This document shows, piece after piece, positions 1 through 39,576 of a DNA stretch of 39,576 nt (position 1 is the stretch's first letter; each line of letters opens with the position of its first letter). The notes beneath the pieces were generated by a model. The model searched no databases, was not told the DNA's origin, and was given only the letters and a program-made list of their open reading frames with translations. The position numbers and the translations under genes are program-made. This stretch comes from Verrucomicrobiota bacterium (GTDB lineage: Bacteria; Verrucomicrobiota; Verrucomicrobiia; Verrucomicrobiales; DEV007). Location: positions 1 to 39,576 of the forward strand of contig JAJRVS010000290.1 in the NCBI GenBank assembly GCA_024277195.1, read 5' to 3'.

Positions 1-1
1 C

Positions 2-2332
2 ATGAACGCTTACAACGGCACTATTCTGTGGAAAAGGCCGCTGCCCAAAGGTTTCATGATTCATCGCAATACCATGATCGCCACCCCTGACGCGCTCTAC
101 CTCGGTGACCACGAATCCTGCAAAATCATCGATGGCAAAACAGGCGAAGTCCGTAGTCAGATCACCATTCCCAAAGACCTCACCGATGGACAGACCTGGA
201 AGTGGATGGGGATGAAAAACGGTACCCTTTACGCCCTGGTCGGCAACCCTGAAGTGCAGGTCGACACCCAGAAAGCCACCCGTCGTGGACTCGGCCACTG
301 GCCATGGGCGATGTGGAAAGGACATGAGTATAGCGATCCGCGCACCTCATTCGGATTTGGTCGCACTCTGGTCGCCATTGATACCCAAAGCGGAAAGATC
401 AAGTGGAACTACCGCGATCAGGATTTCCTCGACGCACGCGCAGTGTGCATGAACGAAAAACAGATCTATATCTACAGCCCGGAGAAATTCCTCATGGCCA
501 TCGACCTAAACACGGGCAAAGCAGCCTGGAAAAATTCCGACAAAGACCTGCTCGAAGCCATCGGTCCGAACGCCAAAGCGCAACACTACATCACTGGTTA
601 TTCCACCAGCAACTACATCAAGTGCAACAAAAACTACATCTTTTTCGCCGGCCCCCAACGTGAAAAAATGACCGTCGCCTCCACCAAGGATGGCAAACTG
701 GCATGGACCCACCCCACTGGCAACCTGCAGCTGGTTTTACGCAAAGACGCCATCTACGCCGCCGGATCACAAAAATCATCCTCCGGCGCTAAGCTGGACT
801 ACGCCACCGGAAAAATCCTCAAAGCCCTCGCCTCCCGCCGCGCCTGCACCCGGGCTACAGGTGGCGTCGATAGCATTTTTTACCGCGCCAGCGGAGGCAC
901 CATCCGCCTGTTCACCGATACCGACACCCCCACCCACATCGACCCGATGCGCCCCGCCTGTCAGGACGGCGTGCTTATTTCCAATGGCCATTTATACTGG
1001 GGTCCGTGGATGTGCGGTTGCCAGTTATCGTTATATGGCAACATCACCCTTGGCCCGGATACCTTGTCCACTTCCCGCATCCCCGATCCGGCGATTGTTT
1101 ATAAAAACGCCCTCACGCTGCACAGCGATCCCGCCAAGGTCGAAGCGCTCAACGCCGATGCCAACGACTGGCCCGCTTACCGCGGTGATAATCAACGCGC
1201 CAATACCACCCAAGTCAAAATCGCCAACAAGATAAAGCTGTTATGGCAAAGCAAAATCAGCAACGGCGAGCTGCCCACCGCACCTGTCACCGCAGGCGGA
1301 TTGATTTTCACCGCCGACCGCTCTGGCTTGGTTCGAGCTACTGACAACAAAGGCAAAGCCGTGTGGAAAAACTACACCGCCGGTCCGGTGTATTACCCTC
1401 CCGCCATCAGTAACGATCGGCTTTTTGTCGGCTCCGCCGATGGCCGAGTTTACGCCTTCGAAGCCAAAAGCGGACGCCTGCTGTGGACCTTTCGTGTGGG
1501 CCAGGCGGATCAATTCATTCCGGTGTTTGGCAAACTGGTCTCCTCCTGGCCAGTCGCTGGGGGCGTGGTGGTCGATGAAAAAAGCCATACGCTCTACGCC
1601 GCCGCCGGCATCACCCATTACGATGGAACCTTCGTGGTCGCTCTCGATACCACCAGTGGCAAACTTAAATTCAGCAATACCACATCCGGCCAACTCTCCA
1701 GCCACGTGGACAACGGCATCAGCTTGCAGGGTAACCTGAAAATCATCGACGGCGAATTACAATTCCTCGGTGGCGGCGTTTACGAAACCGCCCGCTACGA
1801 TTTAAAAAATATCGCCAACTTGAATCCGCCCAAAGCCTACGATTTGAAAGCGGGTTTCCGCACCGCCTTCTACCCCTACTACCCTGACTACGGCAAATAC
1901 GTTTCACTCGAACACGAGTATGACAACGGCACCTTGCTTTGTCACAACGCGGCTTACGAAGGCAGTTCGTTTGCCGACCTAGCTCTTCAAGAAGCACTTC
2001 CGACCGGCACCAAGCGCGCCACCAGAGACAAAGCCGGTGAATGGTTACGTCGTCGAGGCAAAACTGAAAAACCAAAGAACCTCTGGCAGGATCAAAACCA
2101 GCGCCGCTTCACCAGCTTCATCGTCTCCGGCGATCAACTGCTATCCACGGGACACCCGGATGAAAAACCCGAAGAAGCTTTCATGGCTCTGACTAATGTG
2201 AACGACGGCAAGGATGTGTGGCTGATGAAGCTACCTTCCTTGCCCGTCAAAGGCGGCAGTGCGATAGATCATCTGGGCAATATTTATCTCACCTTGGAAA
2301 ACGGAGAGCTACTGTGTTATTCAAAAGAGTGA
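2..2332 (+). CDS. PQQ-binding-like beta-propeller protein, 5' partial
   Basis: This is the C-terminal 776 residues of a large propeller protein; the window begins one base before the first codon, and the opening residues (NGTILWKRPL) look like an internal blade, so the true start lies outside. Blades carry the recurring G-K-x-x-W pattern (for example GKIKWNY, GKAAWKN, GKLAWTH, GKAVWKN, GRLLWTF). A second propeller appears to begin near residue 390 at DWPAYRGDNQR, a phrase typical of the first blade in such proteins, followed by GSADGRVYAFEAKSG and a conserved SSWPVAGGVVV segment. Proteins of this type are usually exported or periplasmic and common in Planctomycetes and Verrucomicrobia. Whether PQQ is bound cannot be seen. 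The stop lies 12 bases before the ATPase gene, so the two may be cotranscribed. Family is secure, function is not known. Confidence 0.85.
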   Translation: MNAYNGTILWKRPLPKGFMIHRNTMIATPDALYLGDHESCKIIDGKTGEVRSQITIPKDLTDGQTWKWMGMKNGTLYALVGNPEVQVDTQKATRRGLGHWPWAMWKGHEYSDPRTSFGFGRTLVAIDTQSGKIKWNYRDQDFLDARAVCMNEKQIYIYSPEKFLMAIDLNTGKAAWKNSDKDLLEAIGPNAKAQHYITGYSTSNYIKCNKNYIFFAGPQREKMTVASTKDGKLAWTHPTGNLQLVLRKDAIYAAGSQKSSSGAKLDYATGKILKALASRRACTRATGGVDSIFYRASGGTIRLFTDTDTPTHIDPMRPACQDGVLISNGHLYWGPWMCGCQLSLYGNITLGPDTLSTSRIPDPAIVYKNALTLHSDPAKVEALNADANDWPAYRGDNQRANTTQVKIANKIKLLWQSKISNGELPTAPVTAGGLIFTADRSGLVRATDNKGKAVWKNYTAGPVYYPPAISNDRLFVGSADGRVYAFEAKSGRLLWTFRVGQADQFIPVFGKLVSSWPVAGGVVVDEKSHTLYAAAGITHYDGTFVVALDTTSGKLKFSNTTSGQLSSHVDNGISLQGNLKIIDGELQFLGGGVYETARYDLKNIANLNPPKAYDLKAGFRTAFYPYYPDYGKYVSLEHEYDNGTLLCHNAAYEGSSFADLALQEALPTGTKRATRDKAGEWLRRRGKTEKPKNLWQDQNQRRFTSFIVSGDQLLSTGHPDEKPEEAFMALTNVNDGKDVWLMKLPSLPVKGGSAIDHLGNIYLTLENGELLCYSKE

Positions 2333-2344
2333 CAGCTTCACCCT

Positions 2345-3115
2345 ATGCGTTATTACACCAGCATCCGGCTCAAACGCGACGAGGTAGAAGATTTCGACAG
2401 ATACCCCTTCTCTATACCCGCGATCCGCAACCTCGAAGAAATCGACTTGGATGAAAACGTCACCTTCATCATCGGTGAAAATGGCGCAGGCAAATCCACC
2501 CTTATCGAAGCCGTCGCGGTACGACTAGGATTCAACCCTGAAGGAGGTAGCAAAAATTTCAACTTCGCAACCCGCGAGTCCCATTCTAACTTATCTACCA
2601 AGTTAGTGGTTCCTCGAACACCAGAGAAACCCACCGACGGTTATTTTCTCAGAGCCGAAAGCTTTTACAACGTCGCCTCCGAACTCGAACGGCTCAATGA
2701 CCCCACCTACAACGCGCCTTCACTCAACGATGCTTACGGCGGCAAAGGGCTTCACGAGCAATCCCACGGCGAATCCTTTTTCTCCCTGCTCAACTACCGC
2801 CTGACCGGCGGAGGTTTTTACATCTTTGACGAACCCGAGGCCGCGCTCTCCCCCCAAAGACAGTTGGCGATGCTCACCATCATGCACCGACTGGTTTATC
2901 ACCGCTCCCAGTTGCTCATCGCCACTCACTCTCCGATCATCATGGCCTACCCCAATGCCACCATCTACCAACTCACCGATGACAAAATCGAGCAAGTCGA
3001 ATACAAAGACACCGAGCACTACCAAATCACCAAAACCTTTCTCGATTGCCCCGAACGAATGCTCCACCACCTGCTCACCGAAGAAGACAACTACCTCTTG
3101 GATCTAGAGCGCTGA
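2345..3115 (+). CDS. AAA family ATPase (ABC/SMC-like, stand-alone)
   Basis: A 256-residue soluble P-loop ATPase. Walker A is GENGAGKST at residues 44-52, an ABC-type signature SHGES is at 140-144, Walker B is FYIFDEPEA at 158-166, and the H-loop lies in ATHSP near 193-197. The fold resembles the single-domain predicted ATPases related to RecF/SMC heads (COG3910-like). No coiled-coil insertion and no nuclease or toxin domain is fused to it, which argues against an OLD or Rad50-type enzyme. The gene follows the propeller gene by 12 bases but no functional link is evident. The ATG lacks a clear Shine-Dalgarno sequence. A biological role cannot be named from sequence. Confidence 0.85.
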   Translation: MRYYTSIRLKRDEVEDFDRYPFSIPAIRNLEEIDLDENVTFIIGENGAGKSTLIEAVAVRLGFNPEGGSKNFNFATRESHSNLSTKLVVPRTPEKPTDGYFLRAESFYNVASELERLNDPTYNAPSLNDAYGGKGLHEQSHGESFFSLLNYRLTGGGFYIFDEPEAALSPQRQLAMLTIMHRLVYHRSQLLIATHSPIIMAYPNATIYQLTDDKIEQVEYKDTEHYQITKTFLDCPERMLHHLLTEEDNYLLDLER

Positions 3116-3141
3116 ATCGCTTCACTCCAACCCTCACCATT

Positions 3142-3157
3142 GCAGGGCTCCCCCTGC
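3142..3157. other. GC-rich hairpin after the ATPase gene
   Basis: GCAGGG and CCCTGC form a perfect 6-bp stem around a CTCC loop, 26 bases after the ATPase stop codon. It sits in the 90-base gap between convergent genes. There is no following T-run, so it is not a canonical intrinsic terminator. It could help to end transcription or belong to the dispersed repeat at 3177-3200. Confidence 0.4.
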
Positions 3158-3176
3158 CCTCTTCAACCTCTGCAGG

Positions 3177-3200
3177 AGCAACCGAAGCGGCCGCGCTACA
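3177..3200 (+). repeat. Dispersed intergenic repeat, AGCARCCGAAGCG word, copy 1
   Basis: A 24-base word beginning AGCAACCGAAGCGGCC and ending CTACA matches the copy at 22949-22972 at 21 of 24 positions. Both copies are intergenic, lie near a GC-rich hairpin on the left and are followed by ACTCCT-type sequence on the right. The function is unknown. Confidence 0.55.
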
Positions 3201-3205
3201 ATCTC

Positions 3206-4105
3206 TTACTCCTCCTGTCCCAGCACTTGATGGCTTTTCATATACTCCATCACCGCCGCGACAAAAGCCTTGGCAAAAGCTTGACGATTTTTCTTGGAAT
3301 TGCGCACACTTTTACCCGGACACTCCAACTGGAATCCACTGATCACTCCTCCATCGCGTGATCCATATCGGCGAGTATTATAACCTCCGTTAAAATACTT
3401 TGCCTCCCCCGCATGAGGAAATTTCGGACTCGGAACAGATGGAAAACCACGTTTTTGCATCAAAGCACCAAAACTCAAATCCCCCCGCAGTAATTCCGCA
3501 AAGGAGATTTTACGACCCTCTGAAAGTTCGCGCATACTGGAACGATTTTCCAAACGATTCACCTCTTGATCACTGCCCTGCAACTGCTTTTTACTCAACA
3601 AATAACCCAATTCCAAACGCAACTCAGGATGCCCGTGCCCATGCAAATCGATATAAAGCCCTGCACCATTATTTTTAATCACCGTCGCCCTTGCCTGTTC
3701 GATAAAACCATGAAACTCGCGCCAAGCCAACTCCGCCTCTCCACTGCCCTGCGCCGCTTCTTCGATCTCGCGATTGCAATCCAATTTCAATCGCTTGAGA
3801 TGACAAATAATCACATGTGGAGTTTTCCCCATCTGTTGCTGAAACGCCGTGACTATTTCCATCGCTAGCAAATCCGTCGCTCCATCCGCAAGCAATACCC
3901 CCTTTTTACGATCCGGAATCGAAGCCGGTTTCAATCTGCCCCCATGCGGCGCCGAAATGATCAGCGGCAAATCGCCAGGAATATATTCGATATACCGGTT
4001 CTCATCAAACACACTCCGCCCCGCCACCAGCGTATCATCCGCCACTATCAACGGTGATACCGCAAAAAAAAGACCCAGCCACAAAACTATCCATACTCTA
4101 TCCAT
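3206..4105 (-). CDS. Secreted N-formylglutamate amidohydrolase-like protein
   Basis: A 299-residue protein with an N-terminal signal peptide (hydrophobic WIVLWLGLFFAVSPLIV, probable cleavage near VADD). Motifs recall the N-formylglutamate deformylase (HutG-type) metal-hydrolase family: SAPHGG at residues 51-56, a later D-C-N-R, and DLHGHGH. In the family such histidines and acidic residues bind zinc and cleave an N-formyl or peptide-like amide. The ATG at 4105 was chosen because the signal peptide begins there; a TTG at 4162 would add 19 residues ahead of it. It is not next to any histidine-degradation gene, and export makes a role in hut metabolism unlikely; an extracellular amidase role is inference. 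The gene is convergent with the ATPase and divergent from the gene at 4241. Confidence 0.65.
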   Translation of the reverse strand: MDRVWIVLWLGLFFAVSPLIVADDTLVAGRSVFDENRYIEYIPGDLPLIISAPHGGRLKPASIPDRKKGVLLADGATDLLAMEIVTAFQQQMGKTPHVIICHLKRLKLDCNREIEEAAQGSGEAELAWREFHGFIEQARATVIKNNGAGLYIDLHGHGHPELRLELGYLLSKKQLQGSDQEVNRLENRSSMRELSEGRKISFAELLRGDLSFGALMQKRGFPSVPSPKFPHAGEAKYFNGGYNTRRYGSRDGGVISGFQLECPGKSVRNSKKNRQAFAKAFVAAVMEYMKSHQVLGQEE

Positions 4106-4240
4106 CGGCAAGTAGCTTAGCCTAGCATTACAACATAACTCAAATTTTATAATCGCCCTCAAAACAAGCTCACTCTATAGTTACTATTCTTATCCTCGCT
4201 ATCCATGGTTCCTCTCTTCATCCCGTAAACAACTCAAACC

Positions 4241-5557
4241 ATGAAATTCAAAAAGCTCATCTCCACTCCCATCCGCCTCGCCCTATTCTGCATGGCAAGC
4301 TATTTGATCATTCTCGGCATCGTCGCAGAAAATCAACCTTGGGGACGTGGTTGGTGGCACGATTTCAAATTCTACCTCAAACAAAAAAGCCCCTCTTACA
4401 CCCCACCTGATGAAAACTCTCCAGAGTTGGCTGCATTACAGAAAAAAATCGACGCCTGGTATCCACAAATCCTCGAACGTTATCCTCTGCTCAAGGTAGA
4501 ATACAAAAACGTTCCCGATGATCAAAACGGTTTCCTGAAAATCCTCGAATGGCAGGAGGACGCTGAAGCCATGGAGAAATGGGAGCAAACGAACTTACCA
4601 GACAAATTCACCGACATTTTGCAATCAGAAAACAAAAAAAACGCCTTCCCCGACAACACCCTTAGCGAAGCCAAAGCATATCTAAAAAAACATCAAAACT
4701 CCATAGTGCGAGCCATGAAAATCGGACTTCTACCCGATCAATCCAATGCAGGAATTTCGCCCGACCGACTTTTTCTTAAGAGCATCTCCTTCACTAAAAA
4801 CATCGCCGACCACTTGAAGCTAAAAGCCTGTATTGAGAATGAAGAAGGTGATCTAAAGAGTGCTTTTCAAACATTTCGCGCCTTAAATGGGTGGGCTGAC
4901 CATTTTGGGGAAATCGAAACGCCCACCCTGATAATCACAACACTATCGATGGCTATTCGGCTCAGCTTTCAAGCCCACATCCACTCCCGCATCTTACCCC
5001 AATTATCTAACAATAATATTCATTCCAAACAATGGAAACAATGGAGTGAACTCATCATTCTCAAAAACGATGTACCCAAAAACCTCATTCACATGTGGCG
5101 CGGAGAATGGCAACACGTCGTCAATGCGCATTGGATCAAAGTAGAGTTATTAAAAATGGATCCACAAGATTACGAAGCTTTGCTTACAGCCTATACAGAA
5201 GATCTATATGACAGGGTCGATCCTAGAACTTTATTTAACCCAAGCTTCCCGCCACCTCGAGCGCATAAACACCTTAGCAGAAAAAGCATTCTCATCTTGG
5301 ACCTGTTCAACCTCGGCGTCTCAGCTTATGGTTCAGGCTACCTTCGAGCACACACCATCCTCCAACAATACCAACTCGCCTTCACCCTAAAAAAACTCGA
5401 AGCCGAAAGTCACGATTTGACCCAACTCGACCAAACCACTCTCGACTCTCTACCCACACAAATTCTCCCCGACCTCCACCTCAACATCGACTTCAACAAG
5501 CGCGAAATCACCGCCCCAAAAAACAAGATTTCCAATCCGAAAACCATCTCTTTCTAA
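4241..5557 (+). CDS. Hypothetical membrane-anchored protein
   Basis: A 438-residue protein of unrecognised family. A hydrophobic segment at about residues 12-28 (IRLALFCMASYLIILGI) is followed by aromatic residues (WGRGWWHDF), so it is probably anchored in the inner membrane with the rest outside. The body is alpha-helical with many charged residues. The end (RAHTILQQYQLAFTLKKLEAES, then LPTQILPDL) loosely recalls a helix seen in uncharacterised Planctomycetes/Verrucomicrobia proteins. No catalytic motif stands out. The ATG is preceded by AAACC rather than a Shine-Dalgarno sequence. The coding region is richer in A and T than the sugar genes that follow. Confidence 0.7.
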   Translation: MKFKKLISTPIRLALFCMASYLIILGIVAENQPWGRGWWHDFKFYLKQKSPSYTPPDENSPELAALQKKIDAWYPQILERYPLLKVEYKNVPDDQNGFLKILEWQEDAEAMEKWEQTNLPDKFTDILQSENKKNAFPDNTLSEAKAYLKKHQNSIVRAMKIGLLPDQSNAGISPDRLFLKSISFTKNIADHLKLKACIENEEGDLKSAFQTFRALNGWADHFGEIETPTLIITTLSMAIRLSFQAHIHSRILPQLSNNNIHSKQWKQWSELIILKNDVPKNLIHMWRGEWQHVVNAHWIKVELLKMDPQDYEALLTAYTEDLYDRVDPRTLFNPSFPPPRAHKHLSRKSILILDLFNLGVSAYGSGYLRAHTILQQYQLAFTLKKLEAESHDLTQLDQTTLDSLPTQILPDLHLNIDFNKREITAPKNKISNPKTISF

Positions 5558-5571
5558 AACCCATCATTCTT

Positions 5572-5600
5572 ATTCGTGTAAATTCGTGTTCATTAGTGGT
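5572..5600 (+). repeat. Triple 10-bp phrase repeat (ATTCGTG/ATTAGTG)
   Basis: Three phrases begin at 5572, 5582 and 5592 (ATTCGTGTAA, ATTCGTGTTC, ATTAGTGGTT), exactly 10 bases apart and ending in GTGGTT. Related triples lie at 10783, 15570 (reverse strand) and 15673. It occupies the gap between the hypothetical gene and the NagB-like gene. Confidence 0.6.
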
Positions 5601-5688
5601 TCCCTCCCTCTTCAAAAAAACACCCACTTTCACTTGTTAAAAACCCGATCCGCCTTATTTTTCCAGCCTTTAAATCTCAAATAAAACC

Positions 5689-6621
5689 ATGTCTAGAAAA
5701 CTCAGCCACATCGCCCCCGAATGGTGGGATTACACCACCCTCGACGACAGCCTGATCAACGACGCCGCCAACCTGACGGCTGACGATTTGCTGCAACTTT
5801 CCCGCCCCGGCTTCAAAATCGTCTTCTACGATACCTTGGAAGACTTTTATCTCGCCGAAGCGCTCGAATACATCCACGCCTGGCAACAATCCACCGCCGA
5901 CAATCCGGTTGGCATCTGTGGTCCCGTCGGTCCAACCGAACAAATGCCACTGGTGGCGCGTTTGGTCAACGAGCTGAACATCGATCTCAAAAGTGCCCAC
6001 TTCTGGGGCATGGACGAATGGATTGGCAAGGACGGCAAAGCCGTCTCCACCGACCACCCGCTTTCTTTCGAGCGCACTGATCGCGGCATGCTGTTCAATC
6101 AACTCAAACCCGAACTGGTGATGGCAGACGAAAACCTCCACTTCCCCACGGAAAATGTCGCCGACTACATCGGCACCTGGGACGGCGTGCGCTGCGCAGT
6201 AATGCAAGGCGGTCAGGGTGACATCAAACACTGGGCTTTCAACGATCCACTCAAACGCGAAGGCAAATACGCCGACGCCCCACCCACTCCGGAAGAATAC
6301 CGTGCCCTCGGCACCCGCATCGTCGATTTGCACCCTGTCACTCTAGCGCAAAATGCCCGCACTTCCGGTGGCGGTAATGTCACTCTCGTTCCAGCCAAAG
6401 CCGTCACCGTCGGCCCCTTGGAAACTTGGAAAGCCGAGAAGGTCAGCATCTGGCATGCTGGCACCCATGACAATCCGCTGGGTCAAAGACTGACCGCCAT
6501 GATGATCTCCAAAGGCATCGCCGATTCATCCGTGCCAATGTCGCTATTGGCCGATCACCCCAACGTGCAGTTCAATTACTATCGCCCCGGCATCGGCTCC
6601 TGCGACGTAGACATGCACTAA
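5689..6621 (+). CDS. NagB-family sugar-phosphate isomerase/deaminase-like protein
   Basis: A 310-residue member of the NagB/RpiA-like fold. It keeps the landmarks of glucosamine-6-phosphate deaminase: a phosphate-loop-like [12 protein letters not shown] at residues 77-88, MDEW at 108-111 (MDEY in NagB, including the catalytic Asp), and [14 protein letters not shown] at 174-187 with the active-site His near 181. It is longer than typical NagB (about 266 residues) and the glycine loop is altered. It sits just ahead of araB and araD, so its substrate may be a pentose or another sugar phosphate instead of glucosamine-6-phosphate; that is inference from context. No nagA or amino-sugar transporter is nearby. 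The start is ACC-ATG without a Shine-Dalgarno sequence. Family is secure, substrate is not. Confidence 0.8.
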
Positions 6622-6643
6622 TCACATGATGCTCACGGTGTAG

Positions 6644-6662
6644 AACGGATTGGCAATCCGTT
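6644..6662. other. Perfect palindromic hairpin between NagB-like gene and araB
   Basis: AACGGATT and AATCCGTT make a perfect 8-bp stem around a GGC loop, 22 bases after the NagB-like stop. The following sequence is TATCT, not a clean T-run. It may act as a weak terminator, an mRNA-stabilising hairpin or a small palindromic repeat. A GATAATATT box lies downstream near 6690 and might be part of a promoter for araB, without a convincing -35. Confidence 0.4.
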
Positions 6663-6729
6663 TATCTAGAGTCTCCCAAAATAGACCGGATAATATTTCA
6701 TCCCACATGGTCAATCACTAACATTTCAC

Positions 6730-8418
6730 ATGAGCAAATACGCCATTGGCCTCGACTACGGCACTAATTCCTGTCGTTCACTATTGATCAATCTGGAAAA
6801 CGGTGCCGAACTCGGCTCGACGGTCTTCCCCTACCCTTCCGGCGAACAAGGCATCCTGACCGATTCCGCAGACCCTAACATTGCGCGTCAGAATCCACAA
6901 GATTACCTCGATGGCCTGCAAGCCATCATCTGCGAAGCGATCAAACAAGCCAAGCAGAATGACCCCGCCTTTGATCCCGCCAACGTTCTTGGCATCGGAG
7001 TGGATACCACCGGCAGCACTCCCATCCCAGTCGATGAAGCAGGCACCCCGCTTGGATTAAAACCCGAATTTGCCAACAATGCCAACGCCATGGTGTGGCT
7101 ATGGAAAGACCACACCAGCCATGAAGAAGCCGCGCAGATCACCGCCACCGCAGAAAAAATGCGCCCCGAATACCTCGCCAAATGCGGCGGCATCTACTCC
7201 TCCGAATGGTGGTGGAGCAAAATCTGGCGTTGCCTAAAAACAGACCTCGAAGTATTTGCCGCCGCCCATTCGTGGGTCGAGCACTGTGACTGGATCCCCG
7301 CAGTTCTCACCGGAACCACTCGCCCGGATCAAATTTCCCGCAGCACTTGTGCCGCCGGGCACAAGGCGATGTTCAACGATCAATGGGGAGGTTTGCCAGA
7401 CAAGGAATTTCTCAGCCAACTCGATCCCGCTCTCGCCGACCTGCGCGATCGTCTTTACGATCAAACGTTCAGCTCTGACCACAAAGCCGGAGGGCTCACC
7501 GCTGAATGGGCGGAAAAACTGGGACTGCCCGAGGGCATCGCAGTCGCCGTCGGTGCCTTCGACGCCCACATGGGAGCGGTCGGCTCCGGAGTTAAAGAAG
7601 GCACTCTGGTGAAGATTCTCGGCACCAGCACCTGTGACATCACCGTCGCCCCCAATAGCAAAACCCTCGCCGACATCCCCGGCCTATGTGGAGTCGCCAA
7701 TGAATCCGTGCTGCCCGATCACTACGGCATCGAAGCAGGTCAATCAGCGGTCGGCGATACCTTTCTGTGGTTTGTCCACAACCTCGTCCCTGACAGCTAC
7801 GGCAAAACCATCGGTAAAAAATTCGACAACATGGAAACCGAACTGGCCAAGCAAAAACCCGGTGAATCCGGACTGCTCGCTCTCGATTGGAACAACGGCA
7901 ACCGCACCATCCTCGTCGATGTGCGTCTCACCGGCCTTTTACTTGGACAGACCCTGCACACCAAAGCCCACGAAATCTACCGCGCACTGATCGAAGCCAC
8001 CGCCTTCGGCGCGCTGACCATCATCAAACGCATGCAAGAACACGGCGTCGAAGTTCGAGAAGTGGTCAACACCGGTGGCCTGTCGCTGAAAAATGAGACC
8101 CTGATGCAAATCTACGCCGACGTGATCGGCCTACCCATGAAGGTAGCCGCCAGCGAACAAACCTGCGCCATGGGCTCAGCCCTCTTTGGCGCCGTCGCCA
8201 GTGGAAGCGTGACTTTGCAGGAGGTGCAACAAGCAAGCTGCAAAATACAGGAGAAAATTTACACCCCAGATCCTGAGAACCAGAAAACCTACGCAAAAAT
8301 CTACACCCTATACCGCGAACTCCATGATGCTTTTGGCACGGCGGAGTGGCAGGGCAAAATGAATCACGTCATGAAAGACCTGATCGACCTTCGCCAACAA
8401 GCACGCAGCGAAAAATAA
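6730..8418 (+). CDS. araB: Ribulokinase
   Basis: A 562-residue FGGY-family carbohydrate kinase that matches ribulokinase in length and order of motifs: GLDYGTNSCRSL at residues 7-18 for the first phosphate loop, GIGVDTTGSTPIPVD in the N-domain, SSEWWWSKIWR, then GAFDAHMGAVGSGV and KILGTSTCDI, and near the C-terminus NTGGLSLKNETLMQIYADVIGLP and the EQTCAMGSALFGAVASG segment. It phosphorylates L-ribulose (family members also use D-ribulose and related pentuloses) to ribulose 5-phosphate with ATP in the cytoplasm. The stop is 4 bases before the araD ATG, so the two are translationally close. No arabinose isomerase gene is in the window. The start has no Shine-Dalgarno sequence. Confidence 0.93.
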   Translation: MSKYAIGLDYGTNSCRSLLINLENGAELGSTVFPYPSGEQGILTDSADPNIARQNPQDYLDGLQAIICEAIKQAKQNDPAFDPANVLGIGVDTTGSTPIPVDEAGTPLGLKPEFANNANAMVWLWKDHTSHEEAAQITATAEKMRPEYLAKCGGIYSSEWWWSKIWRCLKTDLEVFAAAHSWVEHCDWIPAVLTGTTRPDQISRSTCAAGHKAMFNDQWGGLPDKEFLSQLDPALADLRDRLYDQTFSSDHKAGGLTAEWAEKLGLPEGIAVAVGAFDAHMGAVGSGVKEGTLVKILGTSTCDITVAPNSKTLADIPGLCGVANESVLPDHYGIEAGQSAVGDTFLWFVHNLVPDSYGKTIGKKFDNMETELAKQKPGESGLLALDWNNGNRTILVDVRLTGLLLGQTLHTKAHEIYRALIEATAFGALTIIKRMQEHGVEVREVVNTGGLSLKNETLMQIYADVIGLPMKVAASEQTCAMGSALFGAVASGSVTLQEVQQASCKIQEKIYTPDPENQKTYAKIYTLYRELHDAFGTAEWQGKMNHVMKDLIDLRQQARSEK

Positions 8419-8422
8419 CACC

Positions 8423-9121
8423 ATGCTCGAAGAACTACGCCAGGAAATTTGTCAAGCCAACCAACTGTTGGAGAGCTCGGGTTTGGTCAAACTGACCTTT
8501 GGCAATGTCAGCGGTGTCGACCGGGATCAAGGCATCTTTGGCATCAAACCCAGCGGTGTGGCTTACGCTGACTTAAAACCCGAGCAAATCGTCCTGATCG
8601 ACCTTGAGGGAAAGACTGTCGAAGGCGACCTGCGCCCCTCTTCCGATACCAAAACCCACCTCGAACTCTACCGCGCCTGGCCCTCGATTGGCGGAGTGAC
8701 ACACACTCACAGCATTCACGCCACCAGTTTCGCCCAAGCCGGGCGCCCCCTGCCCTGCCTCGGTACCACTCACGCCGATCACTTTTACGGTGAAGTTCCC
8801 GTCTGCCGTCCGCTCACTCCTGAAGAAGTCGAACAAGACTACGAGGGCCACACCGGACTCGCTATTATCGAGCACTTCGAGCAACACCACATCGATCCGG
8901 CCACCATGCCCGCCGTGCTGCAGCACCACCACGCCCCTTTTACCTGGGGGAACAATGCCATGGACTCGATCAAAAACAGCATCGCGCTGGAAGTCTGCGC
9001 AGAAATGGCTCTGTCAACCTTTCAGCTAGAGCCCTCCGCGGCCGCCATCCCCGCGCACATTTTGGAAAAACACCACCAGCGCAAACACGGAGCCAATGCC
9101 TACTACGGGCAATCCAGCTGA
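8423..9121 (+). CDS. araD: L-ribulose-5-phosphate 4-epimerase
   Basis: A 232-residue class II aldolase/epimerase, the normal AraD length. It has the phosphate-binding GNVSG at residues 27-31 and KPSGVAY, an SSDT segment, the zinc ligands in THTHS (His94 and His96) and the third metal-ligand region in HHHAPF (His168-170). It converts L-ribulose 5-phosphate to D-xylulose 5-phosphate, feeding the pentose phosphate pathway directly after AraB. The gene follows araB by 4 bases. L-fuculose-phosphate aldolase is a related alternative, but pairing with AraB and the EHFEQHHIDPATMPAVL segment favour AraD. No terminator with a T-run is visible after it. Confidence 0.93.
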   Translation: MLEELRQEICQANQLLESSGLVKLTFGNVSGVDRDQGIFGIKPSGVAYADLKPEQIVLIDLEGKTVEGDLRPSSDTKTHLELYRAWPSIGGVTHTHSIHATSFAQAGRPLPCLGTTHADHFYGEVPVCRPLTPEEVEQDYEGHTGLAIIEHFEQHHIDPATMPAVLQHHHAPFTWGNNAMDSIKNSIALEVCAEMALSTFQLEPSAAAIPAHILEKHHQRKHGANAYYGQSS

Positions 9122-9280
9122 TTCACGTTCTTCATTCTACCCTGCCGCGCCGCCGTCAGGCTCACGTGTGCCTTTTGCTGAAATCATGAATCGCTAAATT
9201 TCCCCAGCTGCCAGTTGCACATCGCCGTCGCAAGGCCAAGGTTGCCACTCGCTCAACAACGCCACCATTTTACTATCACC

Positions 9281-10657
9281 ATGTCCACACCTGTTCGCAC
9301 TCGTTTTGCCCCGTCACCTACCGGGCACCTTCACATCGGCTCCGCACGCACCGCTCTTTTCAACTGGCTGCATGCCCGCCACCACGGTGGCACTTTTGTC
9401 CTGCGCGTCGAAGACACCGATGCCGCACGTAATACCGAAGCCTCGCGTGATGCCATCCTCTCCGGCCTCGAATGGCTCGGCATGAATTGGGATGAAGGTC
9501 CGAATGTCGGCGGTGAGTATGGCCCTTATTTTCAGAGTGAACGCAATGAAATCTACGACCGCTACCTGGCTCAACTCGAAGCCGCCGGACGTTGTTACAA
9601 AGACGAAAGCGGCGCGACCCGCTTCCGCATGCCCGACGAGCCGGTCACCATCAATGACCTCATCTGTGGATCACAGACCATCAACCTGAAAGAACAAAGT
9701 GCCACCCGCTGGGATGCCAAGCTCAAAAAAGACGTGCCAGCCAACCCCGATCTGGTCATCCGCCGCGCTGACGGTTCTTATATTTTTCACTTCGTCAATG
9801 TCGTCGATGACATCGACATGAAAATCACCCACGTGATCCGCGGTGAAGACCACCTTTCCAATACCCCCAAACACGCCGCGCTGTTCGAAGCGCTCGGTGC
9901 GCCCCTTCCCGTCTTCGCCCACATCCCGCTCAATCTGAACGCCGACGGCTCCAAAATGAGCAAGCGTGATCAGGGCGCATCGATCACCGACTACATCGAA
10001 CAAGGTTTTCTGTCCTCTGCCGTGTGCAACTACATCGCCCTGCTCGGTTGGTCGCCAAAAGATGACGAGGAAATTTTCTCTCCCGAAGAACTGGTGAAAC
10101 GTTTTGATCTCAGTGGAATCAACCGCTCCAACTCCCGCTTCGATTTCAAAAAATGCCTCTGGCTCAACGGCGAACACCTGCGCCGCCTCGATGCCGATGA
10201 GCTCTTGAAAAAAGCCACTCCCTTTTTGCAGGATAAAAATATCGCCCTCGATGATGATCGCCTGCCCGCTGCCCTGCAACTCATTCGTCAACGAGCCGAG
10301 ACCCTGGAACAGATTCCTCCAGGCATCGCTCCCATTTTTGAAGACCAGATAGAAATCGATCCCGACGCCCTCGCTAAAATATCAGGCCGCGAAAATATCA
10401 TTGACGTGCTGCAAGGTCTTCACGATTCCTTTTCCGCCACCGCAGCAGGATGGAACGAAGACTCGATCAAAGCCGAGATCGTTGCCACAGCCGAAAAACT
10501 CGAGCTCAAAATGGGAGCCCTCATGCTGCCCTGCCGCATCGCCACCACCGGCAAAGCCGGAGGCCCCGACCTGATGCCCTTACTGGTTTTAATCGGACAA
10601 CAACGTGTGCTTGACCGCCTCACCACTCTCATCACAAAATTAAACTCATCATCGTAA
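9281..10657 (+). CDS. gltX: Glutamyl-tRNA synthetase
   Basis: A 458-residue class I aminoacyl-tRNA synthetase that charges tRNA-Glu in the cytoplasm. The ATP-binding HIGH-type motif is HLHIG at residues 16-20 within PSPTGHLHIGSARTALFNWL, and the KMSKR motif is SKMSKRDQGAS near residue 225. VLRVEDTD is the usual glutamate-site segment. The start at 9281 (MSTPVRTRFAPSP) was preferred over an ATG 66 bases upstream because the family begins a few residues before RFAPSPTG. The C-terminal anticodon-binding part is present. Whether it is discriminating or also charges tRNA-Gln cannot be told here. The 159 bases between araD and gltX hold no recognisable element. Confidence 0.95.
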   Translation: MSTPVRTRFAPSPTGHLHIGSARTALFNWLHARHHGGTFVLRVEDTDAARNTEASRDAILSGLEWLGMNWDEGPNVGGEYGPYFQSERNEIYDRYLAQLEAAGRCYKDESGATRFRMPDEPVTINDLICGSQTINLKEQSATRWDAKLKKDVPANPDLVIRRADGSYIFHFVNVVDDIDMKITHVIRGEDHLSNTPKHAALFEALGAPLPVFAHIPLNLNADGSKMSKRDQGASITDYIEQGFLSSAVCNYIALLGWSPKDDEEIFSPEELVKRFDLSGINRSNSRFDFKKCLWLNGEHLRRLDADELLKKATPFLQDKNIALDDDRLPAALQLIRQRAETLEQIPPGIAPIFEDQIEIDPDALAKISGRENIIDVLQGLHDSFSATAAGWNEDSIKAEIVATAEKLELKMGALMLPCRIATTGKAGGPDLMPLLVLIGQQRVLDRLTTLITKLNSSS

Positions 10658-10782
10658 CCCGATGATGCCTCCTAGCTGTCCGCTTCAGCTCCTTGCCCAT
10701 GAACAGTCACCCGGGACAACACACATCACTCCCCTCCACCATTAGTGATTCACAACATTTCAGGGCTCGTTTTCAAATAAAC

Positions 10783-10844
10783 ATCAGTGCTTATCAGCGA
10801 TAATCAGTGGTTTAAAAATTTGTTACCCACTGATGGACACTGAT
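10783..10844. repeat. Triple ATCAGTG phrases facing two CACTGAT phrases
   Basis: ATCAGTG-like words start at 10783, 10793 and 10803, each 10 bases apart, and the third is followed by GTTTAAAAATT. Two inverted words, CACTGAT, start at 10828 and 10838, again 10 bases apart. Together they form an imperfect inverted repeat upstream of aroE. The remaining part of the 264-base gltX-aroE gap shows no other recognisable element. Confidence 0.6.
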
Positions 10845-10849
10845 ATTAA
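10820..10849 (+). promoter_or_regulatory. Possible aroE promoter overlapping the repeat
   Basis: TTGTTA (10820-10825) and TATTAA (10844-10849) are separated by 18 bases, about 70 bases upstream of the aroE ATG. The spacer contains the inverted CACTGAT words. Such boxes arise by chance in AT-rich DNA, so this is only a candidate. Confidence 0.3.
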
Positions 10850-10921
10850 TATAAAATCATGTTTTCTTCTTTAAAATAGGCATTTCACTTTAATCCTTCA
10901 TCATTAACAATTATACCCACC

Positions 10922-11860
10922 ATGAGCACAGCCAAAGACCTCTACTCATTTGACGATCTCTGCAAGTGGTCACCATCCACCAGTCAACTCCAGCCCCCCG
11001 CTCGATTGAGCGTATTTGGTGATCCCGTCGCCCACTCCCGCTCGCCGCAAATGCACAACCCGGCCCTGCTGGACGTCGGTATCGATGCCCAATACGTGCG
11101 CCTGCACATTCATCCCGAAGAACTACAACCAGCCCTACAGCAGTTAAAAGAACAAAACTTCATCGGCACCAATCTCACCATCCCCCACAAAGCCGCCGCG
11201 ATTGAGTTCATGGATGACATCGACGAGACCGCTCGCCGCATCGGCGCGGTCAACACCGTGCTGGTTGAAGACCAAAAATTGATCGGCTTCAACAGTGACG
11301 GCCCCGGTTTTTCCCGAGCCATCCGCGAAGAATTCTCCGTCGATTTGCGCGACTTGCGCATCCTCATCATCGGTGCCGGCGGAGGCGCCGGGCGCGCTGT
11401 AGCGGTTCAGGCTTCAATGGATCATTGCGAACGTCTGGTGCTCGCCAATCGCACCACCCAAAAAGCCGAGTCTCTCGCAGCGGAGCTTGCTCCTTTTTTC
11501 AAGGAAGATCGGATCGCCGGTCCGATGGAACGCCTCGAAGCGATCTCAATGGACGAAGCCGCACTGGCCGCACAAATGGACAACATCGACCTGATTGTCA
11601 ACGCCACCTCGCTGGGAATGAAACGCAGTGACCCCGAAGTCTTATCCTCCCACCTGATCCAACCCCATCAATTCATCTACGACATGGTTTACAGCCCGTC
11701 ACGCACCCACCTGATCTCGCAAGCGGAAAATGCAGGGGCTCGCGCCGCGAATGGCCTCTCCATGCTGCTCCACCAGGGCGCGATCTCATTTGAATACTGG
11801 TTCAACCGCGAAGCCCCGCTGGAAGCGATGCGCAAAGGACTCAAAGAATCATTTGATTAA
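10922..11860 (+). CDS. aroE: Shikimate dehydrogenase
   Basis: A 312-residue NADP-dependent shikimate dehydrogenase, reducing 3-dehydroshikimate to shikimate in aromatic amino-acid synthesis. Shikimate-site motifs are GDPVAHSRSPQMHN (residues 33-46, Ser39 and Ser41), NLTIPHK with catalytic Lys90, AVNTV with Asn111 and GFNSDG with Asp126. The nucleotide-binding loop is GAGGGAGRA, followed by LANRT, and the C-terminal YDMVYSP and NGLSMLLHQG are conserved. It has an extra N-terminal stretch of about 28 residues compared with the usual 270-residue enzyme; no internal Met gives a better start because the next in-frame Met falls inside the first motif. The start is CACC-ATG without a Shine-Dalgarno sequence. 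Confidence 0.94.
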   Translation: MSTAKDLYSFDDLCKWSPSTSQLQPPARLSVFGDPVAHSRSPQMHNPALLDVGIDAQYVRLHIHPEELQPALQQLKEQNFIGTNLTIPHKAAAIEFMDDIDETARRIGAVNTVLVEDQKLIGFNSDGPGFSRAIREEFSVDLRDLRILIIGAGGGAGRAVAVQASMDHCERLVLANRTTQKAESLAAELAPFFKEDRIAGPMERLEAISMDEAALAAQMDNIDLIVNATSLGMKRSDPEVLSSHLIQPHQFIYDMVYSPSRTHLISQAENAGARAANGLSMLLHQGAISFEYWFNREAPLEAMRKGLKESFD

Positions 11861-11930
11861 GGCTGCGTAACAAAAAAATGCTGGCAAAGATCCGCTCTCA
11901 GGAGCATCTTAACGAAACAGAATAAGCCCC

Positions 11931-13955
11931 ATGCAACCTCCTACAATTCACCCCTCCCCGTTACGCAAAGAGGTTGTCATTCTGTTTTTAATGACCCTGC
12001 TCTGTCATTCTCCACTTCCTGCCGCTGACGACTTACGTGTCTTACCCACCGACTTCAATTCGGACAAAAAACAGCAAATGATGCGAAGCTACCTTCGCCA
12101 ACTCACCCACCAGCGGCTCGACCAACGACTGGAAGAAATCGAACAACTCAAGAGTCAGGAACAAATCGAAACCTACCAGAAAAAACTCCAGGCATTCTTT
12201 TTGCAAAACATCGGCGGACCGCCTCCCAAAACCCCGCTGAACGCACAAGTCACCGGCCAGCATGACTACCCGGATTACTCAGTCGAAAATATCATCTTTG
12301 AATCCCATCCCGGTTTTTTTGTCACCGCCAATCTCTACCTGCCCAAAAACAAAGGGCCTCACCCCGGCATCTTGCTGCCCTGCGGACACAGTTCCAACGG
12401 CAAAGCCGCCGAGCCCTATCAAAAAGCCTCCATCCTGCTAGCTCAAAACGGCTTTGTTGTGCTTTGCTGGGACCCCATTGGACAGGGCGAACGCCTACAG
12501 TTGTTAAACCTAGCAAACGCTCCTCAAGGAACTTCCGAACACATGAGCGAAGGCGTCGCCCCGATCTTGCTCGGCCGAGGCCTCTCCACCTACATGATCT
12601 GGGACGGCATGCGCGCCATTGACTACCTGCAATCCCGCCCAGAAGTGATCCCTGATAAAATAGGCAGCACCGGCATCTCCGGCGGAGGCAACTTAACCGC
12701 CATGCTGATGGCGCTCGATCCCCGCATCAAAGCGGCCGCCCCCGGATGTTTCATCACCACCACCCGGATCAAAAACGAAAAACCCGGCCCCGGTGATGCC
12801 GAACAGAATATTTTCAGCCAAACCGCAGCAGGCCTCGACCACCCCGACTTCGCTATTATCCGCGCCCCGCAGCCCACCCTCATCCTCGCTGCCACCCAGG
12901 ATTTTGTTCCCATTGAAGGAAGCTGGATCGCCTACCGCCAGGCCAAACGAATCTACGGACGACTGGGTTTCCCCGAACGCATGCGCTTGGTGGAGGCCGA
13001 CGTGAAACACGGATTTGACCGCCCGCTTCGCGAAGCCACCACCCGCTTCATGATGCGCTACCTGCTCAACACCCCCTCGGAGATCAGCGAAGCGAACGAA
13101 GTCCCGATTGCCCCCGACGCCGATCTCTACGCCACACCCGAAGGTCAGGTTTTAAAACTACCTAATGCGCGATCCATCTTCCAGGTTAATCAAGACTTCT
13201 CTCATCAACTGCGCAAAAAACGAGAACAATTCCAAAACACAAATACGAGTAAAAACATGCTCGAAAAAGTCCGCCAACTCAGCAACATTCGTCCATTGGA
13301 TGAAATCCCTGCACTCAAAAAACAAAACCTCAGTCAAATTCAATTGAACGGATTCAGCGGAGAAAAACTCCTACTTACACCCGAGCCAGGCATCGTTTTA
13401 CCCGCGATCAAATTCCAACCCATCAAATCCACCGGCGAGCCCATACTCTACCTCAACGAACAAGGCAAAACCGCCGATCTCCAAACCCTCGTCGCCCTGC
13501 TCAAAAAAGGTCACCCCGTCCTGGCCGTCGATATCCGTGATACCGGAGAAACCCGCACCCATAACTGGCGCTACGGCCAAGCCGCTGAAATCACCGGTCC
13601 CGCCACCGCCGAATTTTTCATCGCTTACATGCTGGGGAAATCCTACCTCGGCATGAGAGCCGAAGACATCCTCAACTGCGCCCGCTATTTGTCAGAAGAA
13701 AACGGTGCTCCTCAAAAAATCAAATTGATCGTCGCCGGAACTTCCGATGAGCTGTCTCCTCCCGCCCTACACGCAGCGGCCTTGGAACCACAGCTCTTCT
13801 CCTCCACCGAATTCGAGAATTCACTGGAAACCTGGCAGAAAGTCATCGACACTCCTGTCACCAAAAATCGCTTGATCAATACGGTTCATGGCGCACTCGA
13901 ATTTTACGATTTGCCTGACCTGAACTCATTGATCAATAAAAATTCTCCCGAATAA
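11931..13955 (+). CDS. Secreted alpha/beta hydrolase, acetylxylan-esterase-like, internally duplicated
   Basis: A 674-residue exported protein; a hydrophobic segment near residues 17-31 (VILFLMTLLCHSPLPAA) acts as signal peptide. The first alpha/beta hydrolase domain has the oxyanion-side HPGILLPCGHSSNGK, the GFVVLCWDPIGQGE strand and the nucleophile elbow GISGGGN near residue 248, then PTLILAATQDFVP and a late KHGFDRP that could supply the acid and His. The second half repeats the layout (GHPVLAVDIRDTGETR, a GMRAEDIL helix, KLIVAGTSDEL, ALHAAALEP) but has no GxSxG elbow, so it is probably non-catalytic. Related proteins in Verrucomicrobia and Planctomycetes are annotated as acetylxylan esterases; the substrate here is inferred to be plant or algal polysaccharide ester. 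The PIG-L gene follows by 34 bases. Confidence 0.75.
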   Translation: MQPPTIHPSPLRKEVVILFLMTLLCHSPLPAADDLRVLPTDFNSDKKQQMMRSYLRQLTHQRLDQRLEEIEQLKSQEQIETYQKKLQAFFLQNIGGPPPKTPLNAQVTGQHDYPDYSVENIIFESHPGFFVTANLYLPKNKGPHPGILLPCGHSSNGKAAEPYQKASILLAQNGFVVLCWDPIGQGERLQLLNLANAPQGTSEHMSEGVAPILLGRGLSTYMIWDGMRAIDYLQSRPEVIPDKIGSTGISGGGNLTAMLMALDPRIKAAAPGCFITTTRIKNEKPGPGDAEQNIFSQTAAGLDHPDFAIIRAPQPTLILAATQDFVPIEGSWIAYRQAKRIYGRLGFPERMRLVEADVKHGFDRPLREATTRFMMRYLLNTPSEISEANEVPIAPDADLYATPEGQVLKLPNARSIFQVNQDFSHQLRKKREQFQNTNTSKNMLEKVRQLSNIRPLDEIPALKKQNLSQIQLNGFSGEKLLLTPEPGIVLPAIKFQPIKSTGEPILYLNEQGKTADLQTLVALLKKGHPVLAVDIRDTGETRTHNWRYGQAAEITGPATAEFFIAYMLGKSYLGMRAEDILNCARYLSEENGAPQKIKLIVAGTSDELSPPALHAAALEPQLFSSTEFENSLETWQKVIDTPVTKNRLINTVHGALEFYDLPDLNSLINKNSPE

Positions 13956-13989
13956 TCTCAATAAACTCCAAAAAAAACTCCGATCACTT

Positions 13990-14922
13990 ATGAAACGCCG
14001 CGCCTTTTTCCCTCTTGCATTGAGCCTCGCCGCTCTATCCTCCACTCTTGTCAGTCCCTCTCTTTTGGCTGCCGACAAAGATGCCAAAGATGACGGCAAA
14101 CTGCGCATCATCTGTTTTGGAGCCCATCCCGATGACGCCGAATACAAAAGCGGAGGCACCGCAGCCAAATGGGCAGCCATGGGCCATCACGTCAAAATGG
14201 TCTCCGTTACCAACGGCGATATCGGACATTGGAAGGAAGCCGGTGGCGCGCTGGCCAAACGCCGCACTCACGAAGCTGCAGAAACTTCAAAAATCCTCGG
14301 CAGCACCTCCAAAGTGATGGATATCCACGACGGGGAACTGATGCCTACCTTGGAAAATCGCAAACGCATCGTGCGCCTGATCCGCGAATGGAATGCCGAC
14401 ATCGTCATTGCTCACCGTCCTTGGGATTACCACCCGGATCACCGTTATGTTGGCATTCTGCTACAGGACGCCGCCTTCATGGTTGCCGTTCCATTTTTCT
14501 GCCCCGATACCCCGGCGCTGAAAAAAAACCCGGTTTTCCTCTACTCCAGCGACCGCTTTCAGAAACCCTACCCCTTCACCCCCACCATCGCCGTTGACAT
14601 CGATGACGTCATGGATCAAAAAGTCCGTGCCGTGGAGCAACTGCGCACCCAGAATTATGAAGGTGGCGTTTTTGGCAGTGACGAAAAAATGGCAAAAATT
14701 CCCTCACCTGATGATAAGGAAGCCCGCTTTGAATACATGAAAAAAAGCTGGAGCCGTCGCAATGGCCGGGAGGCAGACAAATACCGTGACCTGCTGATCA
14801 AATACTACGGCAAAGAACACGGCGAAAAAGTCAAACACGCCGAGACTTTCGAAATTTGCGAATACGGCCGCCAACCCAGCGCAGCCGATATCAAAAAACT
14901 GTTCCCCTTTTACGGAAAATGA
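13990..14922 (+). CDS. PIG-L (LmbE-like) family deacetylase, exported
   Basis: A 310-residue PIG-L/LmbE zinc hydrolase. A signal peptide (FFPLALSLAALSSTLVSPSL, cleavage near LAA) is followed by the metal motif AHPDDAE, then SVTNGDIGHW, and later HRPWDYHPDHRYVG with the third metal-ligand His in HPDH. Such enzymes remove N-acyl groups, typically from N-acetylglucosamine-type sugars. Clustering with an esterase suggests secreted carbohydrate modification or breakdown. The stop overlaps the next start in ATGA, implying translational coupling to the small gene at 14919. Confidence 0.87.
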   Translation: MKRRAFFPLALSLAALSSTLVSPSLLAADKDAKDDGKLRIICFGAHPDDAEYKSGGTAAKWAAMGHHVKMVSVTNGDIGHWKEAGGALAKRRTHEAAETSKILGSTSKVMDIHDGELMPTLENRKRIVRLIREWNADIVIAHRPWDYHPDHRYVGILLQDAAFMVAVPFFCPDTPALKKNPVFLYSSDRFQKPYPFTPTIAVDIDDVMDQKVRAVEQLRTQNYEGGVFGSDEKMAKIPSPDDKEARFEYMKKSWSRRNGREADKYRDLLIKYYGKEHGEKVKHAETFEICEYGRQPSAADIKKLFPFYGK

Positions 14923-15107
14923 GTGAGCCGGAGCTTAATGATAAAAACTCCGATCCGTCCGTGCAGCTGACGGACGGAGAAAGCTCCTCGACTAAGCCTG
15001 TCGAGCCAAAAAAAGCAGACTCACCTGCCGAGCTCAGCGCCGAAGAGCAAATGGCGCTCTACGAAAAATCCCTCAAAGAAGACGACTGGGGCCACCAACC
15101 CTGTTGA
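14919..15107 (+). CDS. Small acidic protein ending in WGHQPC
   Basis: A 62-residue hydrophilic protein, rich in Glu, Asp, Ser and Pro, with no membrane segment. Its start overlaps the PIG-L stop in ATGA, which supports it as a real gene. The first half looks disordered, and a helix (SAEEQMALYEKSLKEDDWG) leads to a terminal HQPC. The terminal Cys and Trp could be a binding or modification site; no known family is recognised. A small palindrome (CCTGTT/AACAGG, 15100-15112) spans the stop codon. An earlier in-frame ATG at 14856 lies inside the PIG-L gene and is unlikely. Confidence 0.6.
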   Translation: MSEPELNDKNSDPSVQLTDGESSSTKPVEPKKADSPAELSAEEQMALYEKSLKEDDWGHQPC

Positions 15108-15119
15108 ACAGGATCAAGG

Positions 15120-15551
15120 CTAATCATCCCTGAGCACTTGACGAATTTTTTCGAGTAAAGCCTGCCACACTTCTGGCTCAAACCTCCATCTAGCGATTCG
15201 CAAAGACTGGGCACGGTCAAACGACCTGTATGCAATCACGATGCAATCCCCGTATTCAGCGAAATGAGCTTCATTCTCGCGATTCACGATCACTGATTTG
15301 CCATCACGGTACCAAGCTGATACGACCTCTTTATCAACCCGGACTTCTTCGATTCGGCTTTTCGCTTGCCCGGAATACAAGTTCAATAGAATCCCCAGCA
15401 ATAAAGGTAAAACTAATAAATTCCTAAAAACAGCAAAATCAGCTATCAGTGCAATGAAATAAATAGCCAAAAAAGCCCCTCCTAGGTATTTCGCAATCAC
15501 AAACCTTGAATTCCTGCTGGCTTTAAATGTTACGCTTAGCGACCGGTTCAT
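15120..15551 (-). CDS. Hypothetical membrane protein with two TM segments
   Basis: A 143-residue protein with two hydrophobic segments at roughly residues 19-55 (YLGGAFLAIYFIALIADFAVF, then LLVLPLLLGILLNLY), followed by a soluble domain with WYRDGKSVIVNRENEAHFAEYGDCIVIAY. The layout (short N-terminus, hairpin of two helices, beta-rich C-terminus) resembles YcxB-like or pleckstrin-like membrane proteins, but the match is only by layout. The ATG at 15551 was preferred; a GTG at 15572 would add 7 residues but overlaps the repeat. It converges with the small acidic gene. Confidence 0.6.
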   Translation of the reverse strand: MNRSLSVTFKASRNSRFVIAKYLGGAFLAIYFIALIADFAVFRNLLVLPLLLGILLNLYSGQAKSRIEEVRVDKEVVSAWYRDGKSVIVNRENEAHFAEYGDCIVIAYRSFDRAQSLRIARWRFEPEVWQALLEKIRQVLRDD

Positions 15552-15569
15552 AAAAACTAAAAAATTAAC

Positions 15570-15596
15570 CACTGATTTTCACTGATAAACACTGAC
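15570..15596 (-). repeat. Triple CACTGAT phrase repeat upstream of membrane gene
   Basis: Words CACTGAT, CACTGAT and CACTGAC start at 15570, 15580 and 15590. Read on the minus strand they are three ATCAGTG-type phrases ending in GTGGTTAA, the same design and spacing as at 5572 and 10783. They lie 19 bases upstream of the membrane-protein ATG. Confidence 0.6.
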
Positions 15597-15672
15597 CTTT
15601 CAAACTGACGTCTCATCCTTTCACTCTGGAAATCCCAAACCCCATTGTTAAAAAATATCCTAAATTCTCTTA

Positions 15673-15700
15673 TTTCGTGTTTTTCGTAACTTTCGTGGTT
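15673..15700 (+). repeat. Triple 9-bp TTTCGTG phrase repeat
   Basis: TTTCGTG, TTTCGTA and TTTCGTG recur every 9 bases (CGTR at 15676, 15685 and 15694), ending in GTGGTTAAACCC. A partial ATTCGTAGTTCAACCC follows at 15712. It sits in the gap between the membrane gene and the ribF 3' end. Confidence 0.55.
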
Positions 15701-15754
15701 AAACCCATTTTATTCGTAGTTCAACCCAGTCATGGCCCCAACCCTCTCCCCGCC

Positions 15755-16690
15755 TCAAATCCCCAGCAGTCTAACCTGCTCCTCATCCCGGGCAATCTGC
15801 ATCTTCAAATCCTCCAGGCTGGCAAACTTCTTCTCCTCACGAATCATTTGCACAAAAGTGATTTCCAGATCCTCACCATAAATTTCTTCATCAAAATCGA
15901 ACAGAAACACCTCCAGCAAACGTCGTTCCCGCACTCCTTCCAAGGTGGGGCGATAACCCAAATTCGCCAAACCCACATGCCGCAGCCCCTTGCCTGAATC
16001 ACGGGCGGCTATCACCGCATACACCCCACTAGGCGGCAACTGTTCGTTATGCACACTCAAATTGGCAGTCGGATACCCCAGAGTCCGCCCTAATTGTTTG
16101 CCCTTCACCACCGTCCCCAAAACGGTATAATCCCGTCCCAATAATTTTTCCACTGCGCAAAAATCCCCCTGATCCACCGCCCGGCGAATCGCTGTGCTGC
16201 TGATCACCTCTTCCCCTTCACGCACCGGCAATACTCCGGTTACATCAAATCCCAGATCCTCGCCCAAGCGCGTCAATAAACCAATGTCCCCGGAACGCTG
16301 ATGACCAAACACCCAATCCCTGCCCACGCTGATCTGTCGCAAATCCTCACACGCATCACTCAGCTGCTGAATAAAGTCATCTCCATTCAATTTTGAAAAA
16401 GCCTCGTCAAAATGAATCAACAAAACATGATCCACCCCCAGGGATTCCATCAGCAACAACTTGTGCTGGGTAGAAGTCAACAGCCGCGGCGCTTCTACCG
16501 CTGACAGCACCGACCGGGGATGAGGGTCAAAAGTCACCACCACCGTCGTGCCATCGCACTCTGCCGCCGCATTCACTGCCGCTCCAATCACCGCCTGATG
16601 CCCTTTGTGCAGCCCATCAAAAACCCCAATAGCCAAACACACCACCCCCGGAATCTCCCCCAAACCCGCAATATCCTCCACAAGCTGCAT
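15755..16690 (-). CDS. ribF: Bifunctional riboflavin kinase/FAD synthetase
   Basis: A 311-residue cytoplasmic enzyme making FMN from riboflavin and FAD from FMN. The N-terminal FAD synthetase domain has the nucleotidyltransferase motif GVFDGLHKGH at residues 22-31, VVVTFDPHP and a late SSTAIRRAV. The C-terminal riboflavin kinase domain has GRTLGYPTANLSV followed by LPPSGVYAVIA. Length is typical. It is the last gene of the nusA operon, 39 bases after truB. The start at 16690 is supported by AGGAG six bases upstream, and this Shine-Dalgarno sequence is part of a dispersed repeat (16690-16714). Confidence 0.95.
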   Translation of the reverse strand: MQLVEDIAGLGEIPGVVCLAIGVFDGLHKGHQAVIGAAVNAAAECDGTTVVVTFDPHPRSVLSAVEAPRLLTSTQHKLLLMESLGVDHVLLIHFDEAFSKLNGDDFIQQLSDACEDLRQISVGRDWVFGHQRSGDIGLLTRLGEDLGFDVTGVLPVREGEEVISSTAIRRAVDQGDFCAVEKLLGRDYTVLGTVVKGKQLGRTLGYPTANLSVHNEQLPPSGVYAVIAARDSGKGLRHVGLANLGYRPTLEGVRERRLLEVFLFDFDEEIYGEDLEITFVQMIREEKKFASLEDLKMQIARDEEQVRLLGI

Positions 16691-16714
16691 TCTAACTCCT
16701 AGCTTCTAACTCCT
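16690..16714 (-). repeat. ACTCCTA phrase repeat supplying the ribF ribosome binding site
   Basis: The plus-strand phrase beginning TTCTAACTCCTAGC matches the copy at 22984-23008 at 21 of 25 positions. It contains two TTCTAACTCCT units, and a third shorter unit follows. On the minus strand it reads AGGAGTTAGA directly before the ribF ATG and so provides a good Shine-Dalgarno sequence. Confidence 0.55.
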
Positions 16715-16729
16715 TTCTTCTAAAAAGGG

Positions 16730-17446
16730 TCACGCCCCCCTCATCCGCGACACCTCAGGCAGACTCAGCATTGTTCCGAGCACTTCATTCCTCTTGCCCT
16801 CTTTCAATTGCTCAAAAGTCACCACCCGGCTCAAATCAAACTTACCTGAACGGGTCCGGCGCAGTTTACTCAAATGCGCACCGCAGCCCAACTTCTCACC
16901 GATATCATGCGCATAAGTACGCACATAAAAACCCTTGCTGCACTTCACCGTAAAATCCACTTCCGGCAATTCGATCCGATCGATGCGTTTGCTATACACA
17001 TACACCAAACGCGGATCACGTTTCACCGTTTTGCCCTGACGAGCCAATTTATAAAGCGGCACGCCATCTTTTTTGATCGCCGATACCATCGGAGGTGTCT
17101 GATAAAAATCGCCTTTAAATTCATCAAAAGCCGCATTCACCACTTCATCAGAAAAATCGGGCACTTCTTTTTCTTCTAAAATATCGCCCTCGGCATCCTG
17201 GGTATTAGTCGTCGCTCCCAATGTAAGCGTGCCCACATATTCCTTGTCCTCGCACATCAACAAATCCTGGATTTTTGTCGCCCGGCCTACTACCAGAATC
17301 AGCAACCCGGTCGCCATCGGATCCAAGGTGCCACAGTGACCAATTTTCTTGATTCCCAGACAACGGCGCGCGACTGCCACCACATCGTGTGATGTCATAT
17401 CCTGCCCTTTATCCACCAACAATACTCCGTCTATTGAATTATCCAT
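16730..17446 (-). CDS. truB: tRNA pseudouridine-55 synthase
   Basis: A 238-residue TruB that converts U55 in the tRNA T-loop to pseudouridine. GHCGTLDPMATGLL at residues 36-49 has the catalytic Asp42; GVLLVDKGQDMTSHDVV is the conserved N-terminus, YQTPPMVSAIKKDGVPLYKLARQG the mid motif, and CSKGFYVRTYAHDIG the RNA-binding part. It is short compared with the roughly 300-residue enzymes and seems to lack a C-terminal PUA domain, as in several other bacteria. Its ATG overlaps the end of the phosphoesterase gene by 8 bases. Confidence 0.95.
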   Translation of the reverse strand: MDNSIDGVLLVDKGQDMTSHDVVAVARRCLGIKKIGHCGTLDPMATGLLILVVGRATKIQDLLMCEDKEYVGTLTLGATTNTQDAEGDILEEKEVPDFSDEVVNAAFDEFKGDFYQTPPMVSAIKKDGVPLYKLARQGKTVKRDPRLVYVYSKRIDRIELPEVDFTVKCSKGFYVRTYAHDIGEKLGCGAHLSKLRRTRSGKFDLSRVVTFEQLKEGKRNEVLGTMLSLPEVSRMRGA

Positions 17447-18416
17447 TTATCACTTGTTCAACACTGTTTAAAAATTTCGCAGCAGCCTCATCAATCGGAC
17501 CACCCATCCGAGTGCCTGCAGCCAACTGGTGCCCACCTCCCCCAAACTTCCCACAAATCTCACCCACATCCGCCGCCGGTGTTTTGGAGCGGGCGCTGAC
17601 CCGGATTTTTCCATCCTCCAACTCTTCAAAAAATACCGCCACCACCACGCTGTCGACCGAACGAATCACGTCAATCAAACCCTCGGTGTCCGAAGGCTGC
17701 ACACCATAACGGTCTATCACCTCACGCCGCAGTTTCCAACTAGCCACTTTCCCCTCAGATGAAATTTGCAATTCTTTCAGCAAGTCGCGCAGCACATATA
17801 TCCTTCGTAAGGGGTATGACTCATAAAGCGATTGTGAAATCGCACCCACATCCACCCCTCCTTGTAACAACTCCGCTCCCACCTCAAAGGTATGCGCAGT
17901 GGTACTCGGATACCGATAGGATCCGGTATCGGTAGAAATCCCCGCCCAAATATTGTTCCTCACCACTTCATCCAGCGGCCAACCCATTTCTTCAATCAGA
18001 TCAAATACAATCTCGCCCGTCGCTGGTGCTTTGGCGTCGATGTAGTTCAAATCCCCATAAGCAGGGTTACTGATATGATGATCAATATTGACCAAAACCC
18101 CACGCTCGGCAAAAGCCGCCCAGACCTCATCCCCGGCACGTTGCTCAGAAGCCGTATCCAGGATCACCGTCACATCCACTTGCAACGACGCTTTCAAATC
18201 AATCGGGCGCTTTACCATCGAAGCCCCTGGCAAAAATTCCAGCGCTGCCGGAACTCCGTCCTGGTTAATCACCGTCACCTCTTTGCCCAACTTGCCCAAT
18301 ACCTGCGCCACGGCTACCGCAGAACCAATCGCATCACCATCCGGACGCATGTGACTCAGTACCGCTATGGTCTCGGCTTTTTGTAAAGCTTCGCCGATTT
18401 GTCGAAGAGTCTGCAT
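17439..18416 (-). CDS. DHH family phosphoesterase (NrnA-like oligoribonuclease/pAp phosphatase)
   Basis: A 325-residue DHH-DHHA1 protein. Metal motifs are SHMRPDGDAIGS at residues 21-32, VILDTAS, NIDHHISNPAYG with the DHH signature, and GISTDTGSYRYP; the C-terminal DHHA1 domain has KFGGGGHQLAAG. NrnA enzymes cleave very short RNAs and 3'-phosphoadenosine 5'-phosphate using manganese. The gene lies between rbfA and truB, 31 bases after rbfA and overlapping truB, a common placement in the nusA-infB operon of many bacteria. An AGGGA Shine-Dalgarno-like sequence precedes the ATG. Confidence 0.9.
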   Translation of the reverse strand: MQTLRQIGEALQKAETIAVLSHMRPDGDAIGSAVAVAQVLGKLGKEVTVINQDGVPAALEFLPGASMVKRPIDLKASLQVDVTVILDTASEQRAGDEVWAAFAERGVLVNIDHHISNPAYGDLNYIDAKAPATGEIVFDLIEEMGWPLDEVVRNNIWAGISTDTGSYRYPSTTAHTFEVGAELLQGGVDVGAISQSLYESYPLRRIYVLRDLLKELQISSEGKVASWKLRREVIDRYGVQPSDTEGLIDVIRSVDSVVVAVFFEELEDGKIRVSARSKTPAADVGEICGKFGGGGHQLAAGTRMGGPIDEAAAKFLNSVEQVING

Positions 18417-18447
18417 CCGGTCCCTATCAGCAAAATATTAATCCGTC

Positions 18448-18831
18448 TTAATCTTGGGCAGACTCTTCCCCACCTTGCTCGGCATTTGCCTCACTTTCAT
18501 CTGCCAGACTATCGAGCAAAGACACAATTCGAACCCCGCGTTCAACAGAATCATCAGAACGAAACTCCAAACGAGGCGTGTAACGCATCGTCACCCGTTT
18601 ACCCAGATAGCTTTGCATCGCCACCCGGTTATGATTCAGTTTAGCTATCACTCGTGTAATAGCTCCCGGATCACCGATCACTCCCACAAATACACGCGCG
18701 CTTTGCAAGTTGGGAGCCACCTCCACACTATGCACCGAAACCAATACATTGAGGAAATCGAATTCCTTGCTGATGTAGGTGCCTAGCTCACGCTTCAGCA
18801 ACTCGTTGACTCTTAAAAGACGTTGGCTCAT
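18448..18831 (-). CDS. rbfA: Ribosome-binding factor A
   Basis: A 127-residue RbfA with the KH-like fold, needed for maturation of the 30S subunit. Typical segments are RVNELLKRELGTYISKEFD at the N-terminus, VSVHSVEVAPNLQSARVFVGV, and TMRYTPRLEFRSDDSVERGVRI near the end, followed by an acidic tail. The ATG at 18831 (MSQRLL) was chosen; a TTG five codons upstream is possible, but GGGAAG lies just ahead of the ATG. It follows infB by 52 bases. Confidence 0.92.
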   Translation of the reverse strand: MSQRLLRVNELLKRELGTYISKEFDFLNVLVSVHSVEVAPNLQSARVFVGVIGDPGAITRVIAKLNHNRVAMQSYLGKRVTMRYTPRLEFRSDDSVERGVRIVSLLDSLADESEANAEQGGEESAQD

Positions 18832-18883
18832 GACACTTCCCGGCAAGTTGCCCTGCCTTGGGTTTATTTCTCAAACAAAAAGA

Positions 18884-21022
18884 TCAAAGCGTTTGGTCCA
18901 CTTTTTCAAGCTCGTAACACTCGATGATATCCCCTGGCACGTAATCGTTAAATTTACCTAGGCGGATACCGCATTCCAAACCGTTACGCACTTCTTTGAC
19001 GTCGTCTTTGAAACGACGCAAAGTTGCAAATCCTCCATCGTAAACCGCTTGCCCACCGCGCAACACACGCGCCCGTGCGGTGCGAGCCATACGACCATTG
19101 GTGACAATACAGCCACCCACACGACCTGACGACAACTTGAACAGCTCCTTCACCTCGGCGTGACCGATCACATTTTCACGGGTCTCAGGGTCGAGCATTC
19201 CCAACAGAGACTCCTTCACCTGATCGATCAATTCGTAAATAATACTGAACAGCTTCACCTGAATGCCCTCGCGTCGCGCAATCGGTACCGCCTTGCCCTC
19301 CAGCTTGGTATTAAAACCAAGCACCACGGCTTCCGAAGCACTCGCCAACAAGATATCCGATTCCGTGATCGGGCCTGCTGATGCGTGCAGGATATCGACC
19401 GAGATTTTATCCGATTCAATATCCATCAAAGAATTCGCTACCGCCTCTACCGATCCCTGAACATCACATTTCAAGATCAGTTTTAAGACCTTCTTGTCAC
19501 CCGCTTCGATATTCTGGAAAAGAGTTTCCAAAGAGGTTTGCACCGGCTTGGCCAGTTTCTTCTGACGCCTCTCTCCCAAACGCTCTTCACTCAATTTTTT
19601 CGCGTGACGCTCCGAGTCCATTTGGATCAGTTCATCGCCAACATTCGGCAATCCACTAAAACCTAAAATTTCAACCGGCTCGGCTGGTCCCACCGTCTTC
19701 ACCGCCCCACCATTCGTGCCATAAAGCGATTTCACTTTACCCGAATAACTTCCACAGATGAATGGAACTCCCGTCTTCAAAGTACCAGCTTGGATCACGA
19801 CAATCGCCGTAGCGCCTTTACCGGGCGTCATCTTCGCTTCAATCACAGTGCCACGAGCCGAACCTTCCGGATTGGCTTTCAGCTCCATGATTTCCGCCTG
19901 CAAAATAATCGACTCATACAAGTCTTCGAGACCTGCCCCGGTTTTAGCCGAAACCTCCACGCAAAGTGTGTTGCCACCCCAATCTTCCGGAGTCAAATCA
20001 CGCTCTTGCAGCTGGGATTTGACCTTCATTACATCCGCACGTGGCAAATCTGTCTTGTTGATCGCTACAATAATTCCCACATTCGCCGCACGGGCATGGT
20101 CAATCGCCTCGATGGTCGTTGGCATGATACCGTCATCCGCAGCGATGACCAAAATCACAATGTCCGTCACATGAGCGCCACGAGCGCGCATCTCGGTGAA
20201 AGCCGCATGTCCCGGTGTATCGATAAAAGTAACCTGCTTATCATCCCGTGTGACCGAATAAGCCCCCACATGCTGGGTGATCCCCCCCGCTTCTCCATCG
20301 ACCACTTTCGATCCACGATAAAAATCCAACAGTGAGGTTTTGCCGTGGTCAACATGCCCCATGAAAGTCACGATCGGCGGACGCGCGGGCAACTTATTTT
20401 CCTCTTCCACCACCTCTTCTTCGGGCTCCTCTATAACTTCCTCAACCTTATGGACTCCTCCACCCTTTTCACGCTTTTCTTTCTCCAGGTAAAAGCCGTT
20501 TTTCTCACAAATTTGCTCCGCGACATCAGGTTCGATCGATTGATTCTGATTGACGAACACATCCAGTGCCATCAAATCCTTGATCAAAGCAAAAGGTTTC
20601 AAACCCAAGGCTATCGCCAATTCCCTCACCACAATCGGCGGTTTCAAATTGATGATCTTTGCTGGATCGATCTCTTCGCTCTCCTCATCCTCGACGACCT
20701 CGGCTTTAACCACCTCTTTTTCACTCACCAAATCGACCACTACGGGCGCCGGTTTCTTGATCTCAGTCTCAACCTTCACTTCCGCCTGGCGCCTTTTTTG
20801 CACCAGCGAATCAGCCTGAGGCCCCGTCAGGGAAGAAAAAACAGTTCCCTCAGACGCCTTTGAATCAATCTGATTGCGCTTGCTCTTACCGCGCAATACT
20901 TCCTTACGCTCTTCTTCCTCAAAGAGGTTCAGAGCATCTTTTTTCTTTTCATCCAGTGAGCTGCCGGTTTTTTCGCCGGCGTCTCCCTTGCCTTGAGGTG
21001 CGTCTTTTGTGTTCGAAGCCAT
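18884..21022 (-). CDS. infB: Translation initiation factor IF-2
   Basis: A 712-residue IF-2, the GTPase that brings fMet-tRNA to the 30S subunit. A charged, variable N-terminal region (about residues 1-120) is followed by an IF2_N-like helix (VVRELAIALGLKPFALIKDLMAL). The GTPase core begins near residue 220: MGHVDHGKTSLLD (G1), GGITQHVGAY (G2), DTPGHAAFT (G3), NKTDLP (G4) and SAKTG (G5). The later domains, including VLKLILKCDVQGSVEAV and the C-terminal GGCIVTNGRMARTARARVLRGG, are complete. An AGGA Shine-Dalgarno lies upstream of the ATG. The gap to nusA is 68 bases. Confidence 0.97.
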   Translation of the reverse strand: MASNTKDAPQGKGDAGEKTGSSLDEKKKDALNLFEEEERKEVLRGKSKRNQIDSKASEGTVFSSLTGPQADSLVQKRRQAEVKVETEIKKPAPVVVDLVSEKEVVKAEVVEDEESEEIDPAKIINLKPPIVVRELAIALGLKPFALIKDLMALDVFVNQNQSIEPDVAEQICEKNGFYLEKEKREKGGGVHKVEEVIEEPEEEVVEEENKLPARPPIVTFMGHVDHGKTSLLDFYRGSKVVDGEAGGITQHVGAYSVTRDDKQVTFIDTPGHAAFTEMRARGAHVTDIVILVIAADDGIMPTTIEAIDHARAANVGIIVAINKTDLPRADVMKVKSQLQERDLTPEDWGGNTLCVEVSAKTGAGLEDLYESIILQAEIMELKANPEGSARGTVIEAKMTPGKGATAIVVIQAGTLKTGVPFICGSYSGKVKSLYGTNGGAVKTVGPAEPVEILGFSGLPNVGDELIQMDSERHAKKLSEERLGERRQKKLAKPVQTSLETLFQNIEAGDKKVLKLILKCDVQGSVEAVANSLMDIESDKISVDILHASAGPITESDILLASASEAVVLGFNTKLEGKAVPIARREGIQVKLFSIIYELIDQVKESLLGMLDPETRENVIGHAEVKELFKLSSGRVGGCIVTNGRMARTARARVLRGGQAVYDGGFATLRRFKDDVKEVRNGLECGIRLGKFNDYVPGDIIECYELEKVDQTL

Positions 21023-21090
21023 TAAATCCTAATTTCCCTTGATTGAAATACTCTTGTCTTTGTTCTGTCGCAGTCGACGCCTTCACAAGT

Positions 21091-22455
21091 CTAAGCCGAA
21101 GCCTCGGTTTCCTTGTTTTCTTCTTCTTTCCCAGCCCCACCGTCCTGACTTTCAACAGCAGTTTCAGCCACTTCACTGTCAGAAGCAGCCTCAGATCCGT
21201 CGGAAGCAGGTTGATAAATTTCTTTAGCTTTCGCAAGAATCACTGCAGCCTCATCTTCGGGCACGTCAATGATCCCGGCAATATCCTCGGCATCAACCGA
21301 CGTTGCCAACATTTCGATATTAGTGATACCCCCACGCACCAACTCCAAAGCCTTCTCTTGTGCCAACCCCAAAGGTCCGGTCAATGCTTCAGCCGCAGCT
21401 TCCACCCGTGCCTCAAAGGCCTCATGAATCGACTCGTCTTTCTCAACCTGGATATCCCAGCCAACCAAACGAGAAGTCAGACGGGCATTCTGTCCACGCC
21501 GACCAATCGCCTTGGCCAACTCTTCTTCCTCCACCGTCACCTTCACCGAATGCGCGGCTTCATCGAGATCAATCGAACGAATCACCGCAGGTTTTAAAGC
21601 ATCCTGAACAAACTCTTTTATGTCATCACTCCAACGAATGATGTCGACTTTTTCGTTGTTCAACTCACGAACGATATTTTTCACTCTCGCTCCGCGCAAT
21701 CCCACACAAGCCCCCACCGGATCCACCTTATCGTTGGCGCTGTATACCGCAACTTTAGTGCGGTAGCCCGCTTCACGCGCAATACCGCGAATTTCCACCG
21801 TGCGGTCAGCGATCTCACTGACTTCAGCTTCGAACAAACGACGAACAAAATTCGGATGACTACGTGAAAGAATAATTTCAGGTCCACGAGAACCGTTTTC
21901 CACCGCTACCACGTAAGCCCGCACCCGGTCACCGACATTGTATTCTTCGGTATTTACCCGCTCTCTCGATGGCATCACGCCCTCGAACTTGCCTAAATCC
22001 ACCATCACGTCCGATCTCTCGAAACGACGCACCGTGCCACTGACGATGTCACCCGCACGATCTTTAAATTCATCGTAAATCAAGGCTTTTTCAGCCTGAC
22101 GCAATCGTTGCAGCATCGCCTGCTTGGCAGTTTGTGCCGCAATACGGCCAAAATCCTTAGGCGTCACGTCCACCTCGATCTCCTGATCGATTTCCGCATC
22201 GGGATTGATCCGCTGGGCTGTCGCCAGATCAAGCTGATCATAGGGATGCGCAACGGTTTCCACCACCACGAGAGAAGCGGTTGCCTTGATATTGCCGTTG
22301 TCTGGATTGATATGAATCTCCAGACCACGAGCCGGGCCAATGCTTTTTCTCGATGCCGCCAACAGGGCGCTTTCAAGAGCCTCGATCATCGTAGCGCGAT
22401 CGATTCCCTTTTCCTTCTCGTAATACTCAAAGAGTGCTAATAATTCGCTGGTCAT
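21091..22455 (-). CDS. nusA: Transcription termination/antitermination factor NusA
   Basis: A 454-residue NusA that binds RNA polymerase and RNA to control pausing, termination and antitermination. The N-terminal RNAP-binding domain (SELLALFEYYEKEKGIDRATMIEALESALL) is followed by the S1 domain (GDIVSGTVRRFERSDVMVDLG), KH1 (DPVGACVGLRGARVKNIVRELNNEK), KH2 (AIGRRGQNARLTSRLVGWDIQV) and a single helix-hairpin segment (LVRGGITNIEMLATS), ending in an acidic tail. The ATG at 22455 was chosen because the family begins a few residues before the LLALFEYYEKEK-type helix and AGGA lies just upstream. No rimP lies ahead of it. It is the first gene of the operon. Confidence 0.96.
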   Translation of the reverse strand: MTSELLALFEYYEKEKGIDRATMIEALESALLAASRKSIGPARGLEIHINPDNGNIKATASLVVVETVAHPYDQLDLATAQRINPDAEIDQEIEVDVTPKDFGRIAAQTAKQAMLQRLRQAEKALIYDEFKDRAGDIVSGTVRRFERSDVMVDLGKFEGVMPSRERVNTEEYNVGDRVRAYVVAVENGSRGPEIILSRSHPNFVRRLFEAEVSEIADRTVEIRGIAREAGYRTKVAVYSANDKVDPVGACVGLRGARVKNIVRELNNEKVDIIRWSDDIKEFVQDALKPAVIRSIDLDEAAHSVKVTVEEEELAKAIGRRGQNARLTSRLVGWDIQVEKDESIHEAFEARVEAAAEALTGPLGLAQEKALELVRGGITNIEMLATSVDAEDIAGIIDVPEDEAAVILAKAKEIYQPASDGSEAASDSEVAETAVESQDGGAGKEEENKETEASA

Positions 22456-22555
22456 TGTCCTGTAGGAACCCGAGACAGAAAAGGGCGGGAAAAATTTCCC
22501 ACCCCACTTTGCCCCCACGGCCTGCGCCTAGGTCATCCAAGTGTTGTAAGCTTGA

Positions 22556-22584
22556 ATCATAGGGGCAAGCTATCAAAATCGCAA
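22556..22584 (-). promoter_or_regulatory. Candidate sigma70 promoter for the nusA operon
   Basis: On the minus strand TTGCGA (22584-22579) is followed, after exactly 17 bases, by TATGAT (22561-22556). Both boxes are close to consensus and the spacing is ideal. It lies about 100 bases upstream of the nusA ATG, giving a leader of roughly 90 bases. The rest of the 264-base nusA-tRNA gap shows no other clear element. Confidence 0.55.
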
Positions 22585-22719
22585 GCAGAAAACCTTATAC
22601 AACTTTCAGCTTGCACATAGTTAATTTATGACTTAAATCAGGGGCGTCGCAGAAAACCACTGTTTGAGTTTTTTTGAAATACAAAAAATCCACTGTGGGT
22701 AACGTGACAAACGAAGAAA

Positions 22720-22792
22720 GGGTGGGTAGCTCAGTTGGTAGAGCAGTGGCCTTTTAAGCCATTTGTCCTGGGTTCGAGCCCCAGTCCGCCTA
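22720..22792 (+). tRNA. tRNA-Lys (anticodon UUU)
   Basis: A complete 73-base cloverleaf. The acceptor starts GGGTGGG; the D-arm is GCTC-AGTTGGTA-GAGC; the anticodon arm is TGGC-CTTTTAA-GCCA with anticodon TTT; the T-arm is CTGGG-TTCGAGC-CCCAG. The acceptor 3' strand TCCGCCT is followed by discriminator A, with three G-U pairs. The 3' CCA is not encoded. It is the only plus-strand gene in the long minus-strand block, converging with the ABC exporter gene. Confidence 0.95.
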
Positions 22793-22810
22793 CTTCTTCA
22801 TTTTCACATC

Positions 22811-22825
22811 CCCTCCGCTGGAGGG
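22811..22825. other. Hairpin downstream of tRNA-Lys
   Basis: CCCTCC and GGAGGG form a perfect 6-bp stem with a GCT loop, 18 bases after the tRNA. There is no T-run, so it may be a processing barrier or part of a repeat rather than an intrinsic terminator. It starts a 230-base gap rich in dispersed repeats. Confidence 0.4.
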
Positions 22826-22948
22826 ACGAGTTGACGGCTTTGCCTCCCTGCGAGCACAAGTCTCCTTACACTCAGCTCTGCAAGGCCACGCCCGCACTGT
22901 CAATATCCGCCCCCCTCCCGCTCACGTCCACACCGTCCCTCCCTCGCG

Positions 22949-22972
22949 AGCAGCCGAAGCGACCGCCCTACA
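22949..22972 (+). repeat. Dispersed intergenic repeat, AGCARCCGAAGCG word, copy 2
   Basis: AGCAGCCGAAGCGACC followed by GCCCTACA matches the copy at 3177-3200 at 21 of 24 positions. It lies between the tRNA-Lys hairpin and an ACTCCTA-type repeat, an order that recurs at 3142-3220. Confidence 0.55.
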
Positions 22973-22983
22973 GCCCCCCCCCA

Positions 22984-23008
22984 TTCTGACTCCTAAATTC
23001 TAGCTCCT
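22984..23008. repeat. ACTCCTA phrase repeat, second copy
   Basis: Begins TTCTGACTCCTAAATTC and contains two TTCTRRCTCCT-like units, matching 21 of 25 positions with the copy at the ribF start. Here it lies just past the 3' end of the ABC exporter gene and cannot act as a ribosome binding site. Confidence 0.5.
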
Positions 23009-23022
23009 GCCCCCGCTCCCCC

Positions 23023-24846
23023 TCAATCCACAAACTGCAACTGAGCCAACATCCTATACATACCATCGGTCTCGGCGATCAATTCATCATGCGTCCCCGT
23101 TTGCACCGTCATCCCGTCTTTGATCACCACAATCCGATCCGCGTCTTTCACCGTAGCCAGACGATGCGCAATGATAATCGAAGTACGCCCCTTCATCAAA
23201 GCTTCTAGCGCTTCCTGCACCACCCGCTCACTTTCAGCGTCCAGAGAACTGGTCGCTTCATCCAGAATCAAAATCGCCGGATCCGCTAAAATAGCACGCG
23301 CAATAGCAATTCTCTGCCGCTGCCCTCCCGACAATCTCACTCCCCGGTCCCCTACTAGGGTTTCATACCCCTCTGGAAAAGCCTCGATGAACTCATGCGC
23401 ATTCGCCCGCTGCGCCGCATCCTCAATCGCAGCGCGTTCAGCATCCGGATTGCCATAGGCAATATTCTCCAAAATACTCCCACCAAAAAGCAACACCTCC
23501 TGCGGCACCAAGGCCATCTGCGAACGAAGATAACTTAAATCATAAGACTCGGCATCTTTACCATCAAATACCACCTTACCTGAACTGGGATCATAAAAGC
23601 GCAGCAATAATGAGATGATCGTCGATTTACCCGCGCCACTAGGCCCAACCAAAGCCACCCTCTCCCCTGGCTCGGCTTTCAAACTAACCCCCTTCAAAAC
23701 CTCAACGTCAGGCCGGGTCGGGTAGCGGAAGCTCACCTGCTCCAATACTACGGCTCCCTCTAAGCGCTGCTGCTCATCAGCTCCATCCACGATCTCGGTA
23801 TCTTCACCAAGAATCTCCCTTACCCGGTCAGAGGCCCCCACCGCTTGTTGCAATTGACTGATAATCTCGGGAAATGATCCCAGTGCCGCCCCCACAAACA
23901 CACTGAACAATACAAAGCGCCAAAAAAGTTCCGAATCAATTTCGCCATTGACCAACATGATGCCGCCGTACCACAACACAATTGTCATCACCCCGAACAG
24001 CGCAAAGATAATAAAAGCGATAAACAACCCGCGAGGCGTCGCGGCTCGGATAGCCATATCGAGAAAACGATCCAACTGCACACCGTATCGACGGGTTTCA
24101 TAAGCCTCGTTGCCAAAAGACTTAACACTGGTGATGCTTTGCAGTGTCTCCTCGACCACCACATTAGTCTCTGCCAGCAAATCCTGTGACTGCCGGGTCA
24201 GTTTACGAATCCCTCTACCAAAAATAGCCGCCATCAACATGATCACCGGCACCCCCAATAACATCAACAAAGCCAATTTTGTTGAACTGGCAAAAACCAT
24301 CACAGTGCCCCCGATTAACATCACCGACTGGCGCACAATCTGCGGCACGGTATTGATCAGAGTTTCCCGGATTAGAGTCAAATCCGAAGCGATGCGGCTC
24401 GACATCTCGCCTACCCGATGCTCATCATAATAGGGCATCGGCAAACGAATCAACTTGCCATAAGTCTGTTTGCGGATCTCCGCCAAAGCCGATTCCCCCG
24501 CTTTGGTGAACCAGCGAATACGCCAGAAAACCAAAAAAGCTTGCAGCGAAAGAGCTGCCAAAGTGATCTTCAAATAACTTCCCAGGTTCTGCTTCACCGA
24601 TGCCACATCGATTTCACCCGCCGCCACCGATCCCCCGATCAGCTTGGAAATCATAAACGGCCAGACCAAAGCCAGCCCGGCAGTAAAAAACATGCAGAAA
24701 ATCGCCGGCCAAAACCACCTTTGATAGGGTTTCAGGTAAGAAAACAGCCAGAGAATCTCTTTCAGACTCAAGCGACGGGATTTTTTTTTCCCTTCTCCGG
24801 TTTTCCCCTCAGCAGCGTTTGGTTCTTTGTCAGCAGTTTTGGACAT
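23023..24846 (-). CDS. ABC transporter ATP-binding/permease (MsbA-like half exporter)
   Basis: A 607-residue type IV ABC half exporter. The N-terminal 30 residues are Lys/Glu-rich; the six-helix transmembrane domain spans roughly residues 40-330, and the nucleotide-binding domain follows with GPSGAGKSTIISLLLRF (Walker A), the Q-loop, LSGGQRQRIAIARAIL (signature), LILDEATSSLD (Walker B) and AHRL (switch). Such proteins work as homodimers exporting lipids, lipid A cores or drugs. MsbA itself is possible but substrate cannot be assigned. It lies 115 bases downstream of the TPR genes on the same strand, so it might be the last gene of the ExbB/ExbD/TPR cluster. Confidence 0.9.
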   Translation of the reverse strand: MSKTADKEPNAAEGKTGEGKKKSRRLSLKEILWLFSYLKPYQRWFWPAIFCMFFTAGLALVWPFMISKLIGGSVAAGEIDVASVKQNLGSYLKITLAALSLQAFLVFWRIRWFTKAGESALAEIRKQTYGKLIRLPMPYYDEHRVGEMSSRIASDLTLIRETLINTVPQIVRQSVMLIGGTVMVFASSTKLALLMLLGVPVIMLMAAIFGRGIRKLTRQSQDLLAETNVVVEETLQSITSVKSFGNEAYETRRYGVQLDRFLDMAIRAATPRGLFIAFIIFALFGVMTIVLWYGGIMLVNGEIDSELFWRFVLFSVFVGAALGSFPEIISQLQQAVGASDRVREILGEDTEIVDGADEQQRLEGAVVLEQVSFRYPTRPDVEVLKGVSLKAEPGERVALVGPSGAGKSTIISLLLRFYDPSSGKVVFDGKDAESYDLSYLRSQMALVPQEVLLFGGSILENIAYGNPDAERAAIEDAAQRANAHEFIEAFPEGYETLVGDRGVRLSGGQRQRIAIARAILADPAILILDEATSSLDAESERVVQEALEALMKGRTSIIIAHRLATVKDADRIVVIKDGMTVQTGTHDELIAETDGMYRMLAQLQFVD

Positions 24847-24873
24847 CGTAAAAAAACAAAACCCCTACACTGC

Positions 24874-24902
24874 ACGAATCACAAAATCCAACGATGATTC
24901 GT
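24874..24902. other. Hairpin ahead of the ABC exporter gene
   Basis: ACGAATCA and TGATTCGT make a perfect 8-bp stem with a 13-base loop, ending 28 bases upstream of the exporter ATG. It lies in the 115-base gap after the second TPR gene. A T-rich stretch follows on the minus strand only after about 14 bases, so it may be a leaky terminator or a leader structure. Confidence 0.35.
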
Positions 24903-24961
24903 CAAAAAACACCTACCCTCTTAGAACCTGCTATTATGACGACAAAAAAGACCAAAGCCCC

Positions 24962-26077
24962 TCACTTAGCCTTTTTCTCTTTGGGTTTGTCCTCTTTTTT
25001 GCTGCCAGCTTCTTTAGCTTTCTTTTCATCGGCAGCTTTTTTGTCCGCCACAGCATTTGCCGTTTTAGCGGCGTCTTCACCCTCTTTTTTCTCTTTCTCC
25101 TCTTTCTTCACCTCAGCCGCTTGAACTACCGGGATATCAGGAAGAACGGCATAAGCAGCGTATTCTGCGGGGATCTCCCCACCTCCAACACCATTTTTAT
25201 AATAATAAGCCAATCCCTGCATTTGCCACAACTTCCCTTTCAACTCCTTTAACTTGGGATCAGCAGCTTCGATCGCCAGTGCCGCCAACATCGCCTCATT
25301 AGCCAAGGCAGGTGAATTGCCATAAGTAATCGTGAACGCCCGGTAATAATCCTCCAAAGCCAACCCCTGTTTTTTCTCCTGCTCATACATCTTGCCACGA
25401 ATAAAAGAAAGTTGGATCATAATCGGTTTGGGCATCTTTTTGAACACCGGAGCCGGCAACATCTTGGCGTCCCCCACCTGCGGCACTTCGTAGAATTTAA
25501 GTCCCGCTTTCACCACATCCCATTGGTTGGCAGAAAAAGCCGCCCACATCTTCATCAACTGAACCTTCTCTGCAAACAGTTTGTCCTGGGTCGTCGAAAT
25601 GCTTTTGCCTGACTTGGTCGCCAGCAACGCACCTAATTCTTCGTATTTGCCCAAACGACGCAAGGACTCCATCTGGAAAAATCTCGCTTCACTAGCGAAG
25701 TTATCCTTCAGCGCCGAAATACCTTCGTAATCCGTCGCCACCTTACCAAAAATCTTGGCCGCCGCATCATACACCCCCTGTGTAAACGCCTGGCGCCCCC
25801 GTCCCATCAAACTCGACTCCTCCTGGAAAAAAATAGTCTTCACCGCAGTGCGATTGATTGCCGTGCCCTTGCCTTGTGCCGTGTAAGCAAACAAAATCTG
25901 TTTGTTATTCGAATCTTGAATGAAACCTGTCTCCCGGTTGCCATCCGTCTTCATCATCGTCACTTTGGCCGCAGCCGCATCAACCTGACCTCCACTCATG
26001 CTCCAAACTCCCAGCGCAACCAAAGCCACGCCCGCTTTCGCTGCTACTCCCAATAATCCTGTTCTCATCACCTTCAT
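24962..26077 (-). CDS. Exported TPR-like protein with Lys/Glu-rich tail
   Basis: A 371-residue exported protein. The signal peptide is about residues 1-32 (hydrophobic VALVALGVWSMSGG, cleavage near VDAAAA). A small beta-rich part (KVTMMKTDGNRETGFIQ) is followed by helical-repeat sequence (RQAFTQGVYDAAAKIFGKVATDYEG, MYEQEKKQGLALEDYYRAFTITYG), consistent with degenerate TPRs. The last 50 residues are a low-complexity Lys/Glu/Ala tail. The ATG at 26077 was preferred over a GTG 42 bases upstream because it opens the signal peptide. It follows the large TPR gene by 48 bases. It is probably periplasmic; the family is not recognised. Confidence 0.7.
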   Translation of the reverse strand: MKVMRTGLLGVAAKAGVALVALGVWSMSGGQVDAAAAKVTMMKTDGNRETGFIQDSNNKQILFAYTAQGKGTAINRTAVKTIFFQEESSLMGRGRQAFTQGVYDAAAKIFGKVATDYEGISALKDNFASEARFFQMESLRRLGKYEELGALLATKSGKSISTTQDKLFAEKVQLMKMWAAFSANQWDVVKAGLKFYEVPQVGDAKMLPAPVFKKMPKPIMIQLSFIRGKMYEQEKKQGLALEDYYRAFTITYGNSPALANEAMLAALAIEAADPKLKELKGKLWQMQGLAYYYKNGVGGGEIPAEYAAYAVLPDIPVVQAAEVKKEEKEKKEGEDAAKTANAVADKKAADEKKAKEAGSKKEDKPKEKKAK

Positions 26078-26125
26078 AATTAAAGTTTTAGTTACTTCTT
26101 CAGTTAAGCTCACACTCAAGCTTGT

Positions 26126-29100
26126 CTATTTCTTTCCTCCAGCTGCTTTTTTCTGACCAGCTTCCTCTTCAACAATTCCCAACTGCAGGCCGATTTCCGC
26201 CACCTGCTCAGGCGTCAGATTCAGTTCATTCCTAACGGCAGGCAAGCGGCGACGCAAGCGCGCCAGAGCTCCCGAAGGATCATCCGACTCCTTGGCCTTT
26301 TGGAACATATACAGAATCTTCCTCAAATAACTGTAAGCTCTGATCCGTTTCTCCGGATCATTAATCTTGTAGGCCAGCTCAAAACCTTGTTCCAGGGCCT
26401 GACTCGACCACTCTGTATATCCCCCATACACTGCGATCACCGCATTGTAGACCTTGATCGCATCATCGGTTTTGCCGAGATTTTCAAGAGCAACCCCATA
26501 ACGGAAGTTAGATTCCGCACGTGCCGGGCGATCCAACCATTTTTTGTTTTTATTGATCTTGCCAAAATACTCCCGAGCCCCTTCCCAATCTTCCAACTTG
26601 GTCGCCAAACGTCCCAGATTCAAATAAGCATCGGGAATCAATGACACCTCTTTGTATTGATTGATCACTCGCAAAAAACGTTCGCGAGCCGAATTGAGTT
26701 TGTCCGGCGTTGCAGCCCCTCTTATTTCAATCTTACCAATTTCAAAGTCTGCAGGTGCTTTGAACGCATCGTCCGGGCGAACCAACAACTCTTCGAAGTA
26801 AGGCACCGCCAAAAACGGATTGTCCGTCTTTGCGAGATAAAGTCCGATCTGCTGCAAGGCAAATTCTGACAGATTGTTCATCTCGTAGTTTTTCATTTCC
26901 TCAAACACCGCAGCGATTTCATCTTGAATCGCAGCATATTCAGGACTGTCTTTTTTGACAGAATTACGCTTACCTTGCAACACCACCACCTTCTGAATCT
27001 TCAACCAAGTCAACAAAGCCTGGTTCGTTTTATCAACTCCGGGAAAATCATCAAAGGCCGCAGCGGTTTTGTCTGCCCCACGGGTTCGAACGGATGCCTC
27101 GGAATAAGAACCAATCGCTTGGCGCAACAACTCGATGTCCTGCTCGTGCGCTTCCTGATTACCCATGAAGTTAATCATTTTCTCCAACTGTTTCAGGCCG
27201 TCTTCCGCCCGGCCAGCTTTTTCCAAAGCTTCCATGGTGAACACCGAAATCTGCGGTTCCCAGTAAGTGCCTTCATAATCAGGGAAAAAGGCATCGTAAT
27301 ACTTCACCGCGTCATCCCATTTCTCCAGTCGTATGCTCAAGTCAGACGACCGAGCCAGAGCTTCCGCCACACTTTCTTTGCGCTTACGCTTTTTGCCCTC
27401 GTCAATCGCCACCGAAAAATAACCCAGGGCTTTTTCCGTAAGCTCCCTCTTCTTGTCTTCATCCTCCGTTTCCAATCCTGCTTTGACGTCATAAGCGTCG
27501 CCTCCCATATTCAAAGCCCGGTCGAGCACCACCGAATCTTTACGCACCTCTCTCAATTTATCAATCGCCTCGATGCTCTTGTCGTATTCTTCCAAATTAA
27601 AGTGACAGGTCGCACGATCAAACAAAGCCAAATCAAGAAACTTGGACTGTGGAAATTCTTGAAAGTAGAGATCCAACAAACCCGCCGCTTTGGGGAATTT
27701 ACCAGTGATCACATAGTTGCTTGCCTGATAATAAAGCGCCGCTTCACGGTTTCCGCTATCGGGGTATTTATCTGCAAACAAATCCAACGGCTCCTGGGCT
27801 TCCACATGATTGCCGAGGAAATACATAGCTGCTCCATATAAGTGATCGGCCAGTTCCCGTGCCGGATCACCTGGCTCGTATTTTTTGCGCACCTTCTCGC
27901 ACACTTCCAACACTGTGTTGTATTCACGAGCGGTGAACAGCGACTGCAGCATGAAAGTCGCGACATTGTTTTCCAGACGATGATCTGGAAACTCTTTCAT
28001 GAATTTGTCGCCGTAATACTGCGCACTGCTGTAGTCACCCAACAAAGTCGAAAAGCGAGCCGCTTCATGCAAGATCTCAGGCCGCGCTTTGCTCTTAAGA
28101 TAATTCTCGGCCAAATAAGTGTAAATCGCCCGACTTGCCGTGCGGTTACCCAATTTATCGTAGCTAGCAGCTACTAAGCGCATCAATTCCAAATCCGATT
28201 GATCCGGTTTTTTCAGCTCATCCTCATACTTTTTGATCGTCGAGCTGTAAATAGCCGGAACAGGCGTTCCCTGACGCAAGGTCAAAGTCCGCATTTTGAC
28301 ATCAGCCAGAATATCGTCAGCGGTAGGGATCATCGAATAATAACGCAAGGCCAAGGTGTGCAAACCAGCCTGCGCCGATTCAAAACCCAGTTTTTTCAAG
28401 CGTTGCCCGAAACCAAAACGAGCTTGATCAAAAGGCTGCACCGTCAGCGCCTTTGAGTATTTATTTAAAAAATCATGTGCTTTGCGATTGATGATGTCCT
28501 TACCCAATTTGCTCGACTGATCAATCCAGCCCAGACTCAACTCCAGCAAGCCCTGCATCAGAAACTGCGGAGCCACTTTCCACTGGGCCTGATTTTCAAA
28601 CAGTTTGCGAATCTCCACCTCCCCTTCATCCACCATGCCAACCGCAATCAACGCTCCCCCTTTTCGCAAAGCATACACATTCCTCACCGACGCCAACTCT
28701 TTGGGGTCTGGTTTAGAGCTGAGATAACGTTGATAAAGTTTCAGCGCCTCAGCGGGATTTTTACTCATTTGCTCACAATAGCCCCACTGGAACACCGCCA
28801 GCTTCTCGCGTTTGTTAGTCGAGTCAATTTTCGATACATTTTTCTCTCCCGGTTTGGGATTGGGATAATCCTCGACACAGGTCTTAAAAGCATTTCGCGC
28901 CTGCTCCCATTGGAATATCTGCAACAAAGCGGTACCGTAATCGAAATAAATGCCCCCAAAACCCGGACCGTAATCCTCCATCCCCACTGATCCGTAGATC
29001 TTGATCGCTTTTTCAAAAATGGGTATCGCTCCTTTGAAGTCTCCCACCTGTGCTTTTTCCGACGCTGCCAGATAGAGTCCCTCCAACGATTCATCCCCGT

Positions 29101-29233
29101 CTTGAGCAAATCCCTGGGTCACCCCGGTCACGGCTAACAACAGAATCGTCATGCTCGCCACCCATCCAGTGGACAATCTTGCGGTCAAAACCCGGGCAAC
29201 GGGGGCTGTTTTCATTTTTAGTGTTCTCATCAT
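26126..29233 (-). CDS. Large exported tetratricopeptide-repeat protein
   Basis: A 1035-residue TPR protein with a signal peptide (hydrophobic MTILLLAVTGVTQGF, cleavage near FAQ|DG). Helix-turn-helix repeats run throughout, for example KAQVGDFKGAIPIFEKAIKIYG, YYQASNYVITGKFPKAAGLL and ALENLGKTDDAIKVYNAVIAVYG, with the usual small residues at positions 8 and 20 and the Y-P/F-P between repeats seen in periplasmic BamD/CpoB-like TPRs. The C-terminus is Lys-rich. It follows the ExbB/ExbD genes, so it probably forms a periplasmic scaffold for that motor; partners are not known. ATG codons at 29233, 29230 and 29215 are all possible; AGAGA lies upstream of the first. Confidence 0.82.
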   Translation of the reverse strand: MMRTLKMKTAPVARVLTARLSTGWVASMTILLLAVTGVTQGFAQDGDESLEGLYLAASEKAQVGDFKGAIPIFEKAIKIYGSVGMEDYGPGFGGIYFDYGTALLQIFQWEQARNAFKTCVEDYPNPKPGEKNVSKIDSTNKREKLAVFQWGYCEQMSKNPAEALKLYQRYLSSKPDPKELASVRNVYALRKGGALIAVGMVDEGEVEIRKLFENQAQWKVAPQFLMQGLLELSLGWIDQSSKLGKDIINRKAHDFLNKYSKALTVQPFDQARFGFGQRLKKLGFESAQAGLHTLALRYYSMIPTADDILADVKMRTLTLRQGTPVPAIYSSTIKKYEDELKKPDQSDLELMRLVAASYDKLGNRTASRAIYTYLAENYLKSKARPEILHEAARFSTLLGDYSSAQYYGDKFMKEFPDHRLENNVATFMLQSLFTAREYNTVLEVCEKVRKKYEPGDPARELADHLYGAAMYFLGNHVEAQEPLDLFADKYPDSGNREAALYYQASNYVITGKFPKAAGLLDLYFQEFPQSKFLDLALFDRATCHFNLEEYDKSIEAIDKLREVRKDSVVLDRALNMGGDAYDVKAGLETEDEDKKRELTEKALGYFSVAIDEGKKRKRKESVAEALARSSDLSIRLEKWDDAVKYYDAFFPDYEGTYWEPQISVFTMEALEKAGRAEDGLKQLEKMINFMGNQEAHEQDIELLRQAIGSYSEASVRTRGADKTAAAFDDFPGVDKTNQALLTWLKIQKVVVLQGKRNSVKKDSPEYAAIQDEIAAVFEEMKNYEMNNLSEFALQQIGLYLAKTDNPFLAVPYFEELLVRPDDAFKAPADFEIGKIEIRGAATPDKLNSARERFLRVINQYKEVSLIPDAYLNLGRLATKLEDWEGAREYFGKINKNKKWLDRPARAESNFRYGVALENLGKTDDAIKVYNAVIAVYGGYTEWSSQALEQGFELAYKINDPEKRIRAYSYLRKILYMFQKAKESDDPSGALARLRRRLPAVRNELNLTPEQVAEIGLQLGIVEEEAGQKKAAGGKK

Positions 29234-29352
29234 TCTCTTCGGCTAAATATTCGGGGTATTCAGAGGGTTTTGATCCCCTTTTTGGTGCCGCACACGACAC
29301 CTTATATAACTTTTTAAGCTGCTTAAATTTGTATCACTCTCAAAATATCATT

Positions 29353-29508
29353 CTAGCCCCAATTTTCCAAGCACATAGCACTTGATACCGTGATTTCGGG
29401 ACAGCTACACATTCGCTGCGATTTCAAATCATCCAGCTGATACGCAGTCAGATAGCTGCGTTCAATACCAAGGGTGCTCATGCTGTGATCGCGAACCCTG
29501 GTTTTCAT
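29353..29508 (-). CDS. Possible small ORF between exbD and the TPR gene
   Basis: A 51-codon ORF from ATG at 29508 to TAG at 29353, starting 24 bases after the second exbD. The product starts MKTRVRDHSMSTLGIERSYL and carries three cysteines (MCSC, then AMC), with no membrane segment. No Shine-Dalgarno sequence is seen, but this is common here. It fills about half of the 298-base gap; the rest, up to the TPR gene, holds a weak hairpin (GGTGTCG/CGGCACC with a G-U pair near 29290) and AT-rich sequence that could include a promoter. It may equally be a chance ORF. Confidence 0.35.
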   Translation of the reverse strand: MKTRVRDHSMSTLGIERSYLTAYQLDDLKSQRMCSCPEITVSSAMCLENWG

Positions 29509-29531
29509 AAAATTCAACAAAGCGTTACGCG

Positions 29532-29993
29532 CTATTTCTTTTTATCCGAGAATCCGGTGATCGTAACATTGTGAATTTTCACCTTGGCCAAGGCGTTCAA
29601 TACATCGATGAATCGCTGCCCCACTGCGGCGTCATCCACCGCCACCACCACCACGGGTTGGGAGCCAGTCAAATCAGCCGCATCCTTGTACTGCTTTAAT
29701 TTTTCGTCCAGATTCACCAGCGTCCGGTTATTGACATCTTCGTCCAAAGTCTTGTCGTCTACTACGATCGCCCCCGCCGCATTCACCGTGATCGTCATCT
29801 GGTCAATTTCCACTTCGGAAGCAGACGAACTATCCGTGGTTGGCAGCGTCATGCCCAAATCCGTTTCTTTCGGATCCAGAGTCTGGGTCACCAGAAAGTA
29901 AATCAACAAAAGAAAGCTGACGTCAATCATCGAGGACATGTCCAAACCTGGCTCCTCTTCTTCTGGTATCTGCAGTTTTGTATTTCCCGCCAT
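29532..29993 (-). CDS. exbD: ExbD/TolR family protein (second copy)
   Basis: A 153-residue ExbD/TolR-type protein: a short cytoplasmic N-terminus with EEEE, one transmembrane helix (DMSSMIDVSFLLLIYFLVTQ, with the proton-path Asp at residue 24) and a periplasmic domain of about 110 residues. It pairs with ExbB to use proton motive force. It differs clearly from the first exbD (30058-30513), suggesting a heteromeric ExbD arrangement. The gap to exbD1 is 64 bases. Confidence 0.88.
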   Translation of the reverse strand: MAGNTKLQIPEEEEPGLDMSSMIDVSFLLLIYFLVTQTLDPKETDLGMTLPTTDSSSASEVEIDQMTITVNAAGAIVVDDKTLDEDVNNRTLVNLDEKLKQYKDAADLTGSQPVVVVAVDDAAVGQRFIDVLNALAKVKIHNVTITGFSDKKK

Positions 29994-30057
29994 GAGAGTT
30001 TTATTCTTGCTAAAATTTGTAAAATAGTCGTTTCAATATAACTGAAAACAACATCGC

Positions 30058-30513
30058 TCAGTCTTTTTCCACCACATAGGTGCCGAAGATCACATCCACC
30101 ACCAGCGCATCCGCCGCGGCTTTAACGATTTCCTTGATATAACGAGTCTGCACCCGTTTGTCAGCCCTTAGATGCAGTCGGCTTTTCACCCGCATTTCAT
30201 CATTTTTCTGACGCTCGGTATCGACATACTCGGACACCGCATCAGCCGTAGGAAAGGCCATGCTCTGTTCAGGACCAAAAAACTTGCCATCTTCATGAAT
30301 ATTCACCACGATCCGGCCGCCCTTGTTTTCAGCCACCGCAGCCGCATCCGCCGTTGGGGGTTTCACGTCCTTGTCAATTTTGACAATGATCATGTGCGAA
30401 CTCACCATAAAGAAAATCAACAGCAGGAACACCAAGTCGATCATCGGAGACATATCCATGCTCATGGTCTCCCCTTCGCCTGCCATTGCTCTTCTGAGTT
30501 TTGCTGATGCCAT
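30058..30513 (-). CDS. exbD: ExbD/TolR family protein (first copy)
   Basis: A 151-residue ExbD/TolR-type protein with a basic N-terminus, one transmembrane helix (MDMSPMIDLVFLLLIFFMVS, Asp26 in the conserved position) and a periplasmic domain containing KIDKDVKPPTADAAAV and a C-terminal HLRADKRVQTRYIKEIV segment typical of the family. It lies 108 bases after exbB, with a perfect hairpin between them. It is expected to form the stator/proton channel with the ExbB-like protein. Confidence 0.9.
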   Translation of the reverse strand: MASAKLRRAMAGEGETMSMDMSPMIDLVFLLLIFFMVSSHMIIVKIDKDVKPPTADAAAVAENKGGRIVVNIHEDGKFFGPEQSMAFPTADAVSEYVDTERQKNDEMRVKSRLHLRADKRVQTRYIKEIVKAAADALVVDVIFGTYVVEKD

Positions 30514-30571
30514 TGTTAGATCCTTTTGTTTTTTTGCTAAAATTCACCCGATCAAACTTTTGAACCTTACA

Positions 30572-30596
30572 GCTGGAAACCCATACGATTTCCAGC
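30572..30596. other. Perfect hairpin between exbB and exbD
   Basis: GCTGGAAA and TTTCCAGC form an 8-bp stem with a 9-base loop in the 108-base exbB-exbD gap. There is no T-run after it on the minus strand. It could set the ratio of exbB to exbD by RNA processing or partial termination, since ExbB is usually needed in excess. Confidence 0.4.
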
Positions 30597-30621
30597 CATT
30601 AAGAACAAAAATTTAATAAAC

Positions 30622-31437
30622 TTACCCTTCTGCGATACCTTCAGGCACCTTGGCCAACTGCTGGTCTCCATGCACCGTCGCCATTGCCAGGCCCATAGCA
30701 TCGTCCACCGTCTGGTGCGCATCAGCCACCAAGGAGTTGAACTTGTTTTTGAAGAAGAAAAACGCAAACAGACAAGGCAGCGCAACCACCAGGCCAGTTG
30801 CCGTCGTCATCAGGGCTTCCCCAATCGCCGAAGCCATCTTGCCCGGATCCGATCCACCACTCACTCCCAATGTAGCAAAGGCTTTGATCATACCAGAAAC
30901 CGTTCCCAACAATCCAACCATCGGAGCCGCCTGGGCAATCACTGAGAAATATCCGATCCAGGACATGTAAGAAGGGTTTTCCCGCACCGTGAAGTCCGCC
31001 ACGGCGTCATCCACTTTATCTTTCCCCAATCCTTCCGTATCCGTAGCATCGACATTCGGCAACGCCGTTGCCAACATCCGCCCCAGGTAAGAAGCGCTGT
31101 CAGCCGAAGCTTCAATCGCACTGCGAACCCGGACTTCAGCCATTTTGTCCAACACCGAAGCTTTCAATTCCGGTGGAACGAATTTCTTAGCCGTCAACTG
31201 CATCGCATTGTAAACAGTCAAAGTAATGAAACCCACGGAAAGCAGCCCCAACGGCCACATGGCCCAGCCACCTTCCATGATATTATCCCATAGCGTTTTC
31301 GTTTGTGCCGAGTCAGCGGCAGCGGCGGCAGCCGCTTCCTGCGCAAACACATCCGGCATGCTCGTTACGGCCACAGCCAGAATTCCAAAAGTCATCCACG
31401 CGAGGTGGGAGCGGTTAAAAGAGTAGTTTTTCAGCAT
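30622..31437 (-). CDS. exbB: ExbB/TolQ/MotA family proton channel protein
   Basis: A 271-residue ExbB-like protein. It has an N-terminal signal-like segment (WMTFGILAVAVTSMPDVFA) and an Ala-rich linker, then a transmembrane helix (GWAMWPLGLLSVGFITLTVYN), a cytoplasmic loop, and the conserved pair AAPMVGLLGTVSGMIKAF and IGEALMTTATGLVVALP. The N-terminal signal peptide ahead of the first helix is common in the ExbB proteins of several non-proteobacterial phyla. It is the first gene of the ExbB-ExbD-ExbD-TPR cluster. A candidate terminator separates it from the ABC ATPase gene upstream, so it should have its own promoter between 31438 and 31503; no clear boxes were seen. Confidence 0.93.
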   Translation of the reverse strand: MLKNYSFNRSHLAWMTFGILAVAVTSMPDVFAQEAAAAAAADSAQTKTLWDNIMEGGWAMWPLGLLSVGFITLTVYNAMQLTAKKFVPPELKASVLDKMAEVRVRSAIEASADSASYLGRMLATALPNVDATDTEGLGKDKVDDAVADFTVRENPSYMSWIGYFSVIAQAAPMVGLLGTVSGMIKAFATLGVSGGSDPGKMASAIGEALMTTATGLVVALPCLFAFFFFKNKFNSLVADAHQTVDDAMGLAMATVHGDQQLAKVPEGIAEG

Positions 31438-31503
31438 CTTTAATTAGTATTTCGTTTTCAAATAGTGCACGCGCTTTTCTAATATTCTCAGCACTCTGTA
31501 AAG

Positions 31504-31530
31504 AAAAAACGGCAATTAATTGCATTTTTT
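31504..31530 (-). terminator. Possible intrinsic terminator after the ABC ATPase gene
   Basis: Right after the ABC stop codon the minus strand has an A-run, the palindrome GCAATTAATTGC and then TTTTTT. The A- and T-runs extend the stem. It is AT-rich, so weak, but it lies exactly between the ABC gene and exbB. Confidence 0.45.
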
Positions 31531-31533
31531 TCT

Positions 31534-32301
31534 TCATTCGGCACTTTTAACCTCTAACACATTCTTTTCTGTTAATGCCAGAAATAAATCTTCAATTCCA
31601 CTTTCCACCCCCTCAGCGCCACTTTGACTCTGCGGTAATTGCCTGAGTTCTGCCAGGCTGCCCACCGCACACAACCGTCCGTTATTGATCACCCCGATAC
31701 GATCTGCCAACTCCTCTGCGACGTTCAATTGATGCGTAGACATGAACACAGTTACCCCCTTCCGGCTACGCTCTTTCAGCTCTTCTTTTATGATCCTTGT
31801 ATGGCGGGGATCAAGCCCCACCATTGGCTCGTCTATCACGATCACCTCCGGTGAATGCAGCAACGCAGAGGCAATGCCCAGCCTTTGCCGGGTTCCGTGG
31901 CTCAAGTGCTCGATACGCTGCCCTGCATGCTCACCAAGGGATAGGCGGTCAAACAAGTCAGCTGTAATACGCTGGGATTCCCCACTATCCATTTGAAATA
32001 AATCGCCGATGAAATTCATAAACTCCAAAGGAGTGAGTTTATCATAAAATTCAGCCACGTCCGGCACATAGCCTATCCGTTTTTTCACTTCGAGCGGTTC
32101 TTCAAAAACATCAAAACCACAAATTTTTGCGGTTCCAGAGGTGGCTTGTAATAATCCAGTGAGCAATTTAATCGTAGTGGTCTTGCCTGCCGCGTTCGGA
32201 CCAAGAAAAGCAAAAAACTCTCCTTTTTCAATTTTCAGGTTCAATTGATCCAGAGCCACCAGCTCTCCATAGGACATCGACAAATCAATCACTTCTATCA
32301 T
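31534..32301 (-). CDS. ABC transporter ATP-binding protein (ABC-2/CcmA type)
   Basis: A 255-residue ABC ATPase: Walker A GPNAAGKTTTIKLL near residues 34-47, a Q-loop region GYVPDVAEFYDKLTP, signature LSHGTRQRLGIASALLHS, Walker B VIVIDEPMVGLDP and H-loop STHQL. The short GLLQATSGTAKICGFDV segment and the signature type fit the CcmA/NatA/GldA group that pairs with an ABC-2 permease. No permease is encoded in the window; the gene upstream encodes a single-helix protein. It is probably cotranscribed with that gene, 49 bases apart. The substrate is unknown. Confidence 0.9.
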   Translation of the reverse strand: MIEVIDLSMSYGELVALDQLNLKIEKGEFFAFLGPNAAGKTTTIKLLTGLLQATSGTAKICGFDVFEEPLEVKKRIGYVPDVAEFYDKLTPLEFMNFIGDLFQMDSGESQRITADLFDRLSLGEHAGQRIEHLSHGTRQRLGIASALLHSPEVIVIDEPMVGLDPRHTRIIKEELKERSRKGVTVFMSTHQLNVAEELADRIGVINNGRLCAVGSLAELRQLPQSQSGAEGVESGIEDLFLALTEKNVLEVKSAE

Positions 32302-32350
32302 AACCCTGCTATTTCACTTAACGATCTGTCTCTGCACCTATTTTCTGTGC

Positions 32351-33232
32351 TCAATTTTTATCCTGGTAAACTTCGAGTGGCACCAGGACTTCCGCTAGAG
32401 CTTCATAGCCCAACGCCGTTTGAATCATTAATGGCTCCCCCGTTTCACTCAATGACAAAGTCACATCCGCATCTGTTTTATTTTTCGATGTCCGGCCTTT
32501 AATCAACAGCTGATACACCAGCATACGGCGACCGGCAACCAAAGCACTTCCATAACGCCCGCTGATCTCCGGAGCCCAGGATTCCAATCCGCTTTTTTCC
32601 AAACCTCCATCGGACAACAGCGAATCCAAAGGCAGCAAGCGCCCCATCCACCCCAATTCAGGCAGCTTGGACAAACCCGCAGGCTCCCCTTCATACTGAA
32701 ACAATGATTGCCCCTTGGATCGCACACTCAAAGAAATCTTATTCTCCGGTTGATCAAAACCAGCCTGGGCTCCCAGATCAAGATCCGGCATCCGTAGGAC
32801 AAAATTCCCTCGGGGGAAATTCAACTCATCATCAAGATCCACCGCGCCGCGCCAGGAAACGCCCCTGTCGCGATTGACCGTAGCGTCAGGCGCCGCGCCG
32901 CCAGTAGAAAAAGAATCCACCGATCCTGCCACAGAAATCCCTCTCAAACTTTTACTTCCGACTTCTGCATCCGACGAACCTGTTGCCAACTGCGTGCTCA
33001 AGCTCATGTGCCCGATGCGAAGCCCGTCTTTCAAAATGGTCAGCTCCGCCCCTTCGGTCCAGGCAAAAAACATTTCAAAAACTTTATCCGGTGGCACCCT
33101 GACCATTTGGGACTCATCAGAAAAAAAATAGCGCTTCACCAAAACCCCTATCGTTACCAACCAGAAAGTGATCACCGCCAGTTTTACCGCTAAAAACCAA
33201 ACGGCGCTTTTTTTATTAACCAACTTCCCCAT
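32351..33232 (-). CDS. Hypothetical single-TM protein upstream of the ABC ATPase
   Basis: A 293-residue protein with a single transmembrane helix (WFLAVKLAVITFWLVTIGVLV, about residues 12-32) and a large outer part. The outer region begins with RVPPDKVFEMFFAWTEGAELTIL, then alternates beta-like sequence (DGLRIGHMSLSTQL, NFVLRMPDLDLG, DVTLSLSETGEPLMIQTALGY). No known domain is recognised. It may be an accessory to the ABC ATPase gene 49 bases downstream. The gene is divergent from the CysJ-like gene, with 64 bases between the two starts and an ACTATAAAG-type box right before this ATG. Confidence 0.65.
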   Translation of the reverse strand: MGKLVNKKSAVWFLAVKLAVITFWLVTIGVLVKRYFFSDESQMVRVPPDKVFEMFFAWTEGAELTILKDGLRIGHMSLSTQLATGSSDAEVGSKSLRGISVAGSVDSFSTGGAAPDATVNRDRGVSWRGAVDLDDELNFPRGNFVLRMPDLDLGAQAGFDQPENKISLSVRSKGQSLFQYEGEPAGLSKLPELGWMGRLLPLDSLLSDGGLEKSGLESWAPEISGRYGSALVAGRRMLVYQLLIKGRTSKNKTDADVTLSLSETGEPLMIQTALGYEALAEVLVPLEVYQDKN

Positions 33233-33296
33233 CTTTATAGTATTTGAATAGCTTTGACTTGCTCTTTTTGAAACTACCTTCTACGATCCCCACATC

Positions 33297-34460
33297 ATGT
33301 CAGAAACAGCAACCGTTGCCAAGCCTACATTCAATCGCAGGAACCCACTCATCGCCCACATGCCGCGTCGACGAGCCCTAGCCGCTGGAGCCGCTGAGAA
33401 AGAAACTTGGCATCTGGAGATCGACTTACAAAACTCCGGACTCACTTACACTCCGGGAGATTCCCTTGCCGTGCTTTCCACCAACTGGCCTCAAGCAGTT
33501 GACGATGTTTTACTTGCCTTGGGCATGAGCGGTGACGAAGAAGTCGTCGGACCCGACAAATCAAGCGCAGCGCTTAAAGATGTGCTCACCCGCCAATGCA
33601 CCATCACTCTGGCGGATAAAAAATTCCTTGCCCGATTGGTCGAAAAAGTCGGTGAACCTGCTGCTGAACTCTCTGTTTTGCTTGATCCCGAAAAGAAAAA
33701 GGAACTTTCCGACTACCTCTGGGGTCGCGAAATCATCGACTTCCTGCTGATGTATCCCGATACCAAGTGGCAAGCCCAGGAATTTGTCGACGTGCTCAAA
33801 AAGCTCAACGTGCGTTTGTATTCCATCGCCTCCAGTCTCGCCGCCGTGCCCAATCAAGTTCATCTGACCGTTGCTTCGGTTTTATACAACAGCTTCGAAC
33901 GGGATCGCAAAGGGGTCTGCTCCACTTTCCTCAACGAACGTTGTGATGAAAACACCGACATCCCCTGTTTCATCACTCCTGGCAAAGGCTTTCGCCTTCC
34001 CGCTGCCGACGACGACACCCCTGTCATCATGTGTGGCCCCGGAACCGGAATCGCTCCTTTCCGCGCCTTTTTACAAGAACGAAACGCCACCCAGGCCAAA
34101 GGCGACGCCTGGTTGTTTTTCGGCGAAATCCATCAGGACACCTGTTACTTTTACCAGGACGAATGGAACAGCTACCTCGAAGACGGCACCCTGAGCAAAA
34201 TCACCACCGCGTTTTCCCGCGACCAGGATCATAAAATTTACGTACACCACCGCATGCTCGAAGAAGGTGCAGAACTCTGGACTTGGCTCGAACGCGGCGC
34301 TATCTTCTACGTCTGCGGTGATGCAGAACGCATGGCCAACGACGTCGATCAAGCCTTACACCAAATCGCCATCGAACACGGAGGCAAAACTGAAGAAGAA
34401 GCCACAGCTTACATCGAACAAATGAGACAGGACAAACGCTACCGTCGTGACGTTTATTAA
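33297..34460 (+). CDS. CysJ-like NADPH reductase lacking the flavodoxin domain
   Basis: A 387-residue FAD/NADPH reductase matching the C-terminal two thirds of sulfite reductase flavoprotein CysJ. The FAD motif is RLYSIASS at residues 173-180, followed by VCSTFLNE; the NADPH domain has CGPGTGIAPFRAFLQ at 246-260, and CGDAERMANDVDQAL near the end with the closing KRYRRDVY seen in CysJ. The connecting helical region (YTPGDSLAVL onward) is present. The FMN-binding flavodoxin domain of about 200 residues is absent, so electrons must go to a separate flavodoxin or ferredoxin or straight to an acceptor. No cysI hemoprotein is in the window. It is cytoplasmic; nadD follows by 26 bases. Confidence 0.85.
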   Translation: MSETATVAKPTFNRRNPLIAHMPRRRALAAGAAEKETWHLEIDLQNSGLTYTPGDSLAVLSTNWPQAVDDVLLALGMSGDEEVVGPDKSSAALKDVLTRQCTITLADKKFLARLVEKVGEPAAELSVLLDPEKKKELSDYLWGREIIDFLLMYPDTKWQAQEFVDVLKKLNVRLYSIASSLAAVPNQVHLTVASVLYNSFERDRKGVCSTFLNERCDENTDIPCFITPGKGFRLPAADDDTPVIMCGPGTGIAPFRAFLQERNATQAKGDAWLFFGEIHQDTCYFYQDEWNSYLEDGTLSKITTAFSRDQDHKIYVHHRMLEEGAELWTWLERGAIFYVCGDAERMANDVDQALHQIAIEHGGKTEEEATAYIEQMRQDKRYRRDVY

Positions 34461-34486
34461 TCTCAATCCACCACCCATTCAAAACT

Positions 34487-35053
34487 ATGAACGCGCCTAA
34501 AAAACTCGCTCTTTTCGGAGGCACCTTTGATCCGATCCATAACGGCCACCTCGATCTCGCCAGATCGGCCCGCCAGATAGCCGACTTTGATCGTGTTCTT
34601 TTCATTCCCTGCCGCCAGTCACCGCACAAATCAAAGGCTCCGCGAGCGACTGACAAACAACGCTGCGAGATGCTCACCCTGGCCACCAAATACATCGAGT
34701 GGGCCGAGCTTTCCCGCATCGAAATCGATCGCAACAGTCCCAGTTTCTCTTGGCAGACCAGCCTTTATTACGCCCGCCAATTTCCCAATTGCGAACTCTT
34801 CTGGATACTCGGAGCGGATCAGTGGAAAAAAGCCCACACCTGGGCAGAGCCCGAAAGGCTGCGCAAAAGACTGACGTTCATCGTTGCCACCAGAGATGAA
34901 GAAATCGTCGAACCCCGTCCCGGATGGCGCCACATCACCATCCCCTTGAACAACCCAGCCAACGCCACCGCCATCCGTGCTGGCGAAGGCGAGTCCGATT
35001 GGCTGACCGCCCCCATCGCCAAGTATCTCAAGGCCAATCAGATCTATTCCTAA
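34487..35053 (+). CDS. nadD: Nicotinate-nucleotide adenylyltransferase
   Basis: A 188-residue NadD that adenylates nicotinate mononucleotide for NAD synthesis. The nucleotidyltransferase motif is GGTFDPIHNGH at residues 11-21, PCRQSPHKSK is the substrate region, LGADQW the conserved mid motif and ATAIRAG the C-terminal equivalent of the ISST motif. The expected SYT segment is SFS here (NSPSFSWQTSLYY), a small departure from the family pattern. Length is typical. It is in the same frame as the next gene, which starts 10 bases after the stop. Confidence 0.93.
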   Translation: MNAPKKLALFGGTFDPIHNGHLDLARSARQIADFDRVLFIPCRQSPHKSKAPRATDKQRCEMLTLATKYIEWAELSRIEIDRNSPSFSWQTSLYYARQFPNCELFWILGADQWKKAHTWAEPERLRKRLTFIVATRDEEIVEPRPGWRHITIPLNNPANATAIRAGEGESDWLTAPIAKYLKANQIYS

Positions 35054-35062
35054 TCTTCGCTC

Positions 35063-38000
35063 TTGCCTGATTCCCACTGGAAAATCAACATCGACACCGG
35101 CGGCACCTTCACCGATGCTTGCGCGACTCCGCCTGACAGCGACGACCTGAGCTTCCTCAAGGTGCTCTCTTCGAGCCAGCTACGGCTACGCATCGTCGAA
35201 CATCTCGCGCCGGATCGCCTGCGACTGGAGATCCCACAGAACTGCCGGACTCCCGACCATTTTTTCACTGCTTATCAAGTCTGTGGAACTGATCCAAGCA
35301 CACCGATACATGTGACGGACTGGCAAGCTCAGTCAAAAATTCTCACTCTCTCCCAAGCGCTGCCGTCAAAAAAAGGCAGTCTCCTCGATCTCACCAGCGG
35401 CGAAGAAGCACCGGTGCTCGCCATTCGCCTGCTCACCGGCACCGCGCTCAACAGAAACTTCCCAAAAATACAACTGCGCCTCGCCACCACCCGTGGCACC
35501 AACGCCCTGCTCGAAAACAAAGTCGCAGCCACCGCTTTTTTCACCACCCGGGGGTTTGGCGATCTGCTCACCATCGGTGACCAACGACGTCCCGATCTTT
35601 TTGCCCTGCACCATCAGCGACCTGCTGGGCTCCACCAAATTTCAATCGAAGTTGACGAACGACTCGATGCGCAAGGTGCCGTGCTCAAAGCCCTCGACCT
35701 CGACAATATAGCACTGCAACAAAACTGCCAAAAAGCGCTCGCCACAGGCATCAAAGTCGCCGCAGTTGCCCTGCTCCACAGCCACCTCAATCCAGAGCAC
35801 GAGCAGCAACTGCGTGAGCTGCTCTTGCATCAGGGTTTTGAGCACGTCTCCCTGTCATCCGATCTGGCTCCCTTCATCCGCCTGCTTCCGCGTGCCAATA
35901 CCACCGTCGTTGACGCCTGCCTGACTCCGGTGATGCAGAACTTCATCGACCGCATCACCAGCTCGCTGAAAAACTCCGACCTGCTCGTCATGACCAGTGC
36001 CGGAGGTTTGGAACCCGCCTCCCGTTTCCGCCCCAAAGACTCGCTGTTCTCCGGCCCTGCCGGAGGTGTTGTCGGCGCCGCCTCTGCAGCCCGTCGTCTC
36101 GGCTACGATAAAATACTCACCTTCGACATGGGCGGCACCTCGACCGATGTTGCGCGTTACGATGGTGATTTTCTCTACCAATTTGAACAAAAAGCCGGCA
36201 GTGCCTCTCTGTTAGCCCCCTCACTGCGCATCGAGACTGTTGCCGCCGGAGGTGGCTCCATCTGTCATCACGGCGAAGCCGGTCTGCAAGTCGGCCCCGA
36301 ATCGGCCGGATCCTATCCCGGCCCGGCCTGTTACGGCAATGGCGGACCGCTGACCATCACCGATGTCAACCTGCTGCTGGGCCGCATATCACCCGACCAT
36401 TTTGGCATTCCTCTGAACCAAAAAAATATCGGCGACGCCCAACTCGCCCTCACTCAATTGCGCCAACAAAGCGGAACGGCTGACACCATCGACGACCAAC
36501 AGTTCCTCCAAGGCCTGATCACCATCGCCATCGAACAAATGGCCGATGCTATTCACAGCATATCCGTTAGCGAGGGCGTTGATCCCAAGGACTACCCTCT
36601 GCTCGCTTTTGGCGGTGCCGGCCCCTTGCATGCCTGCGACATCGCCGAACAACTGGCTTGCCCAGCGATCCTCGTACCACCAGAGGCCGGCCTGCTCTCC
36701 GCCTACGGCCTGCACCACGCCCACATCGAACGTTTTGCGCAGACTCAAATACTGAAAAACCTTTCTTCGGTCGTAGCCCAAATCCCCCGACTTCTAGAGG
36801 ATCTCATCCAGCAAGCCCGGCAACAACTGATTCAAGATCTCGGTCGTGGCTCTGCTGACATCACCGTCCGGCGACAAATCGCCGAACTGCGTCTGAGCGG
36901 TCAGGACGCCACCCTCTCATTGGAAATATCCGATCCACAAACCCTGAGCGATCAGTTCCATGTGCACTACCTCAAGATTTTTGCCTATTCTCCCGATCCA
37001 CAGGCAAACATCGAACTAACTACCCTTAGAGTTGTGATCTCTCCTGCCGACAAACACCCGGAAAAAGACATCCCTCCATGCAAACACCCGCCCCGCAAAA
37101 TCACCAACGATCAAAACTTCATCCATCGATCCCAATTAGTCCCCGGCGATCATCTCACCGGCCCAATGGTCATTCAGGATTCATTTTCCACCTGTTATCT
37201 CAAAAAAAACTGGCACTGTGAAGTCAGCCCCGACCTCTCCCTGCTGATCACCCCGAGTGTTGCAAAAAAAACCGAACCCAGCCAGCTCAGCCCAACCCAA
37301 GGCCACGGCAATATCCTCACCACCCCTGCGAACCTAACCATTCAAGACACTCTGTTCCGCAACCGCTTCGAGAATATCGTCGGCGAAATGGGCGCCCAAC
37401 TGCAACGCTCGGCCGTTTCAACCAATGTCAAAGAACGCCAGGATTTCTCCTGCACTCTGCTCGATGGGGATGCCAACCTGGTGGCCAACGCTCCACACAT
37501 TCCCGTACACCTCGGTGCCCTCGGACTTTGTGTGCGCGAAGTGATCAAACAACACCCGCTACGCCCCGGTGACACCCTCATCACCAACCACCCGGCCTAC
37601 GGCGGATCCCACCTTCCCGACGTCACCCTCATCACCGCGGTTTTTGATCCTGATTCGAACAAAGATACTAACGACGACAACAAAGCCATCGCCTACATCG
37701 CCAATCGTGCCCACCATGCTGAAATCGGCGGCATCACCCCCGGCTCCATGCCGCCTGATGCCACCTGCCTGAGCGAAGAAGGCGTTGTCATTCCACCTAC
37801 CCTGCTCATTTCCCAAGGCCAGTCTTGTTTTGATAAAATCGAAAAGCTGCTCACTCAAAAACCCCACCCCACCCGCCACCTTGCTGACAACCTAGCCGAC
37901 CTCAACGCCCAACTCGCCGCCAACCATCAAGGCCTGTGCAACATGCAAGCCCTGGTCCACAGTCACGGCGCGGCTACCATCCAAATGCATTTGGAAAAAA

Positions 38001-38893
38001 CCGCACGACTCTCCCGATCCGCCCTGCAACAAAAACTACAATCAAGCCCCTTGGCACAAAATTTCGCCAACCAGATCCTCGACGACAAAACCCAAATTTC
38101 CATCTCCGCCTCAGTCAGCAAAGAATCCCCCCACCGTCTCAACCTGGATTTCACCGGCACCAGCGCCACCCACAGTGGCAACCTCAACGCCACACCCGCC
38201 ATCGTTCGCAGCGCCGTATTATACGTGCTGCGCCTCTGGACCCAAAGCAAGCTACCGCTCAATGAAGGGCTGCTGCGCGACATCGAACTCATCCTGCCAA
38301 TCTGTTTCCTCAATCCCGATTTTCCCGATGATCCCGCCCAATGCCCTGCCGTGGTCGGCGGCAATGTCGAAACCAGTCAACGCTTGGTCGACACCCTGAT
38401 GCTTTTGTTCGGCATCCAAGCCTGTTCCCAGGGAACCATGAACAACCTCATTTTCGGCGATGACAGCTTTGGTTATTACGAAACCATCGGCGGCGGCGCC
38501 GGCGCAGGTCCAGGTTACCACGGCACCTCGGGTTTGCACACCCACATGACCAATACCGCCATCACCGATGCCGAGATTCTCGAACACCGCTACCCCGTGC
38601 GCCTGCATCGTTTTGCTCTGAGAAAAAATTCCGGTGGCCCAGGCAAATACCACGGCGGCGACGGCCTGATCCGCGAATTCGAATTCCTGCGCCAGTTGAA
38701 AGTCTCCCTACTCACCCAACACCGCCTCGAAGCCCCCTACGGCCTGAACGGAGGACAGCCCGGCCAATGCGGCAAACAAACCCTCACCCGCCTGAATGGC
38801 CATTCTGAAACCCTACCCCCCGTCGCACAAATCCAGGTCCAAACCGGTGACCGGCTAAACATCGAAACCCCCGGCGGCGGCGGTTGGGCGTAA
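35063..38893 (+). CDS. ATP-dependent 5-oxoprolinase, fused HyuA-HyuB
   Basis: A 1276-residue fusion. The HyuA half has NIDTGGTFTDACAT at the N-terminus, TTRGTNALLENK, GFGDLLTIGDQRRPDLFALH, SGPAGGVVGAA, DMGGTSTDVARYDGDF and GSYPGPACYGNGGPLTITDVNLLLGR. The HyuB half begins near residue 757 (FRNRFENIVGEMGAQLQRSA), with VHLGALGLCV, HPAYGGSHLPDVTL and the final GGGGW. Length and order match eukaryotic-type OPLAH (about 1288 residues), which hydrolyses 5-oxo-L-proline to glutamate with ATP; hydantoinase or acetone carboxylase relatives are possible but less likely. There is no ATG nearby; the only sensible start is TTG at 35063, without a Shine-Dalgarno sequence. Confidence 0.88.
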   Translation: MPDSHWKINIDTGGTFTDACATPPDSDDLSFLKVLSSSQLRLRIVEHLAPDRLRLEIPQNCRTPDHFFTAYQVCGTDPSTPIHVTDWQAQSKILTLSQALPSKKGSLLDLTSGEEAPVLAIRLLTGTALNRNFPKIQLRLATTRGTNALLENKVAATAFFTTRGFGDLLTIGDQRRPDLFALHHQRPAGLHQISIEVDERLDAQGAVLKALDLDNIALQQNCQKALATGIKVAAVALLHSHLNPEHEQQLRELLLHQGFEHVSLSSDLAPFIRLLPRANTTVVDACLTPVMQNFIDRITSSLKNSDLLVMTSAGGLEPASRFRPKDSLFSGPAGGVVGAASAARRLGYDKILTFDMGGTSTDVARYDGDFLYQFEQKAGSASLLAPSLRIETVAAGGGSICHHGEAGLQVGPESAGSYPGPACYGNGGPLTITDVNLLLGRISPDHFGIPLNQKNIGDAQLALTQLRQQSGTADTIDDQQFLQGLITIAIEQMADAIHSISVSEGVDPKDYPLLAFGGAGPLHACDIAEQLACPAILVPPEAGLLSAYGLHHAHIERFAQTQILKNLSSVVAQIPRLLEDLIQQARQQLIQDLGRGSADITVRRQIAELRLSGQDATLSLEISDPQTLSDQFHVHYLKIFAYSPDPQANIELTTLRVVISPADKHPEKDIPPCKHPPRKITNDQNFIHRSQLVPGDHLTGPMVIQDSFSTCYLKKNWHCEVSPDLSLLITPSVAKKTEPSQLSPTQGHGNILTTPANLTIQDTLFRNRFENIVGEMGAQLQRSAVSTNVKERQDFSCTLLDGDANLVANAPHIPVHLGALGLCVREVIKQHPLRPGDTLITNHPAYGGSHLPDVTLITAVFDPDSNKDTNDDNKAIAYIANRAHHAEIGGITPGSMPPDATCLSEEGVVIPPTLLISQGQSCFDKIEKLLTQKPHPTRHLADNLADLNAQLAANHQGLCNMQALVHSHGAATIQMHLEKTARLSRSALQQKLQSSPLAQNFANQILDDKTQISISASVSKESPHRLNLDFTGTSATHSGNLNATPAIVRSAVLYVLRLWTQSKLPLNEGLLRDIELILPICFLNPDFPDDPAQCPAVVGGNVETSQRLVDTLMLLFGIQACSQGTMNNLIFGDDSFGYYETIGGGAGAGPGYHGTSGLHTHMTNTAITDAEILEHRYPVRLHRFALRKNSGGPGKYHGGDGLIREFEFLRQLKVSLLTQHRLEAPYGLNGGQPGQCGKQTLTRLNGHSETLPPVAQIQVQTGDRLNIETPGGGGWA

Positions 38894-38912
38894 CATCAAG
38901 AAAGCTTCTTCT

Positions 38913-39155
38913 TCACTGGCTCACGGACATGATTACCTCCGGCGGAACGTCAACACGAGTGCCGTTCCAAGAGTAAACAAACCCATCAAAGTGCCGAATA
39001 AACTCTGAACACCGGACACATTCAGAGGTGCGTCCCGCATACTCAGTTACGCTACAAAGAAAATTCAGCCAATCGCTCAAGCCAAAGCGAAAGAAGCATA
39101 TCGATATAACAGCGGTGATTGACCAAAGTATAATGAGATATTTAGCATTAGTCAT
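38913..39155 (-). CDS. Small hypothetical membrane protein
   Basis: An 80-residue protein with one transmembrane helix (YLIILWSITAVISICFF, about residues 6-22) and a soluble tail with a CVRC pair. GAGGA lies about eight bases upstream of the ATG. It is convergent with the 5-oxoprolinase gene, 19 bases away. Family not recognised; it could be a chance ORF, but the Shine-Dalgarno sequence and the hydrophobic start are in favour. Confidence 0.45.
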   Translation of the reverse strand: MTNAKYLIILWSITAVISICFFRFGLSDWLNFLCSVTEYAGRTSECVRCSEFIRHFDGFVYSWNGTRVDVPPEVIMSVSQ

Positions 39156-39254
39156 TGCTCATCCTCTGTATTGAATAAATTTATCGAGTGAACCCAAACA
39201 TGCTCTTAATTTTATCTTCGCACAATGCTGAAAGCCCCCAGGCCTCTGTGTAAG

Positions 39255-39497
39255 TCACCAAAAATGCCTTTTTGCAAAAGCTCGTCCTGAACCACTTTTC
39301 AGATAACCCTCAAATCGCACCGCTTTTTCATGACTTTTAAAAGCCATGTAAACTTCAAGTTCCCACGGTTTGAACTTACTTGTATGCAAGGCTCCTCCTT
39401 CGTTATGCTTTTTCAATCTAGCTTTCAAATCACTAGTCATTCCGATGTAGGTCTGATCAGGGTTAGCTACACTTCGAATGAGATAGACGTAATGCAT
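39255..39497 (-). CDS. GIY-YIG domain protein (YhbQ/UPF0213-like)
   Basis: An 80-residue single-domain GIY-YIG protein. The signature is HYVYLI (GIY position) and TYIG (YIG position) in residues 2-19, with catalytic-type Arg27 in LKARLKKHN and the conserved Glu63 in VRFEGYLKSGSG. Such small proteins have the nuclease fold, but their biological role is poorly known. The ATG at 39497 was chosen since the domain begins there; a longer frame continues upstream through the palindrome at 39532-39547 and is probably not translated. It is close to the right edge. The 99 bases between it and the small gene at 38913-39155 show no clear element. Confidence 0.85.
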   Translation of the reverse strand: MHYVYLIRSVANPDQTYIGMTSDLKARLKKHNEGGALHTSKFKPWELEVYMAFKSHEKAVRFEGYLKSGSGRAFAKRHFW

Positions 39498-39531
39498 GGA
39501 TTTTGTCGTTCGTTCGCGTAAAGCCCTCCTT

Positions 39532-39547
39532 CGCCGAGGCTTCGGCG
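39532..39547. repeat. Palindrome upstream of the GIY-YIG gene
   Basis: CGCCGA and TCGGCG form a perfect 6-bp stem with a GGCT loop, inside CTTCGCCGAGGCTTCGGCGG. It lies 34 bases upstream of the GIY-YIG ATG. Short palindromes of this style are often dispersed repeats in this kind of genome; copy number cannot be judged in this window. Confidence 0.5.
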
Positions 39548-39576
39548 GGCAGCCTTCACCAAGTGCCACGGCTTGC

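Follow-up and report, generated by a model that had tools for sequence, protein, structure and literature searches.

A five-gene ExbB–ExbD–TPR operon of Verrucomicrobiales, of the Akkermansia MUL1 type and with a putative role in glycan uptake

Results

Gene content of the locus

Between positions 24962 and 31437 of the window (the whole stretch of DNA analysed, 39,576 nt) lie five open reading frames, all on the minus strand and in the order ExbB, ExbD1, ExbD2, TPR1 and TPR2, with intergenic gaps of 108, 64, 298 and 6 bp. The first (30622–31437) encodes a 271-residue proton channel subunit of the ExbB/TolQ-type, which matches Pfam MotA_ExbB (E 4.5e-26) and resembles solved TolQ/ExbB structures; it carries an N-terminal signal peptide, and signal-like N-termini are also seen on the ExbB proteins of relatives. 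Two ExbD/TolR-type subunits follow, ExbD1 (30058–30513; 151 residues; Pfam ExbD, E 1.5e-16) and ExbD2 (29532–29993; 153 residues; Pfam ExbD, E 1.2e-22), which fall into two distinct groups, each with a membrane aspartate, Asp26 and Asp24 respectively, that is invariant in the alignment with relatives (A3 for ExbD1, A2 for ExbD2). With a MotA_ExbB domain and ExbD domains that retain the membrane aspartate, the operon encodes a member of the proton-motor family.

TPR1 (26126–29233; 1035 residues) is an exported protein with matches to the TPR families of Pfam and a likeness to the TPRs of YbgF/CpoB and BamD. Its AlphaFold2 model (pLDDT 89) is a single long, all-helical solenoid; the fold matches are to generic TPR solenoids, among them a scaffold protein from the periplasmic part of the flagellar motor in Campylobacter (9hmf_K).

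The last gene, TPR2 (24962–26077; 371 residues), also encodes an exported protein; the longest reading frame opens at a TTG at 26119 and the 371-residue form at an ATG at 26077, the latter being the more likely start. A Pfam search gave nothing significant for TPR2, whereas the NCBIfam model NF052542.1 (‘Mul1B family putative transporter subunit’) scores 81.5 bits, just above the curated cut-off of 75 bits that we used as the threshold for membership. All 43 of the 43 aligned TPR2 sequences match this profile at E<=1e-3, and of 226 genomes surveyed across the class, only members of the order of the window have a match above cut-off; the syntenic relative L072, at 61.5 bits, falls below it. In the model of TPR2 (pLDDT 85), a small beta barrel (residues 37–84) precedes a set of TPR-like helices; the barrel resembles the Hfq/Sm-like fold and the helices TPRs, a likeness at the level of fold from which we claim no RNA-related role. 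We also considered TPR1 and TPR2 as TonB-like membrane transducers and rejected both, the sole hydrophobic segments being N-terminal and signal-like, with no TonB-type histidine.

An earlier first-pass annotation, made from the letters of the sequence, had described an ExbB with a signal peptide, two different ExbDs with the membrane aspartate, and exported TPR proteins of 1035 and 371 residues on one strand; reading frames, Pfam matches and alignments bear this out. It had also listed an MsbA-like exporter as the next gene. The gene is real (24846–23023), but it adjoins the operon only in the genus of the window and in two relatives, and is not a conserved part.

Conservation and two operon types

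The aligned TPR1 sequences diverge too far to scan the collection with, and the ExbD2 alignment served as query instead, with one genome per species and the best 80 loci kept; nearly all of these are labelled Verrucomicrobiota or Verrucomicrobiales. Scan loci and those of relatives were then annotated with profiles and duplicate loci removed; a survey of the order with an ExbD1 profile mixes both of the operon types described below and is left out of the presence counts.

The order ExbB-ExbD1-ExbD2-TPR1-TPR2 is found on one strand, free of any transducer gene, in 56 distinct complete loci of Verrucomicrobiales (window included), a recurrence far beyond chance expectation. A further 13 loci form a sister type, in which the same core of five genes is accompanied by a membrane protein and the gene order is kept in all but one; in 11 of the 13 this protein has a vWA or squalene-cyclase-like part and is encoded between ExbD2 and TPR1, and most of the sister-type membrane proteins have a histidine in the transmembrane helix, as do TonB and TolA. 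Two sister-type proteins reach only 33 and 42 bits against the Mul1B profile, under the cut-off. Gene trees of ExbB, ExbD2 and TPR1 separate the two types with support of 0.96–1.0 and few exceptions (L108, L130, L062 and L065), the first two apparently being sister-type loci that a contig end has truncated; in the ExbD1 tree the split is less clean.

The first-pass annotation had taken the cluster for a conserved envelope motor unit, and the neighbourhood comparison that it proposed agrees with it on this point: the ExbB-ExbD-ExbD-TPR-TPR order recurs across Verrucomicrobiales, and the position of the TPR genes next to exbD is conserved. Genes flanking the core vary from locus to locus (MsbA-like, ABC ATPase, SGNH-like, endonuclease III and others), and the conserved unit is therefore the five genes, with MsbA outside it. 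No sixth conserved gene was found beside this core across the annotated loci; the MsbA-like gene, an ABC ATPase, a 293-residue protein and an SGNH-like gene were each considered as core parts and discarded, being adjacent in subsets of loci only.

Neither the window operon nor its transducer-free relatives have a TonB (TonB_C) gene beside the motor, and the window operon also lacks the membrane-anchored vWA protein with a TonB-like helix that is seen in sister-type loci and in a paralogous cluster of the host (C315). That relatives might normally complete the operon with a tonB gene had been named at the outset as the finding that would tell against a TonB-free machine; none does so within this operon type, whereas the sister type adds its TonB-like membrane protein.

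TonB, Tol-Pal and Sus components in the host genome

The earlier statement that TonB and TolA are missing is right only of the locus itself: in the genome at large, the search that the first-pass annotation had suggested finds tonB-type genes on contigs C288, C70 and, weakly, C107. Those on C288 and C107 adjoin their own ExbB/ExbD, and the C70 gene adjoins a second TonB receptor that is cut by the contig end. The same genome has one match to the receptor Plug domain and 98 to the Sulfatase domain (some of them fragments), and SusD_RagB is without a match in the 38 genomes searched; the host looks glycan-adapted yet poor in Ton uptake.

These genes bear upon a reading in which the uptake role is the same, but a TonB or TonB-like transducer supplied in trans links the motor to outer-membrane receptors and the TPR proteins are accessory scaffolds. 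That tonB is often encoded away from exbBD (PMC12204202) and that sister-type operons have a membrane protein, usually with the TonB-like transmembrane histidine, lend it some weight, as do the three tonB-type genes themselves; set against this are the pairing of two of the three with motors of their own, the single Plug match, and the presence of a transducer in 0 of 56 transducer-free loci, a count that follows from how the type is defined. On balance, we consider supply in trans unlikely, though the most probable of the alternatives.

In a second reading the operon substitutes for Tol-Pal: its motor, together with a TPR protein of the CpoB/YbgF kind, would maintain or constrict the outer membrane. 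The likeness of TPR1 to the YbgF/CpoB and BamD TPRs is consistent with such a role, as is the absence of a TolB_N match from the host genome and 36 of its 37 relatives (37 of 38 genomes); OmpA-domain proteins are encoded elsewhere in the host genome. Two families, f3 and f4, are nevertheless without TolB while giving no TPR1 match or a very weak one in the genomes tested and no Mul1B match above cut-off. Since some families thus lack both TolB and the operon, the latter is not a universal replacement for Tol-Pal, and with the MUL genes of Akkermansia tied to mucin uptake we regard this reading as improbable. Genomes of f4 without a TPR1 match (G030, G034 and G037) have 14, 8 and 10 Plug matches, against 0–7 in genomes with a strong TPR1 match; this contrast is a family-level pattern, behind which there may be a single event.

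Relationship to the Akkermansia MUL1 locus

In an Akkermansia-like genome (2.65 Mb in one contig; genus assigned by us), the gene order reads MreB, RNase G, an unknown gene, TPR2, TPR1, ExbD2, ExbD1, ExbB and nth (endonuclease III), and the TPR2 protein scores 281 bits against the Mul1B profile. Loci L048 and L049 have the same five-gene order, the MreB and nth neighbours serving to fix the Akkermansia locus. With Amuc_0540 taken as MreB and the genes counted from there, TPR2 fits Amuc_0543, ExbD1 fits Amuc_0546 and the operon Amuc_0543–0547; Amuc_0546 is called a biopolymer transporter in published work (PMC11480725). TPR1 is syntenic with its Akkermansia counterpart at about 20% identity, and we propose from its position in the locus that it is the equivalent of Mul1A. 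With Mul1B above cut-off and ExbB-ExbD-ExbD-TPR-Mul1B synteny, assignment of the window operon to the MUL1 type is well supported; ‘poorly described’, as the first-pass annotation had it, was too strong for a locus syntenic with MUL1 whose TPR2 falls in a named family.

Accumulation of mucin in internal compartments of Akkermansia requires MUL genes for pili and for a periplasmic protein complex, according to reviews (PMC12418764, PMC13003899), and MUL1 is said to resemble Sus (PMC13174399). In a model of mucin breakdown, large sections of mucin are imported, and the accompanying figure labels glycoside hydrolases as Mul1A-associated (PMC11790493); Amuc_0543 is among the proteins enriched in extracellular vesicles (PMC13335810). 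A role in mucin or glycan uptake comes from the reviews on Akkermansia only, and by analogy may extend to the window operon; a need for the exb genes in MUL1 function is likewise what we infer. Levels of Amuc_0546 are reported to be higher in soy than in mucin medium (PMC11480725), a finding that gives no hint of a role confined to mucin.

Complete copies of the five-gene order are also present in Rubritalea marina (Mul1B, 222.8 bits), Persicirhabdus sediminis (179.6 bits) and Luteolibacter marinus (247.7 bits), as well as in two MAGs labelled Akkermansiaceae (223.7 bits for L118, 256.9 bits for L119), and the operon extends to marine MAGs and sediment relatives. The NCBI family of the three named species is Verrucomicrobiaceae or Rubritaleaceae; in GTDB they presumably count as Akkermansiaceae. 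MUL1 synteny has been described as absent from aquatic Akkermansiaceae, with a mucin-specific adaptation suggested (PMC13174399, 2026). The occurrence of the operon in Rubritalea, Persicirhabdus, Luteolibacter and marine MAGs calls this into question, since on gene content it would seem neither gut- nor mucin-specific; the conflict hinges on how MUL1 is defined in that study.

Discussion

We favour, with moderate confidence, a MUL1-type machine in which a proton-driven ExbB-ExbD1/ExbD2 motor, acting via periplasmic TPR scaffolds, takes large glycans across the outer membrane. Protons passing through ExbB with the two subunits ExbD1 and ExbD2 would power the motor; their periplasmic domains would act on the long solenoid of TPR1, either moving it or anchoring it; this protein and TPR2 would make contact with the outer membrane or with enzymes of the periplasm; and large glycans or glycoproteins would be brought into the periplasm and digested there. 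Motor and load would then be coupled through the TPR scaffold and not through a TonB-like rod. We favour such TonB-free coupling since a transducer gene accompanies the sister type and is missing from this one, an argument drawn from gene content, and it is plausible that the TPR proteins stand in place of TonB. Of the roles raised in the first-pass annotation, transport gains support, whilst outer-membrane upkeep becomes less likely and surface movement (see below) least likely.

More tentatively, the operon may serve these bacteria in a general way to bring in large sugars. On this view Verrucomicrobiales would have an uptake system for large polysaccharides whose heterodimeric ExbD1/ExbD2 motor acts directly upon a giant TPR scaffold in the periplasm, dispenses with a TonB-like rod and replaces SusCD, the mucin system of Akkermansia being a specialised branch. 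We see this broader proposal as possible, and hold it with distinctly less confidence than the mechanism itself. That free-living relatives have an operon matching the mucin-uptake locus of a gut bacterium relevant to health suggests that mucin foraging in the gut grew out of an older machine of the envelope, and puts in question the published view of MUL1 as a mucin-specific gut adaptation. The comparison also defines a minimal conserved unit of five genes, distinct from the sister type with its transducer, and opens to experiment the question of how Verrucomicrobiota without SusD and poor in TonB receptors import large polysaccharides.

Comparison with known systems

With ExbB-ExbD-TonB and TolQRA, the window operon shares the motor subunit families and the membrane aspartate of ExbD; it differs in having two ExbDs and TPR scaffolds but no TonB or TolA. 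A Ton system would encode TonB_C with the motor, where here tonB lies only elsewhere in the genome; Tol-Pal combines TolB with TolQR, TolA and Pal, and the genome lacks TolB_N; the Sus system pairs SusD with the TonB-dependent SusC, and SusD_RagB numbers 0 in the 38 genomes. The TPR-tolQ-tolR-tolR-vWA force-transducer clusters of the PVC group (PMC12204202) likewise combine TPR proteins with a single TolQ-like protein and two heterologous TolR-like ones, and both the sister-type loci and the host's C315/C414 paralogue are of that kind; the window operon, having neither a vWA protein nor any other membrane transducer, belongs to a separate clade.

The AglRQS-Glt system of Myxococcus (PMC3169522) offers a parallel in gene content only: one TolQ-like and two TolR-like proteins, with large exported TPR proteins (GltD, 1191 residues; GltE, 471 residues). 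A similar machine for surface movement or the trafficking of surface polymers is, to our minds, very improbable and the least likely of the explanations weighed here. The Myxococcus system has another function, its own TonB-like motor partner GltG and outer-membrane Glt proteins; we recognised no gene for a GltG-like partner or a Glt outer-membrane protein beside the operon, and a description of Akkermansia, where the syntenic operon is also present, calls it non-motile (PMC12418764). In Campylobacter, PflA/PflB form the periplasmic TPR scaffold of the 5:2 motor MotAB (PMC12222027), and so offer a precedent for the machine proposed here, with periplasmic TPR solenoids that scaffold a 5:2 ion-driven motor; the context there is flagellar, and the 9hmf_K match is one that TPR solenoids give in general. 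Closest is MUL1 of Akkermansia, with the same order ExbB-ExbD1-ExbD2-TPR1-TPR2 and a Mul1B-family TPR2 above cut-off; the host of the window differs in not being an Akkermansia and in the low identity of its TPR1, and the substrate of its system is probably glycans other than mucin.

Genes flanking the operons

The nusA-infB gene pair (window 18884-22518) lies just past the MsbA-like gene, and this neighbourhood is also present in close relatives. Directly upstream of ExbB, a subset of the operons (L054, L060, L066, L096, L110, L113, L117, L120 and L131) encodes a protein of roughly 370-450 aa that is anchored in the membrane and looks like an SGNH hydrolase; no family model matched this protein, the SGNH reading being made by eye.

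Further ExbB-ExbD sets in the same genome

On contig C69 (30407-34361; L022), an ExbB-ExbD pair precedes a gene for an exported TPR protein of 843 aa, and neither TonB nor TolA adjoins the set; this set is a second motor-TPR combination without a transducer in G000, the genome holding the window. At C51 (34073-35759; L024), ExbB and ExbD are accompanied by a membrane protein of 178 aa whose N-terminus is TonB-like and which has no recognisable C-terminal domain. A paralogous motor cluster is found on C414 (2-3958; L026) and C315 (28640-31306; L021), contigs that overlap within ExbB; apparently a single cluster divided between the two. Its gene order runs TPR, 314-aa exported protein, ExbB, ExbD, ExbD and a membrane protein, the last combining a TonB-like helix with a vWA-like DxSxS stretch.

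Contig C357, in which exb genes are absent, encodes a 399-aa membrane protein (1591-2790; L152) containing a stretch with 52% identity to ~210 C-terminal residues of TPR1, the 1035-aa exported TPR protein of the window operon; this ORF may have arisen by fusion, or may be a chimera produced in assembly.

Transducer-like protein of the sister-type operons

The sister-type operons add a TonB-like membrane protein to the same core genes; in L059, L061, L063, L093, L122 and others, the periplasmic part of this protein resembles the alpha/alpha toroids of squalene-hopene cyclase. Possibly the toroid-bearing protein represents a further type of force transducer, additional to the published vWA ones (PMC12204202).
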